From: Streptomyces sp. NBC_00390
Lineage (GTDB): Bacteria; Actinomycetota; Actinomycetes; Streptomycetales; Streptomycetaceae
Direction of reading: 5' to 3'
DNA: 64,000 bases
Assembly (NCBI RefSeq): GCF_036057275.1
Contig: NZ_CP107945.1
Coordinates: forward strand, 4,030,001 to 4,094,000
Position 1 is the stretch's first letter; every line of letters begins with the position of its first letter. Positions 1 to 64,000 of this stretch are shown piece after piece. The position numbers and the translations under genes are program-made. A model generated the notes under the pieces. The model made no database searches and was not told where the DNA came from. It saw only the letters and a program-made list of their open reading frames with translations.

Positions 1-54
1 GACCGGACCTTCCTGCCTCTCGGCGGGCCATGTCCCGCGCGAGGCGGGAGCCGC

Positions 55-783
55 TCAGACCCTCTCGTGCACCGCGTCCGGGACCACCGGAGCGCACTCA
101 CGGACCCTGACGCGCCACAGCCACCTGATGTCCCGCCCGAAGGACCAGACGAGCAGCGCCAGTGCCACCAGGACCGCCGTGTGGGCGGCCAGGAGCGGCA
201 GGACGCCTGCGGCGGCGACGAGCAGGACGATCCCCTGCATCGCGGCCACCGTCTTACGGGCCATGCTCGGCGGCAGCGGCCCGTTCAGCCACGGAAGTGC
301 CCGGGCGGCCGCGACGAAGACGTAGCGCATGACGCCGATCAACAGCACCCATGCGCCCAGCGACATGGCGACGTAGACGCTGAGCACCAGGATGAGGAAG
401 GCGTCGACCTCCATGTCGAAGCGCGCCCCCAAAGGGGACTCCGTCCCTGTGCGCCGCGCGACCTGGCCGTCGACCGCGTCCAGCGCCAGCGCCACCGCGG
501 TGAGGACGACCAGCACCGCGACCGGCGGGGGGCTCGCGAAGGAGTCCGCGACCAGCGCGGTCACCCCTCCGACGAGCATCGTCCGGGCCAGGGTGACACC
601 GTTGGCCGGTCCGAACGGCCTGTGCCACGACCGGCGCAGGGCTCGCGTGAGCAGGGCCCAGGTGCCGACCGTGAAGGCCAGACCCGTCAGCCATCCCGCG
701 GGCCCCAGTCCGATCACCGCGCCGAGAAGGCCCAGCAGGACCGACTGCACGGCCGCACCGGCGGCCGCCGCCGGGCACAGCAC
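55..783 (-). CDS. CDP-alcohol phosphatidyltransferase family protein
   Basis: Integral membrane enzyme of the family that moves a phosphoalcohol from a CDP-linked donor to an alcohol acceptor. The signature D-x2-DG-x2-AR-x8-G-x3-D-x3-D is complete (D102, D105, G106, A109, R110, G119, D123, D127). Hydrophobic segments surround it over about 242 residues, the usual size. I chose the GTG at 783 because no in-frame ATG lies near and the sequence upstream is not protein-like; the frame stays open further upstream only because of base composition. It is divergent from the MDR dehydrogenase at 928 and flanks the GTP-derived cluster. Phosphatidylglycerophosphate or phosphatidylinositol-phosphate type donors are possible; the substrate cannot be read from sequence. 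A role in attaching a phosphodiester head group to the cluster product is inference only. Confidence 0.85.
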   Translation of the reverse strand: MLCPAAAAGAAVQSVLLGLLGAVIGLGPAGWLTGLAFTVGTWALLTRALRRSWHRPFGPANGVTLARTMLVGGVTALVADSFASPPPVAVLVVLTAVALALDAVDGQVARRTGTESPLGARFDMEVDAFLILVLSVYVAMSLGAWVLLIGVMRYVFVAAARALPWLNGPLPPSMARKTVAAMQGIVLLVAAAGVLPLLAAHTAVLVALALLVWSFGRDIRWLWRVRVRECAPVVPDAVHERV

Positions 784-927
784 CCTTGTGTCATATGTGT
801 GGCTCAGAGCCAACGCGCACCACCCTCCGGCTGTGTGACAGAGTCGATGAGTGCCGCGTACCGTGTGCGCCGCCTCATGATTACCAGAACGGAATCCGTT
901 ACCCGAGCGTTCAGCAGGAGGACGTCG

Positions 928-1926
928 ATGGAGCGCGCCGCACGCGCCTTCTGGCTCCGCTCCCCCGGCCAGGGCGAGATACGGGATGTCTCCCTGCCCG
1001 AGCCGGGCGGCGACGACGTCGTGGTGCGCACGCTGTGTTCCGGGGTGAGCCGTGGCACGGAGAGCCTCGTCTTCCGCGGCGGCGTGCCCCGAAGCCAGCA
1101 CACCGCGATGCGGGCGCCGTTCCAGGACGGCGAGTTCCCCGGGCCGGTCAAGTACGGCTACCTCAATGTCGGCCTCGTCGAGGAAGGGCCGCACCACCTC
1201 GTCGGACGCACGGTCTTCTGCCTCTATCCGCACCAGAGCCGGTACGTCGTCCCGGCGAGTGCCGTGACCCTCGTACCGGACACCGTGCCCGCCGGGCGGG
1301 CGGTGCTGGCCGGGACCGTGGAGACCGCGGTGAACGCCCTGTGGGACGCCGCGCCGATGGTCGGCGACCGGATCGCCGTCGTGGGAGCCGGCATGATCGG
1401 CTGCTCCGTGGCCGCTCTTGCCGCCCGGTATCCCGGCGTCCGCGTCCAGCTGATCGATTCCGACCCTGCCCGAGCCGCCGTGGCCGAGGCGCTGGGCGTC
1501 GACTTCGCCCTCCCCGAGGACGCACTGGGCGCCTGCGACCTCGCCGTCCACGCCAGCGCCACCGAGGCCGGACTGGCTCGCTCACTGGAGCTCCTCGCCC
1601 CGGAGGGAACGGTGCTGGAGCTGAGCTGGTACGGCGACCGCCGGATCAGCGTGCCGCTGGGGGAGGCCTTCCACTCCGGCCGGCTGGTCCTGCGCGGCAG
1701 CCAGGTCGGTCGGGTGTCCGAGGCACGGCGCTCCCGCCGGACCTTCGCCGACCGGCTCGCGCTCTCGCTCGAACTGCTCGCCGACCCCGCCTTCGACGCA
1801 CTTGTCACGGGAGAGTGCGCGTTCGAGGAGTTGCCGTCGGTCATGTCCCGGATCGCCGCCGGCGAACTTCCCGGGCTCTGCCACCGCGTCGTGTACGACA
1901 CGGCCGCACCACCGGCTTCGGCCTGA
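928..1926 (+). CDS. MDR-family (zinc alcohol dehydrogenase-like) oxidoreductase
   Basis: Medium-chain dehydrogenase/reductase of 332 residues, cytoplasmic and probably NAD(P)-dependent. Residues 33-60 match the N-terminal GroES-like domain (LCSGVSRGTES), and residues 151-158 are the Rossmann loop VVGAGMIG. The usual GHE zinc segment is not visible: the matching area reads FPGPVKYGY. This resembles the BchC/threonine-dehydrogenase-like branch rather than classical alcohol dehydrogenases. The start ATG at 928 has a CAGGAGG site six bases upstream. It is followed after 116 bases by the tunnel-fold gene and three overlapping genes, all on the same strand, so it probably takes part in the same pathway as an oxidation or reduction step. 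Substrate unknown. Confidence 0.85.
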   Translation: MERAARAFWLRSPGQGEIRDVSLPEPGGDDVVVRTLCSGVSRGTESLVFRGGVPRSQHTAMRAPFQDGEFPGPVKYGYLNVGLVEEGPHHLVGRTVFCLYPHQSRYVVPASAVTLVPDTVPAGRAVLAGTVETAVNALWDAAPMVGDRIAVVGAGMIGCSVAALAARYPGVRVQLIDSDPARAAVAEALGVDFALPEDALGACDLAVHASATEAGLARSLELLAPEGTVLELSWYGDRRISVPLGEAFHSGRLVLRGSQVGRVSEARRSRRTFADRLALSLELLADPAFDALVTGECAFEELPSVMSRIAAGELPGLCHRVVYDTAAPPASA

Positions 1927-2042
1927 ATCTCCGGTCCGGATCTCCGAACGACCTGGGCGTTTGAACACGCAGTACGCTCCGGCCGTACTGAAAGGCAGGG
2001 GCCGTCAGCGGCCGCATGCTTCCGACCGGGAGGTCACAGCCG

Positions 2043-2441
2043 TTGTTCAGCGTCACCGTCCGCGAGCACCTCATGATCGCTCACAGCTTCCGCGGAGAGG
2101 TCTTCGGACCCGCACAGCGTCTGCACGGAGCGACGTTCCTTGTGGACGCCACCTTCCGCCGTCCCGAGTTGGACGCCGACAACATCGTCGTCGACATCGG
2201 CCTGGCCACCAGTGAACTGGGTTCGGTGGTGGGTGAGTTCAACTACCGCAATCTCGACGACGAGGCCCAGTTCGAGGGCATCAACACCTCAACGGAGTTC
2301 CTGGCCAAGGTGATCGCCGACCGGCTGGCCGACCGGGTGCAGGCCGGCGCGCTGGGCGAGGGCGCCCGCGGCCTGACCGGCATCACGGTCACCCTGCACG
2401 AGTCGCACATCGCGTGGGCGAGTTACGAGCGGTCTCTGTGA
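2043..2441 (+). CDS. 6-pyruvoyltetrahydropterin synthase/QueD-like tunnel-fold protein lacking catalytic residues
   Basis: 132-residue T-fold protein related to PTPS and 6-carboxytetrahydropterin synthase (QueD). Against E. coli QueD, His14 and His28 match two zinc ligands, but the third ligand is Ala30. The catalytic Cys is replaced by Ala24, and the Asp-His pair by Asn67-Tyr68. The pterin-anchoring Glu120 (TLHES) and the TSTE motif at 82-85 remain. The S. coelicolor homologue SCO6650 is known from its crystal structure to lack zinc and the catalytic triad while keeping a pterin-type pocket, and this protein fits that description. I chose TTG 2043 because GGGAGG lies at 2028-2033 and the protein then starts like the family ([15 protein letters not shown]); the ATG at 2016 has no good RBS. 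The stop overlaps the next GTG. Likely a different reaction or a binding role on a GTP-derived ligand. Confidence 0.9.
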
Positions 2442-3568
2442 ACCACGCAGCCGCCGCCCTCCCCGAGCGCTCCGTGCGGGTCGTGATGCCCGGGGGCGTC
2501 GACGATCCGGCGGCGCCGAGCGGCGGCAACATCTACGACCGCCGGGTGTGCCGGGACCTGCCCCAGGTCGGCTGGCAGGTCCACGAGCACCTCGTCGCCG
2601 GCGCATGGCCGCAGCCCGGGGCCACCGCGCGTGCGGAACTGGCCCGGATCCTGCGGGAGTCGGCGGACGGCACCGTCGTCCTCCTCGACGGAATCGTCGC
2701 CTGCGGCGTCCCCGACGTCATCGTGCCCGAGGCCGAGCGGCTGCGTCTGGCGGTGCTGGTGCATCTGCCGCTGGGCGACGAGACGGGACTCGCCCCGGAG
2801 ACGGCGGCGGCTCTGGACGCCGCGGAGCGCAGGACGCTGCGGGCCGTGGCAGCGGTCGTGGCGACCAGTGACTGGGCGGCCGACCGGCTCGTGGAGCACC
2901 ACGGGCTCGAGGCCGGCCGGGTCCATGTCGCCGCCCCCGGGGCCGACATAGCTCCGTTGGCTGCCGGCACCGCATCCGGCACCGACAGCGCGCCGCGCCT
3001 GCTGTGCGTCGCCTCGGTGACCCCGCGCAAGGGGCAACTCGAGCTGGTGGAGGCCCTCGGAGCCGTCGCCGGTCTGCCGTGGAGCTGCACCTTCGTCGGC
3101 GGACTGGCCCACGACCCCGGCTACGTCGCCCGGCTCAGGAAACTGATCGGTCGGTACGGCCTCGACGAGAGGGTGCACCTCGTCGGCCCCCGGACCGGCG
3201 CCGGGCTGAACGCGAGTTACGCCGCCGCCGACCTTCTGGTGCTCGCCTCCCGTGCCGAGACGTACGGCATGGCCGTGACCGAGGCTCTCGCGCGGGGCGT
3301 TCCCGTACTGGCGACGGCCGTCGGCGGAGTCCCGGAAGCGGTCGGGCACGCGCCCGGCGGCGGCGTGCCGGGCGTCCTCGTGCCGCCGGCGGATCCGGCG
3401 GCACTCACTGCGGCGTTGCGCCACTGGCTCAGCGAGCCCGGCGAGCGCCATCGTTCGAAGGTGGCCGCGCGAGGCCGGCGCACGGCGCTGGCGGGCTGGG
3501 AGACGACCTCGCGAAGCCTTGCCAAGGCGCTTGAGCAGCTCCGGCTGGAGCCTCGGAGGAACATATGA
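2438..3568 (+). CDS. Glycosyltransferase, GT4-like (GT-B fold)
   Basis: 376-residue cytoplasmic glycosyltransferase of the GT-B fold. The N-terminal half starts with a GGNIYD segment, typical of acceptor-side loops. The C-terminal half carries the nucleotide-sugar region: [20 protein letters not shown], then the E-x7-E motif in [12 protein letters not shown], followed by [18 protein letters not shown]. The GTG start overlaps the stop of the tunnel-fold gene in GTGA, and its own stop overlaps the methyltransferase start, so translation is probably coupled. I infer that it glycosylates the product of the cluster. Donor and acceptor are unknown. Confidence 0.87.
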
Positions 3569-4467
3569 ACGGGACCGACCGACCTCGTTACGCGCCGGAG
3601 TGGCTGGCACTGCGGGAGGGCGCCGACGCCGCCGCCCGCGCACCCGAACTCCTCGGCCCGCTGCGGCAGCACCTGGAGAACGCCGAGCGAGGGGCCGCGG
3701 GACTGGTGGTACGCGACCTCGGCTGCGGCACCGGTTCCATGGGGCGCTGGCTCGCCCCCCGGCTGAACGGTCCGCAGCACTGGATCCTGCACGACCACGA
3801 CCCGGAGCTGCTCGAACTGGCCGCCGCGCAGATGCCCCGTACCGCCGCCGACGGCAGCCCCGTCACGGTCACGACGGAACCCGGCGACATCGCGCGCCTG
3901 ACCGCCGAACGCCTCGCCGGCACCTCGCTGGTGACGGCCTCCGCACTGCTGGACCTGCTCACCCGCGACGAACTGGACGCACTCGCCGCGGCCTGCGCCG
4001 GGGCCCGCTGCCCGGCCCTGCTGGCGCTGTCCGTGGTGGGGCGGGTCGACCTCACCCCGGCCGACCCGCTGGACGCCGCGATCACCGACGCGTTCAACGC
4101 CCATCAGCGCCGCGTCGATGACGGCCGCCGGCTCCTCGGGCCCGACGCCGTGGCGGCGGCCTCCGTGGCCTTCGCGCACCACGGTCTGACCGTACGGGCG
4201 CAGCCCAGCCAGTGGCAGCTCGGTCCTGGCTCCCGGCTCCCGGCGGCCTCCGCGCAGCCGGGCGCGGGCTCCGACGGGTCCGCGCTGGCGGCGGAGTGGC
4301 TGCGGGGCTGGGTGAGCGCCGCCTGTGAGCAGCAGCCGGATCTCGCGCCGCGCGCCGACACGTATCTGCAGAGCCGCCTGGCGGCGTGCGAGGCAGGTGA
4401 GTTGCGGGTGGTGGTGCATCACAGCGATGTGCTGGCCGTGCCCAGGCCGGCCGGCGGTACCTCGTGA
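3565..4467 (+). CDS. Class I SAM-dependent methyltransferase
   Basis: 300-residue methyltransferase-fold protein. SAM motif I is clear as VRDLGCGTGSMGRWL (around residues 51-65), followed by an acidic strand end (LHDHDPELLELA) that would hold the SAM ribose. The later part diverges from well-known families, so the methyl acceptor cannot be named. The ATG overlaps the glycosyltransferase stop by 4 bases, with GGAGG just upstream, and the stop overlaps the membrane-protein GTG. Linked translation with both neighbours suggests that methylation is one step in the same pathway. Confidence 0.85.
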   Translation: MNGTDRPRYAPEWLALREGADAAARAPELLGPLRQHLENAERGAAGLVVRDLGCGTGSMGRWLAPRLNGPQHWILHDHDPELLELAAAQMPRTAADGSPVTVTTEPGDIARLTAERLAGTSLVTASALLDLLTRDELDALAAACAGARCPALLALSVVGRVDLTPADPLDAAITDAFNAHQRRVDDGRRLLGPDAVAAASVAFAHHGLTVRAQPSQWQLGPGSRLPAASAQPGAGSDGSALAAEWLRGWVSAACEQQPDLAPRADTYLQSRLAACEAGELRVVVHHSDVLAVPRPAGGTS

Positions 4468-6398
4468 TCCCGCAGGCGCTCCGGGCCCGGCTGGGCATGC
4501 TCGTGGGAGCGGCCGTCCTGGCGGCGATGCTGTGGTGGCAGGGCACCGGCGCCTTCCTCGACGGCCTGCGGGGGATCGACGGCCCCACCCTCCTGGCCGC
4601 TCTGGGCCTCGGCCTGTTCACCACCGTGCTCAGCGCGTGGCGCTGGCGCCTGGTGGCCCGCGGTCTGAGCATCGAGCTGCCGCTGGGCCGGGCCGTCGCC
4701 GACTACTACCGCGCCCTGTTCCTGAACGCCGCGCTGCCCGGCGGCGTCCTCGGCGACGTGCACCGCGCGGTACGGCACGGGCAGAGCTCCGGTGACGTCG
4801 GCCGGGGCGTCCGCGCGGTCGTCCTCGAACGGGTCGCGGGCCAGGTGGTCCTGATCGCGGTCGGCGTGGCGCTCCTGGTCGCGCAGCCTTCCCCGGCCCT
4901 GGCGGAGGCCGGCCGTGCCGCCCGCCACCACGCCACGTCGCCGGGCGCCGTGGCGGTCCTCGCCGTGGTGTGCGCTCTTGCGACGGTCGCCGCAGTCCGG
5001 CGCCGCCGGAAGCCGGACACCTCACACCCCGGGAAGCCGGACACATCGCGCTGGCGCCGCACGGTGCGCGCCACGTTCGCCGAGGCGCGGCTCGGGCTGC
5101 TCGCCCGCGCCAGCTGGCCGGGCGTGCTGCTCTCGTCCCTCGCCGTGCTGGCGGGGTATCTCGGCATGTTCCTGCTCGCCGCCCGGGCCGCCGGATCAAC
5201 GGCGCCTGCCGCCGAGTTGCTGCCTCTGATGGTCCTGGCCCTGCTCGCCATGGCGCTGCCGCTCAACGTCGGCGGCTGGGGGCCCAGGGAAGGAGTCACC
5301 GCCTGGGCCTTCGGAGCCGCGGGAATGGGCGCGGGCCAGGGGCTGACCGTTGCCGTGGTGTACGGACTACTGTCCTTCGCCGCGAGCCTGCCCGGTGTCG
5401 GCGTGCTCGTCGTCCACTGGTTCGCCGGGATCCGGCGTCGGCAGGTCGAGCTCGAAGAGGGTGTCCTCGCCGAGGGCCGCGCGCCGCACCGGCGGCCGCA
5501 GGGCGTCCCGCATCAGCTCAGGACCGGGGAAGCGGAGCCCCGGGACGCCGTCGCCGATCAAAACCGGCGCCACGGTGACGTAGAGCCGGTGCAGCGCGCC
5601 CTCGTGGAGAAAGCGCGACACGGTCACGCCGCCGCCCTCGACGAGTACGCGGCCCAGGCCGCGTCGCGCGAGCTCCCGCACCAGGCGCCCGGGGGTGAAC
5701 GCCGCGCTGTCGGGCAGGGTCAGCACATCGACGCCCTTGAGGTCCGCAGCGGCCTGTTCGCACTCACGGCCGGCGCCCACCACCCACAGGGTCGGGGCAG
5801 CTCCGTCGCTGAACACCTGGCTGTGCAGCGGTACTCGGCCGTGCGGATCGAGGACGACGCGCACCGGGTGGGCACCCGGGCAGGCGCGGACCGTCAGCCG
5901 GGGGTCGTCCGCGACGGCGGTACCGGCCCCGACGACCACCGCGTCGGCGAGCGCGCGCAGCCGGTGCAGATGCTCGCGGTCCTCCTCGCCGGTGACGTAG
6001 TCGGCATCGCCGGTCCGGGTCGCGATGAAACCGTCAAGGCTCTGCCCCAGCTGCGCGAAGGTGAAGCGCGGTCCGGCCAGACACAGCGACAGATAGCGGT
6101 CGGCGAGGACATCCGCCTCGGGCGAAGCGTTTCGCCACCGGCGCCGGCCGTCCGCGCCCGGGAACAGCCCGGCGGCTTCGGCGTCCGCCTCGGTCCGGAT
6201 GCCGAGCAGCAGCTCCCAGGCTCCCGACGCGTCGAGCGTGCCGCCCCGGTGGGCGGCGGTGGGGCCGGTCACAGGGACTCCGCCGGAGTCAGGAGGGAGA
6301 TGTACGCCGCGAAGCATTCGACGAGACCTGCCAGCAATTCCTTACCCTTCTCGGCCGACGCCAGTGACGGACGGCCGACCACACCGGACTCCGTGTAG
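4464..6398 (+). CDS. Polytopic membrane protein, LPG-synthase TM-domain/UPF0104 type; 3' end uncertain
   Basis: Begins at the GTG overlapping the methyltransferase stop. About 325 residues (4464 to about 5450) form a multi-helix membrane protein with the layout of the lysylphosphatidylglycerol-synthase transmembrane domain (UPF0104): an early helix, AWRWRLVARGL, LFLNAALPGGVLGDVHR, ERVAGQVVL, and a later NVGGWGPREGVTAWAFG. These proteins often act on or export lipid-linked molecules. Oddity: the frame has no stop after the last helix (VGVLVVHWFAGIRRR) and runs on to 6396-6398, antisense to the reductase gene at 5367-6272. That tail is not protein-like. The true protein probably ends near 5450, and a single C-to-T change at 5442 (CAG to TAG) would give such an end, so a lost stop or a sequence error is possible. 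Confidence 0.7.
   Translation: MIPQALRARLGMLVGAAVLAAMLWWQGTGAFLDGLRGIDGPTLLAALGLGLFTTVLSAWRWRLVARGLSIELPLGRAVADYYRALFLNAALPGGVLGDVHRAVRHGQSSGDVGRGVRAVVLERVAGQVVLIAVGVALLVAQPSPALAEAGRAARHHATSPGAVAVLAVVCALATVAAVRRRRKPDTSHPGKPDTSRWRRTVRATFAEARLGLLARASWPGVLLSSLAVLAGYLGMFLLAARAAGSTAPAAELLPLMVLALLAMALPLNVGGWGPREGVTAWAFGAAGMGAGQGLTVAVVYGLLSFAASLPGVGVLVVHWFAGIRRRQVELEEGVLAEGRAPHRRPQGVPHQLRTGEAEPRDAVADQNRRHGDVEPVQRALVEKARHGHAAALDEYAAQAASRELPHQAPGGERRAVGQGQHIDALEVRSGLFALTAGAHHPQGRGSSVAEHLAVQRYSAVRIEDDAHRVGTRAGADRQPGVVRDGGTGPDDHRVGERAQPVQMLAVLLAGDVVGIAGPGRDETVKALPQLREGEARSGQTQRQIAVGEDIRLGRSVSPPAPAVRAREQPGGFGVRLGPDAEQQLPGSRRVERAAPVGGGGAGHRDSAGVRREMYAAKHSTRPASNSLPFSADASDGRPTTPDSV
5367..6272 (-). CDS. RibD C-terminal (dihydrofolate-reductase-like) pyrimidine reductase
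   Basis: 301-residue protein. From about residue 71 on it matches the RibD reductase domain (QLGQSLDGFIA, then VVVGAGTAVADDPRLT and VLVEGGGVTVSRF). This domain uses NADPH to reduce the ribosyl side chain of a diaminopyrimidine or aminouracil phosphate. The N-terminal 70 residues do not contain the zinc-binding HAE and PCx8C motifs of the RibD deaminase, so it is a reductase without a deaminase. I start it at GTG 6272, which overlaps the stop of the upstream creatininase-family gene in GTGA. Archaea and fungi reduce before deaminating, and this arrangement would fit that order. The 3' end lies antisense to the end of the membrane-protein gene. Confidence 0.87.
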   Translation of the reverse strand: MTGPTAAHRGGTLDASGAWELLLGIRTEADAEAAGLFPGADGRRRWRNASPEADVLADRYLSLCLAGPRFTFAQLGQSLDGFIATRTGDADYVTGEEDREHLHRLRALADAVVVGAGTAVADDPRLTVRACPGAHPVRVVLDPHGRVPLHSQVFSDGAAPTLWVVGAGRECEQAAADLKGVDVLTLPDSAAFTPGRLVRELARRGLGRVLVEGGGVTVSRFLHEGALHRLYVTVAPVLIGDGVPGLRFPGPELMRDALRPPVRRAALGEDTLFELDLPTPDPGEPVDDEHADTGQARGEGQ

Positions 6399-7021
6399 GC
6401 CCGCAGCCCGAGAGTGAGCATATGTTCCCGGTCATCGGCGAGAAAATCAGAGGTCTCATAACCGGGCCGGACCAATTCAGGATGGTCGTGCAGCAGGATG
6501 GACGTCTCGACCTCGCCCGCGTGCATATCGCTGGCCGACGGCGTACGCACACCGGCCCGTTCCCGCGCCGCATTCCAGTCGGCCGGTCCGGGAAAGAGCG
6601 CCATGCGAGTGCCGGTTCCGGCGGACTCCTGAACCACGTTGCGCAGTACGTAGTTTCCGCCGTGACCGTTGATCAGTACCAGGTTGGTGATACCCGACCG
6701 GCGGAGGGATTCGGCTATGTCCTGCACGACCGAATGGAGGGTCGCGGCGGAAATGCTGACGGTCCCCGGCCAGGCGGCGTGTTCGTGCGAGCAGGAGATG
6801 GTCAGCGGCGGCAGGCAGTGCACCGGGTGGGCGGACGCGACCTCCCGGGCTATGGCGCAGGCTATGACCGTGTCGGTCATCAGCGGGAGAAACGGGCCAT
6901 GTTGCTCGAAACTGCCGATGGGAAGGACGGCGACAGCGGCCTGACGGGCCCTCACATCGTCGGTCGTCGTGTCCAGCGGCAGCAGACCGAGCACCGGCGG
7001 TCGCACATGCGGGCCACTCAT
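6269..7021 (-). CDS. Creatininase-family amidohydrolase, candidate FAPy deformylase (ArfB-like)
   Basis: 250-residue metal-dependent amidohydrolase. The metal-binding pattern is intact: E39 and H41 in SFEQHGPFLPL, D50, NGHGGN with H120, and HAGE with E170. The family includes creatininase and the archaeal formamide hydrolase ArfB, which removes the formyl group from FAPy, the product made by its divergent neighbour's close relative. Start ATG 7021 is preceded by GAAAGGG; the longer open frame upstream is not protein-like. Its stop overlaps the reductase start, so the two form a coupled pair divergent from the GTP cyclohydrolase gene. Family call is strong. The deformylase function is inference from context; mycofactocin-type or creatinine hydrolysis are less likely here. 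Confidence 0.88.
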   Translation of the reverse strand: MSGPHVRPPVLGLLPLDTTTDDVRARQAAVAVLPIGSFEQHGPFLPLMTDTVIACAIAREVASAHPVHCLPPLTISCSHEHAAWPGTVSISAATLHSVVQDIAESLRRSGITNLVLINGHGGNYVLRNVVQESAGTGTRMALFPGPADWNAARERAGVRTPSASDMHAGEVETSILLHDHPELVRPGYETSDFLADDREHMLTLGLRAYTESGVVGRPSLASAEKGKELLAGLVECFAAYISLLTPAESL

Positions 7022-7157
7022 GTTCCCGACCCTTTCTCTCTTCGTTCCACGAGATACGGCCGCCGGGCGGCCAGATCGCCGAAATTGTCGAATATCGCGT
7101 ACCAGCAGGCCGGTTGACCCGCTCGTCGATTTCGAACCCAAACCGAAGGCTACCCGA

Positions 7158-7163
7158 TAGGAT
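7158..7163 (+). promoter_or_regulatory. -10 box TAGGAT of a likely leaderless transcript
   Basis: TAGGAT ends 6 bases before the ATG at 7170, so the expected transcription start falls on the start codon. No convincing Shine-Dalgarno site precedes the ATG. A -35 box is not obvious. The 148-base gap to the divergent creatininase gene must hold promoters for both directions. Confidence 0.5.
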
Positions 7164-7169
7164 CTTGCC

Positions 7170-7826
7170 ATGATAGAACCCGATGACGCATACCGCGACA
7201 ATGTTCGTGCTGCGGGCGTCCAGCGCGTGGCACATGTCCGGCTTTCCACCGAGCACGGTGTTTTTCTCGCGGTCGGCTATCTGGACCGCGTTCGCGGGGA
7301 CGAGCAAATAGCGTTGGTATACGGGGACATCGAGGGAGAAGGAGCCCTTACGCGCGTTCATTCGGAGTGCCTGACCGGAGACGCCTTCGGGTCCAGGCAC
7401 TGTGAATGCGGGGACCAGCTGTCCGCGTCCTTGCGTGCCATCGTCGACGAGGGACGCGGCGTCCTGCTCTACCTCAAGGGTCACGAGGGGCGGGGAATCG
7501 GCCTGTTGGCGAAACTTCAGGCGATGCAGCTGCAGGCGGAAGGGATGGACACCGTCGAGGCCAACCTCGCACTCGGACTCCCGGCCGACGCCCGCGACTT
7601 CCGGGTGGCGGCGGACATGCTCCACGACCTCGGTGTGCGCTCCGTACGGCTGTTGTCGAACAACCCGCGCAAGCGTGAGTCCCTCCTCCAGCACGGCATC
7701 AAGGTGAGCGAGCAGGTTCCGCTGCTGACGCAGCCGCGCGAGGAGAACATCTTCTATCTGCAGACCAAGCGGGAGCGGTTCGGCCACCTCCTTCCCCACC
7801 TGGACCGCATGGCCGACAGGTCCTGA
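7170..7826 (+). CDS. GTP cyclohydrolase II homologue (RibA family), predicted FAPy-forming
   Basis: 218 residues, matching the GTP cyclohydrolase II domain alone, with no RibB fusion. The zinc ligands C67, C78 and C80 are present (HSECLTGDAFGSRHCECG). GTP-binding and catalytic segments are seen at EGRGIGLL (106-113), MDTVEANLALG and NNPRKRESL. The key residue that is Tyr in true RibA (RAYALQ in E. coli) is Met119 here (QAMQLQ). In S. coelicolor SCO6655 the equivalent Met120 makes the enzyme stop at 2-amino-5-formylamino-6-ribosylaminopyrimidinone 5'-phosphate (FAPy); changing it to Tyr restores the riboflavin intermediate. I therefore predict FAPy formation. It is divergent from the creatininase/reductase pair. 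It is probably not the housekeeping riboflavin gene. Confidence 0.93.
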   Translation: MIEPDDAYRDNVRAAGVQRVAHVRLSTEHGVFLAVGYLDRVRGDEQIALVYGDIEGEGALTRVHSECLTGDAFGSRHCECGDQLSASLRAIVDEGRGVLLYLKGHEGRGIGLLAKLQAMQLQAEGMDTVEANLALGLPADARDFRVAADMLHDLGVRSVRLLSNNPRKRESLLQHGIKVSEQVPLLTQPREENIFYLQTKRERFGHLLPHLDRMADRS

Positions 7827-8503
7827 GCCCGGGGACGGGGACGGGCGTGCGCCACGGCTCCGCCGCTCTCCCCGGTCCGGGTCCCGGGCAGGACACAGGC
7901 CGCCCCGGCAGCGGCATGCACCCGCAGGTCGTTCCGGAGCGCGTCCGGGGACCGTGGGAACCGTCGGTGCCGAGGGACCGCGCTCGTTTCACGGAAGGCT
8001 GCGGCGTGTGGCCGGTGCCCGGCTGCCGCTGACCGCCGCAGCCCTCCTCGGACGCCGGGACACCGCCGATGCCGGCTGTCCGTACGTCCTGTGTCATGCG
8101 TCGTCGGCCGTTGACCGTCCGACGTGCACCGCGCCTGCCCTGGTGCCGGCCGCGGGCGCGGTCCCGGTCATCGGCGGGGGACACCTCGTCCCGAGCGGGA
8201 AGCCGGGAAGCACGGTCATGCCCGGCGCCTGCCTGGTGGCGGTGATCGCCCTGCCCGGCCGGCGGACGCCGCGGGGAAGCCGAAGCGGCGAAGAACGCGG
8301 TCCAGCCGCGCGCGGCCTCCTGTGACCCTGCGCCTCGGCTCCCGCACCGGGCCGGCTCTCCTGGTGAAACACCTCCGAGGCCGCCCGCTCCCCGCCTGCT
8401 CGGCTCGCTAGGTCGACCGCTTCGCACTACACCTGAAGGGAGGCCCCTGGAGGGACCGCCCGGGAGCTTCGCGGCGCGGGTCTGCCGACGGAGGTGGTTT
8501 TCG
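7827..8503. other. 677-bp intergenic stretch without a convincing gene
   Basis: Frames are open here only because of high GC. A 123-codon frame on the plus strand (7954-8325) has no RBS and its translation looks like no family I know. Only the RBS GGAGG just upstream of 8504 is clear. It marks the boundary between the biosynthetic cluster and the signalling genes. Confidence 0.5.
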
Positions 8504-10603
8504 GTGGCGCAAGGCGGTTCCGCAGTGCCGGCGGACAAGGCGGAGGCAGCGCTGCTCGATGCCCTTTTCACCCAGTCGCCCGTAGGCCTGCACGTGCTCG
8601 ACACCGACCTCCGGGTGGTACGGATCAACACCGCCACGCAAGGCATGCAAGGCGTGCGCACGGAGGATCTGATCGGGCGGCACTTCGCCGATGCCTACGG
8701 CCTCGCCGAACCGGAGGAGAACGAAGCCCTCCTCCGCGAGGTGCTGGCCACCGGAAATCCCGTACGGGAGCACATCGTGCGGGCCCACCGCCCGGGCACT
8801 CGGGTGGAGCACTTCTACGCGGTCTCCGTCTTCCGGCTCCAGGACTCCCGCGAAACGATTCTCGGTGTCGCGCTGGCGGTGATCGACGTCACCGAACAGG
8901 TGAAGGCGCGTGCCCGTATGCGTGTGCTCGGGGTGGTGCGCGAGCGGGTGGGCCGGACGCTCGATGTGGTGGTGGCGTGCGAGGATCTCGTGGCGGCCCT
9001 CGTCCCCGCGTTCGCCGATGTCGCGATCGTGGAAGTCGTGGACGCGGTGGTACGGGGCGACGACCCGCCGCTGTCCCCCCTCCCCCGGGGCACACCGCTG
9101 CGCCGCGCCGGATTCCGCACCGCCGACCCTCACCTGCCCCAGTCACACCCGGTCGGGGACGTCCGCAGCCTCCCCGCCCCCACCCCGTTCACGCAGGCCC
9201 TGTCCGACCTGCGCCCCCGTGTGCTCACCGTGCACCCCGACCTGCCCTGGCTCGCGGCCGACCCGGATCGCGCCGAGGCGATCCGGGCGTCCGGAGCCCG
9301 GTCACTCCTCATCGCCCCGCTGACGCTGCGCGGCACCGTGCTGGGCCTGGTCAGCCTCTACCGCACCGGGCAGGCCGAGCCGTACGACGACGGCGATCTC
9401 GACTTCGCGCTGCAGCTGGCCGACCACACAGCGCTGTGCATCGACAACGCGCGCCGCTACACCCGGGAGCACACCGTCGCCTCGACGGTGCAACGCCAGC
9501 TGCTTCCCCGTCGCCCCGCTGCGCACACCGCTCTGGAAACCGCGTACATCTCCACGCCCTCCGACGGCGCGGGCGCGTGGTACGACACCATCTCCCTGTC
9601 CAGCGCCCGTACCGCGCTGGTCGTCGGGGAGGTCGCGGGCCAGGGGATCCACGCCACCGCGGCCATGGGGCAGCTGCGCACCGTGATCCGCTCGCTCGCC
9701 GGTTTCGACCTCGAGTCCGACGAACTTCTCGCGCGCCTGAACGACACCGCGGCGCAGCTCGCGGCCGAACGCGCGTCCCTGCCGCCCGGCGACCCCCTGC
9801 ACCGCGAGGCACTGACCGCCAGTTGCGTGTACGCCGTCTACGACCCGCTGACCCGCACCTGCACGGTCGCCAGCGCCGGCCACCTGGCGCCCGTCGTCGT
9901 GCATCCCGACGGCAGCACCACGATCCCCGACGTGCCGACCGGGCCGCCACTGGGCAATGTCGGGGGAAGTCCGTTCGCCACGACCCTGTTCGAGATCCCG
10001 GACGGCAGCGTCCTGGCCTTCTCCAGCTCCCCGGTCCTCACCCAGTACCTGGCGGGCCGCTCCGCTCTTCTCCGCGGCGCGTCCGCAAGCGACGGCCGTC
10101 CCCTTCAGGACGTGTGCGACGACATCCTCTACTCGCTGCCGAACGGCATGGGCTCGCATGCCACCGCGCTCCTTCTCGCCCGCACCCACCCGTTCCCGGC
10201 CGACCGCGTCGCCTCATGGCCGCTCGAAGCCGACCCCGCAGCCGTCGCCGTCGCCCGGCACCATGTCTGCGCTCAGCTCACTGCCTGGGACGTGGACGAG
10301 GAGACGGCCTTCAACACCGAACTCATGGTCAGCGAACTGGTCACCAACGCCATCCGGTACGGGAGCCCGCCGCTGGAACTCCGCCTGATCAACGACCGGG
10401 GGCTGACCTGCGAGGTCCGTGACACCAGCCCGGCCATGCCGCGCCTGCGCCATGCCCGCACGGTCGACGAGGGCGGGCGCGGCCTGTTCATCGTCGCCCA
10501 GCTCGCCCATGCGTGGGGAACGCGATACACGGCAGAGGGCAAGACCATCTGGGCCGAACAGGCACCCCCGGCGGTGTCCGGCGCAGCCGTGCGCACCGCC
10601 TGA
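8504..10603 (+). CDS. PAS-GAF-SpoIIE-like-HATPase signalling protein with degenerate phosphatase domain
   Basis: 699-residue cytoplasmic protein. Order: PAS domain (about 15-130), GAF-like domain (about 140-320), PP2C/SpoIIE-like domain (about 330-560), and a RsbW-type HATPase domain at the end with N-box SELVTNAIRYG and GGRGLFIV. Such proteins normally set an anti-anti-sigma switch by dephosphorylation and kinase action. Here the metal-binding acids of the phosphatase are replaced: GGDWYD is GAGAWYD (Ala358), GDVxGHG is GEVAGQG (Glu376), the TDG loop reads FSSSP, and the final DD is SH. It may therefore have no phosphatase activity and keep only sensing and kinase roles. The GTG start has GGAGG eight bases upstream. 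Confidence 0.9.
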   Translation: MAQGGSAVPADKAEAALLDALFTQSPVGLHVLDTDLRVVRINTATQGMQGVRTEDLIGRHFADAYGLAEPEENEALLREVLATGNPVREHIVRAHRPGTRVEHFYAVSVFRLQDSRETILGVALAVIDVTEQVKARARMRVLGVVRERVGRTLDVVVACEDLVAALVPAFADVAIVEVVDAVVRGDDPPLSPLPRGTPLRRAGFRTADPHLPQSHPVGDVRSLPAPTPFTQALSDLRPRVLTVHPDLPWLAADPDRAEAIRASGARSLLIAPLTLRGTVLGLVSLYRTGQAEPYDDGDLDFALQLADHTALCIDNARRYTREHTVASTVQRQLLPRRPAAHTALETAYISTPSDGAGAWYDTISLSSARTALVVGEVAGQGIHATAAMGQLRTVIRSLAGFDLESDELLARLNDTAAQLAAERASLPPGDPLHREALTASCVYAVYDPLTRTCTVASAGHLAPVVVHPDGSTTIPDVPTGPPLGNVGGSPFATTLFEIPDGSVLAFSSSPVLTQYLAGRSALLRGASASDGRPLQDVCDDILYSLPNGMGSHATALLLARTHPFPADRVASWPLEADPAAVAVARHHVCAQLTAWDVDEETAFNTELMVSELVTNAIRYGSPPLELRLINDRGLTCEVRDTSPAMPRLRHARTVDEGGRGLFIVAQLAHAWGTRYTAEGKTIWAEQAPPAVSGAAVRTA

Positions 10604-10609
10604 TCCCGT

Positions 10610-10635
10610 CCGCCGCGATTTCTTGTGCGCGGCGG
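10610..10635 (+). terminator. Hairpin after the SpoIIE-like gene
   Basis: CCGCCGCG (10610-10617) and CGCGGCGG (10628-10635) form a perfect 8-bp stem with a 10-base loop, beginning 6 bases after the stop codon. There is no T run, as is usual in Streptomyces. Confidence 0.55.
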
Positions 10636-10802
10636 GCCGAAGCGGTCCCCGCGGGTGCACTCTGGCAGTAGAGGCCCGGCTCCCTCACATGGGTCCGCGG
10701 CCCCGAGCCTGCTCCGTACCGCGCTGCCCGGACGGGCGGCGGGGCAGCCCCAGGCGCGTTACGCTCCGTACGCGGACACGTACCGAAGGTGAGGGAATGC
10801 CA

Positions 10803-10943
10803 ATGAGCGAGTACGCCGAGTACACCACCCCCTCGCAGGCCGAGGGCGAAGATCCCGAGTCGACCGAGGAAGTGCACCCCGACACCATGAGGACCACTCC
10901 GTCCCAGGCCGAGGGTGAGCGCGTGGCGGACGACGAAGCCTGA
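10803..10943 (+). CDS. Small acidic protein with two TTPSQAEGE repeats
   Basis: 46 residues, strongly acidic, without Cys, Lys or Trp and without a signal peptide. The nonapeptide TTPSQAEGE occurs twice (residues 8-16 and 31-39). The DNA copies differ at five synonymous positions (ACC/ACT, CCC/CCG, TCG/TCC, GGC/GGT, GAA/GAG) yet encode the same peptide, so the peptide itself appears conserved by selection. GAGG lies 8 bases before ATG 10803; an in-frame ATG at 10797 is also possible. I do not recognise the family with certainty. It could be an intrinsically disordered small protein or a substrate or tag-like peptide. It sits alone between a signalling gene and a convergent membrane protein. 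Confidence 0.65.
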   Translation: MSEYAEYTTPSQAEGEDPESTEEVHPDTMRTTPSQAEGERVADDEA

Positions 10944-11013
10944 GACCACGGCGCTGTCCGTCAGGCCCTGTGCGGACACCCCGGGATCGTGGACGCCCCG
11001 GGGCACCCGGGCA

Positions 11014-11595
11014 TCACCAGGACGTCTCGCGCACGCTCGCCCGGTCCACCGGGTCCGTCGTCGCCGTGATCTCCGAGCGGTGGCGGTCCGCGCTGAAGGT
11101 CACCGTCAGCGTCCGGGCGTCGGTCTGCGTCGTGCTGACGGTGAAGCCGCGGTTCGGGATGGCCGAGACCAGGCACACCGCGTCACTTCCGTAGCGCACG
11201 GTGGCCTTGCCGCCCGTCGACGGGATGGTGTGCACTCCGGAGCCGCCCTCGTCGCAGCCCTCGCCCGGCTGGGGGCCGGAGGCCGGCTGCGGTCCGGTGG
11301 ACGGGGTCGGCCGGGGTGCGGGGGGCGGGGCCGAGGTGCGCTCCTTCACCGGCTTCCGCGTGGGCTTCGGCGTGGTCGTGCGCTCGGCCGAGCCGCTCGG
11401 GGAGGGCTTGGCCTTCGGGGAGCGGCCGGCGGCCGGCGACGGCGAGGAGGAGAGGAAGACCGTCGGCGCCGACTGCGCGACCGTCGGCGTCGGCCTGGTC
11501 GAACCCACCACGAAATGGACCGAGACCATCACGGCCGTGACGCTGGTCGTCGTACACGACAGCCATATGAGCAAGTAGCGCAGGAGGCGGGGCAC
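11014..11595 (-). CDS. Membrane-anchored hypothetical protein with Pro/Ser-rich linker
   Basis: 193 residues. An N-terminal hydrophobic helix (about residues 5-30, RYLLIWLSCTTTSVTAVMVS) is followed by a long Pro/Ser/Thr/Lys-rich linker (about 35-105). A small C-terminal domain with two Cys (in GEGCDEGG and SDAVCLVSAI) could form a disulphide outside the cell. No family recognised. It is divergent from the response regulator at 11632, with only 36 bases between the two starts, so the promoters overlap. A role as an extracytoplasmic partner of the two-component system is possible but not shown. Confidence 0.75.
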   Translation of the reverse strand: MPRLLRYLLIWLSCTTTSVTAVMVSVHFVVGSTRPTPTVAQSAPTVFLSSSPSPAAGRSPKAKPSPSGSAERTTTPKPTRKPVKERTSAPPPAPRPTPSTGPQPASGPQPGEGCDEGGSGVHTIPSTGGKATVRYGSDAVCLVSAIPNRGFTVSTTQTDARTLTVTFSADRHRSEITATTDPVDRASVRETSW

Positions 11596-11617
11596 GACAC
11601 CATAGTGGCGGACCGGC

Positions 11618-11623
11618 TAACGT
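11618..11623 (+). promoter_or_regulatory. Candidate -10 box TAACGT for the response regulator
   Basis: TAACGT ends 8 bases before the ATG at 11632, giving a very short or absent leader. No Shine-Dalgarno site is seen in CGTGCCTGCCC just before the start. Confidence 0.35.
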
Positions 11624-11631
11624 GCCTGCCC

Positions 11632-12318
11632 ATGGCCTCCGTCCTCGTCGTCGAAGACGACCCCGTGATCCGAGGCGCGCTGATAGAGATACTCACCGCG
11701 CACGGCTACGGGGTGCGTACCGCTTCCCAGGGTTTCGAGGCACTGCGCGAAATCACCCAGTGCCCGCCCGATGTCGTCGTGCTCGACCTCGGGCTGCCCG
11801 ATCTCGACGGGCTCGACGTGCTGCGGATGATCCGGGGCATCTCACGGGTCCCGGTGCTGGTCGCCACGGCACGCGACGACGACACGGAGATCATCAAGCT
11901 GCTCAACGCCGGTGCGGACGACTACATGGTCAAGCCGTTCTCGGGCGGTCAGCTCGACGCCCGGCTCCAGGCGGTGCTGCGGCGGGCGGGCCCGGCGGAC
12001 GAGCGGGCCCGGCAGCCGGTGGTGCACGTCGGCGACCTGCGCATCGATCCGCTGGCCCGTACCGCCCAGCTCGCCGGGCGCGAACTGACGCTCACCCGGC
12101 GGGAGTTCGACCTGCTCGCCTATCTCGCGGCCAACGCCGACCAGGTCGTCTCACGGCGGCGCATACTCGCCGACGTGTGGCAGCAGCCGTACCTGGAGGA
12201 CCAGACGGTCGACGTCCATCTGTCGGCGCTGCGCCGCAAGCTCGGCGAACGGGCGGCGCGGCCCCGCTATCTCCACACCGTGCGGGGCATCGGGATCAAA
12301 CTGGTCTCCTCGGTATGA
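11632..12318 (+). CDS. OmpR/PhoB-type response regulator
   Basis: 228 residues. The receiver domain has acid pocket D9-D10, phosphorylation site D52 (VVVLDLGLPDLDG) and the Lys in YMVKPF. The C-terminal winged helix (about 135-228) is of OmpR type, with LTLTRREFDLLAYLAAN and VDVHLSALRRKLGE, ending in RYLHTVRGIGIKL. It is a DNA-binding transcription factor activated by the kinase whose ATG overlaps its stop by 4 bases. Target genes are unknown; the divergent membrane protein is a natural candidate. Confidence 0.95.
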   Translation: MASVLVVEDDPVIRGALIEILTAHGYGVRTASQGFEALREITQCPPDVVVLDLGLPDLDGLDVLRMIRGISRVPVLVATARDDDTEIIKLLNAGADDYMVKPFSGGQLDARLQAVLRRAGPADERARQPVVHVGDLRIDPLARTAQLAGRELTLTRREFDLLAYLAANADQVVSRRRILADVWQQPYLEDQTVDVHLSALRRKLGERAARPRYLHTVRGIGIKLVSSV

Positions 12319-13616
12319 GACGCGCACTCGCGGGGATCGCGCTCGCCGTGACGACGATGGTCGCGCTGTCCTTTCTCATCCCTCTCGCCCTGCTCGTGCG
12401 CGACCAGGCCCGCGACCGGGCCACCACCGCCGCCGTGCAGCGCGCGGCGGCCCTCTCGCCGGTCCTCGCGCTCACCACCCGGCCGGCCGATGTGCAACAG
12501 GCGGTGGCAGGCCTCGACTCGGCCGATCAGCTGGCCGTACGGCTGCCGGACGGCCGGCTGATCGGGTCGCTGCACGCGCCGTCCGACGCGCTGCAGCGCG
12601 CGGTGCGCAAGCGGGAGACGCTGGCCATGGACACGGCCGGGGGCTGGGTGTACCTCCAGCCCGTCGTCCTCGCCCAGGACCGGGTCGCGGTCGTCGAGGC
12701 GTACGTGCCCGGCGCGGACCTGACCCGCGGAGTGTGGGTCTCCTGGGGCGTCATGTCGCTGCTGGCGCTGGGGCTGGTGGGCGGGTCGGTGCTGGTCGCC
12801 GACCGGCTGGGGGCCCGGGTCGTGCGGTCCTCCCGCAGTCTGTCGCGGGCGTCGCTGGCGCTGGGCACGGGGGACCTCGAGGTACGGGTGGAGCCGGCCG
12901 GCCCGCCGGAACTGAAAGAGGCGGGCGCCGCGTTCAACACGATGGCCGACCGGGTGGTGCAGCTGCTCGCGATCGAACGGGAGATGGTGGCCGACCTGTC
13001 CCACCGGCTGCGGACCCCGCTGACCGCGCTGCACCTGGAGGCGGAGCTCATGGGCACCTCGCCCGGTGCACGGCGGATCAACGACGCCGTGGTGCAGCTG
13101 GAGACCGAGCTGGACTCGATCATCACCGCTGCCCGGACCCCGCTGGCCGCGGGCCCGGCCGCCGGTGCCGCCGGGACGGGGTCCTGCGAGGTGGCTGAGG
13201 TGGTGGCGCTGCGGCTGGACTTCTGGTCGGTGCTCGCCGCCCAGCAGGAGCGGCCGTACGAGCGGTCCTTCACGCCGAGGCCGACGCCGGTGCGGTTCCC
13301 CGAGGACGAGCTGGCCGCCGTCATCGACGCCCTGATAGGCAACGTCTTCCGGCACACCCCGCAGGGCACGGCCTTCGCCGTACGGGTGGAGCGCACCGAC
13401 CGGCATGTGCTGCTGACGGTGGACGACGCGGGCCCGGGGATCGCCGATCCCGAGAGCGCGCCCGCCCGCAAGGCCGGTGTCGTCGGCTCCACCGGGCTCG
13501 GCCTGGACATCGTGGCGCGGGCCGCCCGTACCGCCGACGGACATCTGGAGATCGGCCGCGCGCCCATGGGAGGCGCACGGGTACGGGTCGCTCTCGCGCT
13601 GACCGAGTCCCGCTGA
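12315..13616 (+). CDS. Sensor histidine kinase
   Basis: 433 residues. A TM helix near residues 5-28, an extracytoplasmic sensor loop, a second TM helix (VWVSWGVMSLLALGLVGGSV), a HAMP domain, then the phosphoacceptor box SHRLRTPLTAL. The catalytic domain has N-box DALIGNVFRHT, G1 DDAGPGI and G2 TGLGLDIV. The H-box has Arg where Glu is common (SHRLRTPL), a variation seen in actinomycete kinases. It overlaps the response regulator stop as ATGA and is its partner. The TCCCGCTGA covering the stop is repeated twice within the next 40 bases. Confidence 0.95.
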   Translation: MRRALAGIALAVTTMVALSFLIPLALLVRDQARDRATTAAVQRAAALSPVLALTTRPADVQQAVAGLDSADQLAVRLPDGRLIGSLHAPSDALQRAVRKRETLAMDTAGGWVYLQPVVLAQDRVAVVEAYVPGADLTRGVWVSWGVMSLLALGLVGGSVLVADRLGARVVRSSRSLSRASLALGTGDLEVRVEPAGPPELKEAGAAFNTMADRVVQLLAIEREMVADLSHRLRTPLTALHLEAELMGTSPGARRINDAVVQLETELDSIITAARTPLAAGPAAGAAGTGSCEVAEVVALRLDFWSVLAAQQERPYERSFTPRPTPVRFPEDELAAVIDALIGNVFRHTPQGTAFAVRVERTDRHVLLTVDDAGPGIADPESAPARKAGVVGSTGLGLDIVARAARTADGHLEIGRAPMGGARVRVALALTESR

Positions 13617-13727
13617 TCCGGTCCCGCTGACGCAACCCCACTGAATCCCGCTGAGTCGGTCACGCCGACGCAGCCCCGCGGGCGGAGTTCTGTGGACGGC
13701 GTCGGGGCGGAAGCGGGCCGTCCGGTG

Positions 13728-13733
13728 TAGCTT
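13728..13733 (+). promoter_or_regulatory. Candidate -10 box TAGCTT, leaderless start
   Basis: TAGCTT ends 6 bases before ATG 13740. No RBS is visible, so the mRNA probably starts at the AUG. Confidence 0.4.
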
Positions 13734-13739
13734 CCTGGC

Positions 13740-14777
13740 ATGGACACGTCTGACAGAGCCTGCGTGGGCCCCCGCATCACCCTGCCCCGCGCACGATGGC
13801 TGCTTCTGGCGCTCTGCCTCCTTCTGGCCTGCACCCCGCTGACGGTCGCCGCCGCGGACAACTCCGGCTCGCACACGGCCCGGACGGCCGCGCAGGCGCG
13901 CTGGGGCGACAAGCGGCTCGACGAGGTGACCATGCTGGCCACGCACAACGCGTTCACCAACTACGAGGACGCACGGTGGTCGTCGGTCAGCCAGGCCGAG
14001 TCGGTGCAAGGCCAGCTCGACCGCGGCGTACGCGGCCTGATGCTGGACACGCACTGGTACGAGCGCAGCACCTGGCTGTGCGTCATCAGCTTCGGCAGCG
14101 ACTGCTATCCGAGTGACGTGTATCTGTGCCACGGCGGATGCAAGACCTTCGCCGGGATCACATACGCCCTGCCGCGCCAGTCGTTCCACCGGACGATGCA
14201 GACGGTCGTGGACTTCCTGAACGCCCATCCGCAGGAAGTGGTGACGATCTTCCTCGAGGACTACACGACCGCCGGACAGCTCGGGCAGTCACTGAACAAG
14301 GTCCGCGGTCTGCAGGAACTGCTCTTCCGGCCCGACGTCGCGGGCGTCCGCGAGCACGGCTGGCCGAAGGTCGCCGACATGGTGACGGCGAACAAGCGAC
14401 TGCTGCTCTTCTCCGGCGACTTTGGCCGGGAGAGCTTCGGCGTGATGAACGAACGGGACTGGACGGTGTCGAACTACTGGAGCCTCGGCGACCTCGGCAA
14501 CGACGTGGCCTGCACCAGCAGATGGGGCGACATCCCGCTCGACCGCAAGGAACCGGGCTTCAACAGGCTGTTCGTGATGAGCCACTTCCGCAATGTGCCG
14601 ACGATCCTGACCGCGGCGACGGACAACGGCTCCAAGCTGCGCGACCGGATCGCCCAGCAGTGCCGGCCGGCGGCGGGCGGGCGGAATCCGAACGTCGTGG
14701 CCGTCGACTTCCACCAGCGGTCCGACGGCAGCGGTCACACCCCGCGGTCCATCGTCGAGGAGCTCAACTCCCGCTGA
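13740..14777 (+). CDS. Secreted phosphatidylinositol-specific phospholipase C X-domain protein
   Basis: 345 residues. A signal peptide (positively charged start, hydrophobic 19-34, Ala-rich cleavage region near 39) is followed by a PI-PLC X-like domain. Two catalytic-type histidines are visible: H69 in ATHNAF and H131 in LCHGGCK. LMLDTHWY and FLEDYT carry acids typical of the metal-independent bacterial enzymes. Exported Streptomyces members of this superfamily cleave phosphodiesters, often phosphatidylinositol. The exact substrate is unknown. The stop lies 4 bases from the stop of the convergent CAP-domain gene. Confidence 0.85.
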   Translation: MDTSDRACVGPRITLPRARWLLLALCLLLACTPLTVAAADNSGSHTARTAAQARWGDKRLDEVTMLATHNAFTNYEDARWSSVSQAESVQGQLDRGVRGLMLDTHWYERSTWLCVISFGSDCYPSDVYLCHGGCKTFAGITYALPRQSFHRTMQTVVDFLNAHPQEVVTIFLEDYTTAGQLGQSLNKVRGLQELLFRPDVAGVREHGWPKVADMVTANKRLLLFSGDFGRESFGVMNERDWTVSNYWSLGDLGNDVACTSRWGDIPLDRKEPGFNRLFVMSHFRNVPTILTAATDNGSKLRDRIAQQCRPAAGGRNPNVVAVDFHQRSDGSGHTPRSIVEELNSR

Positions 14778-14781
14778 ACTC

Positions 14782-15609
14782 TCAGCGGGAGGCCCCGAAG
14801 TTCTGGGTCCACCACGGGCCGCCGTCCCCGGAGTGCAGGCCGACGCCTATCTCCTTGAAGGAGCAGTTGAGTATGTTCGCCCGGTGGCCGGGGCTGTTCA
14901 TCCACGCGTCCATCACGGCAGCCGCGTCGGACTGGCCCCGGGCGATGTTCTCGCCGAGCGTGGACCAGGCGTAGCCGGCCGCCTCCACCCGGGTGGTCAT
15001 GGTGGAACCGTCCGGACCGGTGTGGGACATCACGCCGCTGCGGGCCATGACATCGCTGTAGTCCTCGGCGGCCCGGGTGAGCCTCGCGTTCGCGGTCAGC
15101 GGCGAGCATCCGGCCGCCGCGCGCTCCTTGTTGACCAGCGTGATCACCTCGGCGGTCTCGCTGTCCGAGGCGCCCCCGGATCCGCTGCCCGAGCCCCCGC
15201 CGGAAGCCGGCTTGTCGGAACCGCCGCCGGACGCCGGCCTCGTGCCGGTACCGGCCTTCTGCTGCACCTTCTGGGAGGGGGTCGCACTCGCCGTCCGCGT
15301 CGGCTTGGCGGGCCTGGAGGCGGACTTGCTCGGCTTGGCACTCGCGCTGGGGCTCGCCGAGGCGGAGGGTGAGGGGGAATCGCTGCTCGCCCCCGCGTCG
15401 GGGAGCTCGACCGCCGGGACGTCGGCGGCATTCGTCTCCACCCGGTCCCCACGGCCGTCCGCGTCATCGCCGTCGACGGCGAGGGTGAACCCGAGACCCG
15501 CGACCACCGAGAGCGCTCCGGCTCCCAGTACGACGTTGCGCAGCCGCAGCCCGCCCTTGCGGCGGGCGTGCGAGCGGGACGTTCTGCGGGCGGCTCGGTG
15601 GGAACTCAT
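14782..15609 (-). CDS. Membrane-anchored CAP (SCP/PR1) domain protein
   Basis: 275 residues. A short basic N terminus and one TM segment (VVLGAGALSVVAGLGFTLAV, about 27-46) lead into a long Ser/Pro/Lys/Ala linker, then a Ser/Gly stretch and a C-terminal CAP domain (about 150-275). CAP markers visible: MSHTGPDGS, LGENIARGQ, WMNSPGHRANIL and GVGLHSGDGGPWWTQNF. The family is extracellular; many bacterial members have unknown function in cell-wall or stress settings. A stable hairpin lies in the upstream leader. Length and layout are usual for Streptomyces. Confidence 0.9.
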   Translation of the reverse strand: MSSHRAARRTSRSHARRKGGLRLRNVVLGAGALSVVAGLGFTLAVDGDDADGRGDRVETNAADVPAVELPDAGASSDSPSPSASASPSASAKPSKSASRPAKPTRTASATPSQKVQQKAGTGTRPASGGGSDKPASGGGSGSGSGGASDSETAEVITLVNKERAAAGCSPLTANARLTRAAEDYSDVMARSGVMSHTGPDGSTMTTRVEAAGYAWSTLGENIARGQSDAAAVMDAWMNSPGHRANILNCSFKEIGVGLHSGDGGPWWTQNFGASR

Positions 15610-15642
15610 GCGTACGGCACCTCGGGAGAGACAGAAGCGGGC

Positions 15643-15677
15643 GATCCCGGGGGGCGCGCGAAGCGCCCACCGGGATC
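15643..15677 (-). promoter_or_regulatory. Nested inverted repeat in the leader of the CAP-domain gene
   Basis: GATCCCGG (15643-15650) pairs with CCGGGATC (15670-15677), and inside it GGGCGC pairs with GCGCCC. It lies 34 bases upstream of the start codon at 15609. A TAGGCT -10-like box occurs further upstream at about 15693-15698 (minus strand), so the hairpin would be in the transcript. I could not match it to a known riboswitch. Confidence 0.5.
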
Positions 15678-15698
15678 ACGTGGGGGTAACGGAAGCCT

Positions 15699-16179
15699 AT
15701 GCCGGGACGGGGCGGTGCAGGCATTCCCGGCCGTTTCTTCAAGAAGCCATAAGAAACCCTTCAAGCGCAGGGCAGACAGCCCGCGCGGCTGTGGATCACG
15801 CTCCTGCCGCGAGAGAAAGTTCACTTCACGGAATCCGGTACGGAACGTTATGAAACGCCGCGAAACGGGCCCTGATGGAAGTCGAGTTCGATGGCGCCCC
15901 GGCAGACTCCGGCGCCGGTCCGACAGCTGACGGAGTGTCATATCTACGACGGAGGCAACGACTTGAGGTTTCCGGTGCGCAGCTCGACGAGGAGGCCGTC
16001 CCTGCCTGCCGCTGCGACGGCTCCGCCGCCCGCGGGTTGCGGGACGCGCGGCGGCACCGAAGGCCCCCGCCGGGTGGAACCCCTCGCTTCCTTCCGGCGA
16101 TCGCACGGCGGTGGCGCTCGCGGGGCGTAACAATGGGGTGTGGGGCACGCCTGTCGCCGTGGAGAGGCGGGACGAACGC
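15699..16179. other. Intergenic region between CAP-domain and PP2C genes
   Basis: About 480 bases with no credible reading frame on either strand. It is slightly less GC-rich than the flanks (for example TTTCTTCAAGAAGCCATAAG near 15734-15753) and contains a TAACAAT box near 16127 that could serve the PP2C gene. Confidence 0.5.
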
Positions 16180-16920
16180 ATGCCGTACGCAGCCGTGACC
16201 GCCCTGAGCCATATCGGCCTGGTGCGCGAGCACAACGAGGACAGTCTTGTCGTCGGACCGTGGACGCTGTGCGGCACCGTGACCGAGAGTCCGCAGACGC
16301 TGCTGTTCCCCCTGGGCTCACCGCTCGTCGTTGCCGTCGCCGACGGGCTCGGCGGGCAGCCGGCCGGCGAGGTGGCCAGCTCGCTGGTGGTGCGCCAGCT
16401 CTCCGCCCTCGGCCCGTCCCTGGAAGGCGAGCAAGCCGTCCATGACGTGCTGAAGCTGTGCAACCACTCGGTGTACGCGGCCGCCGGTGACGATCCACAG
16501 CTGGTCACCATGGGGACCACCGTCGCCGGGACCGTCCTGCTGCCGGAGTCGGTGATGGTCTTCAACATCGGCGACAGCAAGGTGTACGAGGCGGCTCGCG
16601 ACGGGCTCCGGCAGGTGAGCGTGGACGACAGTCCCCCGCCGGAACCAGGTCACCGCACCACATCGGCCGTCACCCAGACGCTCGGCGGCACCCATGCGTT
16701 CGCCGCCGTCACACCGCACGTGTCGACCGTCCCGCTGTCCGTGGGTGACCGCTATCTGGTCTGCACCGACGGACTGACCGACCCGGTGCCGGACGAGGAA
16801 CTGGAAGGCCTGCTGCGGGTGCACGACGACGGCAAGGCCGCCTTCGAGCTGTGGAGGGCCGCGATCGAGGCCGGGGGCCCGGACAACATCACGCTCGCGG
16901 TGGTGCGCATCGGCGAGTGA
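16180..16920 (+). CDS. PP2C-family serine/threonine phosphatase (PPM)
   Basis: 246 residues, cytoplasmic, without TM segment. The PPM motifs are intact: VREHNEDS, VADGLGGQPAGE with the metal Asp, MGTTVAG, FNIGDSKVY, CTDGLTD and GPDNITLAVV. It should remove phosphate from Ser/Thr in an Mn/Mg-dependent way, opposing Hanks-type kinases, none of which lies in this window. I chose ATG 16180; a GTG at about 16159 is an alternative, as GGAGAGG is rather far from the ATG. Confidence 0.92.
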   Translation: MPYAAVTALSHIGLVREHNEDSLVVGPWTLCGTVTESPQTLLFPLGSPLVVAVADGLGGQPAGEVASSLVVRQLSALGPSLEGEQAVHDVLKLCNHSVYAAAGDDPQLVTMGTTVAGTVLLPESVMVFNIGDSKVYEAARDGLRQVSVDDSPPPEPGHRTTSAVTQTLGGTHAFAAVTPHVSTVPLSVGDRYLVCTDGLTDPVPDEELEGLLRVHDDGKAAFELWRAAIEAGGPDNITLAVVRIGE

Positions 16921-16957
16921 GGGAGGACCGGCCCGGACCCAGCGGACCGGCCCCGAC

Positions 16958-17581
16958 TCAGCAGAGGTGAACACTGGCGCCGAGCAGCCCGAGCCCCGCC
17001 TCCGCCGCCTGCTGCCAGCAGCGCAGCGGACCGTCCAGGACCGACTCGTCCTCCGGACCCTCGTCGAGCCATATCCGCACCTCGGCCGCGGCCCGCTCCC
17101 GCGGCGTGAAGGTGAGCGCCCGCTCGACGGCCGGCAGGCTCCCTCGCACATCCTGCGCGTCGAGTGCGAAGTCGCCGCACCAGCCGGGCAGCAGGGCGGC
17201 GCGGCGCAGGCCGATCGCATGGAACAGCGCGCTCACGGCGTACTCCTTGCAGTGGATGCCGAACCACGGACGGACCTCGTCCGCCGCCTGCTCCCACACG
17301 TCGTACAGATCGAAGGTGCAGTCACCGCTGTGCAGCTCGTCCAGGGGCGCCGCGGACGTCAGCCGCAGGAACCCCATGAGGGCTCTGCCCCTCTCGGGGT
17401 CACGCCACAGCGGGTCCCACTGCCGGTGGTCCGGGAGCGGATCCGCGCACCAGGCCCGCCATTCGCGCCGGGTGTCCTCCTGCAGCTGCTGCCGCGTGAT
17501 CAGCGGCCGGACCCGCGGCAGCAGCTCCGCCATGACCTCGTCCGTGTGCGCCGTGATCGCCCACGCCGAACTGAACCCCAT
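16958..17581 (-). CDS. Conserved hypothetical protein
   Basis: 207 residues, soluble, with no signal or TM segment and many Trp residues (AWAITAH, EWRAWC, QWDPLWRD, DVWEQAADEVRPWFGIH). Codon use is like that of neighbouring real genes and the start has GAAGGG upstream. I do not recognise a domain. It is convergent with the PP2C gene, 37 bases away. Confidence 0.7.
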   Translation of the reverse strand: MGFSSAWAITAHTDEVMAELLPRVRPLITRQQLQEDTRREWRAWCADPLPDHRQWDPLWRDPERGRALMGFLRLTSAAPLDELHSGDCTFDLYDVWEQAADEVRPWFGIHCKEYAVSALFHAIGLRRAALLPGWCGDFALDAQDVRGSLPAVERALTFTPRERAAAEVRIWLDEGPEDESVLDGPLRCWQQAAEAGLGLLGASVHLC

Positions 17582-17684
17582 CGCCGGCCCTTCCCCCGTA
17601 GCGACTCGGATTCACGACGTTACGGGGTGGGTCCGACAACGCGGGGCGGCGACGCAGCAGGGGCCAGGGGGCGACGGGTGGGCC

Positions 17685-18998
17685 TCAGTCGTCGATCGCG
17701 CTCATGACGTGTCCGAGGTCCACGAACTTGAAGCCGGTGGCGTCACGGCCGGTGTCCGCAGGGGTGTCGTGGCCGTCCTGGACGACCAGGAGACCGTTCG
17801 GATACTTCCGGCCCAGCGGGGCGTTGAGCACCGCCGCGCCGTCGCACTCCTCGGAGCCGTCCAGGGACACGGAGGACGCGGTGACGCGGAAGCCGGCCTC
17901 GTACTCGTTGTGGTCCGCGAGCTCGCGGTCGAACGCGGCGAAGGTGTTGTCGCCCTGGCTGGAGGCGAGGACGTACCCGTCGCCGTCCGGCTCGGTGAGC
18001 AGCGTCAGACCTTCGACGTCCGAGGCGAGGCGGGTGCCGCCGAAGCCGGGGTCGGCGCCGGGGACGCACTCGTCGCTCGGCTCGTCGTACGTGGCGGGAA
18101 TGCCGTACTCGCGCACCGTGTCGACGAGCTTCGGGGCGCCGGTCAGGTCGGCACGCATCCGCCAGATGCCGACATCCTCCTGGCCCGCGTAGAGCATGCC
18201 GCTCGCGGGGTCCACCACCATGCCCTCGACCTGGGGAAGCGCACCGGGCTCGGCACACGGGGTCCAGGAGGTGCCGTTCGGGAGCCGGAAGGAGTCCGGC
18301 AGGTCCAGGGTGCGGATCTTCCGGTAGGTGACCTTGCCGCCGGTGGTGGCGCTCAGTTCCAGCAGCGCGACGCTCGTCCGCTCGCGACGGCTGACCAGGG
18401 CGTACGAGCGGCCCGTCGCCCGGTCGGTCCAGGTGGCCAGGCCGTACGCGGTGCGCTGGTCGTTGATCTCGTCCTGGTTCGCGGAGAACACCGCCGGAGC
18501 CGCGGGGTCGGTGATGTCGGTGAGCGGGCCACCGGACCGGGAGCGCTCGATGCGGTACACGCGAAGCCGGTCGTGGCCGCGGTCGCTGGTCACGGCGAGA
18601 TCGGCCCGTCCGGACGGCAGGCGCAGGCCGTTGACCAGGTCGACGTTGTTGAACCGGCCGGGGGCGTCGTCCGGCGCCGCGGGCGGCGGTGCCGGGATCG
18701 ACTGGACCGGGCGGGCGTCGAGATCGTAGACGCGCAGCCCGCCTTCCTTCGCCGTGGCGATCACCAGCGAGCGGCCGGGGTCCGCCGCGTTGCGCCAGAT
18801 CGCCGGGTCGTCGGCGTCGGCGTTGCCACCCGCCTCGTCGTCGTGGAGCGGGGGCGTCTCCGCCCGGGCGGTGACCGCGGGCAGCTCGCGCGCCCCGGAA
18901 GCGGAGACGGGCGCGGAGGTGGAGGCGGAGGCCGATGCCGGGGCGATGGCGACCATCGCCGTCAGTGCCGTGGCCAGTGCGGCTGTGCGAGCAGTCAC
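17685..18998 (-). CDS. Secreted beta-propeller phytase (3-phytase family)
   Basis: 437 residues. A signal peptide (ARTAALATALTAMVAIAPASA) is followed by a beta-propeller phytase domain with acidic calcium-binding patches such as DDEAGGNADADDPAIW, GRFNNVDLVNGL, DLAVTSDRGHDRLRVY and VEGMVVDPASGMLY. The family releases phosphate from phytate or other phosphate esters outside the cell. I chose GTG 18998 because AGGAG lies seven bases upstream and it places the signal peptide at the N terminus; upstream ATG/TTG choices lack an RBS. Two adjacent palindromes precede the RBS. Confidence 0.88.
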   Translation of the reverse strand: MTARTAALATALTAMVAIAPASASASTSAPVSASGARELPAVTARAETPPLHDDEAGGNADADDPAIWRNAADPGRSLVIATAKEGGLRVYDLDARPVQSIPAPPPAAPDDAPGRFNNVDLVNGLRLPSGRADLAVTSDRGHDRLRVYRIERSRSGGPLTDITDPAAPAVFSANQDEINDQRTAYGLATWTDRATGRSYALVSRRERTSVALLELSATTGGKVTYRKIRTLDLPDSFRLPNGTSWTPCAEPGALPQVEGMVVDPASGMLYAGQEDVGIWRMRADLTGAPKLVDTVREYGIPATYDEPSDECVPGADPGFGGTRLASDVEGLTLLTEPDGDGYVLASSQGDNTFAAFDRELADHNEYEAGFRVTASSVSLDGSEECDGAAVLNAPLGRKYPNGLLVVQDGHDTPADTGRDATGFKFVDLGHVMSAIDD

Positions 18999-19010
18999 GA
19001 GGAAGCTCCT

Positions 19011-19033
19011 CATGTCGGGACATGACAATTGTC
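19011..19033 (-). promoter_or_regulatory. Twin palindromes upstream of the phytase gene
   Basis: CATGTCGGGACATG (19011-19024) and GACAATTGTC (19024-19033) are perfect inverted repeats sharing one base, placed just before the phytase RBS. They could be an operator or processed leader hairpins. Confidence 0.45.
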
Positions 19034-19211
19034 GCGCGTAGCCTCGGACCCCGGGATGACGGCCGGGCGTCCACCGGGCAATGCCGACATGTGCACGTCA
19101 TGAACTCGCCGACGACCGCCGGCGGGGCCGGCCACCCGGATGCCGTAGCCGGACGGGCACGCGGACCGCGCCGCACGTTGACTGAGGCGGAAGTCGACTA
19201 CGGGAGGCGTA

Positions 19212-19736
19212 ATGGCAAGCGGGTGGATACGCGGCGTACCAGGAGCCGTACTGGCGGCGCTCGTCGCCACAGGCACTGCGGGCTGCACGGACGACGGCAG
19301 CCCGTCCGGCACCGCGTCGAAGGCGGCCTCGGCACTGGAATCGGCCGCGTCCGCGGCGGAGTCCGCGGGTTCGGCGATCGCGTCGGCCGCCTCTCAAGCA
19401 CCGGAGGTGCTCGCCTCCGCCACCGCCGAGGCCCGCAAGCAGCTCGACGCGATCAAGGACGGTATCGACGCCAAGGACGAAGTGACGCTCGGCAAGCCCT
19501 CGACGGGCAGTGAGGGACACGCCACCGTCCAGGTCTCGGCCCGGAACACCGACACCTCTGCCCGGTCCTTCACCGTCCAGGTCGACTTCCAGGACAGCAA
19601 CGGCAAGCTCCTGGACACGGTCGTGGTCACGCTCAACGACGTGGCCGCGGGCAAGACGGGGCAGGGCACCGCGCGCAGCACACGCAAGATGTCGGGGGCG
19701 ATCACGGCGAAGGTCGGCAGGGCCCTGCGGTACTGA
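19212..19736 (+). CDS. Lipoprotein with Ala/Ser-rich N region
   Basis: 174 residues. Lipobox ATGTAGC puts the lipidated Cys near residue 25. An Ala/Ser/Glu-rich helical stretch (about 35-85) follows, then a small beta domain (VQVSARNTDTSARSFTVQVDFQDSNGKLLDT) resembling FxLYD-type folds. GGGAGG lies 6 bases before ATG 19212. Function unknown; probably anchored on the outer face of the membrane. Confidence 0.85.
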   Translation: MASGWIRGVPGAVLAALVATGTAGCTDDGSPSGTASKAASALESAASAAESAGSAIASAASQAPEVLASATAEARKQLDAIKDGIDAKDEVTLGKPSTGSEGHATVQVSARNTDTSARSFTVQVDFQDSNGKLLDTVVVTLNDVAAGKTGQGTARSTRKMSGAITAKVGRALRY

Positions 19737-19758
19737 GCCCCCGGCACGGCGCTAGGCA

Positions 19759-19833
19759 GCACCGAAGAAGCGGTGCGACACCCGTGGCATGACCGCGCTC
19801 CGGCCGGACTCGATGTCTCGGCCGGAGCGCGGT
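19759..19833 (+). terminator. Two hairpins after the lipoprotein gene
   Basis: First: GCACCG (19759-19764) with CGGTGC (19771-19776). Second: a perfect 15-bp stem, ACCGCGCTCCGGCCG (19792-19806) with its complement at 19819-19833, loop 12 bases. They lie 20-100 bases after the stop and probably end transcription. Confidence 0.65.
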
Positions 19834-20153
19834 GTCCGGTGGGAAACGGTCCGGCTGGGATCAGGGCGGCGGGACCGGCGCGGTGGGACCGGCGGCGGGG
19901 ACGGGACAGCGGGCCCGGGCACCGTGCGCCGTCGCGCACCCGCGGGCCAGGCCGGCCCGCACTTCGGGCATCAGGGCGGCGGCCGTGCGCCCCGCGCGTC
20001 GTTCGCCGAGCATCTCCATGCGTCACCTGCCGCACCGTGTCGTCGCTCTTCGAGGCCTCGATCCGGTCGCCATGCCGTCCCAGCGTCCGCCGCGCCGCCG
20101 CCCGGGGCATCCGGTAACGGCCGTTCGGGTGACGCCTCCTGTGCACGGAGTGA

Positions 20154-20771
20154 CCCGCACAGGCGGCAGGCCCGAGGCGCACAGCGAGCGATCCGCCGGT
20201 CCGCCTGTCCGCCGACCTGACCGGCGGCCAGAAGCTGCGGCTCGTCGTCACCGACGCCGGTGACGGCATCGACCACGACCACGCCGACTGGGCCGACGCC
20301 AGGCTGGCCTGCGGCAACGGCCCCCCGGCCGGTACGCACGCGCTCAGCGACCTCACCTGGGCCTGGGCCGCGGGCGGCTGGGGACCGGTCGAGCGCGACC
20401 GCAGCAACGGCGAGCAGGCCGCCGGAGACGGCCGCACGCTCACCATCGGCGGCACCACCTACGCCAAAGGCCTCGGCACCCACGCCGCGAGCGACATCAG
20501 CTACTACCTCGGCGCCGCCTGCTCCCGCCTCACCGTGAACGTCGGTGTGGACGACGAGGCCGACGGCACAGGCGGCTCCGTCGTCTTCCGCGTCTACCGC
20601 GACGGCACCCTGGTCGCCGACAGCGGCCGGATCACCGGCGCGGAGGGAGCCGAACCCCTGACCGCCGACCTGACCGGCGGCCTCGAACTCCGGCTGGTCG
20701 TCACCGACGCCGGTGACGGCATCGACCACGATCACGCCGACTGGGCGGCGCCTGAGCTCGTCTGCACCTGA
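20154..20771 (+). pseudogene. 5'-truncated remnant with tandem NPCBM (NEW3) carbohydrate-binding modules
   Basis: The plus-strand frame from about 20184 to the TGA at 20769-20771 encodes the end of one NPCBM module (ADLTGGQKLRLVVTDAGDG then DHADWADARL) and a full second one. The second has YAKGLGTHAASDISYYLG, VGVDDEADGTGGSVVFRVYRDG and a near-copy of the first module's end. An in-frame TGA at 20151-20153 closes the frame and no start codon or RBS is found, so the catalytic part, perhaps a glycoside hydrolase such as an alpha-galactosidase, is gone. The two module ends are similar in DNA (GTCGTCACCGACGCCGGTGA occurs twice). Inference: remains of a deletion. Confidence 0.75.
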
Positions 20772-20859
20772 CCCGTGTGTGACCTGCACGGCACCGCGAC
20801 ACTCCCCGGCAGCGGCGGGTGGCACACTGTGCGCCCGTCGCTGTTGAAAGGAGCCCGCC

Positions 20860-21963
20860 GTGCCGATGATCCGCAGCCTGCGCCGCGTGGTCCGCCGTGC
20901 CTACCGCCGCACCGTGGACCTGAGCCACCCGGCCAGGTCGCCGCTGGGCAGCGCGGTGGTGAACTGCGTGATGTACGAGGACGGGGTGCGCCGTCCCGGC
21001 CCGTACGCCGTGGACGAGGCGCTGCGTCTTGTGCGCAAGGCGGGCCGCGGCTTCGTGTGGATCGGGCTGCACGAGCCCACCGAGGCCGAATTCGCCGGTA
21101 TCGCCGAGCTGTTCGAGCTGCATCCGCTCGCCGTCGAGGACGCCGTGCAGCCGCATCAGCGCCCCAAGGTGCAGCGCTACGACGACACGCGCGGCGCGGG
21201 CACCCTGTTCGCCGTGTTCAAGACCTGCCGCTATGTCGAGCACGAGGAATTCACCGCCGCCAGCGAGGTGGTGGACACCGGCGAGCTGATGGTCTTCACC
21301 GGATCCGACTTCGTGATCACCGTCCGGCACGGCAGGCACGGTTCGCTCGGCCCGCTGCGCGAGGCGCTGGAGTCCGCGCCCGAGCAGCTGGCCAAGGGAC
21401 CGGCCGCCGTCCTGCATGCGATAGCCGACCATGTCGTCGACGAGCACCTGGCGGTCACGGACGCGGTGCAGCACGACATCGACGCGGTGGAGACCGCCGT
21501 CTTCAGCGAACAGGCCGGCCGGGGCGACGCCGGGCGGATCTACCAGCTCAAGCGCGAACTGCTGGAGCTCAAGCGGGCCGTGGCCCCCCTGGAGCGGCCC
21601 CTGCGGACGCTGGCGACCACCCCCCTGCCGCCGGTCGGCCCGGACATACAGCCGTACTTCCGCGACGTCGTCGACCATCTGGCCCGGATCAACGAGCAGA
21701 TCGCCGCGTTCGACGGGCTGCTGGACTCGATCCTGCAGGCCCATCTCGCCCAGGTGACCGTCACCCAGAACGAGGACATGCGCAAGATCACCGCGTGGGC
21801 GGCCATCGTCGCCGTACCGACGATGGTGTGCGGGGTCTACGGCATGAACTTCGAGCACATGCCCGAGCTGCGCTGGACGTACGGCTATCCCCTCGTCCTC
21901 GGTGTGATGGCGACCGCCTGTCTGCTCATCCACCGCAGCTTCCGCCGCAACGGCTGGCTCTGA
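20860..21963 (+). CDS. corA: CorA-family magnesium/cobalt transporter
   Basis: 367 residues. A large N-terminal cytoplasmic domain and long helices lead to two C-terminal TM segments; the first ends with the diagnostic YGMNFEHMPEL (GMN motif). It forms pentameric Mg2+ or other divalent-cation channels. GTG 20860 has GAAAGGAG just upstream. Size matches the family. Confidence 0.95.
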   Translation: MPMIRSLRRVVRRAYRRTVDLSHPARSPLGSAVVNCVMYEDGVRRPGPYAVDEALRLVRKAGRGFVWIGLHEPTEAEFAGIAELFELHPLAVEDAVQPHQRPKVQRYDDTRGAGTLFAVFKTCRYVEHEEFTAASEVVDTGELMVFTGSDFVITVRHGRHGSLGPLREALESAPEQLAKGPAAVLHAIADHVVDEHLAVTDAVQHDIDAVETAVFSEQAGRGDAGRIYQLKRELLELKRAVAPLERPLRTLATTPLPPVGPDIQPYFRDVVDHLARINEQIAAFDGLLDSILQAHLAQVTVTQNEDMRKITAWAAIVAVPTMVCGVYGMNFEHMPELRWTYGYPLVLGVMATACLLIHRSFRRNGWL

Positions 21964-21979
21964 ACTCCCTTCTGCCCGG

Positions 21980-22174
21980 TCAGGTCAGGCCGATGAACAG
22001 GCCGAGGGTCAGCAGGGCGACCATGCCGCCGTAGAGGCCGAGTTCCACGGAGCGGGCCTCGATGGACGGGTCGGTGCCGCCCGCCCTGACGAAGCCGAGG
22101 GCGGACCGGACCAGCAGGGTGAGCGCTGCGGCGCAGCAGGCCGCGATCAGGGTGTCCGTCGCGATGTCGTTCAC
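21980..22174 (-). CDS. Small two-helix membrane protein
   Basis: 64 residues with two hydrophobic segments (ALTLLVRSALGFV and GLYGGMVALLTLGLFIG). GTG start 12 bases after the PadR stop on the same strand, so probably one operon. No family recognised. Possibly a membrane component controlled with the PadR-type regulator. Confidence 0.65.
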   Translation of the reverse strand: MNDIATDTLIAACCAAALTLLVRSALGFVRAGGTDPSIEARSVELGLYGGMVALLTLGLFIGLT

Positions 22175-22186
22175 GTCGTGACCGTC

Positions 22187-22762
22187 TCACGGGGCGTCAG
22201 GTGCCGCATCCCGGTGGGGCCTGTCCGGGGACACGGACAGCTCCTTCAGCGTGTCCGTCAGCCACTTCGTCCAGAACGTCTCCAGTTCGATCCCGCCCCG
22301 CAGCACCACATGCCGCAGCCGGTCCTGTCTGGTCACCCGGCGCTCGGGCGGGAAGTCGCGCTTCTCGATCGCCTCGTACTCGGCCAACTGGGCGCTGTGC
22401 AGCTCCAGATGGCGTACGAGTTCCTCCTCCAGACCCACGCCGCCCGCCACCGCCGCCGCGCGCAGACGCAGCAGCAGCGGATCGCGGCCCGGCTTCGGGT
22501 CCTCCGGCCGCCCCACCCACGCGGCCAGCTCCGCGCGGCCCGCGGGCAGCACCTCGTACTCCTTCTTCTGCCCGCGGGTCGGCTGAGCGGAGGGCAGGGC
22601 ACGGATGTGCCCTGCCTGCTCGAGTTTGCCCAGCTCCCGGTAGATCTGCTGATGGGTGGCCGACCAGAAGTAGCCGATCGACCTGTCGAAACGGCGGGTC
22701 AGCTCCAGGCCCGACGAGGGCTTTTCGAGCAGGGCCGTGAGGATCGCGTGCGGGAGGGACAT
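22187..22762 (-). CDS. PadR-family transcriptional regulator
   Basis: 191 residues. The N-terminal winged helix (SLPHAILTALLEKPSSGLELTRRF, then FWSATHQQIYRELGKLEQAGHI) is PadR type; the C-terminal part (about 90-191) is the helical Vir_act_alpha_C dimerisation domain. It normally represses a nearby gene and responds to phenolics or other small molecules. Candidates are the downstream small membrane protein and the upstream dienoyl-CoA reductase. ATG 22762 follows AGGATGCGGGCC; ATG 22771 is an alternative. Confidence 0.92.
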   Translation of the reverse strand: MSLPHAILTALLEKPSSGLELTRRFDRSIGYFWSATHQQIYRELGKLEQAGHIRALPSAQPTRGQKKEYEVLPAGRAELAAWVGRPEDPKPGRDPLLLRLRAAAVAGGVGLEEELVRHLELHSAQLAEYEAIEKRDFPPERRVTRQDRLRHVVLRGGIELETFWTKWLTDTLKELSVSPDRPHRDAAPDAP

Positions 22763-22804
22763 GGCCCGCATCCTATGGACGAGGGCTCATGCCCGGACGC
22801 GGGG

Positions 22805-24979
<2,175 letters not shown>

Positions 24980-25034
24980 TCACGGTTGGGGGATATAGTT
25001 CAATCTTCAACCACTAACCCGAGAGGTGAGCTCC

Positions 25035-26129
25035 ATGCAGTTCGGCATCTTCACGGTCGGCGACGTCACCACCGACCCGACCACCGGCCGTACGCCGAGC
25101 GAGCACGAGCGGATCAAGGCGACGGTCGCCATCGCACGCAAGGCGGAGGAGGTCGGCCTGGACGTCTTCGCGACGGGCGAGCACCACAACCCGCCGTTCG
25201 TACCCTCGTCGCCGACCACCCTTCTCGGGCACATCGCGGCCCGGACGGACCGCATCGTCCTGTCCACCTCCACCACGCTGATCACCACCAACGACCCGGT
25301 GAAGATCGCCGAGGACTACGCGTACCTCCAGCACCTGGCCGACGGCCGGGTCGATCTGATGATGGGCCGGGGCAACACCGGACCGGTCTATCCGTGGTTC
25401 GGCCAGGACATCCGCCAGGGCATCCCGCTCGCCATCGAGAACTACGCGCTGCTCCACAGGCTGTGGAGGCAGGACGTGGTCGACTGGGAAGGCCGGTTCC
25501 GCACGCCGCTGCAGGGCTTCACCTCCACGCCGCGCCCGCTGGACGGCGTCCCCCCGTTCGTCTGGCACGGCTCGATCCGCTCCCCGGAGATCGCCGAGCA
25601 GGCCGCGTACTACGGCGACGGCTTCTTCGCGAACAACATCTTCTGGCCCAAGGAGCACTTCCAGAAGCTGATCAGGCTCTACCGCGAGCGCTACGCCCAC
25701 CACGGGCACGGCACGCCGGAGCAGGCGATCGTCGGCCTCGGCGGTCAGGTCTTCATGCGCCGGAACTCGCAGGACGCGGTACGGGAGTTCCGCCCCTACT
25801 TCGACAACGCCCCGGTCTACGGACACGGGCCGTCCCTGGAGGACTTCACCGAGCAGACGCCGCTGACCGTCGGCTCCCCGCAGCAGGTCATCGACAAGAC
25901 GCTGACCTTCCGCGAGACCTTCGGTGACTACCAGCGCCAGTTGTTCCTGATGGACCACGCGGGGCTGCCGCTCAAGACGGTGCTGGAACAGCTCGACCTG
26001 CTGGGCGAAGAGGTCGTGCCCGTCCTGCGCAAGGAGTTCGCGAACCTGCGGCCGGCCGGGGTTCCGCAGACCGCGCCGCTGCACCCCGCCGTACTGGCCG
26101 CGAGGGCCGAAGAGACGAAGGAGTCGTAA
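25035..26129 (+). CDS. LLM-class flavin-dependent oxidoreductase
   Basis: 364-residue luciferase-like TIM-barrel monooxygenase with typical segments GLDVFATGEHH, IVLSTSTTLITTNDPVKIAEDYAYL, DGRVDLMMGRGN and PPFVWHGSIRSPEIAEQAAYYGDG. It would use reduced FMN to oxidise an unknown substrate. The next gene (3 bases away) is an NAD(P)H:FMN reductase-like protein, the normal electron partner. ATG 25035 has AGAGGTGAG upstream; GTG 25026 is less likely. TTCAATC-TTCAACC upstream is a short direct repeat. Confidence 0.92.
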   Translation: MQFGIFTVGDVTTDPTTGRTPSEHERIKATVAIARKAEEVGLDVFATGEHHNPPFVPSSPTTLLGHIAARTDRIVLSTSTTLITTNDPVKIAEDYAYLQHLADGRVDLMMGRGNTGPVYPWFGQDIRQGIPLAIENYALLHRLWRQDVVDWEGRFRTPLQGFTSTPRPLDGVPPFVWHGSIRSPEIAEQAAYYGDGFFANNIFWPKEHFQKLIRLYRERYAHHGHGTPEQAIVGLGGQVFMRRNSQDAVREFRPYFDNAPVYGHGPSLEDFTEQTPLTVGSPQQVIDKTLTFRETFGDYQRQLFLMDHAGLPLKTVLEQLDLLGEEVVPVLRKEFANLRPAGVPQTAPLHPAVLAARAEETKES

Positions 26130-26132
26130 CGG

Positions 26133-26744
26133 ATGCAGCACACCACCGAACCGCTGAACCTGGTCGTGGTCTCCGCCGGGCTGGGCGTGCCCTCGTCGAC
26201 CCGGCTGCTGGGCGACCGGATCACCGAGTCCGTACGGCGCGAGCTGGCCGGCACCGACCTGGCGGTCCAGGTACGCGTCGTCGAACTGCGCGATCTGGCC
26301 GTGATGATCGCCAACAACTTCGTCACCGGCTTCCCCGCGCCCGCCCTGGCCGAGGCGATCGAGGCGGTGACCGGCGCCGATGGGCTCATCGCGGTCACAC
26401 CCGTCTTCACCGCCTCCTACAGCGGGCTGTTCAAGTCCTTCTTCGACCTGATCGAGCCCGGCGCGCTCAGCGGGAAGCCCGTGCTCATCGCCGCGACCGG
26501 CGGGACCGCCCGGCATTCGCTGGTCCTGGACCACGCGCTGCGTCCCCTCTTCGCGTATCTGCGGGCACAGATCGCCCCGACGGCCGTGTACGCGGCATCG
26601 GAGGACTGGGGCGGCACGGGCGACGCGCTGACCGAGACGCTTCCCGACCGGATCACGCGGGCGGGGCGCGAACTGGCCCTGCTGATGGCGGCGCGCCCGG
26701 CCGACCGGGCGCGCGGCACGGACACCGCTGCCTTGTTTGCGTAG
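26133..26744 (+). CDS. NADPH-dependent FMN reductase, partner of the LLM oxidoreductase
   Basis: 203-residue flavodoxin-like protein. LVVVSAGLGVPSSTRLL is the FMN-phosphate loop, and AVTPVFTASYSGLFKSFFD is the region between flavin and substrate. It resembles the CE1759 branch that is encoded next to CE1758-type LLM oxidoreductases, matching the order here. It should reduce FMN for its upstream neighbour. Strong RBS GAAGGAG, 3-base gap, clearly one operon. Confidence 0.9.
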   Translation: MQHTTEPLNLVVVSAGLGVPSSTRLLGDRITESVRRELAGTDLAVQVRVVELRDLAVMIANNFVTGFPAPALAEAIEAVTGADGLIAVTPVFTASYSGLFKSFFDLIEPGALSGKPVLIAATGGTARHSLVLDHALRPLFAYLRAQIAPTAVYAASEDWGGTGDALTETLPDRITRAGRELALLMAARPADRARGTDTAALFA

Positions 26745-26806
26745 TTTTACGTAGGCTTGCAACAACAGGGGGTCACGGGTCGCGTGGGGCTACGGAGGTG
26801 GCAGGT

Positions 26807-27250
26807 ATGGCAGCCGCAGGCAGGATCGTCGTCGGCGTGGACGGATCGCCGCCGTCCGTGCGGGCGCTGCACTGGGCCGTACGGCAGGCCGGACTGACCG
26901 GCGACTCCGTCGAAGCCGTCATCAGCTGGGAGTACCCGGCGGCGGGCTGGGCCTCGATGGTCCCCTCCATCCCGGCCGACTTCGACCCCGAAGCCCTGTC
27001 CGCCAAGATCCTCGACGACACCCTGACCCAGGAGCTCGGCGCCGAGGCGGCCGCCGCCGTCACCCAGACGGTCATGATCGGCAATGCGGCGCAGGCCCTG
27101 ATGGACCGGGCGGAAGGGGCGTCGCTGCTGGTCGTGGGCGACCGCGGCTACAGCGGCTTCAAGGCGACGCTGCTCGGGTCCGTCGGGCTCCACGTCACCC
27201 AGCACGCGCCGTGCCCGGTCGTCGTGGTGCGGGGCAGGGCCGCGGACTGA
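26807..27250 (+). CDS. Universal stress protein (UspA) family
   Basis: 147 residues, one Usp domain. RIVVGVDGSPPSVRALHWA starts the fold, and the nucleotide-binding motif appears as VVGDRGYSGFKATLLGSVGLHV followed by APCPVVVVR. The G-x2-G-x9-G pattern suggests ATP binding. GGAGG at 26794-26798 supports ATG 26807. Cytoplasmic; precise role unknown. Confidence 0.93.
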   Translation: MAAAGRIVVGVDGSPPSVRALHWAVRQAGLTGDSVEAVISWEYPAAGWASMVPSIPADFDPEALSAKILDDTLTQELGAEAAAAVTQTVMIGNAAQALMDRAEGASLLVVGDRGYSGFKATLLGSVGLHVTQHAPCPVVVVRGRAAD

Positions 27251-27330
27251 CCCGCCGGGGCGGCCCGGGGGCCCGGGGCTCCCGGGTAATGCCGATGACC
27301 GATGTCAGTGGCGCCTCCTATGGTTTCGGC

Positions 27331-30300
27331 ATGAGCCGTGCACTCATCGGGCGTGATCACCCCGCAGGCGTCCTCCGGGCGGAGATCGGCCGGGCGACGG
27401 ACAGCCACGGGGGCCTGGTGCTGGTCACCGGCGAAGCCGGCATCGGCAAGACGACCCTCGTCACCGACGCGGCCGACGACGCACGGCAGCGGGGTGCGCT
27501 GGTGCTCGGCGGGACCTGCTGGGACTCCGAGAGCGCGCCCGGGTACTGGCCGTGGGTGCAGGTGGTGCGCGGACTGCGGCGCGGGGCGGGCGCCGAGGCA
27601 TGGGCCGAGGCCGAGCGGGCGGCGGCCGGGCGGCTCGCGGTGCTGCTCGGGGAGGCCCCCGGCGAGGTGGAGAGCGGCGGCGAGGCCTTCCCGGTGTACG
27701 ACGCGGTGACGACCGCGCTGGTCACCGTCTCGCAGCAGCGGCCGCTGGTGGTGGTGCTGGACGACCTGCACTGGGCGGACCCGGCCTCGCTCCGGCTCCT
27801 CGAATTCGCCGCGCAGCACGCCTGGTTCGAGCGGCTGCTGCTCATCGGTACCTACCGGGACGCGGAGGTGGAGTCGGCCGACCACCCGCTGCAGGGGCTG
27901 ATCCTGCCGCTCGCCGCACGGGCCACGACGACCGTGACGCTGACGGGGCTCGAGCGCGACGAGGTCGGGGCCCTGATCGAGCTGACGGCCGGGGCCGCAC
28001 CGGAGCCGGACCTCGTCGACGAGGTGCACCGCCGCACCGGCGGCAATCCCTTCTTCGTCGAGCAGACCGCCCGGATCTGGCGCAGCGGCAGTCCTGTCAC
28101 CACGGTCGCGCCGGGCGTGCGCGAGGCGGTGCGGCGGCGGCTCGCGATGCTGCCCGAGGCGGTGAACGAGCTGCTGGTGACAGCCGCCGTGCTGGGCCGG
28201 GAGTTCCACCGGCAGGTGCTCGCGACGGTGGCCGGCGCGCCCGTGCCCCATGCGGACCGGCTGCTGGAACGGGCGGTCGCGGCCCGCCTGGTGGCCGGGC
28301 GCTCCGGGGGCCGGTTCGCCTTCGCCCACGATCTCGTACGGGAAACGCTCTACGAAGTGCTGGAGGAGCAGGAGGCACGCAGCCGGCACGCGGGCGTCGT
28401 ACAGGCCCTGGACAGCTCGCCCGCCGTGCGGGAGAAGGTCCTTCCCGCCGATCTCGCCCGGCACGCGCACCTGGCGGGCGAGGAGCTGGCTCGCGACCGC
28501 CGAGTGGATCTGCTGCTCGCCGCGGCCCGCGACGCCTCGGGCAGGCTGGCCACCGAGGAGGCGGTCGGCCACTACCGGCGCGCCCTGGAGGTCGCGGCAC
28601 CCGATGCGCGCCGTGCCGCGCTTGTCGCCCTCGACCTGGGCGGCGAACTGCGTCACGGCGGCGAGGACGGCGAGAGCCGCCGCGCCTTCGAACAGGCGGC
28701 GGACCTGGCCGAGGAGCTGGGCGCTCCCGAGCTGCTGGCCCGTGTGGCGATCACCCTGCACCAGCACCAGGACGTACAGGACCGGCGGCACCGGCCCCGG
28801 GAGCTGCTGCACACGGCGTATCTGGCGCTCATCGGCGGCGGCCCGGCCGATCTGGAAGGGGTGTCGGCCGACCGGATCGCCCAGGATCTGGCGGTGCGCT
28901 GCACGGCGCTGGCGCGCGACGCGGAGGACGACGAGGCGCTGTCCTTCGCGCTGTGGGCGCGGCACGACTCCATCTGGGGCCTCGGCACCTCGGCGGAGCG
29001 GCTCGCGCTCACCGACGAGATGGCCGAGGTGGCCCGCCGCACGGGCAACCGGGACATGGAGCTGCTCGCCACAGCGATGCGCTGGGTGTCCCTGCTGGAG
29101 CTCGGCGACCCGCTCTATCTGAACCAGCTGCGCACCTTCGTGGCGCTGGCCGAGCGGTCGGCCCTGCGCCGGTTCGAACTGGGCAGGAGCGTCGACCAGT
29201 CCCTGATCGCGGCGCTGGGCGGCCGCTTCGAGGAGGCCGGCCGGCTCCTGGCCGACGTCCAGGAGTACAGCCACGCGCATCCCGCGTTCACCTTCATGAT
29301 CGCGCACATGGACTGGGCACTGAAGCTGCTCAGGGGCCGGATCGGCGAGGCGGCCGCGGTGGTCGACGGGCTCGAGGAGATGGGCCATCCCTATCCGCGG
29401 CTGCTGGAAGGGATCACGGCGGCCGAGCAGGGCGACGCGGCACGGGCACTGCGGCTGGTCGAGGACCTCGAGGCCGCGGCCGAGCCGTTCCCCAAGTACT
29501 TCGTCCCGCTGTGGATGCGACTGCGGGCGCAGGCCGCGGCGGCACTGCGCGACGAGGGCCGCATCGATGCGGCCCGCGCGGAGCTCTCGCCGTACGCGGG
29601 GCAGTGGGTCGTCTCGCTGTTCGGGTGCGACATCAGTGGTCCCGTCGACCTGTGGCTGGGTCTGCTGGACGCGGCCCAGGGACGTACCGGGGACGCGGTC
29701 GCGGCGCTGACGGCGGCGTACCAATCGGCCGACCGGCTGCGGGCGCGGCCCTGGTCGGTCCGCGCCAGGGCCGCGCTGATCGGGGTACTGGGGCCGGACG
29801 CGGACGCGGAGCTGGTGGCGCGGACGGCGAAGGAGGCGCAGGAGCTCGGCCTGACGCATCTGCTGCCGGACGCCGGAGCCGGCGAGCCCGCACCCGCCGC
29901 AGCCAAGGAGAGCCCCACCCGGGCGGAGTTCCGGCGCAACGGCGCCGTGTGGGCTCTCGCCTTCGGCGGCCGGGCCGTGCACATGCCGGACGCCAAGGGG
30001 CTGCGGGATCTGCACACGCTGCTCGCCCACCCCGGCGACGATCTGCCCGCCGTCGTGCTGCTCGACCCCGAGGGCGGTGAGGCCGCGGTCGCCGCGCGCC
30101 GGTTCGGCGGCGACCCCGTCCTCGACGAGGAGGCCAAGAGCCGCTACCGCCGGCGGCTGGCGCAGCTGGACGACGAGATAGACCGGGCGGGCGCCCGGGG
30201 CGACGACGACCGGGCCGCCGCGTACGACCGCGAACGGAGCGCACTGCTGGAGGAGTTGCGTACGGCCGCGGGACTCGGCGGCCGCACGCGACGCCTGGGC

Positions 30301-30510
30301 GACGAGGCGGAGCGGGCCCGTAAGACGGTCACCGCCCGCATCCGCGACACCCTGCGCAAACTGGACGCCCTCCACCCCGAACTGGCCGCGCATCTGCGGG
30401 AGGTAGTCGGCGAACGGGCGCCCCGGTCCCTCGGGGCGCCCGTCACGAAGAGCCGGCCGTCCTGGCCGTCGCGAAAAGCCGGCCGTCCTTGCTCTCACTT
30501 GCGGTTGTAG
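27331..30510 (+). CDS. Large AAA/STAND-type ATPase regulator without LuxR helix-turn-helix
   Basis: 1059 residues. An N-terminal ATPase domain has Walker A GEAGIGKTTL (near 34-43) and Walker B VVVLDDLHWAD, followed by a winged region and TPR-like helical repeats, as in LuxR/LAL and adenylate-cyclase-linked regulators. The usual C-terminal LuxR HTH is absent. Instead the end reads EFRRNGAVWALAFGGRAV, LRDLHTLLAHPG, then a charged helical part (SRYRRRLAQLDDEIDRA) and ERARKTVTARIRDTLRKLD. This tail also occurs in other actinobacterial ATPases and may bind DNA or a partner. ATG 27331 is chosen because an earlier start would overlap the stress protein. The 3' end overlaps the convergent ABC gene by 16 bases. 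Confidence 0.88.
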   Translation: MSRALIGRDHPAGVLRAEIGRATDSHGGLVLVTGEAGIGKTTLVTDAADDARQRGALVLGGTCWDSESAPGYWPWVQVVRGLRRGAGAEAWAEAERAAAGRLAVLLGEAPGEVESGGEAFPVYDAVTTALVTVSQQRPLVVVLDDLHWADPASLRLLEFAAQHAWFERLLLIGTYRDAEVESADHPLQGLILPLAARATTTVTLTGLERDEVGALIELTAGAAPEPDLVDEVHRRTGGNPFFVEQTARIWRSGSPVTTVAPGVREAVRRRLAMLPEAVNELLVTAAVLGREFHRQVLATVAGAPVPHADRLLERAVAARLVAGRSGGRFAFAHDLVRETLYEVLEEQEARSRHAGVVQALDSSPAVREKVLPADLARHAHLAGEELARDRRVDLLLAAARDASGRLATEEAVGHYRRALEVAAPDARRAALVALDLGGELRHGGEDGESRRAFEQAADLAEELGAPELLARVAITLHQHQDVQDRRHRPRELLHTAYLALIGGGPADLEGVSADRIAQDLAVRCTALARDAEDDEALSFALWARHDSIWGLGTSAERLALTDEMAEVARRTGNRDMELLATAMRWVSLLELGDPLYLNQLRTFVALAERSALRRFELGRSVDQSLIAALGGRFEEAGRLLADVQEYSHAHPAFTFMIAHMDWALKLLRGRIGEAAAVVDGLEEMGHPYPRLLEGITAAEQGDAARALRLVEDLEAAAEPFPKYFVPLWMRLRAQAAAALRDEGRIDAARAELSPYAGQWVVSLFGCDISGPVDLWLGLLDAAQGRTGDAVAALTAAYQSADRLRARPWSVRARAALIGVLGPDADAELVARTAKEAQELGLTHLLPDAGAGEPAPAAAKESPTRAEFRRNGAVWALAFGGRAVHMPDAKGLRDLHTLLAHPGDDLPAVVLLDPEGGEAAVAARRFGGDPVLDEEAKSRYRRRLAQLDDEIDRAGARGDDDRAAAYDRERSALLEELRTAAGLGGRTRRLGDEAERARKTVTARIRDTLRKLDALHPELAAHLREVVGERAPRSLGAPVTKSRPSWPSRKAGRPCSHLRL

Positions 30511-31352
30511 AGCCGCATCGTCACCGAGCCGAAGACCACCACCAGCACCGCCGACCAGCCCAGCGTCCAGGCGATGTCCGCCGCCGGCCAGTCGCCCGCC
30601 ATCAAGTCGCGGACCGCCGTGGACAGATGGGTCACCGGGCTGTTGTTGACGAAGGCCTGCAGCCAGCCCGGCATCGTCTTCGGGTCGACGAAGACATTGC
30701 TCAGGAAGGTCAGCGGGAAGATCACCATCATGCTGACGCCCATCACCGACTTCTCGGTGCGCAGCAGCAGGCCGAACATCGTCCAGATCCAGGAGAAGGA
30801 GAACGAGAAGAGCATCAGCAGCACCACCCCGAGCGCGATGCCCACCAGGCCGCCGTCCGGGCGGTAGCCGATGACCACACCGACCGTCAGCATCACGACG
30901 GAGGCGATGAAGTAGCGCACGACGTCGCCGAGGAGATAGCCGACCATCGGCGCGGGCCGCCAGATCGGCAGCGTGCGGAAGCGGTCGAACACGCCCTTCG
31001 TGATGTCGGTGTTGACCGCGACGCCCGTGTACATCGTGATCATCACGACGCTCATCACCAGGATGCCCGGCAGCAGGAACTGGATGTACGCGTCGACCGA
31101 GCCGGCCAGCGCCCCTCCGAAGAGGTACGTGTACATCAGCACCATCATGATCGGGAACGCGGTCACGTCGAAGAGCTGCTCCGGCACATGCTTGATCTTG
31201 AGCATGGCCCGCCATCCGAACGTCAGCGACGCCGACAGCGCGCTCGGCCTCGGTGGTCGCTCCCCGCCGACCAGCAGTGCGGCCAGCTCCTCGGCCCTCG
31301 GGGCCTCGAGTTCGAGTTCGCTCAGGTCCTTGGTGGTGGTCGCGGTGCTCAT
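30495..31352 (-). CDS. ABC-2 type transporter permease, DrrB-like
   Basis: 285 residues, six predicted TM helices after a 45-residue cytoplasmic N terminus. [40 protein letters not shown] and [20 protein letters not shown] are typical of daunorubicin-resistance DrrB permeases. With its ATPase (4-base overlap) it should export a drug or lipid-like molecule. ATG 31352 lies within the upstream gene's end. Confidence 0.93.
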
Positions 31353-32320
31353 GCCGCCTCCCCCTTCTTGTCGGTCAGGGCGAGGAAGACCTCGTCCAGG
31401 CTGGGCTGGCCCAGCGCGAAGTTGTCCACGGTGATTCCGGTGCGGGCCAGTTCGGCCAGTGCGTGCGCGGCCTGCTCCGCCGCGCCCCGGTCGGTGCCGT
31501 GCCCGTTCACCCGGGCGGTCAGCGCGACCGGGTCGGCGTCCAGCAGCACTTCCGCGCCGAGTGCCGCCGCCAGCACCTGCTCGGCGGCCGGCCGCTGTGC
31601 GGCGTCCCGCAGCCGCAGATGCACGGCGCCGGACCCGACCGACGCCTTCAGCTCGCCCTTGGTGCCCTCGGCGATCACCCTGCCGTGGTCGATCACGGCG
31701 ATTCGGGAGGCCAGTTGGTCGGCCTCGTCCAGATACTGCGTCGTCAGCAGCACGGTCGTCCCCTGGGCGACGACCGCCCGCACGATGTCCCAGACCTGGT
31801 TGCGGCTGCGGGGATCGAGCCCGGTGGTGGGCTCGTCCAGAAACAGCAGATCCGGGGTGTTCAGGATGGAGGCGGCGATGTCGATACGGCGCCGCATACC
31901 GCCCGAGTAGTTCTTCACCTGCTTGTCGGCCGCCTCCCGCAGCCCGAACGCTTCCAGCAGCTGCGCGGCACGCTCCCGCGCCGCCGCCTTGGCGTGCCCG
32001 AGCAACCGCCCCAGCAGCACGAGGTTCTCCGTGCCGGTGAGGTCCTCGTCGACCGAGGCGTACTGGCCGGTGAGGCTGACCCGGCTGCGGACCGCGTCGG
32101 CATCCTTCTGCACGTCCTTGCCGAAGACCAGGGCCTCGCCGCCGTCCGGGCGCAGCAGCGTCGCCAGCATCCGCACGGTGGTCGTCTTGCCCGCGCCGTT
32201 CGGACCGAGCAGGCCGTAGACCGTGCCGGCGGGTACGCGCAGATCGACGCCGTCGACAGCCCGGTTGTCACCGAAGACCTTCACCAGGCCGGTGGTCTCG
32301 ATTGCCAGATCTGTACTCAT
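31349..32320 (-). CDS. ABC transporter ATP-binding protein, DrrA-like
   Basis: 323 residues. Walker [12 protein letters not shown]-loop [10 protein letters not shown], signature [10 protein letters not shown], Walker [13 protein letters not shown] and H-loop TTQYLDEAD are all intact. The C-terminal DUF4162-like tail (about 225-323) is usual for DrrA. It drives export with the downstream permease. ATG 32320 has AAGGAA seven bases upstream. A GGTCTTC repeat array lies immediately upstream of the gene. Confidence 0.95.
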
Positions 32321-32337
32321 CGTCAGTTCCTTCGGAA

Positions 32338-32389
32338 GGTCTTCGGGCGGTCTTCAGGTCTTCAGGTCTTCGGTGGTTCTGCGGTCTTC
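32338..32389 (-). repeat. Array of five GGTCTTC (GAAGACC) heptamers upstream of the ABC operon
   Basis: GGTCTTC occurs on the plus strand at 32338-32344, 32349-32355, 32357-32363, 32365-32371 and 32383-32389. Spacings are 11, 8, 8 and 18 bases. It lies 18-69 bases before the ABC ATPase start, where leader or operator sequences are expected. Confidence 0.7.
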
Positions 32390-32465
32390 GCTCGGTGCTA
32401 CGGAGTTGACCGGTGCGGCCGGCGGAAGTAATCGGCGACACGGGCATGCCTCGGCGAGCTGAGCT

Positions 32466-33026
32466 TCAGCTGACATAGGGCCGGGCGGCACGGGCCTCGC
32501 GCAGGGCCAGCCCCCACCAGTGCAGTTGGTCGAGCATCAGCGCCGCCGCGCCGTCCCGGTCCTCGAGCCTGCCCTCGAGCAGATCCACGCTGACCCCGTT
32601 GCGCAGGGTCACGGTGTGGAGCTCGGTGAACACCGAGCGCAGCTGCTCGACCGCGTACAGACCGCCCGACCCATGGCCGTAGCTGACGAAGGCGACGGGC
32701 TTGGTGTGCCACTCGTCGTACGCACAGTCGATGGCCTGTTTGAGAGAGGCGGGGAACGAGCGGTTGTACTCCGGCGTCACGACGACGAACGCGTCGGCGT
32801 GGGCCACCTGCGCGCTGAAGTCCCGCATCTGCTCCGTCGGGCGGTGCGGGTAGCGGGCCGGGAAGTGGAAGTCGACGAGATCGAGCACCGCGGTCTCCAG
32901 GTCGGCGCGGCGCTCGGCGCGCTCCAGGAACCAGTGTCCGATCTGCTCTCCGGCCCGCCCCTCTCGCGTGCTCCCGATGATCACTGCGACACGCAGCGGC
33001 GGCAACTCCTGGTCCTGGTCCTGCAC
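32466..33026 (-). CDS. NADPH-dependent FMN reductase (flavodoxin-like)
   Basis: 186 residues. VAVIIGSTREGRAGEQIGHWF is the phosphate-binding loop and FVVVTPEYNRSFPASLKQAID the flavin-contact motif, as in azoreductase/chromate-reductase-type enzymes. Cytoplasmic, reducing FMN or quinones with NADPH. GTG 33026 is preceded by GGAGGGAGG. It is upstream of the ABC genes but separated from them by 145 bases with the heptamer array. Confidence 0.92.
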   Translation of the reverse strand: MQDQDQELPPLRVAVIIGSTREGRAGEQIGHWFLERAERRADLETAVLDLVDFHFPARYPHRPTEQMRDFSAQVAHADAFVVVTPEYNRSFPASLKQAIDCAYDEWHTKPVAFVSYGHGSGGLYAVEQLRSVFTELHTVTLRNGVSVDLLEGRLEDRDGAAALMLDQLHWWGLALREARAARPYVS

Positions 33027-33177
33027 GGGGCGCCTCCCTCCACCGGTCTTCGGCCCTCACCCAGCAGGCGCGAGACCGCAGCGCGCGGCCGCCAGATCCG
33101 ATCCGGCGGCCGCGTCGGAGGGAGACGTCTGCCCGAGACAGACGTCTGCCCGTCACTTCTTCATGTCCGGTGCACGT

Positions 33178-33561
33178 TCATGTCTGGTGCACGTAGAGGG
33201 CGTAGAAGGTCACGAGGCCGGCTCCCACCCCGACCGCCACGCCGATGCACGCCGACCTGAGCACGCTGCCGTCGGACAGGCTGGTCAGAAAGCCGACCGC
33301 CACCGCGGTCAGCGCCCCGTAGGCCACGGCCCTCACCTCTCGCCGCAGTCCGCCCTGGATCCGGCCGAGACCGTAGGTCAGCCCGCCCATGACCACCGCG
33401 CAGACCACTCCGAGGAGGAGCTGGGCGCCGTTGAAGAACCCGCCTTCCTCGAAGCGCTTGAGAACCATGGCGTAGATACCGAAGCTCACGCCCAGAGTGG
33501 CGGGCACCGCCCAGCTCGCGTGAACGTGGTGCCGTGCGGGCACCGCTGCGTGTGTGGCCAT
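33178..33561 (-). CDS. Small integral membrane protein
   Basis: 127 residues with four hydrophobic segments (near 20-40, 50-68, 78-95 and 105-122). AAGGAG lies 10 bases before ATG 33561. No family recognised. Divergent from the phosphatase-like gene at 33762. Confidence 0.75.
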   Translation of the reverse strand: MATHAAVPARHHVHASWAVPATLGVSFGIYAMVLKRFEEGGFFNGAQLLLGVVCAVVMGGLTYGLGRIQGGLRREVRAVAYGALTAVAVGFLTSLSDGSVLRSACIGVAVGVGAGLVTFYALYVHQT

Positions 33562-33761
33562 GTCGGAGAGCTCCTTCCGCTCGTCCTCGTCCGTCCTCCT
33601 TCAGAGCACACCCGCGGACGGCCGCGGGCAAGTCAGGGAGCCGCCGTCCCCCGGCAGCCGCGGATCGCCGCAACGAAGTGCCCGGAACCGGCGTCCTCAC
33701 GACAGACGGACGTCGCAAGAGACATCCGTCGCCAGAAACGTCCTGCGGCTCGGAGGCGTGT

Positions 33762-34802
33762 GTGGACACGGCAGCAACGAACGGCGCGCCGGCGGACGCG
33801 GGCCCGCCTCCCGCCCCGTACGGCGACGGCCCCCCTCCGCCCTCCACCGGGGGCCGCACGACCGTCCGGTTCGCCGCCCTGCTGCTGCTCGTCCCGACCG
33901 TGGTGATCGCCTGCCGCCTCGCGGACACCGACGCCGTCACTCCCGTACCGCAGCTGCTCGCCTTCCTGCCCTGGATGCTGGTGCCCGCCGGAGCCGCCCT
34001 GCTGTTCGGCCTGCTCGCCCGCCGGCGCATCCTCATGGGCTGGGCGGCCGCGGTACTCGCCCTCACCGGCTGGTTCGTCCGGCCGTACGACACCGGGCTG
34101 ACGGACGACCCGCCCGGTCCGGTCGTCGCGCAGCTCGAAGTGCTGACGTCGAACGTCGAGTTCGGCGGGGCGACGGAGGCGCTCGTGGCGGCGATCCGCC
34201 GGGAGCAGCCCGACCTCGTGTTCGTGCAGGAATGCGAGTACCGGTGCTCCGAGGCGCTCGAGGCGGAGATCTCCCGCACCGACTACCCCTACCGCAATGT
34301 CGTCGAGGGCGGCGGCGCAACAGGCTCGGCGATCCTCAGCAAACATCCGCTGCGCCCCGCGCGCGGCGTCCCGTCCACGCTCGCGATGCCCGGCTCGGTG
34401 GCCGTCATCGCCGGCCGGGACGTCAATGTCCAGCTGGCCCACCCGTTGCCCCCCGTTCCCGGAGGCATGTCACTGTGGCACCGCGAGCTGGGCCGACTGC
34501 GGAGCTTCGCCGCAGCGGCCGAGGGCACCCCGACCGTTCTCGCCGGTGACTTCAACGCCACCCAGGACCATGCCGCCTTCCGCCGCCTACTGGACGCGGG
34601 CGCTCTGCGCGACAGCGCGACCCTCGCGGGCGCGGCCCACACCCCCACCTGGCCGGCGTCGGTGCGCCGGCCACTCGGCACGCAGATCGACCATGTGCTC
34701 GTCAGCGAGGACTTCTCGGTGCGCGACGCGCGCTTCCTGGATCTGCCGGACACCGACCACCGCTCGGTCCTGGTCCGGCTCGCACTGCACGACGTGCGCT
34801 GA
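33762..34802 (+). CDS. Membrane-anchored endonuclease/exonuclease/phosphatase-family protein
   Basis: 346 residues. A Pro-rich N terminus and three TM helices (about 30-105) precede an EEP domain. Catalytic motifs present: LTSNVEFGG, FVQECEY with Glu, LAGDFNAT, QIDHVLVS and DTDHRSVLVRL. EEP proteins hydrolyse phosphodiesters in nucleic acids, lipids or inositol phosphates; the topology here suggests the domain is outside the cell. GTG 33762 has GGAGG five bases upstream. Confidence 0.88.
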   Translation: MDTAATNGAPADAGPPPAPYGDGPPPPSTGGRTTVRFAALLLLVPTVVIACRLADTDAVTPVPQLLAFLPWMLVPAGAALLFGLLARRRILMGWAAAVLALTGWFVRPYDTGLTDDPPGPVVAQLEVLTSNVEFGGATEALVAAIRREQPDLVFVQECEYRCSEALEAEISRTDYPYRNVVEGGGATGSAILSKHPLRPARGVPSTLAMPGSVAVIAGRDVNVQLAHPLPPVPGGMSLWHRELGRLRSFAAAAEGTPTVLAGDFNATQDHAAFRRLLDAGALRDSATLAGAAHTPTWPASVRRPLGTQIDHVLVSEDFSVRDARFLDLPDTDHRSVLVRLALHDVR

Positions 34803-34898
34803 GGGCCCGGCCGGGTCACAGTGGGGACGGGGCGCGGGACCTCATTGCCCGGGCCCCGGGTCGTGTGTGGCCGGCGGTCAGTGAGGAGGCGTTTCCCG

Positions 34899-35843
34899 AT
34901 GCGCGCTGTCGCGGTCAAGGAGTTCCGGGCCGAGCCCGAACTGATCCAGGTCCCCAAGCCCGAGCCCGGCGAGGGCGAGGTCGTGGTGAAGGTCGAGTAC
35001 GCGGCGCTCAACCCCGTCGACTGGCAGTTGGCCGACGGAGCTCTCGACGGCCGCGCCCCGCATGTGTTCCCGCTGGTCATGGGCGTCGACTATGCGGGAA
35101 GGGTGGATGTCGTCGGCCCCGGCGACAACCGCTTCCGGGTCGGCGACGCGGTCTTCGGTCAGGCCGCGCGCCCGCCGGTCGGCGCGGGCACCTACGCCGA
35201 GTACGTCGCGGTGCCGCAGGACGGGCCCATCACGTACGTACCCGAAGGGGTCGATATGCGTACGGCGGCGATGCTGCCCACCGCCGGGATGACCGCGGCC
35301 CAGCTGCTCGCCGTCGCGGGCGTGAGCAGCGGGCAGAGCCTGCTGGTCGTCGGTGCCGCGGGCGGCGTCGGCTGCTGCCTCACCCAGCTCGCCGCGGCCC
35401 GCGGGGTCCGGGTGGTGGCGGTGGTGCGGGGCGACGAGGAGCTGCGGATGCGCAGGCTCGGGGCGGCCGTCACCGTCGACCCCACCTCCGAGGACCTGAC
35501 CGCGGCGGTACTCCGGGCGTGTCCCGGCGGGGTGGACGCTGTGGCCGACATGGCCTCGGCCGATCCCGCCTCCTTCGCCGCGCACGCGAAGCTCGCGCGG
35601 CCCGGGGGACTGGCCGTCGGGACCCGGTTCGCGGCCGGTTCGGTGGCGCTCGAGGGCGATGTCGAAGCGGCCGGCTTCCAGTTGCACGCCTCTGCCACGC
35701 TGCTGGAGGCGCTCGCCGCCGCGGCGGCCGACGGCGAGCTGCAGACACCGGTCGACGCCGAACTGCCGCTGGAGAAGGCCCCGGAGGCCCTCGCCCGGAA
35801 CCGGGCCGGCGGAGCGCGCGGCAAGACCGTCTTCGCTCTCTGA
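34899..35843 (+). CDS. NADP-dependent MDR oxidoreductase (quinone oxidoreductase-like)
   Basis: 314 residues. GroES-like N-terminal half (EYAALNPVDWQLADG, VMGVDYAGRVDVVG) and a Rossmann half with LLVVGAAGGVGCCLTQLA; no zinc-ligand pattern. It should reduce quinones or enones with NADPH. GAGGAGG lies 9 bases before ATG 34899. Monocistronic in appearance; it precedes a FUSC gene by 75 bases. Confidence 0.92.
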   Translation: MRAVAVKEFRAEPELIQVPKPEPGEGEVVVKVEYAALNPVDWQLADGALDGRAPHVFPLVMGVDYAGRVDVVGPGDNRFRVGDAVFGQAARPPVGAGTYAEYVAVPQDGPITYVPEGVDMRTAAMLPTAGMTAAQLLAVAGVSSGQSLLVVGAAGGVGCCLTQLAAARGVRVVAVVRGDEELRMRRLGAAVTVDPTSEDLTAAVLRACPGGVDAVADMASADPASFAAHAKLARPGGLAVGTRFAAGSVALEGDVEAAGFQLHASATLLEALAAAAADGELQTPVDAELPLEKAPEALARNRAGGARGKTVFAL

Positions 35844-35918
35844 ACCCCTCCGGGCCTCCGGGCGCGGTTCCGATGCCGTCGGCCGGGTTGCGCCGCACGG
35901 CCTGTCCGAGATCTGCTG

Positions 35919-37898
35919 ATGACCATGGGAGAACGCGAGGGCGGCACGGCGCGCTTCGCGCCGCCCGAGTGGCTGCTGCGCAGCCTGCGCCCGCAGCCCA
36001 CGCCCGTCCCGAAGGCGGCCGCCGGCCGGGCGGCGGTCGCACTCGCCGCCCCGCTCGCCGTCGGACTCGCCGTCGGCCGGCCCGAGTACGGGGCGCTGGT
36101 GTCGATGGGCGCCCTGTCCGGGGTGATCAGCGACACCGCCGTCGCCTACCGGATGCGGATACTCACCATCGCGGTCCCCCAGCTCTTCGGCATGGCCGGC
36201 GTCACCGTCGGCACGCTGGTGTACGGGGAGGGCTGGGCCGCCGTCGGCGTGCTGACCGTGGTCGCTCTGATCTCCGGGATGATCTCGTCAATCGGCGCGG
36301 TCGCGTCCGTGTCCGGGCTGCTGCTTCTGCTGAACGCCGTGGTGGGGGCCGGTCTGCCCATGCCGGGCCCGTGGTGGCGGCCGCCGGTGCTGCTCGGTCT
36401 GGGCGGGCTGTTCGTGCTCTTCCTGAGCTTGCTGGCCTGGCCGTGGCGCGGGCGCGCGCCGGAACAGGCGGCGGTCGCCGAGACCTACCGCAGCGTCGCC
36501 GGCCTGCTGGCGGCGGCGGGCACGGTGGCGTACGACGAGCGGCGTCAGGAGGTCACCCAGTCCCTCGACACCGCCTACGACCTGATCCTCGCCCGGCGGG
36601 CCCGCGAGCACGGACGGCGCGGCCCGCTCGTGGAACTGCTCGCCCAGCTCAATGTGGTCATCCCCCTGGTCGAGGCGGCTGCCGCGGCGCACCGCTACGG
36701 ACGGGCCTCACGACGGCCCGAGATCGCCGCGGCGGTAAGGGAGCTGGCGGACTCCGTCGCCCAAGGGCGGCGTACGGCTCCCCCGCTGGTACTGCCCCCT
36801 CCCGAAGGGCCGGCCGACCGCGCGGTGGACTCGGCGGTGCGCCATGCGTCCGTGGTCGTGCACCAGACCGACCACGACCTGACGAACGTGGACGACCGGC
36901 TCGGCCGGCCGGCGTCGCTGCGCATCAGGGCCCGGCGTGCGTTCCGCGACGTCCTGTTCTGCGAGCCGTCCTGGCGCTACGGGCTGCGTCTCGCGCTGTG
37001 CATCGGGCTCGCGCAGGCGCTGGTGTCGCTGGTGGTGGTGCCCCGTTCGTACTGGGTCGCGCTCACCGTCACCTTCGTACTCAAACCGGACTTCGGCTCG
37101 GTGTTCTCCCGCGCGGTGCTGCGTGCGCTGGGGACCGCGGCCGGGCTGCTCGTCGCCGCGGCCGTGCTGGCGCTGGTGCCGCGCGGGGGCTGGGACGTAC
37201 CGGTGATGATGGTGCTGGCGGCGCTGATCCCGGCGTTCTCGGCGAAGGGGTACGCCTTCCAGACCGCAGCGATCACCCCGGTGATCCTTATGCTGTCCGA
37301 CATCCTCAACCAGCAGGGTTTCCATCTCGTGCTGCCGCGGCTCGCGGACAGTCTCGTCGGCTGTGCGATCGCGCTGGTGGCGGGCTATCTGCTGTGGCCG
37401 GAGAGCTGGCACACCCGGATCGGCGACCGGCTGGCGGCGGCCGTGGAGGACACCGCGAGCTATGTGCTGTGCGCGTTCGGGACCCCCGGGAGCGGCGACG
37501 GCCACGCCCATGACCAGGCGGAGCGGGTACGCAGGCGCAGACGCCTGTACCGGGATCTGTCGTCCGTACGGTCGGAGTTCCAGCGCGCCCTGACCGAGCC
37601 GCCGCCGACCGGCGCACGGGCCGCCGCATGGTGGCCGCTGGTCGTGGCCACCGAGCGGATCGTGGACGCGACGACGGCGGCCCGGGTCCGTGTCGACCAC
37701 GGGGCGAAGCCGCCGGCCGCCTCGGAGGTCGCCGGGATCGAGCGGCAGGTGCGCGAGCTGGCGGAGGGCCTGCGGGAGTCCGAGGTGCTGGTCGAGGTCA
37801 GGGCGGAACTTCCGGGCGACGAGGAGGGGGTACTGGAGCCCCTGCGCCAGGAGGTACGGGCGGCCCGGGCGATCGCCTCTCCCGAGCCGCGGTCGTGA
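35919..37898 (+). CDS. FUSC-family integral membrane protein
   Basis: 659 residues in two repeated halves. Each has a membrane region of several helices (about 35-185 and 350-500) followed by a cytoplasmic helical part. PEYGALVSMGALSGVISD and VPRSYWVALTVTFVLKPDFGSVFSRAVLRALGTAAG are typical of the FUSC/aromatic acid exporter-like fold. Possible export of aromatic acids; substrate unknown. The start at 35919 has a weak RBS, and a second ATG (35925) is also possible. Confidence 0.88.
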   Translation: MTMGEREGGTARFAPPEWLLRSLRPQPTPVPKAAAGRAAVALAAPLAVGLAVGRPEYGALVSMGALSGVISDTAVAYRMRILTIAVPQLFGMAGVTVGTLVYGEGWAAVGVLTVVALISGMISSIGAVASVSGLLLLLNAVVGAGLPMPGPWWRPPVLLGLGGLFVLFLSLLAWPWRGRAPEQAAVAETYRSVAGLLAAAGTVAYDERRQEVTQSLDTAYDLILARRAREHGRRGPLVELLAQLNVVIPLVEAAAAAHRYGRASRRPEIAAAVRELADSVAQGRRTAPPLVLPPPEGPADRAVDSAVRHASVVVHQTDHDLTNVDDRLGRPASLRIRARRAFRDVLFCEPSWRYGLRLALCIGLAQALVSLVVVPRSYWVALTVTFVLKPDFGSVFSRAVLRALGTAAGLLVAAAVLALVPRGGWDVPVMMVLAALIPAFSAKGYAFQTAAITPVILMLSDILNQQGFHLVLPRLADSLVGCAIALVAGYLLWPESWHTRIGDRLAAAVEDTASYVLCAFGTPGSGDGHAHDQAERVRRRRRLYRDLSSVRSEFQRALTEPPPTGARAAAWWPLVVATERIVDATTAARVRVDHGAKPPAASEVAGIERQVRELAEGLRESEVLVEVRAELPGDEEGVLEPLRQEVRAARAIASPEPRS

Positions 37899-38083
37899 CC
37901 TGCGAGGCCAGGGCGCCGGAGCCCGTGGTCAGGGCGCCCCGGCGCAACCCGGCCGCATGAGCGAGGCCGAGCGGGCGGGATGGAACAGGGCCACGGCCGA
38001 CGGGGGCGACGTGCCCGGCGCCGATGCACGGCCGCACGAACCGGCGGCGTTCTTCGCCTCGGTCGGCGCGGCCGCCCGCAGGA

Positions 38084-38491
38084 CTACGGCTTGGGCCGGC
38101 CCAGACCGTACAGGCGCTCCAGCTCACGCCGGTCCCGCTTGGTCGGGCGGCCCGCGCCCCGGTCCCGTACCGCAGCCGGTGCCGTGAACTCCTTCGGCGG
38201 GGGCGGCGGGCTGTTGTCCACGTAGCACTGCACGGCGACCGGCGGGCCCACGCGCTTGCGCACGATCTTCGAGACGACGACCAGCCGCTCACGCCCCGCG
38301 TGGAACACCCGCACCTGGTCGCCGGCCCGCACGGACTGCGCGGGCTTGACCCGCTCGCCGTTGATGCGCACATGGCCCGCGCGGCAGGCGGCTGCGGCCT
38401 GCGAGCGTGTCTTGGTGAGCCGTACGGACCAGATCCATGCGTCGACCCGTACGGACCCCTCGTCCGACAAGGGCGATCCTTCTGAAGCCAT
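38084..38491 (-). CDS. S4-domain RNA-binding protein, Hsp15-like
   Basis: 135 residues. S4 domain from about 14 to 75: VRVDAWIWSVRLTKTRSQAAAACRAGHVRINGERVKPAQSV in pieces, ending in DQVRVFHAGRERLV. The basic C-terminal tail (GRPTKRDRRELERL) suits binding to RNA or ribosomes. In E. coli, Hsp15 rescues stalled 50S subunits. ATG at 38491. Confidence 0.9.
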   Translation of the reverse strand: MASEGSPLSDEGSVRVDAWIWSVRLTKTRSQAAAACRAGHVRINGERVKPAQSVRAGDQVRVFHAGRERLVVVSKIVRKRVGPPVAVQCYVDNSPPPPPKEFTAPAAVRDRGAGRPTKRDRRELERLYGLGRPKP

Positions 38492-38633
38492 GACCCGACT
38501 CTACGACTCCCCGGTCCGCTGGGCCTCAGGGTTTTCCCGCGCCCGGCGGCCTGTCCGCCTCAGGCCGCCGGTCAGGCGCAACCCCCCTCACCACAGCGCA
38601 CACATCCGACTACGATGCGCACGATCTCCCTTT

Positions 38634-38657
38634 ACGGAGGGGCGCATTTCTCCGTAC
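38634..38657 (+). promoter_or_regulatory. Hairpin in the leader of the permease gene
   Basis: TACGGAG (38634-38640) pairs perfectly with CTCCGTA (38651-38657). It lies about 60 bases before the permease start. It could be an operator or an RNA hairpin. Confidence 0.35.
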
Positions 38658-38720
38658 CCGGGCGTTCGCTTCTGATGTGCCGTCACACATCGCGCAGTAC
38701 AAGGGCATTCGGAGATTTCC

Positions 38721-40199
38721 ATGCACAGCAGCTCCGGCAGAGGGCTTCGGCCCAATGTCCTCGGGACGTTCGACACCACCGTCATGGCGGTCGCGGGCAG
38801 CGCCCCTGCCTACTCGATCGCGGCCACCACCTCCGTACTTCTCGCCACCGTCGGTCTCGCAGGTCCGGCCGCACTGCTGTACTGCGCGATACCCATGCTC
38901 GGCATCGTCCTCGCCTACGGCAGACTCGGCCGGCTCGATGTCAACGCCGGCGCCGGCTACTCCTGGGTGGGCCGGACCCTCCACCCCTTCCTCGGCTTCC
39001 TCTCCGGCTGGGCCCTGGTCGTGTCGACGACGATCTTCATGGTGGCGGGCTCGCTCCCGGCCGGTGCGCTCACGCTCTCCCTCTTCGACGCGTCCCTCGC
39101 CGAGAACCCCACCCTGGCCACGCTGGCCGGCGCCGGCTGGTTCCTGACGATGCTGCTGATCGTCCTGGGCGGCACACGCCTCACAGTGCGGGCCCAACTG
39201 CTGCTGACCGGCTTCGAGTTGTCGATCCTGTTGCTGTTCATCGGCGCCGCGCTGCTGGTGGGCGGCGGTCAACTGGCCTTCGACTGGTCCTGGTTCGGCT
39301 TCTCCCACTTCGAAGGGACGGCCGGGTTCGCCTCCGGCGCGCTGATCGCCACGTTCTACTACTGGGGTTGGGACGTGACCGGCAACCTCAGCGAGGAGAC
39401 CCGCAACAGCCGCCGCACCGCCGGACTCGCCTCGCTCATCGGCGTCGGCGTCGTCTTTCTCCTCTTCGAGGCGTTCACGGTCGCCGTGAACATGACCCTC
39501 TCCACCGCGCAGATCAAGGCGGCGGGATCGAACGTCCTGGGTGCGCTGGGCGAGGCCATCTGGCCCGGAATCGGCGGAAAACTGCTGGTCATAGCGGTAC
39601 TGCTGTCGACTGTCGCCACCCTGGAGACCACCTTGATCCAGGTGACGCGCTCCCTGTTCGCGATGGGGCGCGACCGTACGATGCCCGCCGTGCTCGGCCG
39701 GGTGCACCGTCGCTGGAACACCCCCTGGGCCGCCGTCGCCGTCGTCGGCGTGGTGGCGGTCGTGATGTTCGCGGCGTCCATGGCCCTCGGATCGGTCGGC
39801 GATGTGCTGGCCGCAGCGGTCGCCGCCATCGGCCTGCAGATCGCGTTCTACTACGGGCTGGCCGGGATCGCCGCGGTCGTGGCGTACCGCAGGACGCTGC
39901 TGACGTCCGTACGCGACTTCGTGCTCGGCGGGGCCTGGCCCCTGCTCGGTGCGCTGTTCATGCTGTGGATCCTCTTCGAGTCGCTGGGCGAACTGAGCGC
40001 GGCGTCCATCGTGATCGGGGTCGGCGGACTCGCCGCAGGGCTGGTGCCGCTGATCAGGTACCGGCGGCAGGGCAGTCGGTACTACCGGCCGGCCGGCCGG
40101 CTGGACGCGACCCATGCCGTCACCTGGCAGAGCCTCGGCGGGAGCCCGCCGCCCCCCGGGCAGGACTACGCGGACCGGGCCCTGGCCACGGACTTCTGA
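38721..40199 (+). CDS. APC-superfamily amino-acid permease
   Basis: 492 residues with about 12 TM helices. The first helix (TVMAVAGSAPAYSIAATTS) shows the APC broken-helix pattern, and YYWGWDVTGNLSEETRNSRR is the conserved loop found in amino-acid/polyamine permeases. Probable importer of amino acids or amines by H+ symport. ATG 38721 has GGAG seven bases upstream. Confidence 0.9.
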   Translation: MHSSSGRGLRPNVLGTFDTTVMAVAGSAPAYSIAATTSVLLATVGLAGPAALLYCAIPMLGIVLAYGRLGRLDVNAGAGYSWVGRTLHPFLGFLSGWALVVSTTIFMVAGSLPAGALTLSLFDASLAENPTLATLAGAGWFLTMLLIVLGGTRLTVRAQLLLTGFELSILLLFIGAALLVGGGQLAFDWSWFGFSHFEGTAGFASGALIATFYYWGWDVTGNLSEETRNSRRTAGLASLIGVGVVFLLFEAFTVAVNMTLSTAQIKAAGSNVLGALGEAIWPGIGGKLLVIAVLLSTVATLETTLIQVTRSLFAMGRDRTMPAVLGRVHRRWNTPWAAVAVVGVVAVVMFAASMALGSVGDVLAAAVAAIGLQIAFYYGLAGIAAVVAYRRTLLTSVRDFVLGGAWPLLGALFMLWILFESLGELSAASIVIGVGGLAAGLVPLIRYRRQGSRYYRPAGRLDATHAVTWQSLGGSPPPPGQDYADRALATDF

Positions 40200-40296
40200 C
40201 TTACCGACCTCCTGACCGGACCGACCTTCCGACCGGACCGACCCTCCGGCCGGACCACCGAGGAAAACGCCGAGCACACCGAAAGAAGAGCCGCAG

Positions 40297-41262
40297 ATGG
40301 CCGCACGCCGCCGCTTCACACCCGATTTCGACCCTGCCCACGGCGACCGGCCCCTGTCCGACACCCTGCATGACATCGTTATCGGCCGGTGGCAGGGCAT
40401 CCGCGACCTGCTGGGCGACACCGGAAGCGACTGGGCGCTGCGCACCCACCGGGTGCGGCTGCTCGCCCACGCCGCTGCGGGATCGTCGACGGCGGAGAGC
40501 TGGCAGGCCGCCGAGCCCGCGAGCCCCGACGCGGCGGTGCTGCGCGCGGCCACGGAGGTCGTACGGGTCTTCCACCGGGCGATCTCCGCGGGAGCCGGTC
40601 AGGCCGGCGGTGTGGAGCGTGCGCGCCTCGACGCCACCGTACGGGCCTGCCTCGCCGCGACCACCGCCCACCCCGCTGACCCCATGCCCTGGGTGTCGCT
40701 GCTGACGGTGGCCCGGCTGTACGAGGACGGGGTGCCACGGCGCGAACTGCGGCGCTGGTGGGACGAGATGCGCCGGCGTGACCCGGACAACCTCGAGGGC
40801 CATGTGCAGTTGCTGCGCTATCACTCGGCGCGCTGGCACGGCACCCACGGCAGGATGTACGACTTCGCGCGGGACGCGGCGGGCGCATCACCGCCCGGGT
40901 CACCGCTGCCGGTGCTGGTGCAGATCGCCCGGGTGGAGGAGTACCGCCATATCGCCGCTTCAGCACAGGGCCGTCCGGTGCGCGGTTTCGACCAGCACTG
41001 GAAGCACGAACTCGCGATCGTGGAGATACGGCGCACCTGGCAGCGCTGGGTGCTCGGGCGCCCGGACGCCCCGGTAGAACCCGAGGAGGTCGGTCAGCTC
41101 AACTATCTGGTGCACGCCGCCTGTTACGCGGGACTGACGACGGAGGCACGCGGCCTGTTCCAGTTGCTGGGACCACGGGCGGCGCTGGTCCCCTGGTCGT
41201 ACACGGGCGATCCCGCGGAACAGTTCACGAGGTGGCGCGCACAGGTGGGCGCCACCTCGTGA
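40297..41262 (+). CDS. Conserved hypothetical helical protein
   Basis: 321 residues, soluble, rich in Trp, Arg and Leu, with helix pairs resembling TPR-type repeats (DAVLRAATEVVRVFHRAI, VSLLTVARLYEDG). No catalytic motif seen. AAGAAGAG precedes ATG 40297. It is preceded by the C-rich imperfect repeat GACCGGACCGACC (about 40212-40255). It follows the permease by 97 bases and may share its transcript. Confidence 0.75.
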   Translation: MAARRRFTPDFDPAHGDRPLSDTLHDIVIGRWQGIRDLLGDTGSDWALRTHRVRLLAHAAAGSSTAESWQAAEPASPDAAVLRAATEVVRVFHRAISAGAGQAGGVERARLDATVRACLAATTAHPADPMPWVSLLTVARLYEDGVPRRELRRWWDEMRRRDPDNLEGHVQLLRYHSARWHGTHGRMYDFARDAAGASPPGSPLPVLVQIARVEEYRHIAASAQGRPVRGFDQHWKHELAIVEIRRTWQRWVLGRPDAPVEPEEVGQLNYLVHAACYAGLTTEARGLFQLLGPRAALVPWSYTGDPAEQFTRWRAQVGATS

Positions 41263-41281
41263 AACCGGATCCGCCTCAGGA

Positions 41282-43333
41282 TCAGACGCCGATGTCGCAG
41301 CCGTCCTTGCGCCAGACGGCGACGACCGACGGGCGGACGATCTTGCCCGGGCCGTCGGGCCACACGCTCGCGGGCTTCTCGACGGACGCGCCGTCGATCT
41401 CGCCCGGGTGCTGCACGGCGACGATCACCCGGCGGTCCTGGATGATCGGACCGCAGGTCTCGGCGCCGGCCGGCACGGTCAGGAACTGCTTGAGCTCTCC
41501 GCGCCGCTCGCCACGGGTCGCCACGCCGAACAGGCCGTCGTGCGAGCCGAGCTGGCTGCCGTCCGTCGAGATCCACAGGTTGCCGTGCGGGTCGAAGGCG
41601 ACGTTGTCCGGGCAGGAGATCGGGCTGACCTTCTCCTTGGGGTAGCCCGCGAAGTAGGTGGCGGGGTCTTCCGGGTCGCCCGCGACCAGGAACAGCCGCC
41701 AGGCGAAGCCGTCGCCCGCCGGGTCGTCCCAGTGTTCGGCGAGCTCCAGGATCTGGCCGTGCTTGTTCAGGTTGCGCGGGTTGGCCTCGTCCGCGCCCGC
41801 CTTGCCGGGCTTGCCGCGGTCGGTGTTGTTGGTGAGTGCCACGTACACCCGGCCGCTGCGCGGGGACGGCTCGACGTCCTCGGGGCGGTCCATCTTGGTG
41901 GCGCCGACCTTGTCACCGGCGAGGCGGGTGAAGACGTACACCTCCTCGGCGGTCATGCCGGGGACATGCGAGACATTGCCGGTGGCGAGCGGGATCCACT
42001 GGCCGCTGCCGTCGAACTCGCCGTCGTTCGGGAGCTTGCCCGTGCCGTCGATGTCCTGCGGGCTGTCGCCGGTCAGCTTGGCGACGTACAGCGTGCCCTC
42101 GTCGAGCAGCGTGAGGTTGTGCTCGCGGGCGGCGCGGCTGCTGCCCTTCTTCATCCGCTTCGACGAGACGAACTTGTAGAAGTAGTCGAAGCGCTCGTCG
42201 TCGCCCATGTAGACGACCGGACGGCCGTCGTCGGTGAGGCGGGGCTGCGCGGCCTCGTGCTTGAAGCGGCCCAGCGCGGTGCGCTTGCGGGGCGTGGACT
42301 GCGGGTCGTACGGGTCGAGCTCGACGACCCAGCCGTGGCGGTGCGGCTCGTTGGGCTCCTGGGCGACGTCGAAGCGCTTGTCGAAACGCTCCCACTTGCG
42401 CTCGGTGGCGGCGCTGCCGATGCCGTAGCGCTTGTCGGTCGCGCTGGAGCCGTTGGCGAAGTACTGGTTGAAGTTCTCCTCGCCGTGCAGCGTGGTGCCC
42501 CACGGGGTGGTGCCGCCCGCGCAGTTGTTCAGCGTGCCGAGCACCCTGGTGCCGGTCGGGTCGGCCGACGTCTTCACCAGGTCGCTGCCCGCGGCCGGGC
42601 CGGTGAGCTTGAACTCGCTGGTCGCCGTCAGACGGCGGTTGAGCGGGTGACGGGTGACGGGCGTGAGCTTGCCGCTGCGGTGGTGCTCCTGCACCACGAC
42701 GACGGACAGACCGTGTGCGGCCCAGGCGATCTCGACCTGCTCGCGGGTCGGGTTGGCGGGGTCGTACCCCTTGAACATCAGAATCTCGTCGGTGTACTCG
42801 TGGTTCGCCACGAGGACCTGCCGGCCGTGCTCGCCGCGGAGGGGCAGCAGGCTCAGGAAGTCGTTGTTGTACCCGAACTGGCCGGCCTGCGCACGCGCGG
42901 TCTGGTTGTCCGGGTCGAAGGCGGGCGCGCCCCGGAGGATCGGTTCACCCCAGCGGATGACGACGCTCTGCTCGTAGCCCGCGGGGACGGTGACCTTGTC
43001 GTCCTTGTTCGGCGCGACGGGCGCGAAGCGCAGGCCGCGGGCGCCGTCGGAGGTCGTCCCGTGGCCCTGGCCGTGGCCGGGGGTGGCCGCGGCGGGGGCC
43101 GCACCCTGGGCGACGACGGCGCCACCGGCCGCGGCGGCGACGGTCACGACCGCAGCGGCACGCATCATCGAACGCCGGGACAGCGCGCTCGCTATGACGT
43201 CGCCGACGTACTCGTTGTCACTCGTGTTGGGCACCTCGTGGAAGCAGGCGTCACCGCACCGGTAGCGGCAGGTGAGGGCGGAACGTCCGCCTCCGTGCGG
43301 ATTCGTGTTCAACAGCGGCAGCAGTTTGCGCAC
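41282..43333 (-). CDS. phoX: PhoX-family alkaline phosphatase, Tat-exported
   Basis: 683 residues. A Tat signal (SRRSMMRAAAVVTVAAAAGG, about 54-73) is preceded by a 50-residue cytoplasmic segment with three Cys, as in Streptomyces PhoX proteins. Beta-propeller motifs: VANHEYT, LNNCAGGTTPWGTTLHGEENFN (in parts), KHEAAQPRL and SPISCPDNVAFDPHGNLW; the family uses Ca and Fe with conserved Cys and Glu. It removes phosphate from extracellular esters. GTG 43333 has AAGGAGG six bases upstream. A PHO box lies about 90 bases upstream, so PhoP control is likely. Confidence 0.93.
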   Translation of the reverse strand: MRKLLPLLNTNPHGGGRSALTCRYRCGDACFHEVPNTSDNEYVGDVIASALSRRSMMRAAAVVTVAAAAGGAVVAQGAAPAAATPGHGQGHGTTSDGARGLRFAPVAPNKDDKVTVPAGYEQSVVIRWGEPILRGAPAFDPDNQTARAQAGQFGYNNDFLSLLPLRGEHGRQVLVANHEYTDEILMFKGYDPANPTREQVEIAWAAHGLSVVVVQEHHRSGKLTPVTRHPLNRRLTATSEFKLTGPAAGSDLVKTSADPTGTRVLGTLNNCAGGTTPWGTTLHGEENFNQYFANGSSATDKRYGIGSAATERKWERFDKRFDVAQEPNEPHRHGWVVELDPYDPQSTPRKRTALGRFKHEAAQPRLTDDGRPVVYMGDDERFDYFYKFVSSKRMKKGSSRAAREHNLTLLDEGTLYVAKLTGDSPQDIDGTGKLPNDGEFDGSGQWIPLATGNVSHVPGMTAEEVYVFTRLAGDKVGATKMDRPEDVEPSPRSGRVYVALTNNTDRGKPGKAGADEANPRNLNKHGQILELAEHWDDPAGDGFAWRLFLVAGDPEDPATYFAGYPKEKVSPISCPDNVAFDPHGNLWISTDGSQLGSHDGLFGVATRGERRGELKQFLTVPAGAETCGPIIQDRRVIVAVQHPGEIDGASVEKPASVWPDGPGKIVRPSVVAVWRKDGCDIGV

Positions 43334-43422
43334 TTCGTCCTCCTTCGGCGCACCTGCGCCGACATGGTGCCGGAATGTTTCCGGCCGAGACGCTATTTGC
43401 ATACGTCTGCCCAGCGGCAGCC

Positions 43423-43444
43423 ATGAAGTGAACGCGGGATGAAT
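43423..43444 (-). promoter_or_regulatory. PHO box upstream of phoX
   Basis: On the minus strand ATTCATCCCGC (43434-43444) is followed directly by GTTCACTTCAT (43423-43433). These are two 11-base direct repeat units with the TTCA core of the Streptomyces PhoP site, whose first seven bases tend to GTTCACC. Confidence 0.65.
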
Positions 43445-43640
43445 GCGGCGCGGACGAGGCGCGGTTGGGGCGTGGTCGGGGTGTGGCGACGACGCAAGGG
43501 CGTGGCGCCCGTGTGACAGCAGGGCGCCCCTCCCGGAACCCGCGCGGGGCGGCGGCTAACCTTACGTGTCCGCCCTGGCCACAGTTGCCGGCGCAGGGGC
43601 GGACAATCACCGCACCCACGTCATGCGAAAGGCCTCGCCC

Positions 43641-45659
43641 ATGGGTATCCGGAGTTTGCTGCGCAAGGTGTTCGGTCGCGACCGTGAGAGCAACGGGTCG
43701 GCGGCAACCTCCGTTCCGCCCCAGACCGAACGCTCAGAACCGGCCACGCCTACCGTGCCGTCGCAGTCGACCGCACCGTCGACGGCGGAGGACCGGACGG
43801 AGGACCGGGCCGCGGACCTGGTCTCCGCCGCGTTCGACAACCCGACCCCGCGCTTGCGCCCGGCATCGGTCCCGTCACAGTCGACGGCATCACCGAAGCC
43901 GGCCGAGGCGGAGACCGCTGAGGCGGAGGCTGCCGAGGCCGTCGAGCCGCAGGCCGTTGACGCGGTGGCCGCCGAGCCAGAGGCCGACAAGGCCGAGACC
44001 GAGGCCGCCGAGCCGCAGGCCGTTGAGACCGCTGAGGCCGACACCGCCGAGGGCGACAAGGCCATCGAGCCGGTGGCCGCTGAGGCGGAGGCCGCCGAGC
44101 CAGAGGCCGACAAGGCCGAGACCGAGGCCGCCGAGCCGCAGGCCGTTGCCGAGGCCGATATCGCTGAGGCCGAGGCCCAGGTCGTTGCCGACGAGCCGCA
44201 GGCCGTTGAGACCGCTGAGGCCGACACCGTTGAGGGCGACAAGGCCATCGAGCCGGTGGCCGCTGACGCGGTGGCCGCCGAGCCGGAGGCCGACAAGGCC
44301 GAGACCGCGGCCGCCGAGCCGGAGGCCGTTGCCGAGACCGGCATCGCTGAGGCCGAGGCCGACAAGGCCGACGAGGAGAAGGCCGGGGCCGGTACAGCCG
44401 AGGTTTCTGCCGACGCCGACGAGGCAGAAGCTGCTGTCGAGCCGGTTGAGGCGACTGCTGACGAGGCCGGTACCGCCGAGGGCGTCGTGGAGACGCCCGA
44501 GGAGTCCTCGGCGACCGAGCCGGAGGCCGAGAGCCCGGCGACCGCCGAGGTCGTCGCGAGCGAGCCGCTCGAGGCGGAGGCGACCACGCAGGACCAAGCG
44601 CCTGCCGAGGCCGTCCAGGCCGAGGAAACCGGCACCGCGGAGACGACCGCGCAGGACGAAGCCGCTGTGGCCGAGCCCGTCGCAGCCGTTGTCGCCGAGG
44701 CGGACTCGGACACGGCCGCGCAGCCGGAGCCGGAGGTCACCGCCTCCGAGCCCGTCGCCGGCGAAGTCACCCCTGTGACGGAGCCCGCGGATGCCACGGA
44801 CGCCGCGGGCGACGCGACCGAGACCCGGCCGGCCACCGCTGACGTCGTCGCCGACGAGGCCGAGCCCGAGGCGGACACGGCCTCCGAGCCGGAGGACCGG
44901 CCCGTCGCGGCGGCCGACGACGCCGAGCTCGTCCCGGCCGCGGCCGCCCCCGCCGCACAGCCGGAGTCCGGCACCCCCGCCACGGACGACGCCGCCGAGG
45001 GGAAGCCCGCGCTCCCCGCCGCGAACGTCAAGGACCGGGCGCCCCGGCTCGTCGGTGCCTTCACGGCCGCCGGGACCGCCCTCGAGAAGCAGGGCCTCAG
45101 CGGGGTCCGGGCCCGTGTGTACCTCGTACTGGACCGGTCCGGGTCCATGCGGCCGTTCTTCAAGGACGGCAGCGCCCAGCACCTCGGTGAGCAGGCTCTC
45201 GCGCTCGCCGCGCACCTCGGTGAGGACGCCCGTGTCGACGTCGTCTTCTTCTCGACCGAGATCGACGGCACCGGCGAGCTGACCCTGGACGCCTTCGACG
45301 GCCGTATCGACGAGCTGCACGCCGGTCTCGGCCGCATGGGGCGGACCAACTACCACCTCGCCGTCGAGGAGGTGCTGGCCCTGCACGCCAAGGCGGACAC
45401 TGACGCCCCCGCGTTCGTGATCTTCCAGACCGACGGCGCGCCCGAGTCCAAGACCGCGGCCACCGCCGCGCTCGCCGGGGCCGCGGACAAGCCCGTCTTC
45501 TGGCAGTTCGTGGCGTTCGGCGAGCACGACGCCAAGGCCTTCGACTACCTGCGCAAGCTCCAGGCCGGCAACGCCGCGTTCTTCCACGCCGGCCCCGCGC
45601 CCCGCGAGCTCCCGGACGCCGAGCTGTTCGAGGGTCTCCTGGCGGCCTGGCGGCGTTAG
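43641..45659 (+). CDS. VWA-domain protein, TerF-like, with long Ala/Glu repeat region
   Basis: 672 residues. A short basic N terminus ([16 protein letters not shown]) leads into an Ala/Glu/Asp-rich low-complexity region of about 440 residues. The C-terminal VWA domain (about 470-672) has an intact metal site: DRSGSMRP, the Thr in GRTNYHLAV and the Asp in FQTDGAPES. It resembles the VWA part of tellurium-resistance TerF-type proteins, which are cytoplasmic and bind Ca or Mg. GAAAGG lies before ATG 43641. No other ter genes are in the window. The stop shares bases with the stop of the convergent kinase gene (TTAG, 45656-45659). Confidence 0.88.
43965..44340 (+). repeat. Near-exact tandem repeats inside the VWA gene
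   Basis: A block starting GCCGAGCCAGAGGCCGACAA at 43971 recurs exactly 123 bases later at 44094 and again, slightly changed, at 44277 (123+60). All offsets are multiples of three, so the frame is kept. The unit encodes [17 protein letters not shown] and [19 protein letters not shown]. Confidence 0.85.
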
Positions 45660-46765
45660 ATCACCGGCAGTACAACGGTGACGGTCAAGCCGCCCTCCGG
45701 GCCCGGCTCGGCCGTCACCGTCCCGCCGTGGGCCTGCGCGACCGACCGGACGATCGACAGGCCGAGCCCTGCCCCGCGCCCCGTCCGGTCCCGGCCCTCC
45801 CCCCGCCGGAAGGGTTCGAACAGGCCGGGGATGTCCGCCGCGTCGACGACCGGCCCCGTGTTGCGGATCGTCAGGACCCCGCTCGCCACGGCCACGTCCA
45901 CCGTCCCGCCCGGCACGTTGTAGGCGAGCGCGTTCGCCAGCAGGTTCCCCGTCAGCTGGGCGAGCAGCACCCGGTCGCCGCGTACGACACCGGCCGACGA
46001 CACCGAGACATCCACGTCCCGCCGGGCGCATTCCTCGGCCACGACCTCACCCAGGTCGACGTCCTCCCGCTCCGCCGGCCCCCGTTCGCCGCGCGCCAGC
46101 ATCAGCAGCCCGTCGATGAGCCGCTCACTGCGCCGGTTGCTGTCCAGCAGCACCTGCCTGACCGCGACGAGCTCCTCGGCCGAAGCCGCCTCGTCCAGCC
46201 CCACCTGGATCGCCGTGCGCTGCGTCGCCAGCGGCGTGCGCAGCTCGTGCGACGCGTTCGCGATGAAGCGGCGCTGGCTGTCGAAGGCCGCCTCCAGCCG
46301 CGCGAGCAGCGCGTCGAACGTGTCCCCCAGCTGCTTCAGCTCGTCGTCGGGGCCGCTCGCCGCGATCCTCCCCCAGACTCCGTCCTGAGGGAGGCCGGTC
46401 AGATCCCCCTCCGAAAGCCGCCGCGCCTGTGCCGTCATCGTGTGCACCGGCCGCAGCACGCGTCCTGCCGTCCACCACCCGACCACGACCGCGCACAGGG
46501 CCGTACCGAGCAGCGCGAACGCCGACCAGATCAGCATCTGCTGTCCCGCCACGTCCTGGACGTCGTCGGTCAGCTGCACGAGGGTGGCTCCGCGCACGTC
46601 GGCGACGGCCGGGACGGCCCGCGCCCTGATCTCCGCGACCCCGGCCTCGGTACCGGCTCTGGAGAGCAGGTTCACGATGCCGAGCAGACATGTTCCGAGG
46701 ACCAGGAACACCCCGCCGTAGACAAGGGCGATCCGGGTCCGGATCGTCGAGCCCGGGCCGATCAC
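45656..46765 (-). CDS. Sensor histidine kinase
   Basis: 369 residues. TM1 near 12-35 and TM2 near 78-98 enclose a short sensor loop of about 45 residues; HAMP follows, then H-box [13 protein letters not shown]-box [10 protein letters not shown], and G2 GAGLGLSIV. The GTG overlaps the stop of the response regulator gene by 4 bases. The two form one two-component operon. Signal unknown. Confidence 0.95.
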
Positions 46766-47415
46766 AGCCCGTACCCCACACCTTGCACGGTCCGGATCAG
46801 CGCAGGCGCCCCGAGCTTGGCCCGCAGCTTGCTCATACAGACCCGGACCGCGCCGGTGAACGGGTCCGCGTGCGCGTCCCAGGCGCGTTCCAGCAGTTCC
46901 TCCGCCGAGACGGTGGCCCCGTCCGCCTCCAGCAGGATCTGCAGCACGGCGAACTCCTTCGGCGACAGGTCCAGCTCCCGGCCGTCCCGCTCGGCCGACC
47001 TGCGTACGGTGTCGAGCCGCACCCCGTGCCGTTCCAGCAGCGGAGGTACGGGCCGGGCGCTGCGCCGCCGCAGCGCCCGCACCCGCGAGACCAGCTCGGG
47101 GAAGTCGAACGGCTTGCCCAGGTAGTCGTCGGCGCCCAGGTCGAGCCCCGCCACCCGGTCTTCCATGGCGGATGCGGCCGTGAGCATCAGGATCCGGGTG
47201 CGGCAGCCTTGCGCGACGAGGCGCCGCGCCACCTCGTCACCGTGGACGCGCGGCAGATCGCGGTCGAGGACGACGACGTCGTAGTCGTACAGCCCCAGAT
47301 ACGCGAGGGCCGCGTCCCCGCCGTAGACCGTGTCGACGGCGAATCCGGCCCGCCGCAGCCCGGTGGCGACCAGCTCGGCCAGGACCTCCTCGTCCTCGGC
47401 GACCAGTACCCGCAT
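46762..47415 (-). CDS. OmpR-family response regulator
   Basis: 217 residues. Receiver with ED acidic pocket (AEDEE) and phosphorylation site in VVVLDRDLPRVHG (about D50); Lys in YLGKPF. The OmpR winged helix ends in [13 protein letters not shown]. It acts with the downstream kinase. GGGAGGGG lies upstream of ATG 47415. Divergent from metG. Confidence 0.95.
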   Translation of the reverse strand: MRVLVAEDEEVLAELVATGLRRAGFAVDTVYGGDAALAYLGLYDYDVVVLDRDLPRVHGDEVARRLVAQGCRTRILMLTAASAMEDRVAGLDLGADDYLGKPFDFPELVSRVRALRRRSARPVPPLLERHGVRLDTVRRSAERDGRELDLSPKEFAVLQILLEADGATVSAEELLERAWDAHADPFTGAVRVCMSKLRAKLGAPALIRTVQGVGYGL

Positions 47416-47571
47416 CCCGTCGTCCCCTCCCTCGCCCGCACCCCGCCCTGCTCCCTCCCAGGATGCGTGTTTCTACCCGAGGGGATGTTTCGCGGACGTC
47501 TCCACCGTCCGCGCGTCCGCCCTTCCGCCCGCCCGCGATTTATGCGTGTGAGTAGATCTTCCGAGGGCCGA

Positions 47572-47577
47572 TAGGAT
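47572..47577 (+). promoter_or_regulatory. -10 box TAGGAT of metG, leaderless start
   Basis: TAGGAT ends 7 bases before ATG 47585 and no RBS precedes it, so the transcript probably starts at the AUG or one base before. Confidence 0.5.
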
Positions 47578-47584
47578 TTCGACC

Positions 47585-49195
47585 ATGGCGGCCACTGGAT
47601 CCGAGAAGCAGGGGGCGAAGGCGTACTACGTCTCGACCCCCATTTACTACGTCAACGACGCTCCTCACCTGGGCCACGCCTACACGACCGTCGCAGGCGA
47701 CGTGCTCACACGCTGGCACCGTCAGCGTGGCGAGAAGGTGTGGTACCTCACCGGCACGGACGAGCACGGTCAGAAGATCATGCGCACTGCCGAGGCGAAC
47801 AGCGTCACGCCCCAGGAGTGGTGCGACAAGCTCGTGGAGGAGGCATGGAAGCCCCTCTGGGAGCACCTGAACATCGCGAACGACGACTTCATCCGTACGA
47901 CGGAGAAGCGGCACACCGACCGTGTGCAGGAGTTCGTGCAGGACCTGTACGACAAGGGCGAGATCTACAAGGGCGGGTACGAAGGCCCGTACTGCGTGGG
48001 CTGTGAGGAGTACAAGCTCCCCGGCGACCTCATCGAGGCCGAGGACGGCACCAAGCTGTGCCCGATCCACAAGAAGCCGGTGGAGATCCTCAAGGAGGAG
48101 AACTACTTCTTCAAGCTGAGCGAGTACGGCCCGAAGCTGCTGGAGTTCTACCAGGCCAACCCCGGCTTCATCCAGCCCGAGTCGGCCCGCAACGAGGTAC
48201 TGAACTTCGTCAAGCAGGGGCTGCAGGACCTGTCGATCTCGCGCTCGACCTTCGACTGGGGCGTCCCGGTCCCGTGGGACCCCAAGCACGTCATCTACGT
48301 GTGGATCGACGCCCTCCTGAACTACGCGACGGCCGTCGGCTACAACGAGAACCCGGAGAAGTTCCAGGAGACGTTCCCGGCGAACGTGCACCTGATCGGC
48401 AAGGACATCCTGCGCTTCCACGCGATCATCTGGCCCGCGATGCTGATGGCGAACGACCTGCCGGTGCCCGGCAGGGTCGCGTGCAACGGCTGGCTGATGG
48501 TCGGCGGCGAGAAGATGTCGAAGTCGAACCTGACCGGCATCAAGCCGCAGGACCTGACCTCGCACTTCGGTGTGGACGCCTACCGCTGGTACTTCCTGCG
48601 CGCGATCGCGTTCGGCCAGGACGGTTCGTTCTCCTGGGAGGACTTCACCGCCCGGTACACCTCCGAGCTGGCCAACGACTACGGCAACCTCGCCTCACGT
48701 GTCGCGGCGATGGTCGGCAAGTACTTCGACGGTGCGCTGCCGGCCTCCGCGGCCGACGGCGAGGCCGAGAAGGCGGTCCACGAGGGACTGGCCAAGGCGG
48801 TCGCCGAAGCCGACCGGAAGATCGGCGAGGAGCTGGACTTCCAGGGCGGCATCCTGGCGGTCTTCGAGTACGTGAAGCAGGTCAACGGCTACATCACGGA
48901 GCAGGAGCCGTGGAAGGTCGCCAAGGACGATTCCGCCGAGGGCCAGGCCCGTCTCGCGACGATCCTGTACACCGCCGCGGAGTCGCTGCGGGCCGTCGCG
49001 GTCCTGCTGAACGCGATCATGCCGGAGACCTCCCAGAAGCTCTGGGACTCCCTGGGAGCCGAGGCCTCGCTGGGCGCGCTCGTGGACCAGAGGGTCCAGG
49101 AGGCGGGCGAGTGGGGCAGGCTCCCGGCCGGCACGACGGTGACGAAGGGCGCGGTGCTGTTCCCGCGTCTGGAGGAGCCGAAGAAGGAGCAGTGA
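47585..49195 (+). CDS. metG: Methionyl-tRNA synthetase
   Basis: 536 residues. Class I signature HLGH (28-31) and KMSKS (near 310) are present, with the zinc-knuckle region YCVGCEEY and CPIHKK. WIDALLNYAT and IGKDILRFHAIIWPA are typical MetRS segments. It charges tRNA-Met. There is no C-terminal tRNA-binding (EMAP) domain, as in other actinomycetes. A terminator hairpin follows. Confidence 0.98.
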   Translation: MAATGSEKQGAKAYYVSTPIYYVNDAPHLGHAYTTVAGDVLTRWHRQRGEKVWYLTGTDEHGQKIMRTAEANSVTPQEWCDKLVEEAWKPLWEHLNIANDDFIRTTEKRHTDRVQEFVQDLYDKGEIYKGGYEGPYCVGCEEYKLPGDLIEAEDGTKLCPIHKKPVEILKEENYFFKLSEYGPKLLEFYQANPGFIQPESARNEVLNFVKQGLQDLSISRSTFDWGVPVPWDPKHVIYVWIDALLNYATAVGYNENPEKFQETFPANVHLIGKDILRFHAIIWPAMLMANDLPVPGRVACNGWLMVGGEKMSKSNLTGIKPQDLTSHFGVDAYRWYFLRAIAFGQDGSFSWEDFTARYTSELANDYGNLASRVAAMVGKYFDGALPASAADGEAEKAVHEGLAKAVAEADRKIGEELDFQGGILAVFEYVKQVNGYITEQEPWKVAKDDSAEGQARLATILYTAAESLRAVAVLLNAIMPETSQKLWDSLGAEASLGALVDQRVQEAGEWGRLPAGTTVTKGAVLFPRLEEPKKEQ

Positions 49196-49218
49196 CCACT
49201 GCGCCCGTACGCAGCTGA

Positions 49219-49250
49219 GAGGGCCCGGGACCACACGGTCGCGGGCCCTC
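49219..49250 (+). terminator. Terminator hairpin after metG
   Basis: GAGGGCCCG (49219-49227) pairs with CGGGCCCTC (49242-49250), loop 14 bases, 23 bases after the metG stop. Confidence 0.65.
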
Positions 49251-49284
49251 GCGCTCTCGCGGGGCAACTCTCCAAGGAAACCGC

Positions 49285-49722
49285 GTGAAGTTCACCTCAC
49301 AGACCGACGCCGACATGGAGATCTTTCTCGGTGCGGTGGCCCGGCACCTCGGGAGGATCGGCGCCTCGGCAGTGATCGACCTGTACGCCGACTTCGAGAT
49401 CAGCGACCCGGAGGCGAACCGTCTCTTCGCCGGGATGCGGCAGGCCGCGCGGACCGACCACGATGCGGCGGGAGGCGGCCGGCGCCGCGGTGACCCGTGG
49501 ATGGCCGTACCACTCGATCTGACCACCGGCTCCGGCGTCGCCTGCTTCGCCCTCCTCGCCCACCGGACCATCGGCTGCGAGGCCGTGCTCGGCGGGAAAC
49601 TCGTCATCACGACCGTCGAGAACGAGCGCATCGCCTGGGTGGATCTCCCGGAACCGGACCTCGAGGATCTCGTGTCGGGGGCCCGCCGGCTCGGCGCCAC
49701 CACGCTGTCCCGCCTCGTCTGA
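49285..49722 (+). CDS. Conserved hypothetical protein
   Basis: 145 residues, soluble, acidic. No signal peptide, no known motif. GTG 49285 has AAGGA six bases upstream, and codon use fits a real gene. It follows the metG terminator and is convergent with the L,D-transpeptidase gene (17 bases between). Confidence 0.7.
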   Translation: MKFTSQTDADMEIFLGAVARHLGRIGASAVIDLYADFEISDPEANRLFAGMRQAARTDHDAAGGGRRRGDPWMAVPLDLTTGSGVACFALLAHRTIGCEAVLGGKLVITTVENERIAWVDLPEPDLEDLVSGARRLGATTLSRLV

Positions 49723-49739
49723 GTCAGGCCCGGTCGGGC

Positions 49740-50510
49740 TCAGCGGCCCAGCGCCGCGCTGTCCCCCATCACCACCACGGGCTCCAGCGCCGGGTCCAGT
49801 CTGCGCAGCAGTTCCTTCATCCGGTCGCGCGGCAGCGAGATGCAGCCTTGTGTGGGGCCGCCGTGGTCCACATGGATCCAGATTCCGCCGCCCTTGCCCG
49901 CCCCGAGCGGCCGGGTCCGGTCCAGCGGGGTGGTTCCCGGTCTGCGGTTGTAGTTGACGGCCACGACATGGTCGAAGGAGCCCGCGAGCGACTCGCCCTC
50001 GAAGCCCGTGCCGGAGAGCTTGAACCCGGGCCCGCGGTCGTACGGGAGCCGGGTGCCCGGGTCGGGCAGCCGGCCGCCCGCGTCGGTGAGACCGAACACC
50101 CCGACCGGCGAGCGCAGATCGCCCTCCCGGTGGTCGTCGGTCCAGCCGCGCAGCGCGTTGCGCGCGGGCCAGGGAGCGGACACGGGCTCCCAGCCGCGCC
50201 GGGGGTCGCGTTCGTAGAGCACGGCGGTGGCCCGGTTGGCGTCGGCCGTATCACCTCGGACCACCAGGGCCTGGCGCGTGCCGGCGGGGATCTCGGAGCG
50301 GGTCCCGGCGCCGACGGCGGGGATCTCCTTCGCCCGCGCGAGCTGCGGCTCGGGCAGGGGCGCATCGGTGCGGGTCTTGGCATCGCCATGCGTGGTCGTG
50401 CCCGGCGCCGCCGGTGTCCGGTCCTGAGGTTCCGGCCCCGCACAGCCGGCGAGGAACGCCCCGGCACACAGCAGTGCGGCGGCCGGGACGGTCCTGCTGC
50501 GGAGAAACAT
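49740..50510 (-). CDS. L,D-transpeptidase (YkuD) family lipoprotein
   Basis: 256 residues. Signal peptide with lipobox FLAGC (Cys near 22). The YkuD active site is visible as WIHVDHGGPTQGCISLP, with catalytic Cys and His. These enzymes form 3-3 cross-links in peptidoglycan or link proteins to it. I chose ATG 50510 because it places the lipobox correctly; the open frame extending upstream is not protein-like. Confidence 0.87.
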   Translation of the reverse strand: MFLRSRTVPAAALLCAGAFLAGCAGPEPQDRTPAAPGTTTHGDAKTRTDAPLPEPQLARAKEIPAVGAGTRSEIPAGTRQALVVRGDTADANRATAVLYERDPRRGWEPVSAPWPARNALRGWTDDHREGDLRSPVGVFGLTDAGGRLPDPGTRLPYDRGPGFKLSGTGFEGESLAGSFDHVVAVNYNRRPGTTPLDRTRPLGAGKGGGIWIHVDHGGPTQGCISLPRDRMKELLRRLDPALEPVVVMGDSAALGR

Positions 50511-50870
50511 CGGGAAGGCGGCCTTTCCGTCCCGGAGCCGCGGGGACTCGTCTGCTGCTTCGGTGTACGCGGGGGACGGCGTCCGCGGCGGCCCCGTTCG
50601 CTCGAGCACGCGCCGGGCGCCGGCGACCGGCGGGCCCGGCATCCTTGGCGGTGCCGCGGCGGGTGAGGACGGCCGCGTCCCGCTCCCGGGGGCCGCCGAT
50701 CAGGCCCTCGTCCCCTCTCCCGCCTCGGATGCCCGGTGTACGCGGGGCCGTGCCCGGTCCGGTACCACCGGTGCGGGGTCTGTCTCCTGCCGGCATCCCC
50801 AGCGTCTCCCAGGACGCCGGGAGCCGCAGAAGAAGGACCCCGCAACCGGCCCGCGCCTGTGACTTCCCGG
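50511..50870. other. Intergenic stretch between the L,D-transpeptidase and aspS
   Basis: About 360 bases; no credible gene seen. It must contain the promoter of the L,D-transpeptidase gene on the minus strand. Confidence 0.5.
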
Positions 50871-50917
50871 GAACGCCGAGGGCCCCCGACCTTCCGGTCC
50901 GGGGGCCCTCGGCGTTC
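50871..50917 (-). terminator. Very strong terminator hairpin of aspS
   Basis: GAACGCCGAGGGCCCCCG (50871-50888) and its exact complement (50900-50917) form an 18-bp stem, starting 4 bases after the aspS stop. The inner ACC/GGT can pair further. Confidence 0.8.
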
Positions 50918-50921
50918 ACTG

Positions 50922-52688
50922 CTACTTGTCCGCGACCGGCTTGCGCAGCGCGATGTTCAGCTCGCGCAGCCGCGCCTCCTCCAGCTCGGTCGGCGCGCCC
51001 ATCATCAGGTCCTGCGCGTTGCCGTTGAGCGGGAAGGCGATCGTCTCGCGGATGTTCGGCTCGTCGGCCAGCAGCATCACGATACGGTCCACGCCCGGGG
51101 CGATGCCGCCGTGCGGCGGGGCGCCGAACTGGAACGCGCGCAGCATGCCCGCGAACTCGCGCTCGACGGTCTCCTTGGTGTAGCCCGCGATCTCGAACGC
51201 CTTGAACATGATCTCGGGCTCGTGGTTCCGGATGGCACCGGAGGACAGCTCGACGCCGTTGCAGACGATGTCGTACTGCCAGCCCAGGATGTCCAGCGGG
51301 TCCTGGGTCTGCAGGGCCTCCAGGCCGCCCTGCGGCATCGAGAACGGGTTGTGCGAGAAGTCGATCTTCCCGCTCTCCTCGTCCTTCTCGTACATCGGGA
51401 AGTCGACGATCCAGCAGAACCGGAAGACGTTCTCCTCGAAGTGACCGGCGCGCTTGGCGGCCTCGACCCGGACGGCGCCCATGATCTTGGAGACTTCGTC
51501 GAAGTCGCCGGCGCCGAAGAAGATCGCGTGGCCGGGCGCGAGCGAGAGACGCTCGGTGAGGACCTTGACGTTCTCCTCGGTGAGGAACTTGGCGATCGGG
51601 CCGGTCAGCGAACCGTCCTCGCCGACGCGCACCCAGGCAAGGCCCTTCGCGCCGTGCTCGACGGCGAAGTCGCCGAGGCCGTCGAAGAACTTCCGCGGCT
51701 GCGAGGCGGTGTCCGGCACCGGCAGCGCGCGCACGTGCTTGCCCGCGAAGGCCTTGAACTCCGAGCCCTCGAAGACGTCCGTGATGTCGACGAGCTCCAG
51801 CTGGGCGCGCAGGTCCGGCTTGTCGTTTCCGTACTTGAGCATCGACTCGCGGAAGGGGATGCGCGGGAACGGCGAGGTGACGTGCCGGCCGTTGCCGAAC
51901 TCCTCGAAGAGGTCGGTCATCAGCTTCTCGATCGGCTGGAAGACGTCCTCCTGCTCGACGAAGCTCATCTCGACGTCGAGCTGGTAGAACTCGCCCGGCG
52001 AACGGTCGGCGCGGGCGTCCTCGTCGCGGAAGCAGGGCGCGATCTGGAAGTAGCGGTCGAAGCCCGAGATCATCAGCAGCTGCTTGAACTGCTGCGGGGC
52101 CTGCGGCAGCGCGTAGAACTTGCCGGGGTTCAGCCGGGAGGGCACCACGAAGTCGCGCGCGCCCTCGGGGGACGTCGCGGTCAGGATCGGGGTCGCCAGT
52201 TCGTTGAAGCCGAGGGACGTCATCTCTTCGCGGATGAAGCGGATGATCGCCGTGCGCAGCATGATGTTGCGGTGCATGCGCTCGCGGCGCAGGTCGAGGA
52301 AGCGGTACTCGAGGCGGCGCTCCTCACCCACACCGTCGTCGGTGTTGATCTGGAACGGCAGCTGCTGCGACGCGCCCAGCACCTCGACCGCCGCGACCTC
52401 GACCTCGACCTCGCCGGTGGGCAGGTCGGGGTTGATGTTCTCGGCGCCGCGCGAGACGACCTGGCCGTCGATGCGGACGACCGACTCCTTGTTCAGCTTG
52501 TCGAGTGCCTCGTAGGCGGCGGTGCCGGGGCGGGCGACGAGCTGCGTGATGCCGTAGTGGTCACGCAGATCGATGAAGAGGATGCCGCCCAGGTCTCGGC
52601 GATTGTGCAGCCAGCCGCTCAGCCGGACGTCGGCGGAGACGTCAGAGGCGCGGAGCTCGCCGCAGGTGTGGGACCTGTACCGATGCAT
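50922..52688 (-). CDS. aspS: Aspartyl-tRNA synthetase
   Basis: 588 residues, bacterial-type AspRS with an N-terminal OB anticodon domain ([23 protein letters not shown] in parts), class II motif 2 [19 protein letters not shown], the GAD insertion domain (about 280-420) and motif 3 in [14 protein letters not shown]. It charges tRNA-Asp, or in some actinobacteria also tRNA-Asn. Divergent from the SpoIIE phosphatase gene. Confidence 0.98.
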
Positions 52689-52826
52689 CGTCGTTCATCC
52701 AGTCTTGGGGATTCGGGAGTGGCCGGGCCCGTCAAGGTTACCGCCCGGCTCCCGTCCGCTTCTTTGCCATATACACGCCACCATTCCGGCAGGTCAAAAC
52801 AAAGAAGATCGGAATAAAGTGAGGCA

Positions 52827-54941
52827 ATGCGCACCGAGGACGTTCTGGCCGCGATCGCGACCGGCATGTGGCGCTGGGACAACGAGTCCGGGACGGTCAC
52901 CCTCGACGCCGAGGCCGCTCGGCTGCTCGAGCTGCCCGACGAGCCCGCCACGTACCCGACGTCCGCCGTGCGCTCGCGGTTCCACCCCCTCGACTGGAGC
53001 GAGATCAACGGCGTCATCACGCTCGCACTCGCCGAAGGCACCCTCGCGGAGGCCCGGCTTCGGGTCGTGGACGAGGGCGGCCGCGTGCTGCGCACCGTCC
53101 GCAGCCGCTGCAAACCCGTCCTCGACGGTGAGACCCTCTCGCTGTTCGGCACCTTCCAGGAGATCAGCGAACCGCAACCCAGCGCGGGCGCGGCCCAGGC
53201 ACCCGTCACCGGCGACTGGCGGCGTTCCCGCGAGGCATTCCTGCTGGACGCCGGGCGGGCGCTCGCCGAGGCCCGCTCCACCTCCGAGGTGCTGCGCGTG
53301 GCCGCGTCCCTGTCCATGCCCGGGTTCTCCCCGGACGGCCTCGCCGTCTTCGGCGTGGCCGGCGAACGGCTGACGATCATCGGCCACCACGGGCACAACG
53401 TGGGAGACGATTCCCCCTTCTCCCAGATGACGCTGGACACCGAGTACCCGGCCGTCGACGTGGTCCGTACCGGCCAGGCGATCTATCTGCCCACGCCGGA
53501 CGAGTACCGCCGCCGCTACCCCGTCGCCTGGCCGCTCGCCCAGCGCTTCGGCCGCCAGTCCTGGGCCTTTCTGCCGCTGATCGTCGCCGGGCGCACCATC
53601 GGCGCCTGGATGGCGGCCTTCCGGCACCCCGTCGCCTTCTCCGCCGACGAGCGCTCCGTGCTCACCACCGTCGCCAGGATGCTCGCCCAGGCCCTGGCCC
53701 GCGCGGGTGTCGCCGAGTCCGAACGGGAGCTCTCGCTCGGCCTGCAGCGCGCCATGATGCCGACGACCGGCCCGGAGATCGCCGGCATGGCGCTGGCCGC
53801 ACGGTATGTACCGACCGGCGGCGGGCTCCAGGTCGGGGGCGACTGGTACGACGTGATCCCGCTGCCGTCCGGGCACTTCGCCCTGGTCATCGGCGATGTC
53901 CAGGGCCACGACGTACGCGCCGCCGGGCTCATGGGCCAGCTGCGCGTCGCGCTGCGCGCCTACGCGTCCGAAGGCCACCGGCCCGACGCCGTTCTCTCCC
54001 GCGCCTCCCGCTTCCTGCACGGCATCACGGACGCCCACGCAACCGACGACCGGACCGGCTCCCGTTTCGCGACCTGTCTGTACCTGGAGGTCGACCCGGT
54101 CACCGGCCTCGTCGAGACGGCCCGCGCCGGCCACCCCGAACCGGCCGTCATCACCGCCGACGGCACCGTCCTGATACGCCCCACCGAGGGTGGACTGCCG
54201 CTCGGCATCGACCGGGACACCGACTATCCGACGACCCGGCTGGTGCTCGAGCCCGGCGAGACGCTGATGGTCTGTACGGACGGTCTTCTCGAAACCGGCG
54301 GGCACGACCTCGACACCGGCTGGGCAAGGGTCCGCGATGTCCTCCACCAGAACGCCGGCCGTCCCCTGGAGGAGCTCGCCGACACCCTCGTCCAGGCCGT
54401 GCACGGGCCGACCTCGCACCACACGACCGGGCCGCTGGCGGACCGGCGCGAGGACGACATCGCGCTGCTGCTGCTCACCCGGCATGGCACGCCGTCGCCG
54501 AGGGCCCCGCGGCGCACCGCGATGAGCGTCGCCCAGGCCCAGCCGGAACGGATCTCCGGCGTCCGCCGGCAGCTGCGGGAGCTGCTGCACGACTGGTCGG
54601 ACGAGGAGCAGATCGACGCCGCGGTGCTGATGGTCTCCGAGATGCTCACCAATGTGCTCGTCCACACCGACGGCAATGCCCTGCTGGTCGCAGAGGTGAC
54701 CTCATCGGATCACACGCGGCGGCTGCGCGTGGAGGTCGCCGACGCGAGCGACGATCTGCCGCACCGGCGGCGGCCCGGCGAGATGGCTTCGTCGGGGCGC
54801 GGGCTGCTGCTGATGGAGATGCTCGCGGACGCGTGGGGCGTGGATCCGCGGGGCGAGGGCAAGTCGATCTGGTTCGAGCTCTACGAGCCCTTCACGCCGG
54901 AGGGGACGGAGCCGGACGGGCCCGCGTCCCCGGAGCCGTAG
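52827..54941 (+). CDS. PAS-GAF-SpoIIE phosphatase-HATPase protein, catalytically intact
   Basis: 704 residues. PAS-like start (TGMWRWDNESGTVTLDAEAARLL in parts), GAF (about 140-295), SpoIIE/PP2C phosphatase (about 315-555) and HATPase (about 575-695). Unlike the protein at 8504, the metal site is intact: GGDWYDVIPL, GDVQGHD, CTDGLLE and REDDIALLLL. It probably controls an anti-anti-sigma factor by dephosphorylation in response to a signal. The 3' end overlaps the convergent permease gene by 61 bases. Confidence 0.93.
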   Translation: MRTEDVLAAIATGMWRWDNESGTVTLDAEAARLLELPDEPATYPTSAVRSRFHPLDWSEINGVITLALAEGTLAEARLRVVDEGGRVLRTVRSRCKPVLDGETLSLFGTFQEISEPQPSAGAAQAPVTGDWRRSREAFLLDAGRALAEARSTSEVLRVAASLSMPGFSPDGLAVFGVAGERLTIIGHHGHNVGDDSPFSQMTLDTEYPAVDVVRTGQAIYLPTPDEYRRRYPVAWPLAQRFGRQSWAFLPLIVAGRTIGAWMAAFRHPVAFSADERSVLTTVARMLAQALARAGVAESERELSLGLQRAMMPTTGPEIAGMALAARYVPTGGGLQVGGDWYDVIPLPSGHFALVIGDVQGHDVRAAGLMGQLRVALRAYASEGHRPDAVLSRASRFLHGITDAHATDDRTGSRFATCLYLEVDPVTGLVETARAGHPEPAVITADGTVLIRPTEGGLPLGIDRDTDYPTTRLVLEPGETLMVCTDGLLETGGHDLDTGWARVRDVLHQNAGRPLEELADTLVQAVHGPTSHHTTGPLADRREDDIALLLLTRHGTPSPRAPRRTAMSVAQAQPERISGVRRQLRELLHDWSDEEQIDAAVLMVSEMLTNVLVHTDGNALLVAEVTSSDHTRRLRVEVADASDDLPHRRRPGEMASSGRGLLLMEMLADAWGVDPRGEGKSIWFELYEPFTPEGTEPDGPASPEP

Positions 54942-55969
54942 CGGGCCCGCAGCTCACCCAGCACACCGAACGCGGCCGCCGTGACCGGCACCGCCAGCAG
55001 CATCCCGAGAATCCCGGCCACCGATGCTCCCGCGGTGATCGCCAGCATCACTACTGCAGGGTGCATCTGGACCGTACGGCTCTGGATCATCGGCTGCAGC
55101 ACGTGTCCCTCCAGCACCTGCACGGCCAGCACCACCCCCAGCGCCCACAGCGCGATCACCCAGCCGCGCTCGGCGAGGGCGACCAGGATCGCGACCGCGC
55201 CGGACAGGAACGCACCGAGATACGGGATGTAGGCGCCGACGAAGACCAGAGCCCCGAGCCCCACCGCACCGGGCACCCGCAGGATCAGCAGCCCGACGGT
55301 GATGCACACGGCGTCGATGAGGGCGATGAACGTCGTCCCGCGCATGAAACCCTCGACCGCTTCGAAGGCCCGGCGCCCCATGGCCTCCAGGGCGTCCCCG
55401 GTGCTGCGCGGGGCGAGCGAGCGCAGCGCGCCGGAGACCCGGTGCGAGTCCCGCAGGAAGAAGAAGATCAGCAGCAGCGCCAGGACGGCGGAGGCGATCA
55501 TCTGCCCCACCACGCTCAGCCCGGTGAGCACGCCGCTGGCGGCGGTGGCGCCGAACTTCTCCAGCAGGTTCTTCGAGTTGGCGGCGAGATCGTCCAGCGA
55601 GCTTCCGGCGGCGCCGAAGTGTTCACCGATCCCCTTGGCAGCCTGCCGCAGCGCGGTGACGATCTCGTCGCCGCTCTCGATCAGCGCGGCGACGACGATG
55701 TACGTCGCCCCGCCGACGACCGCGAGCACCGCGACACAGGTCAGCCCCGCGGCCAGGGAGCGATTGACCTTCATCCTCACCAGCCGCCGGTACAACGGCC
55801 CGAGCAGCGCGGTCCCGAGAATCGCGAGCAGCACGGGTGTCACGACCGACTCGAACCTGACGACCAGCCAGACCCCGACCGTGATCACCCCGGCTACGAG
55901 CAGCGCGAGGGCGCACCATGCGCCCACGCGCCGCGCGGGCTCGGGCAGGAGGGGCTTGGAGGACTCCAC
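54881..55969 (-). CDS. AI-2E family transporter (PerM/UPF0118)
   Basis: 362 residues with about eight TM helices. LLILRVPGAVGLGALVFVGAYIPYLGAFLSG in pieces and VLEGHVLQPMIQSRTVQMHP are hallmark segments of the family, which includes exporters of autoinducer-2-like molecules and Na+/H+ antiporters. Substrate unknown. GTG 55969 has a weak RBS. Confidence 0.92.
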   Translation of the reverse strand: MESSKPLLPEPARRVGAWCALALLVAGVITVGVWLVVRFESVVTPVLLAILGTALLGPLYRRLVRMKVNRSLAAGLTCVAVLAVVGGATYIVVAALIESGDEIVTALRQAAKGIGEHFGAAGSSLDDLAANSKNLLEKFGATAASGVLTGLSVVGQMIASAVLALLLIFFFLRDSHRVSGALRSLAPRSTGDALEAMGRRAFEAVEGFMRGTTFIALIDAVCITVGLLILRVPGAVGLGALVFVGAYIPYLGAFLSGAVAILVALAERGWVIALWALGVVLAVQVLEGHVLQPMIQSRTVQMHPAVVMLAITAGASVAGILGMLLAVPVTAAAFGVLGELRARYGSGDAGPSGSVPSGVKGS

Positions 55970-56056
55970 GCCCCTACGTGACCACGCCGTACCCGCCGTG
56001 TCCCGCCCAGGGCCGCACTCGGGTGACGGTCCGTCAGAAGCGGGGGCGGTACGCCC

Positions 56057-57013
56057 TCAGGCCCGGGAGACCGGGACGGTCCCGAGCCGTCCCGCCTGGA
56101 AGTCCTCGAAGGCCTGCTTCAGCTCGGCGTGGCTGTTCATCACGAACGGGCCGTAGTGGGCCATCGGCTCCCGGATCGGCAGTCCACCCAGCAGGACGAC
56201 CTCCAGATCACCGGTGTGCGAACCGTTCTGGGCGCTGTCCGCCCACACCGTCAGCGCGCCGCCGCCGCCGAACACCGCGGTCTGACCCATGTGGACGGGC
56301 CGCCGCTCGTCGCCGACCGCGCCGCGGCCGGCGAGCACGTACGCCAGACCGTTGAAGTCCTCACGCCAGGGCAGGGAGATCTGCGCCCCCGGACGCAGCG
56401 TCGCGTGGATCATCGTGATCGGGGTGTGGGTGATGCCGGGGCCCTGGTGCCCGTCGAGCTCACCGGCGATGACGCGCAGCAGCGCACCGCCGTCCGGCGA
56501 GGTCAGCAGCTGGACCTGGCCGCCGCGGATGTCCTGGTACCGGGGGTCCATCATCTTGTCGCTCGCGGGCAGGTTCACCCACAGCTGGAGTCCGTGGAAG
56601 AGCCCGCCCGAGACGACGAGCTCCTCCGGCGGCGCCTCGATGTGCAGCAGACCGCTTCCTGCGGTCATCCACTGGGTGTCGCCGTTCTGGATGGTTCCGC
56701 CGCCGCCGTTGCTGTCCTGATGAACGAACGTTCCGTCGATCAGGTACGTGACGGTCTCGAAGCCACGGTGCGGGTGCCAGGGCGTCCCTTTCGGCTCACC
56801 CGGCGCGTAGTCCACCTCGCCCATCTGGTCCATCATGATGAACGGGTCGAGGTACTGGTAGTTGATCCCCGCGAACGCGCGCCGCACGGGGAATCCCTCC
56901 CCCTCGAATCCACTGGGCGCCGTGGTGACGGCAAGCACGGGCCGCTGGACCGCATCGGCGGGCGCGGCGACGCGCGGCAGGGTGAGCGGGTTCTCGACAG
57001 TCACTGCAGGCAT
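56057..57013 (-). CDS. Pirin family protein
   Basis: 318 residues, two cupin domains. The metal-binding N-terminal cupin shows TPWHPHRGFETVTYLIDG, SGLLHIEAP and FHGLQLWVNLP. Bacterial pirins can be quercetin dioxygenases or redox-sensing regulators. AAGGAGG lies eight bases before ATG 57013. An inverted repeat lies about 30 bases upstream. Confidence 0.93.
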   Translation of the reverse strand: MPAVTVENPLTLPRVAAPADAVQRPVLAVTTAPSGFEGEGFPVRRAFAGINYQYLDPFIMMDQMGEVDYAPGEPKGTPWHPHRGFETVTYLIDGTFVHQDSNGGGGTIQNGDTQWMTAGSGLLHIEAPPEELVVSGGLFHGLQLWVNLPASDKMMDPRYQDIRGGQVQLLTSPDGGALLRVIAGELDGHQGPGITHTPITMIHATLRPGAQISLPWREDFNGLAYVLAGRGAVGDERRPVHMGQTAVFGGGGALTVWADSAQNGSHTGDLEVVLLGGLPIREPMAHYGPFVMNSHAELKQAFEDFQAGRLGTVPVSRA

Positions 57014-57040
57014 GACGGGGCCTCCTTGTACGGCCAGTTT

Positions 57041-57051
57041 AGTTGAAAACT
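57041..57051 (-). promoter_or_regulatory. Inverted repeat AGTT-GAA-AACT upstream of pirin
   Basis: Perfect 4-bp arms with a 3-base centre, in an AT-rich patch inside GC-rich DNA and 28 bases before the pirin start. The AT-rich patch suggests a -10 region with an overlapping operator, as seen with MarR/HxlR-type regulators. Confidence 0.45.
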
Positions 57052-57078
57052 GAACTTCTGGCCACCGGAACGCAGAAA

Positions 57079-57140
57079 CGCCCGGGAGGTATTCCTCCCG
57101 GGCGCACACCCCGCAGGCGGCGACGATCAGGCCGCCTGCG
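57079..57140 (-). terminator. Two hairpins after the SseB-like gene
   Basis: CGCCCGGGAGG (57079-57089) pairs with CCTCCCGGGCG (57094-57104), loop TATT. CGCAGGCGGC (57112-57121) pairs with GCCGCCTGCG (57131-57140). Both are perfect and lie downstream of the gene ending at 57176. Confidence 0.7.
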
Positions 57141-57175
57141 AGCAGTGATGCTCGACCGTCGGTGAAGCAACGGAT

Positions 57176-57625
57176 CTAGCCGTACATCCGCCGCATCGCG
57201 AAGTCGACCATCTGCTCCACGGCCTTCGCGTCGAACACCATCCGGTGGTCACCCTCCATGTCGAGGACGAAGCCATACCCTGTCGGCAGGAGGTCGATCA
57301 CCTCGGCGCCGGTGATCACGAAGTACTTGGACTCCTTGCCGGCGTACCGGCGTAGTTCCTTGAGCGTCGTGAACATCGGGATGACCGGCTGTTGTGTGTT
57401 GTGCAGCGCCAGGAATCCGGGATTGTCGCCACGCGGGCAGTAGACCTTCGAGGTGGCGAAGATCTGCTGGAAGTCCTCCGCGGACAGCGACCCGGTGGTG
57501 AAGGCCCGCACCGCGTCTGCCAGGGACGGCGGCGACGGCTCGGGATACAGCGGCTGCTCCCCGTAGGAGGGCTGCTGGGGCACGTACTGCTGCTGCGCGC
57601 CCGGGGTCTGGTCGTAGCCGTACAT
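57176..57625 (-). CDS. SseB-family protein
   Basis: 149 residues. Gln/Pro/Tyr-rich N terminus ([20 protein letters not shown]), then an SseB N-terminal-like domain ([49 protein letters not shown]). The family is common in actinomycetes; function is poorly known. Start ATG 57625 (MYGYDQTPG) gives the usual length. Confidence 0.8.
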
Positions 57626-57692
57626 GTCCGCAAGGGTAACGAGCCCGGCAGCGAGCCGTGTCACAGATCCCCCTACAGGGGTTGCGTCTTAT

Positions 57693-57704
57693 TACCGGCG
57701 GGTA
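57693..57704 (+). promoter_or_regulatory. Inverted repeat TACC-GGCG-GGTA upstream of the acyl-CoA dehydrogenase
   Basis: Perfect 4-bp arms with a 4-base centre. The sequence around it is AT-rich, and TTACTGGTACG follows at about 57720. Operators of TetR-type regulators of fatty-acid oxidation in actinobacteria often look like this. Located 69 bases before the start codon. Confidence 0.5.
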
Positions 57705-57772
57705 GCATCATCAGAGCTACTTACTGGTACGTGGATGAGAAATCCGTTTCCGATCCTTACGGAGCCGTCGCC

Positions 57773-59599
57773 ATGGGGCACTACAAGTCGAATCTCCGCG
57801 ACATCGAGTTCAACCTCTTCGAGGTCCTCGGGCGCGACAAGCTGTACGGCACCGGCCCGTTCGGGGAGATGGACGTCGAGACCGCCAAGTCGATCCTCGA
57901 GGAGATAGCCCGCCTCGCCGAGAACGAGCTGGCCGAGTCCTTCGCGGACGCCGACCGCAACCCTCCGGTGTTCGACCCCGCCACCAACACGGCGCCCGTC
58001 CCGGAGAGCTTCAAGAAGAGCTACAAGGCCTTCATGGACTCCGAGTACTGGCGTCTGGGCCTGCCGGAGGAGATCGGCGGCACCACCTCGCCGCGCTCCC
58101 TCGTGTGGTCCTACGCGGAGCTGCTGCTCGGCTCGAACCCGGCCATCTGGATGTACTCCTCCGGCCCGGCGTTCGCCGGCATCCTCTTCACGGAGGGCAA
58201 CGAGGCCCAGAAGAAGGTCGCCCAGATCGCGGTCGACAAGCGCTGGGGCTCCACCATGGTCCTCACCGAGCCGGACGCCGGCTCGGACGTCGGCGCCGGC
58301 CGCACCAAGGCCGTCCAGCAGGAGGACGGCTCCTGGCACATCGAGGGCGTGAAGCGCTTCATCACCTCCGGTGAGCACGACATGGAGGAGAACATCCTTC
58401 ACTACGTGCTGGCCCGCCCCGAGGGCGCCGGTCCCGGCACCAAGGGCCTGTCGCTCTTCCTCGTCCCGAAGTTCCACTTCGACTGGGAGACCGGCGAGCT
58501 GGGCGAGCGCAACGGCGTGTACGCCACGAACGTCGAGCACAAGATGGGCCTCAAGGCCTCCAACACCTGCGAGATGACGTTCGGCGACCAGCACCCCGCC
58601 AAGGGGTGGCTGATCGGCGACAAGCACGACGGCATCCGCCAGATGTTCATGATCATCGAATTCGCCCGGATGATGGTCGGCACGAAGGCCATCGCCACCC
58701 TCTCCACCGGCTACCTGAACGCGCTGGAGTACGCCAAGGAGCGTGTCCAGGGCCAGGACCTGGTGAACTTCGCGGACAAGAGCGCGCCCAAGGTCACCAT
58801 CACGCACCACCCGGACGTCCGCCGCTCCCTGATGACGCAGAAGGCGTACGCCGAGGGCATGCGCGCCCTGGTGCTCTACACCGCGTCCGTCCAGGACGAG
58901 ATCGCCGTCAAGGAGGCCGCCGGCGAGGACGCCAAGTCCCTCGTCGCGCTGAACGACCTGCTGCTGCCGATCGTGAAGGGCTACGGCTCCGAGAAGTCGT
59001 ACGAGCAGCTGGCCCAGTCGCTGCAGACCTTCGGCGGCTCCGGCTACCTGCAGGAGTACCCGGTCGAGCAGTACATCCGGGACGCGAAGATCGACACCCT
59101 CTACGAGGGCACCACCGCCATCCAGGGCCAGGACTACTTCTTCCGGAAGATCGTCCGTGACCAGGGCCAGGCGCTGAACACCCTCTCCGAGGAGATCAAG
59201 AAGTTCCTGGCGGTCGGCACCGGCGGCGAGGAGCTGGCCGGCGCCCGCGACGCGCTCGCCAAGGCGGCGGTCGACCTGGAGGCGATCGTCGGCACGATGA
59301 CGAACGACCTCATCGCCACCGGCGACGACGTCAAGAACATCTACAAGGTCGGTCTCAACACCACCCGCCTGCTGATGGCCTCCGGTGACGTGGTCGTCGC
59401 CTACCTGCTGCTGCGCGGCGCGGCCGTGGCGGCGGAGAAGCTGGAGACCGCCTCCGCCAAGGACGTGCCGTTCTACCAGGGCAAGATCGCGGCCGCGAAG
59501 TTCTTCGCCGCCAACGTCCTGCCGGGCGTCTCCGTCGAGCGCGCGCTCGCCGAGACCGTCGACGCCTCCCTGATGGACCTGGACGAGGCTGCTTTCTAG
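57773..59599 (+). CDS. Acyl-CoA dehydrogenase, long (FadE5-like) type
   Basis: 608 residues, longer than classical ACADs because of the extra C-terminal helical domain (about 460-608) seen in the FadE5 group. Flavin and substrate motifs: [47 protein letters not shown], and the catalytic-base region [16 protein letters not shown]. It introduces the 2,3-double bond in beta-oxidation, passing electrons to ETF. GGAG lies nine bases before ATG 57773. Confidence 0.95.
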
Positions 59600-59619
59600 C
59601 CACCCTTCCCGTCCGTGAA

Positions 59620-59650
59620 GCGGCCCGCTCTCCTCCGGAGGGCGGGCCGC
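59620..59650 (+). terminator. Terminator hairpin after the acyl-CoA dehydrogenase
   Basis: GCGGCCCGC (59620-59628) pairs with GCGGGCCGC (59642-59650), loop 13 bases, 21 bases past the stop. Confidence 0.65.
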
Positions 59651-59685
59651 CTCTATGATTCGGCCGGGCCGAAGGGGGCTACGAC

Positions 59686-60459
59686 ATGACTCAGCGAACC
59701 GCAATGGGGCGGTCGGCAGTGGCCAGGACCGCCGTCACCACCACGCTCGCGGCAGCGGTGCTGCTCACCGGCTGCGGCGGCCCGGACAGTGACAGTGACG
59801 GCCCGGCCACTGTGGGAGCCGCCGCCGGATCCGCCGAGCCCCTCACCGGGAAGCAGGCCCGCGCGGTGCTCCCCGACGCCGCCGCCATGCCCGGCCACGA
59901 GCCCCGTGTCGAACCGGCGATCGTCCCCATGGACGGCGACGCCGGCCAGGACATCTGCCCCAAGACGCACAGAAAAGGCTGCGACGGCGCCCGGTTCCGC
60001 GGTACGGCGGCCTTCACCGACCCCGCCACCGGGACCGAAGTCGACTTCTGGCTGATCGCGTACGACGACGAGAGATCCGCCGAGAACGGTTACGACATCC
60101 TCTGGGACTGGTTCGGCCGCGGCGTCGGGGTCCAGCCGGACAAGGTGAGCATCGGCGCCGTGGGCCAGGAACGCACGGCCCGGCGCGGTTCCCCCGACGG
60201 CCGCAGCGGCCCCGTGACCGTCGCGCAGATCAGGGTCGGCGCCACCCTCCTGTGGCTCAGCACCACGGCAGGCGACACTGCGAAGAGCACCACTGCAAAC
60301 AACGACACCGCAAAGACCGGCTCCGCGATGAGCAGCACCGCCGCAGACACCCCCACGACCGTCACCGACGACCGCCTCAAGGCACTCGCCACACTGCTCG
60401 CCGAGCGCGCGCAGCAGGCGGAGCGAGGCCGGGCGCCCTCGGCACACTTCGCCGGCTGA
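59686..60459 (+). CDS. Secreted lipoprotein of unknown function
   Basis: 257 residues. Signal peptide with lipobox LLTGC (Cys near 30). The mature part has two Cys in DICPKTHRKGCDG, likely a disulphide, and a Thr/Ala/Ser-rich segment (about 203-230, DTAKSTTANNDTAKTG). GAAGGGGG precedes ATG 59686. No family recognised. Confidence 0.82.
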   Translation: MTQRTAMGRSAVARTAVTTTLAAAVLLTGCGGPDSDSDGPATVGAAAGSAEPLTGKQARAVLPDAAAMPGHEPRVEPAIVPMDGDAGQDICPKTHRKGCDGARFRGTAAFTDPATGTEVDFWLIAYDDERSAENGYDILWDWFGRGVGVQPDKVSIGAVGQERTARRGSPDGRSGPVTVAQIRVGATLLWLSTTAGDTAKSTTANNDTAKTGSAMSSTAADTPTTVTDDRLKALATLLAERAQQAERGRAPSAHFAG

Positions 60460-60563
60460 CCCCGAGCGGCCGGTGGCATCCCGTGGCAGGCCCAGGGGGA
60501 GGGCCGGCGCGCCGCCGACCACACCCGCCCCGGAACGACAATCAGGCTACGCACCCCCCTCGT

Positions 60564-60569
60564 TAAGGT
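60564..60569 (+). promoter_or_regulatory. Candidate -10 box TAAGGT of the M18 aminopeptidase gene
   Basis: TAAGGT ends 6 bases before ATG 60576, so the transcript is probably leaderless, although GGTG could also act as a weak RBS. Confidence 0.4.
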
Positions 60570-60575
60570 GAACTC

Positions 60576-61874
60576 ATGAGCAGCAGCGCACCGACCCGCT
60601 TCGACCGCGGCCACACCGACGACCTCATGTCCTTCCTGATGGCGGCCCCCACGCCGTACCACGCGGTGGCCGCCGCCGCCGAGCGGCTGGAGAAGGCAGG
60701 GTTCCGGCAGGTCCTGGAGACCGACGCATGGGACGGGACGACCGGCGGCAAGTACGTCACACGCGGCGGGGCGATCATCGCGTGGTACGTACCGGAGGGC
60801 GCGACCCCGCACACTCCCTTCCGGATCGCCGGTGCGCACACCGACTCCCCCAACCTGCGCGTGAAGCCGCTGCCGGACACCGGCTCGTACGGCTGGCGGC
60901 AGATCGCCGTCGAGATCTACGGCGGCACCCTGCTCAACACCTGGCTCGACCGTGACCTGGGCCTCGCCGGGCGGCTCACCCTGCGGGACGGCAGCCATCT
61001 GCTGATCGACATCGACCGCCCGCTGCTGCGCGTACCGCAGCTCGCCGTACACCTCGACCGCTCGGTCAACACCGACGGGCTGAAGCTGGACCGGCAGAAG
61101 CACATGCAGCCGATCTGGGGCCTCGGCGACGTGGAGGAGGGCGACCTCATCCGGTTCCTGGAGCAGGAATGCTCGCTCGCCGAAGGCGAGATCACCGGCT
61201 GGGACCTGATGCCGCACGCCATCGAGCCGCCCGCCTACCTCGGCCGCGACCGCGAGCTGCTGGCCGGACCCCGGATGGACAACCTGGTGTCCGTGCACGC
61301 CGCGACCGCGGCGCTCACGGCCGCCGCCGCCTCCGCCGGCCTCCCGTACATCCCCGTGCTCGCCGCCTTCGACCACGAGGAGAACGGCTCCCAGTCCGAC
61401 ACCGGAGCGGAGGGTCCGCTGCTCGGATCGGTTCTGGAACGCTCCGTGTTCGCCCGTGGCGGCAACCTCGAGGACCGGGCGCGCGCCTTCGCCGGCACGA
61501 TCTGTCTGTCCTCCGACACCGGCCACGCCGTGCACCCCAACTACGGCGAGCGGCACGACCCCACGCACCACCCGCGCGCCAACGGCGGGCCCATCCTCAA
61601 GGTCAACGTCAACCAGCGCTACGCCACCGACGGCAGCGGCCGCGCCGTGTTCGCCGCGGCGTGCGAGCGGGCCGGGGTGCCGTGGCAGACGTTCGTCTCC
61701 AACAACGCGATGCCCTGCGGAACGACCATCGGCCCGATCACCGCGGCCCGGCACGGCATCCAGACCGTCGACATCGGTGTGGCGATCCTGTCGATGCACA
61801 GCGCACGCGAACTGTGCGGCGCGGACGACCCGTTCCTGCTGGCCAACGCGCTGACGGCGTTCCTCACGGCCTGA
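60576..61874 (+). CDS. M18 family aminopeptidase
   Basis: 432 residues, metal-dependent aminopeptidase. Zinc ligands and catalytic residues appear as GAHTDSPNLRVKP, RMDNLVSVHAA, FDHEENGSQSDTGAEG (Glu base), CLSSDTGHAVHPNY and IGVAILSMHSAREL. M18 enzymes remove N-terminal, often acidic, residues and form dodecamers. Cytoplasmic. Confidence 0.96.
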   Translation: MSSSAPTRFDRGHTDDLMSFLMAAPTPYHAVAAAAERLEKAGFRQVLETDAWDGTTGGKYVTRGGAIIAWYVPEGATPHTPFRIAGAHTDSPNLRVKPLPDTGSYGWRQIAVEIYGGTLLNTWLDRDLGLAGRLTLRDGSHLLIDIDRPLLRVPQLAVHLDRSVNTDGLKLDRQKHMQPIWGLGDVEEGDLIRFLEQECSLAEGEITGWDLMPHAIEPPAYLGRDRELLAGPRMDNLVSVHAATAALTAAAASAGLPYIPVLAAFDHEENGSQSDTGAEGPLLGSVLERSVFARGGNLEDRARAFAGTICLSSDTGHAVHPNYGERHDPTHHPRANGGPILKVNVNQRYATDGSGRAVFAAACERAGVPWQTFVSNNAMPCGTTIGPITAARHGIQTVDIGVAILSMHSARELCGADDPFLLANALTAFLTA

Positions 61875-61988
61875 GATCCGCTGTCCCGCCACGCCCCTGC
61901 CGCACCGTGACGCCGGGACCGAACCCCCTTGTGTGCGACGGACGTTGCGAAACATCCGCGAAAGGCCCCACCGGGCACGGTGGGGCCC

Positions 61989-62360
61989 ATGGCTCTGCTC
62001 GATCAACCCACGGTCACCACGCACCACCGCGGCCCGTCGCGCCGCACCCTTGCCCTGGTTCTCCTCACGGCGGGAACGCTGCTGCTCAGCGGCACCTGGT
62101 ACCTCGTCCAGCAGTACAGCGAACGCCCGCCGTGGGCCGAGGACATCGCCTACGAGGCCGGCTTCGTCCAGGGCACCCGCATCCGGAAGACCGACCCGAC
62201 CGGCGGGCAGGTCGAGGACCTGCTGGCCGGCGGGTGCGCGCGGATGGTGTCCAAGGGCCTGGGCGGCGTGAAGGCCACGTACGACCCCGCACTGTGGGTG
62301 ACCGGCTGCCTGGACGGCGCCTCGGCCCGGCCGCCGGCACGCCAGGGCCTTTTCCACTGA
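61989..62360 (+). CDS. Small single-TM protein
   Basis: 123 residues. One TM helix (TLALVLLTAGTLLLSGTWYLV, about 20-40), then an extracytoplasmic domain with two Cys (GGCARMV, VTGCLDG). No family recognised. The chosen ATG 61989 lies 114 bases after the aminopeptidase stop; an upstream ATG (61929) is possible. Confidence 0.7.
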   Translation: MALLDQPTVTTHHRGPSRRTLALVLLTAGTLLLSGTWYLVQQYSERPPWAEDIAYEAGFVQGTRIRKTDPTGGQVEDLLAGGCARMVSKGLGGVKATYDPALWVTGCLDGASARPPARQGLFH

Positions 62361-62370
62361 CCTCGGGCCG

Positions 62371-64000
62371 CTAGCCCTCGTCCATCCCGGCCAGAACGAG
62401 CGGCAGCCGCGAGGCGCCCTTGGCGGTCACCCGGACCGGAACACCCCAGTCCTGCTGGTGCACATGACAGGCCGGGTACTCTCCCCCAGAGCCTCCGGCC
62501 TGGGAGGTGCCCCCAGCGGGGTCGTCGCAGGACGCCGCCATCGCCGAGACATGCAGCACGCCCTCGCCGACGGCCGGGTCGATCTCCAGTTCACGGCTCA
62601 GATCGGTGCCCGCACCGTCGCCGCCGCGCAACAGCTCGGGCGGCGTCGAGGAGACCAGCAGCCGGGTGGAGGGGCCGTAGCGGGTGTCCAGCTTCTGCCC
62701 CGCGGGCGCCTGGAAGACCACATCGAGCCGGAGCGCGCCCGGGGCGACATCCGTCGCCGCCCGCTGGGTGCGGTGGGCGACGGCCTCGACACGCACCGCC
62801 TCCTCGGGCAGCCGCAGGCGGGTCAGCCGGTGCCGCGCCGACTCCACGACCACGATGTCGTCCCCGACCAGGACGGCCCCGCTGGGCTCCCGCAGGTCGG
62901 TGGCGAGCGTGGTCACCTCACCCGTCGACGGGTCGAAGCGGCGCAGCGCGTGGTTGTACGTGTCGCTGACGGCGACCGATCCGTCGGGCAGCGCGGTCAC
63001 TCCCAACGGATGCTGGAGCAGGGCCTGGTGGGCCTCGCCGTCCCGGTGCCCGAAGTCGAACAACCCGGTCCCGACGGCCGTGTGCACCACGAGGTCACGG
63101 TCGATCCAGCGCACCGCCGAGGTCTCCGAGTCGGCGATCCACAGCCGCTCCCCGTCGGCCGCGAGCCCGGAAGGCTGCGCGAACCACGCCTCGGCGGCGG
63201 GCCCGTCGACCAGTCCCTCGTTCGTCGTCCCGGCCGCGACCTGCACGGTCCCGTCCTGCGGGTCGTACGTCCACAGCTGGTGCACCCCCGCCATGGCGAT
63301 CCACAGCTTGCCGCCCCACCAGGCCACGTCCCACGGCGACGACAGCGCCACCTCCAGCGCGGGCCCGGACGTCGGCGATCCCTGCCACCACTGCTTCCCG
63401 GTCCCGGCCAGCAGCTCGATCGCGCCGGATTCCGGGTCGTACGCCCGGATCGCGTGGTTGACGGTGTCGGCGACGGCGACGCGCCCGTCGGGCAGGAGCG
63501 CGAGGCCCTGAGGCTCGTTGAACTCCCCGTCTCCGATCCGCCGCACCACGCTCTCCCCGTCGGCCGCGAGCTCCACGAGCTGATGCCGGGTCGAGTCGGA
63601 GACGAGGAAGTTCCCGGAGGGCAGCACGAGCGCCTTCCCGGGGAACCGAAGATCGGTGGCGACAGGCTCGGGCGCCACATACGGTCCGTCCCCGCGCCGC
63701 AGCGTCCCCTTGGCGGCGTGCTCGGCCTCGAGCTCCTCCACGAGTTTCTCGATGGCGTGCGCATGCCCTTCGCCCGCGTGCTGCGCGACGACGTACCCCT
63801 CGGGGTCGATCACGACGAGCGTGGGCCACGCCCGGACGGCGTACTGCTTCCAGGTGGCGAGCTCGGGGTCGTCGAGCACGGGATGGTGCACCTGGTAGCG
63901 CTCGACCGCGTCGACGACGGCCTGGTGGTCGGCCTCGTGCACGAACTTGGGCGAGTGGACCCCGATGATCACCACGGTGTCGCGATGCTTCTCCTCGAGC
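62371..64000 (-). CDS. Thioredoxin-like/NHL-repeat protein (partial, 5' end beyond window)
   Basis: About 543 residues are visible, starting inside the thioredoxin-like domain (VVIIGVHSPKF, AWPTLVVIDPEGYVV) and followed by an NHL beta-propeller (about 105-390: LLPDGRVAVADTVNHAIRAYD, ALPDGSVAVSDTYNHALRRFD) and a C-terminal domain. It resembles the NHLRC2 layout. The frame remains open past 64000. Near the C terminus, GGTSQAGGSGGE is encoded by an inserted Streptomyces-type palindromic repeat. Function probably redox-related; not well known. Confidence 0.9.
   Translation of the reverse strand, partial: LEEKHRDTVVIIGVHSPKFVHEADHQAVVDAVERYQVHHPVLDDPELATWKQYAVRAWPTLVVIDPEGYVVAQHAGEGHAHAIEKLVEELEAEHAAKGTLRRGDGPYVAPEPVATDLRFPGKALVLPSGNFLVSDSTRHQLVELAADGESVVRRIGDGEFNEPQGLALLPDGRVAVADTVNHAIRAYDPESGAIELLAGTGKQWWQGSPTSGPALEVALSSPWDVAWWGGKLWIAMAGVHQLWTYDPQDGTVQVAAGTTNEGLVDGPAAEAWFAQPSGLAADGERLWIADSETSAVRWIDRDLVVHTAVGTGLFDFGHRDGEAHQALLQHPLGVTALPDGSVAVSDTYNHALRRFDPSTGEVTTLATDLREPSGAVLVGDDIVVVESARHRLTRLRLPEEAVRVEAVAHRTQRAATDVAPGALRLDVVFQAPAGQKLDTRYGPSTRLLVSSTPPELLRGGDGAGTDLSRELEIDPAVGEGVLHVSAMAASCDDPAGGTSQAGGSGGEYPACHVHQQDWGVPVRVTAKGASRLPLVLAGMDEG
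62481..62515. repeat. Streptomyces palindromic repeat inserted in a coding region
   Basis: CTCCCCCAGA-GCCTCCGGCC-TGGGAGGTGCCCCCAG is an interrupted palindrome of the common Streptomyces type (CTCCCCCAG arms around GGCC). It lies within the thioredoxin/NHL gene, without breaking the frame. Confidence 0.7.

Follow-up and report, generated by a model that had tools for sequence, protein, structure and literature searches.

A conserved actinobacterial gene set that may divert early riboflavin intermediates into a glycosylated, methylated product

What might a Streptomyces cell make with a GTP cyclohydrolase, a creatininase-family hydrolase and a RibD-type reductase encoded beside a glycosyltransferase, a methyltransferase and membrane proteins? 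Such genes lie at the left end of a 64,000-nucleotide stretch of Streptomyces sp. NBC_00390 (contig NZ_CP107945.1, positions 4,030,001 to 4,094,000; hereafter the window), where the original prediction placed a compact cluster that might make an undescribed GTP-derived, glycosylated and methylated compound. We favor the view, which we consider probable, that they make up a dedicated biosynthetic unit that departs from the riboflavin pathway at its first steps. The genes are as follows.

About -1904 to -72, directly left of the window: sulfatase-like gene
55 to 783, minus strand: CDP, CDP-alcohol phosphatidyltransferase family membrane protein (PF01066, CDP-OH_P_transf, 53.7 bits; start GTG at 783, alternative TTG at 813)
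928 to 1926, plus strand: MDR, BchC-like medium-chain dehydrogenase (NCBIfam BchC, 44 bits against a cut-off of 291; AlphaFold model)
2043 to 2441, plus strand: PTPS, tunnel-fold protein, SCO6650 orthologue, TTG start (PF01242, 77 bits; 3d7j, E 7e-71)
2438 to 3568, plus strand: GT, GT4-type glycosyltransferase (PF00534, Glycos_transf_1, 94 bits)
3565 to 4467, plus strand: MT, SAM-dependent methyltransferase (PF13649, Methyltransf_25, 32 bits; AlphaFold model)
4464 to 5440 (end approximate), plus strand: TM, LPG_synthase_TM/flippase-like polytopic membrane protein (PF03706, 136 bits; tail comparison)
5367 to 6317, minus strand: RIBD, stand-alone RibD_C-domain reductase (PF01872, 135 bits; alternative start GTG at 6272)
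6269 to 7021, minus strand: CRN, creatininase-family hydrolase, proposed FAPy deformylase (PF02633, 220 bits)
7170 to 7826, plus strand: GCH, GTP cyclohydrolase II, proposed FAPy-forming (PF00925, GTP_cyclohydro2, 212 bits; Met at the Tyr105 position, CECG motif)

All nine genes within the window were found where they had been placed and in the families originally named, by Pfam for eight and by predicted fold for MDR, whose Pfam match is weak (ADH_zinc_N, 27 bits vs a cut-off of 31.8). Their third-codon-position GC of 0.78-0.92 is at the level of real genes. The four-base overlaps that had been claimed proved exact when the sequence was re-read: PTPS/GT (GTGA, 2438-2441), GT/MT (ATGA, 3565-3568) and MT/TM (GTGA, 4464-4467) on the plus strand, and CRN/RIBD (GTGA, 6269-6272) on the minus strand. 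The TM reading frame is stop-free to 6398, crossing RIBD antisense. None of the nine genes contains a TTA codon (with TM taken as ending at 5440), and a PHROGs search with two of the proteins, PTPS and GCH, returned no match.

A gene-neighbourhood comparison showed the genes to be clustered, not scattered, in relatives. The window's order and orientation, CDP-MDR-PTPS-GT-MT-TM-(RIBD)-CRN-GCH, was kept at 72 of the 100 loci of a first set (56 without RIBD and 16 with it) made up mostly of close relatives, its named loci being the best 80 of 582 matches and biased accordingly; synteny on this scale excludes chance. Among 159 fetched loci with both PTPS and MDR, GT was present in 158, CDP in 146, MT in 145, TM in 144, GCH in 126, creatininase in 115 and RIBD in 42, with some loci being cut contigs, which affects the absences, including those of RIBD. 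Co-occurrence was therefore borne out, but the expectation that all nine genes travel together was too strict, since RIBD is absent from 117 of the 159 loci and GCH and creatininase are often missing jointly. The limits of the set were also drawn too narrowly: it extends left of the window, and the sulfatase-like gene belongs to it as a tenth member in some lineages. Furthermore, parts of the set are tied together by in-frame fusions, namely GCH-RIBD (L076, L126 and L169) and GT-MT (L169 and L181), and by CDP and sulfatase sharing one frame at 10 loci; L077, where GT and MT matches fall in one frame, was not counted because the MT match is split and near a contig end. The nine genes are thus real and form a unit.

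The distribution of this unit is uneven. Across 100 related genomes, 24 carry the tunnel-fold gene and 22 of these also have MT, against one weak match among the other 76. Occurrence within the genus is patchy, at 22 of 61 genomes; the set recurs in other families, and its core is present in one family of another class. In that family, six genomes carry RIBD-MDR-PTPS-GT, and the CDP and TM profiles had no match in the fetched stretch. These six came from 16 weak phylum-level matches that were fetched, beyond which L177 and L178 were the only such matches examined. The other ten of the 16 (L184-L188 and L190-L194) lack MDR; they were considered as cluster PTPS proteins and rejected, a QueD-type Cys being present in 8/8 of those aligned (L192 and L193 left out). 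Of all 176 loci, 17 have no MDR within the fetched stretch: orphan PTPS genes (L128, L137, L144, L175), cut contigs (L177, L229) and loci outside the cluster (L178, L184-L188, L190-L194). Identical MDR proteins in L130/L255 and in L151/L238 suggest that each pair is probably one strain fetched twice.

The first steps of the route are where the evidence is most informative. The window GCH has Met where 2bz0 and 4i14 have Tyr (E. coli position 105), and the 129 loci with GCH divide into 113 without Tyr105, 15 with it and one that is unreadable. GCH type and CRN go together: (i) CRN is present at 112 of the 129 loci, none of which has Tyr105 (74 Met, 30 His, 5 Leu, 2 Gln, 1 Asn); (ii) the 17 GCH loci without CRN in the stretch comprise the 15 with Tyr, one with Leu (L258) and one unreadable remnant; (iii) in the L258 genome, a CRN of 63% identity lies about 13 kb from PTPS; and (iv) whole-genome searches of two members of the Tyr group (G269 and G168) gave only distant creatininase relatives, the best-scoring being 31% and 27% identical. 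L184, counted among those with Tyr, is a riboflavin operon, which leaves 14 clusters in that group. In L261, counted as CRN-positive, the cluster-side copy is a fragment and a full copy lies about 25 kb away. In a blind scan of the GCH alignment, only E. coli positions 105 and 66 fully separated the groups; at position 66, CDCG becomes CECG in 113/113 non-Tyr enzymes. On a tree of 62 loci (with 18 of the 55 Met/no-RIBD loci, 40 later-fetched loci excluded, and L184 and L114 excluded from the switch analysis), the correlation comes down to only two changes, or about two evolutionary switches, with which a sign test cannot reach significance.

A GCH II without this Tyr reportedly stops at the formamide FAPy; the work was on SCO6655, which we take to have Met at position 105. 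Lacking Tyr105, the window GCH is most likely FAPy-forming, a reading that its sequence supports well. There is precedent for a creatininase-family enzyme acting on such a compound: BrbF deformylates FAPy to the diaminopyrimidine in bacteria and is said to lack similarity to ArfB, and two more distant homologues failed to complement (PMC9478397). Because GCH without Tyr goes with CRN, and BrbF removes the FAPy formyl group, CRN is, by correlation and analogy, a well-supported candidate for the FAPy deformylase. CRN can be aligned to solved creatininases, and residues E39, H41, D50 and H120, presumably those of the creatininase metal site, are invariant in 22/22 aligned sequences. Its score against the curated ArfB model (38.9 bits) is below the cut-off of 180. 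We infer that the GCH variants converge on 2,5-diamino-6-ribosylaminopyrimidinone phosphate. The predicted origin from GTP holds, and the route most likely runs via FAPy.

For RIBD, PF01872 (RibD_C) was the only Pfam domain matched, with no deaminase domain found. Its best solved match, 6p8c, is a 2,5-diamino-6-ribosylaminopyrimidinone phosphate reductase, and it reaches 103 bits against the curated archaeal reductase model TIGR01508 (cut-off 186). This match and the fusions with GCH support RIBD as a candidate reductase of the undeaminated diaminopyrimidine; some genomes without RIBD have candidate reductases elsewhere. In the tunnel-fold protein, E120 is invariant in 13/13 sequences and aligns with a Glu of rat PTPS; in this family such a Glu anchors the 2-amino-4-oxo ring. 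The catalytic Cys is replaced, and in the window LDH becomes FNY and HGH becomes HGA; the Cys and the Asp-His pair are the PTPS catalytic residues and three His are zinc ligands, one of which is also replaced in the window's clade. As the catalytic residues are lost, we rejected a QueD or PTPS identity for this protein. AlphaFold models gave an MDR fold for MDR (pLDDT 89) and, for MT (pLDDT 92), best fold matches to methyltransferases; fold searches with the two returned general dehydrogenases and methyltransferases only and no clue to substrate. The usual MDR zinc motif consists of Cys followed by GHE. It was not seen among the conserved MDR columns, which weakens the idea that MDR oxidises a polyol.

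A plausible scenario is as follows. GCH would open GTP and stop at FAPy for want of Tyr105, and CRN would then release formate, yielding 2,5-diamino-6-ribosylamino-4(3H)-pyrimidinone 5'-phosphate. In relatives whose GCH has Tyr, a single step would lead to that compound; in those without GCH or CRN, its probable source is RibBA of riboflavin synthesis. RIBD would reduce the ribosyl to a ribityl chain with the 2-amino group retained. With its conserved Glu, the tunnel-fold protein may hold the 2-amino-4-oxo ring; together with MDR it may reshape the side chain or close a pterin ring. GT would then glycosylate the compound and MT methylate it. Work on the product at the membrane, whether coupling to lipid, transfer of a headgroup or export, might fall to TM, CDP and the sulfatase-like protein. 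From the tunnel-fold step onward, and for the final structure, this is inference from gene families; the product would be a diaminopyrimidine or pterin bearing a sugar and a methyl group, perhaps attached to a lipid. A more specific version, in which a pterin route independent of GCH I leads to a new class of lipid-anchored redox cofactor, seems to us unlikely as a whole. There, once RIBD had reduced the chain, MDR would oxidise the ribityl 2'-hydroxyl, the ketone would close onto the 5-amino group with the triad-less tunnel-fold protein guiding ring closure or side-chain chemistry, and, after glycosylation and methylation of the pterin, CDP, the sulfatase-like protein and TM would attach it to a membrane lipid.

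Several other explanations have to be set against a dedicated unit. The locus could be two merely adjacent units, one for an envelope glycolipid (GT, MT, TM, CDP, sulfatase) and one GTP-derived (GCH, CRN, RIBD, PTPS, MDR). Consistent with this, 18 of the 159 loci, some of them cut contigs, lack GCH, CRN and RIBD yet keep other genes. Against it, GT accompanies MDR and PTPS at all but one of the 159, PTPS and GT overlap by four bases, and GT stays with RIBD, MDR and PTPS in the six other-class genomes in which CDP and TM went unmatched; we regard this explanation as unlikely. It is also quite improbable that CRN is a mycofactocin-type peptidase or a true creatininase unconnected to FAPy. MftE is its best NCBIfam model, but at 142.7 bits, below the cut-off of 172. 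L138 (Sciscionella marina) has CRN with no GCH within 10 kb, and in G919 a CRN homologue lies outside the cluster and there is only one GCH II; these cases are to be weighed against CRN lying beside the cluster at 112 of the 113 readable non-Tyr GCH loci, about 13 kb away in the last (L258), and at none of the 15 Tyr loci.

The enzymes themselves invite the idea that the set is an additional source of ordinary flavin, F420 or folate, to which we assign a similarly low probability. Riboflavin and F420 synthesis use GCH II, a RibD-type reductase and a deformylase, and BrbF serves riboflavin in Sinorhizobium (PMC9478397). However, the genome has two GCH II genes, the other one, with Tyr, lying in a 688-residue frame at about 7.05 Mb of the chromosome with a RibD about 2 kb before it; GT, MT and TM have no role in making riboflavin or folate, and the patchiness of the set within the genus argues in the same direction. 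Replacement of folate synthesis was raised by FolB adjoining the core in L180 (Pfam) and, by eye, L181, and was rejected on finding GTP cyclohydrolase I in 16/16 genomes tested. Least credible is a 7-deazapurine or queuosine-type pathway with the tunnel-fold protein as QueD, which we consider very improbable: the PTPS-family fold and a weak match to TIGR03367 (QueD) would fit, but the score of 33.6 bits is under the cut-off of 89, the catalytic Cys and Asp-His pair are replaced, as is a zinc His in the window's clade, and the feeder enzyme is GCH II rather than GCH I.

The dedicated unit that we prefer has partial counterparts. One is in Streptomyces coelicolor, where SCO6650 (3d7j) is the orthologue of the tunnel-fold protein and SCO6655 reportedly makes FAPy. 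Gene-number spacing alone suggests that this locus is a version without RIBD (PTPS, GT, MT, TM, CRN, GCH), from which the window differs in having that gene. In the archaeal ArfA-ArfB-ArfC route to riboflavin and F420, the order is the one proposed here, from FAPy through deformylation to reduction, the ArfC step coming ahead of deamination; the window route would be built on GCH II and a creatininase-family enzyme, not on GCH III. QueD, PTPS-II and PTPS-III of COG0720 share the tunnel fold and Glu anchor with the window protein, which is without their catalytic Cys and Asp-His. Unlike a riboflavin operon, the nine genes include no lumazine synthase or riboflavin synthase by Pfam or NCBIfam. 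PTPS-V appears in the literature as a group of unclear function (PMC5041015), and SCO6655 is entered as a GTP cyclohydrolase II (PMC2853524). BrbF of Sinorhizobium meliloti resembles CRN in family and in the reaction proposed for CRN, but it serves riboflavin (PMC9478397), whereas CRN adjoins a candidate FAPy-forming cyclohydrolase. The 8-azaguanine ptn cluster is a specialised Streptomyces pathway in which GTP is opened to the same kind of diaminopyrimidine; its enzymes include PtnA, which resembles GCH I, and a nitric oxide synthase, and no MDR/PTPS/GT core is described in the part of the paper available (PMC7109123). That the cluster is undescribed holds only in part: the literature searched on SCO numbers, family names and their combinations yielded no product, but the SCO6650 structure was already solved and SCO6655 is reported to form FAPy.

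Overall, a gene set found in many soil actinobacteria seems to turn the opening reactions of vitamin B2 synthesis toward a small molecule that carries a sugar and a methyl group and is perhaps tied to the membrane. E66 together with a residue other than Tyr at position 105 offers a simple two-residue signature for the proposed FAPy-forming GCH II, which would be the type of enzyme described as "yet to be discovered" in the bacteria that have BrbF (PMC9478397). If our proposal is correct, the solved SCO6650 gains a pathway. A metabolite hunt is practical, because the early intermediates are known compounds accessible by enzymatic synthesis. Since the unit has stayed intact in several actinobacterial families, its product is expected to benefit the cell.

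The genes of the cluster, together with a neighbouring frame outside the window (in fetched locus L295), are as follows.

55-7826: CDP-alcohol phosphatidyltransferase family protein (CDP, -), BchC-like medium-chain dehydrogenase (MDR, +), tunnel-fold protein (PTPS, +), glycosyltransferase (GT, +), SAM-dependent methyltransferase (MT, +), LPG_synthase_TM/flippase-like membrane protein (TM, +), RibD_C reductase (RIBD, -), creatininase-family hydrolase (CRN, -) and GTP cyclohydrolase II (GCH, +)
about -1904 to -72 (L295:10097-11929), left of the window, convergent with CDP: sulfatase-like protein, 611 residues

The nine contiguous genes of the original prediction are confirmed in this 8.69 Mb genome, as is their synteny, and the 4-base overlaps are exact, linking PTPS-GT-MT-TM and CRN-RIBD. 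Codon-position GC indicates that all nine are coding, and eight exceed a Pfam family cut-off, MDR falling under that for ADH_zinc_N. The TM frame (4464-6398, +) stays open past its domain, continuing for >900 bases antisense across RIBD; an open tail is likewise seen in L057, L058, L061, L064 and L091 (326-372 aa), and in L081-L083 the protein ends 28-29 aa after the domain.

The further idea that these genes serve one pathway is well supported. Of 100 related genomes, 24 held a match to PTPS, the bait used (22 of the 61 within the genus), as did 46 of 296 genomes sampled from the class, weak matches included. MT was present in 22 of the 24 PTPS-bearing related genomes, the misses being G001, where the contig ends ~1.1 kb from PTPS, and G077, where PTPS is only 52% identical; the other 76 genomes gave a single weak MT match (G037). 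Among the first 100 neighbourhoods, made up of 80 named ones (the best 80 of 582 matches) and 20 fetched ones, gene order was as in the window, with or without RIBD, in 72, and GCH and CDP were at the left in six. PTPS and MDR shared a stretch in 159 of 176 loci, which also held GT (158), CDP (146), MT (145), TM (144), GCH (126), CRN (115) and RIBD (42), counts that are depressed by cut contigs and limited stretches. Right of GCH we found no conservation: one of nine frames tested matched, in 1 of 176 loci. Outside the class, RIBD-MDR-PTPS-GT occur together in six genomes of one family (f58), followed by a methyltransferase in L180 and with GT and MT fused in L181. In both f58 loci FolB (dihydroneopterin aldolase) lies divergently beside the set (L180:5539-6030, by Pfam; L181:10101-10475, by eye). 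Orphan PTPS genes, with the other cluster genes absent from the fetched stretch, were seen in Streptomyces loci L128, L137, L144 and L175; L128 and L144 have neighbours in common, and both cluster and orphan occur in S. tendae (L087, L137) and G020 (L174, L175).

The 611-residue protein matched a sulfatase family weakly (20.6 bits against a 25-bit cut-off), and its sole solved-structure match, also weak, was a lipoteichoic acid primase (E 0.024). Because a homologue is present in 26 of 176 loci and shares one open frame with the CDP domain in 10, it is probably part of the set in the lineages where it is present.

In the window GCH, Met replaces the Tyr105 of the E. coli and M. tuberculosis enzymes (2bz0 and 4i14). 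As S. coelicolor SCO6655, also with Met, reportedly halts at the formamide product FAPy, we compared GCH type with the presence of CRN. We found that: (i) CRN was present in 112 of 129 GCH loci, none with Tyr (M74, H30, L5, Q2, N1), counting L261, where the local CRN is a fragment and a full copy lies ~25 kb off; (ii) the 17 loci without CRN in the stretch comprised 15 with Tyr, including L184, a riboflavin operon rather than a member of the cluster group, one unreadable remnant (L114) and one Leu (L258), whose genome has a CRN, 63% identical, ~13 kb from PTPS and beyond the fetched stretch; (iii) whole-genome searches of G269 and G168, both with Tyr, gave no close CRN; and (iv) in a blind alignment scan just two E. 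coli positions, 105 and 66, fully separated 15 Tyr from 113 non-Tyr proteins. At position 66, between two zinc-ligand cysteines, each of the 113 readable non-Tyr proteins has E in place of D (CECG for CDCG), and from the alignment we propose E66 as a second marker of a putative FAPy-type GCH II. In L114 (Streptomyces celluloflavus, 13235-14732) RIBD is kept beside the GCH remnant, and CRN was not found in the locus.

Counting against the pairing, four of the 159 loci had CRN without GCH in the stretch. Two are cut by contig ends (L237, L245) and in L260 GCH lies just outside; L138 (Sciscionella marina), where CRN adjoins the cluster with no GCH within 10 kb either side, is the one clear local exception. 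On an MDR+PTPS+GT tree of 62 of these loci, GCH type and CRN each change only twice, with two independent pairs concordant, too few for significance, so the correlation is complete but rests on few events. It fits PMC9478397, in which FAPy is deformylated by a creatininase-family enzyme whose cyclohydrolase partner was "yet to be discovered". Since two more distant homologues did not complement in that study, family membership alone is no proof of activity. We infer the first two steps, FAPy formation and its deformylation, with a tested correlation behind them.

Only the reductase domain of RIBD was detected by Pfam, and its best solved match was the undeaminated-pyrimidine reductase 6p8c (97 bits), followed by RibD 2b3z (87). 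In L076, L126 and L169, GCH is joined to RIBD in a single open frame, with the order of the two unchanged; this fusion may have arisen twice, as the RIBD part of L126 falls in a different clade from the other two (quick tree, no support values). RIBD was absent from 117 of the 159 loci. Some genomes with such clusters hold candidate reductases elsewhere: in G305, G314 and G356 this is a stand-alone protein of the Tyr-cluster type, and in G007, G013, G040 and G049, of the window's genus, a reductase-domain protein with, by eye, a deaminase-like second part. Away from its cluster, G013 (C1:7128408-7129707) also has a second GTP cyclohydrolase I beside a RibD_C protein, perhaps hinting at another GTP-derived pathway.

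Clusters were of three kinds: non-Tyr GCH with CRN, Tyr GCH without CRN, and neither. We searched eleven genomes with neither at the cluster locus: ten carry just one GCH II, in an open frame of RibBA-like length (427-729 residues), and three matches came from G847. One of the ten (G919) has a CRN homologue elsewhere. We infer that the three routes would converge on diaminopyrimidine phosphate, also made in riboflavin synthesis, and the single-GCH II pattern fits a demand for this compound.

The window PTPS is an orthologue of SCO6650 (3d7j). The catalytic Cys and Asp-His pair of rat PTPS are missing from it, and in its clade Ala replaces the second HGH histidine, but it retains the Glu that holds the 2-amino-4-oxo ring. 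The six f58 relatives retain HGH and likewise lack Cys. We read the protein as one that may bind a pterin-like or diaminopyrimidine ring and perform other chemistry.

To judge from GT, MT, TM, CDP and the sulfatase-like protein, the later steps may attach a sugar and a methyl group and involve the membrane. MDR has the MDR fold in its predicted model and weakly resembles BchC, an enzyme whose substrate carries a hydroxyethyl group on a ring. These features do not settle the identity of the product, and a literature search did not find a product for this gene set. Folate supply is ruled out as the purpose in the 16 genomes tested, because all 16 have GTP cyclohydrolase I. We rate the cluster, composed of known enzyme families in a combination that we did not find described, as a specialised branch off the GTP/riboflavin trunk.
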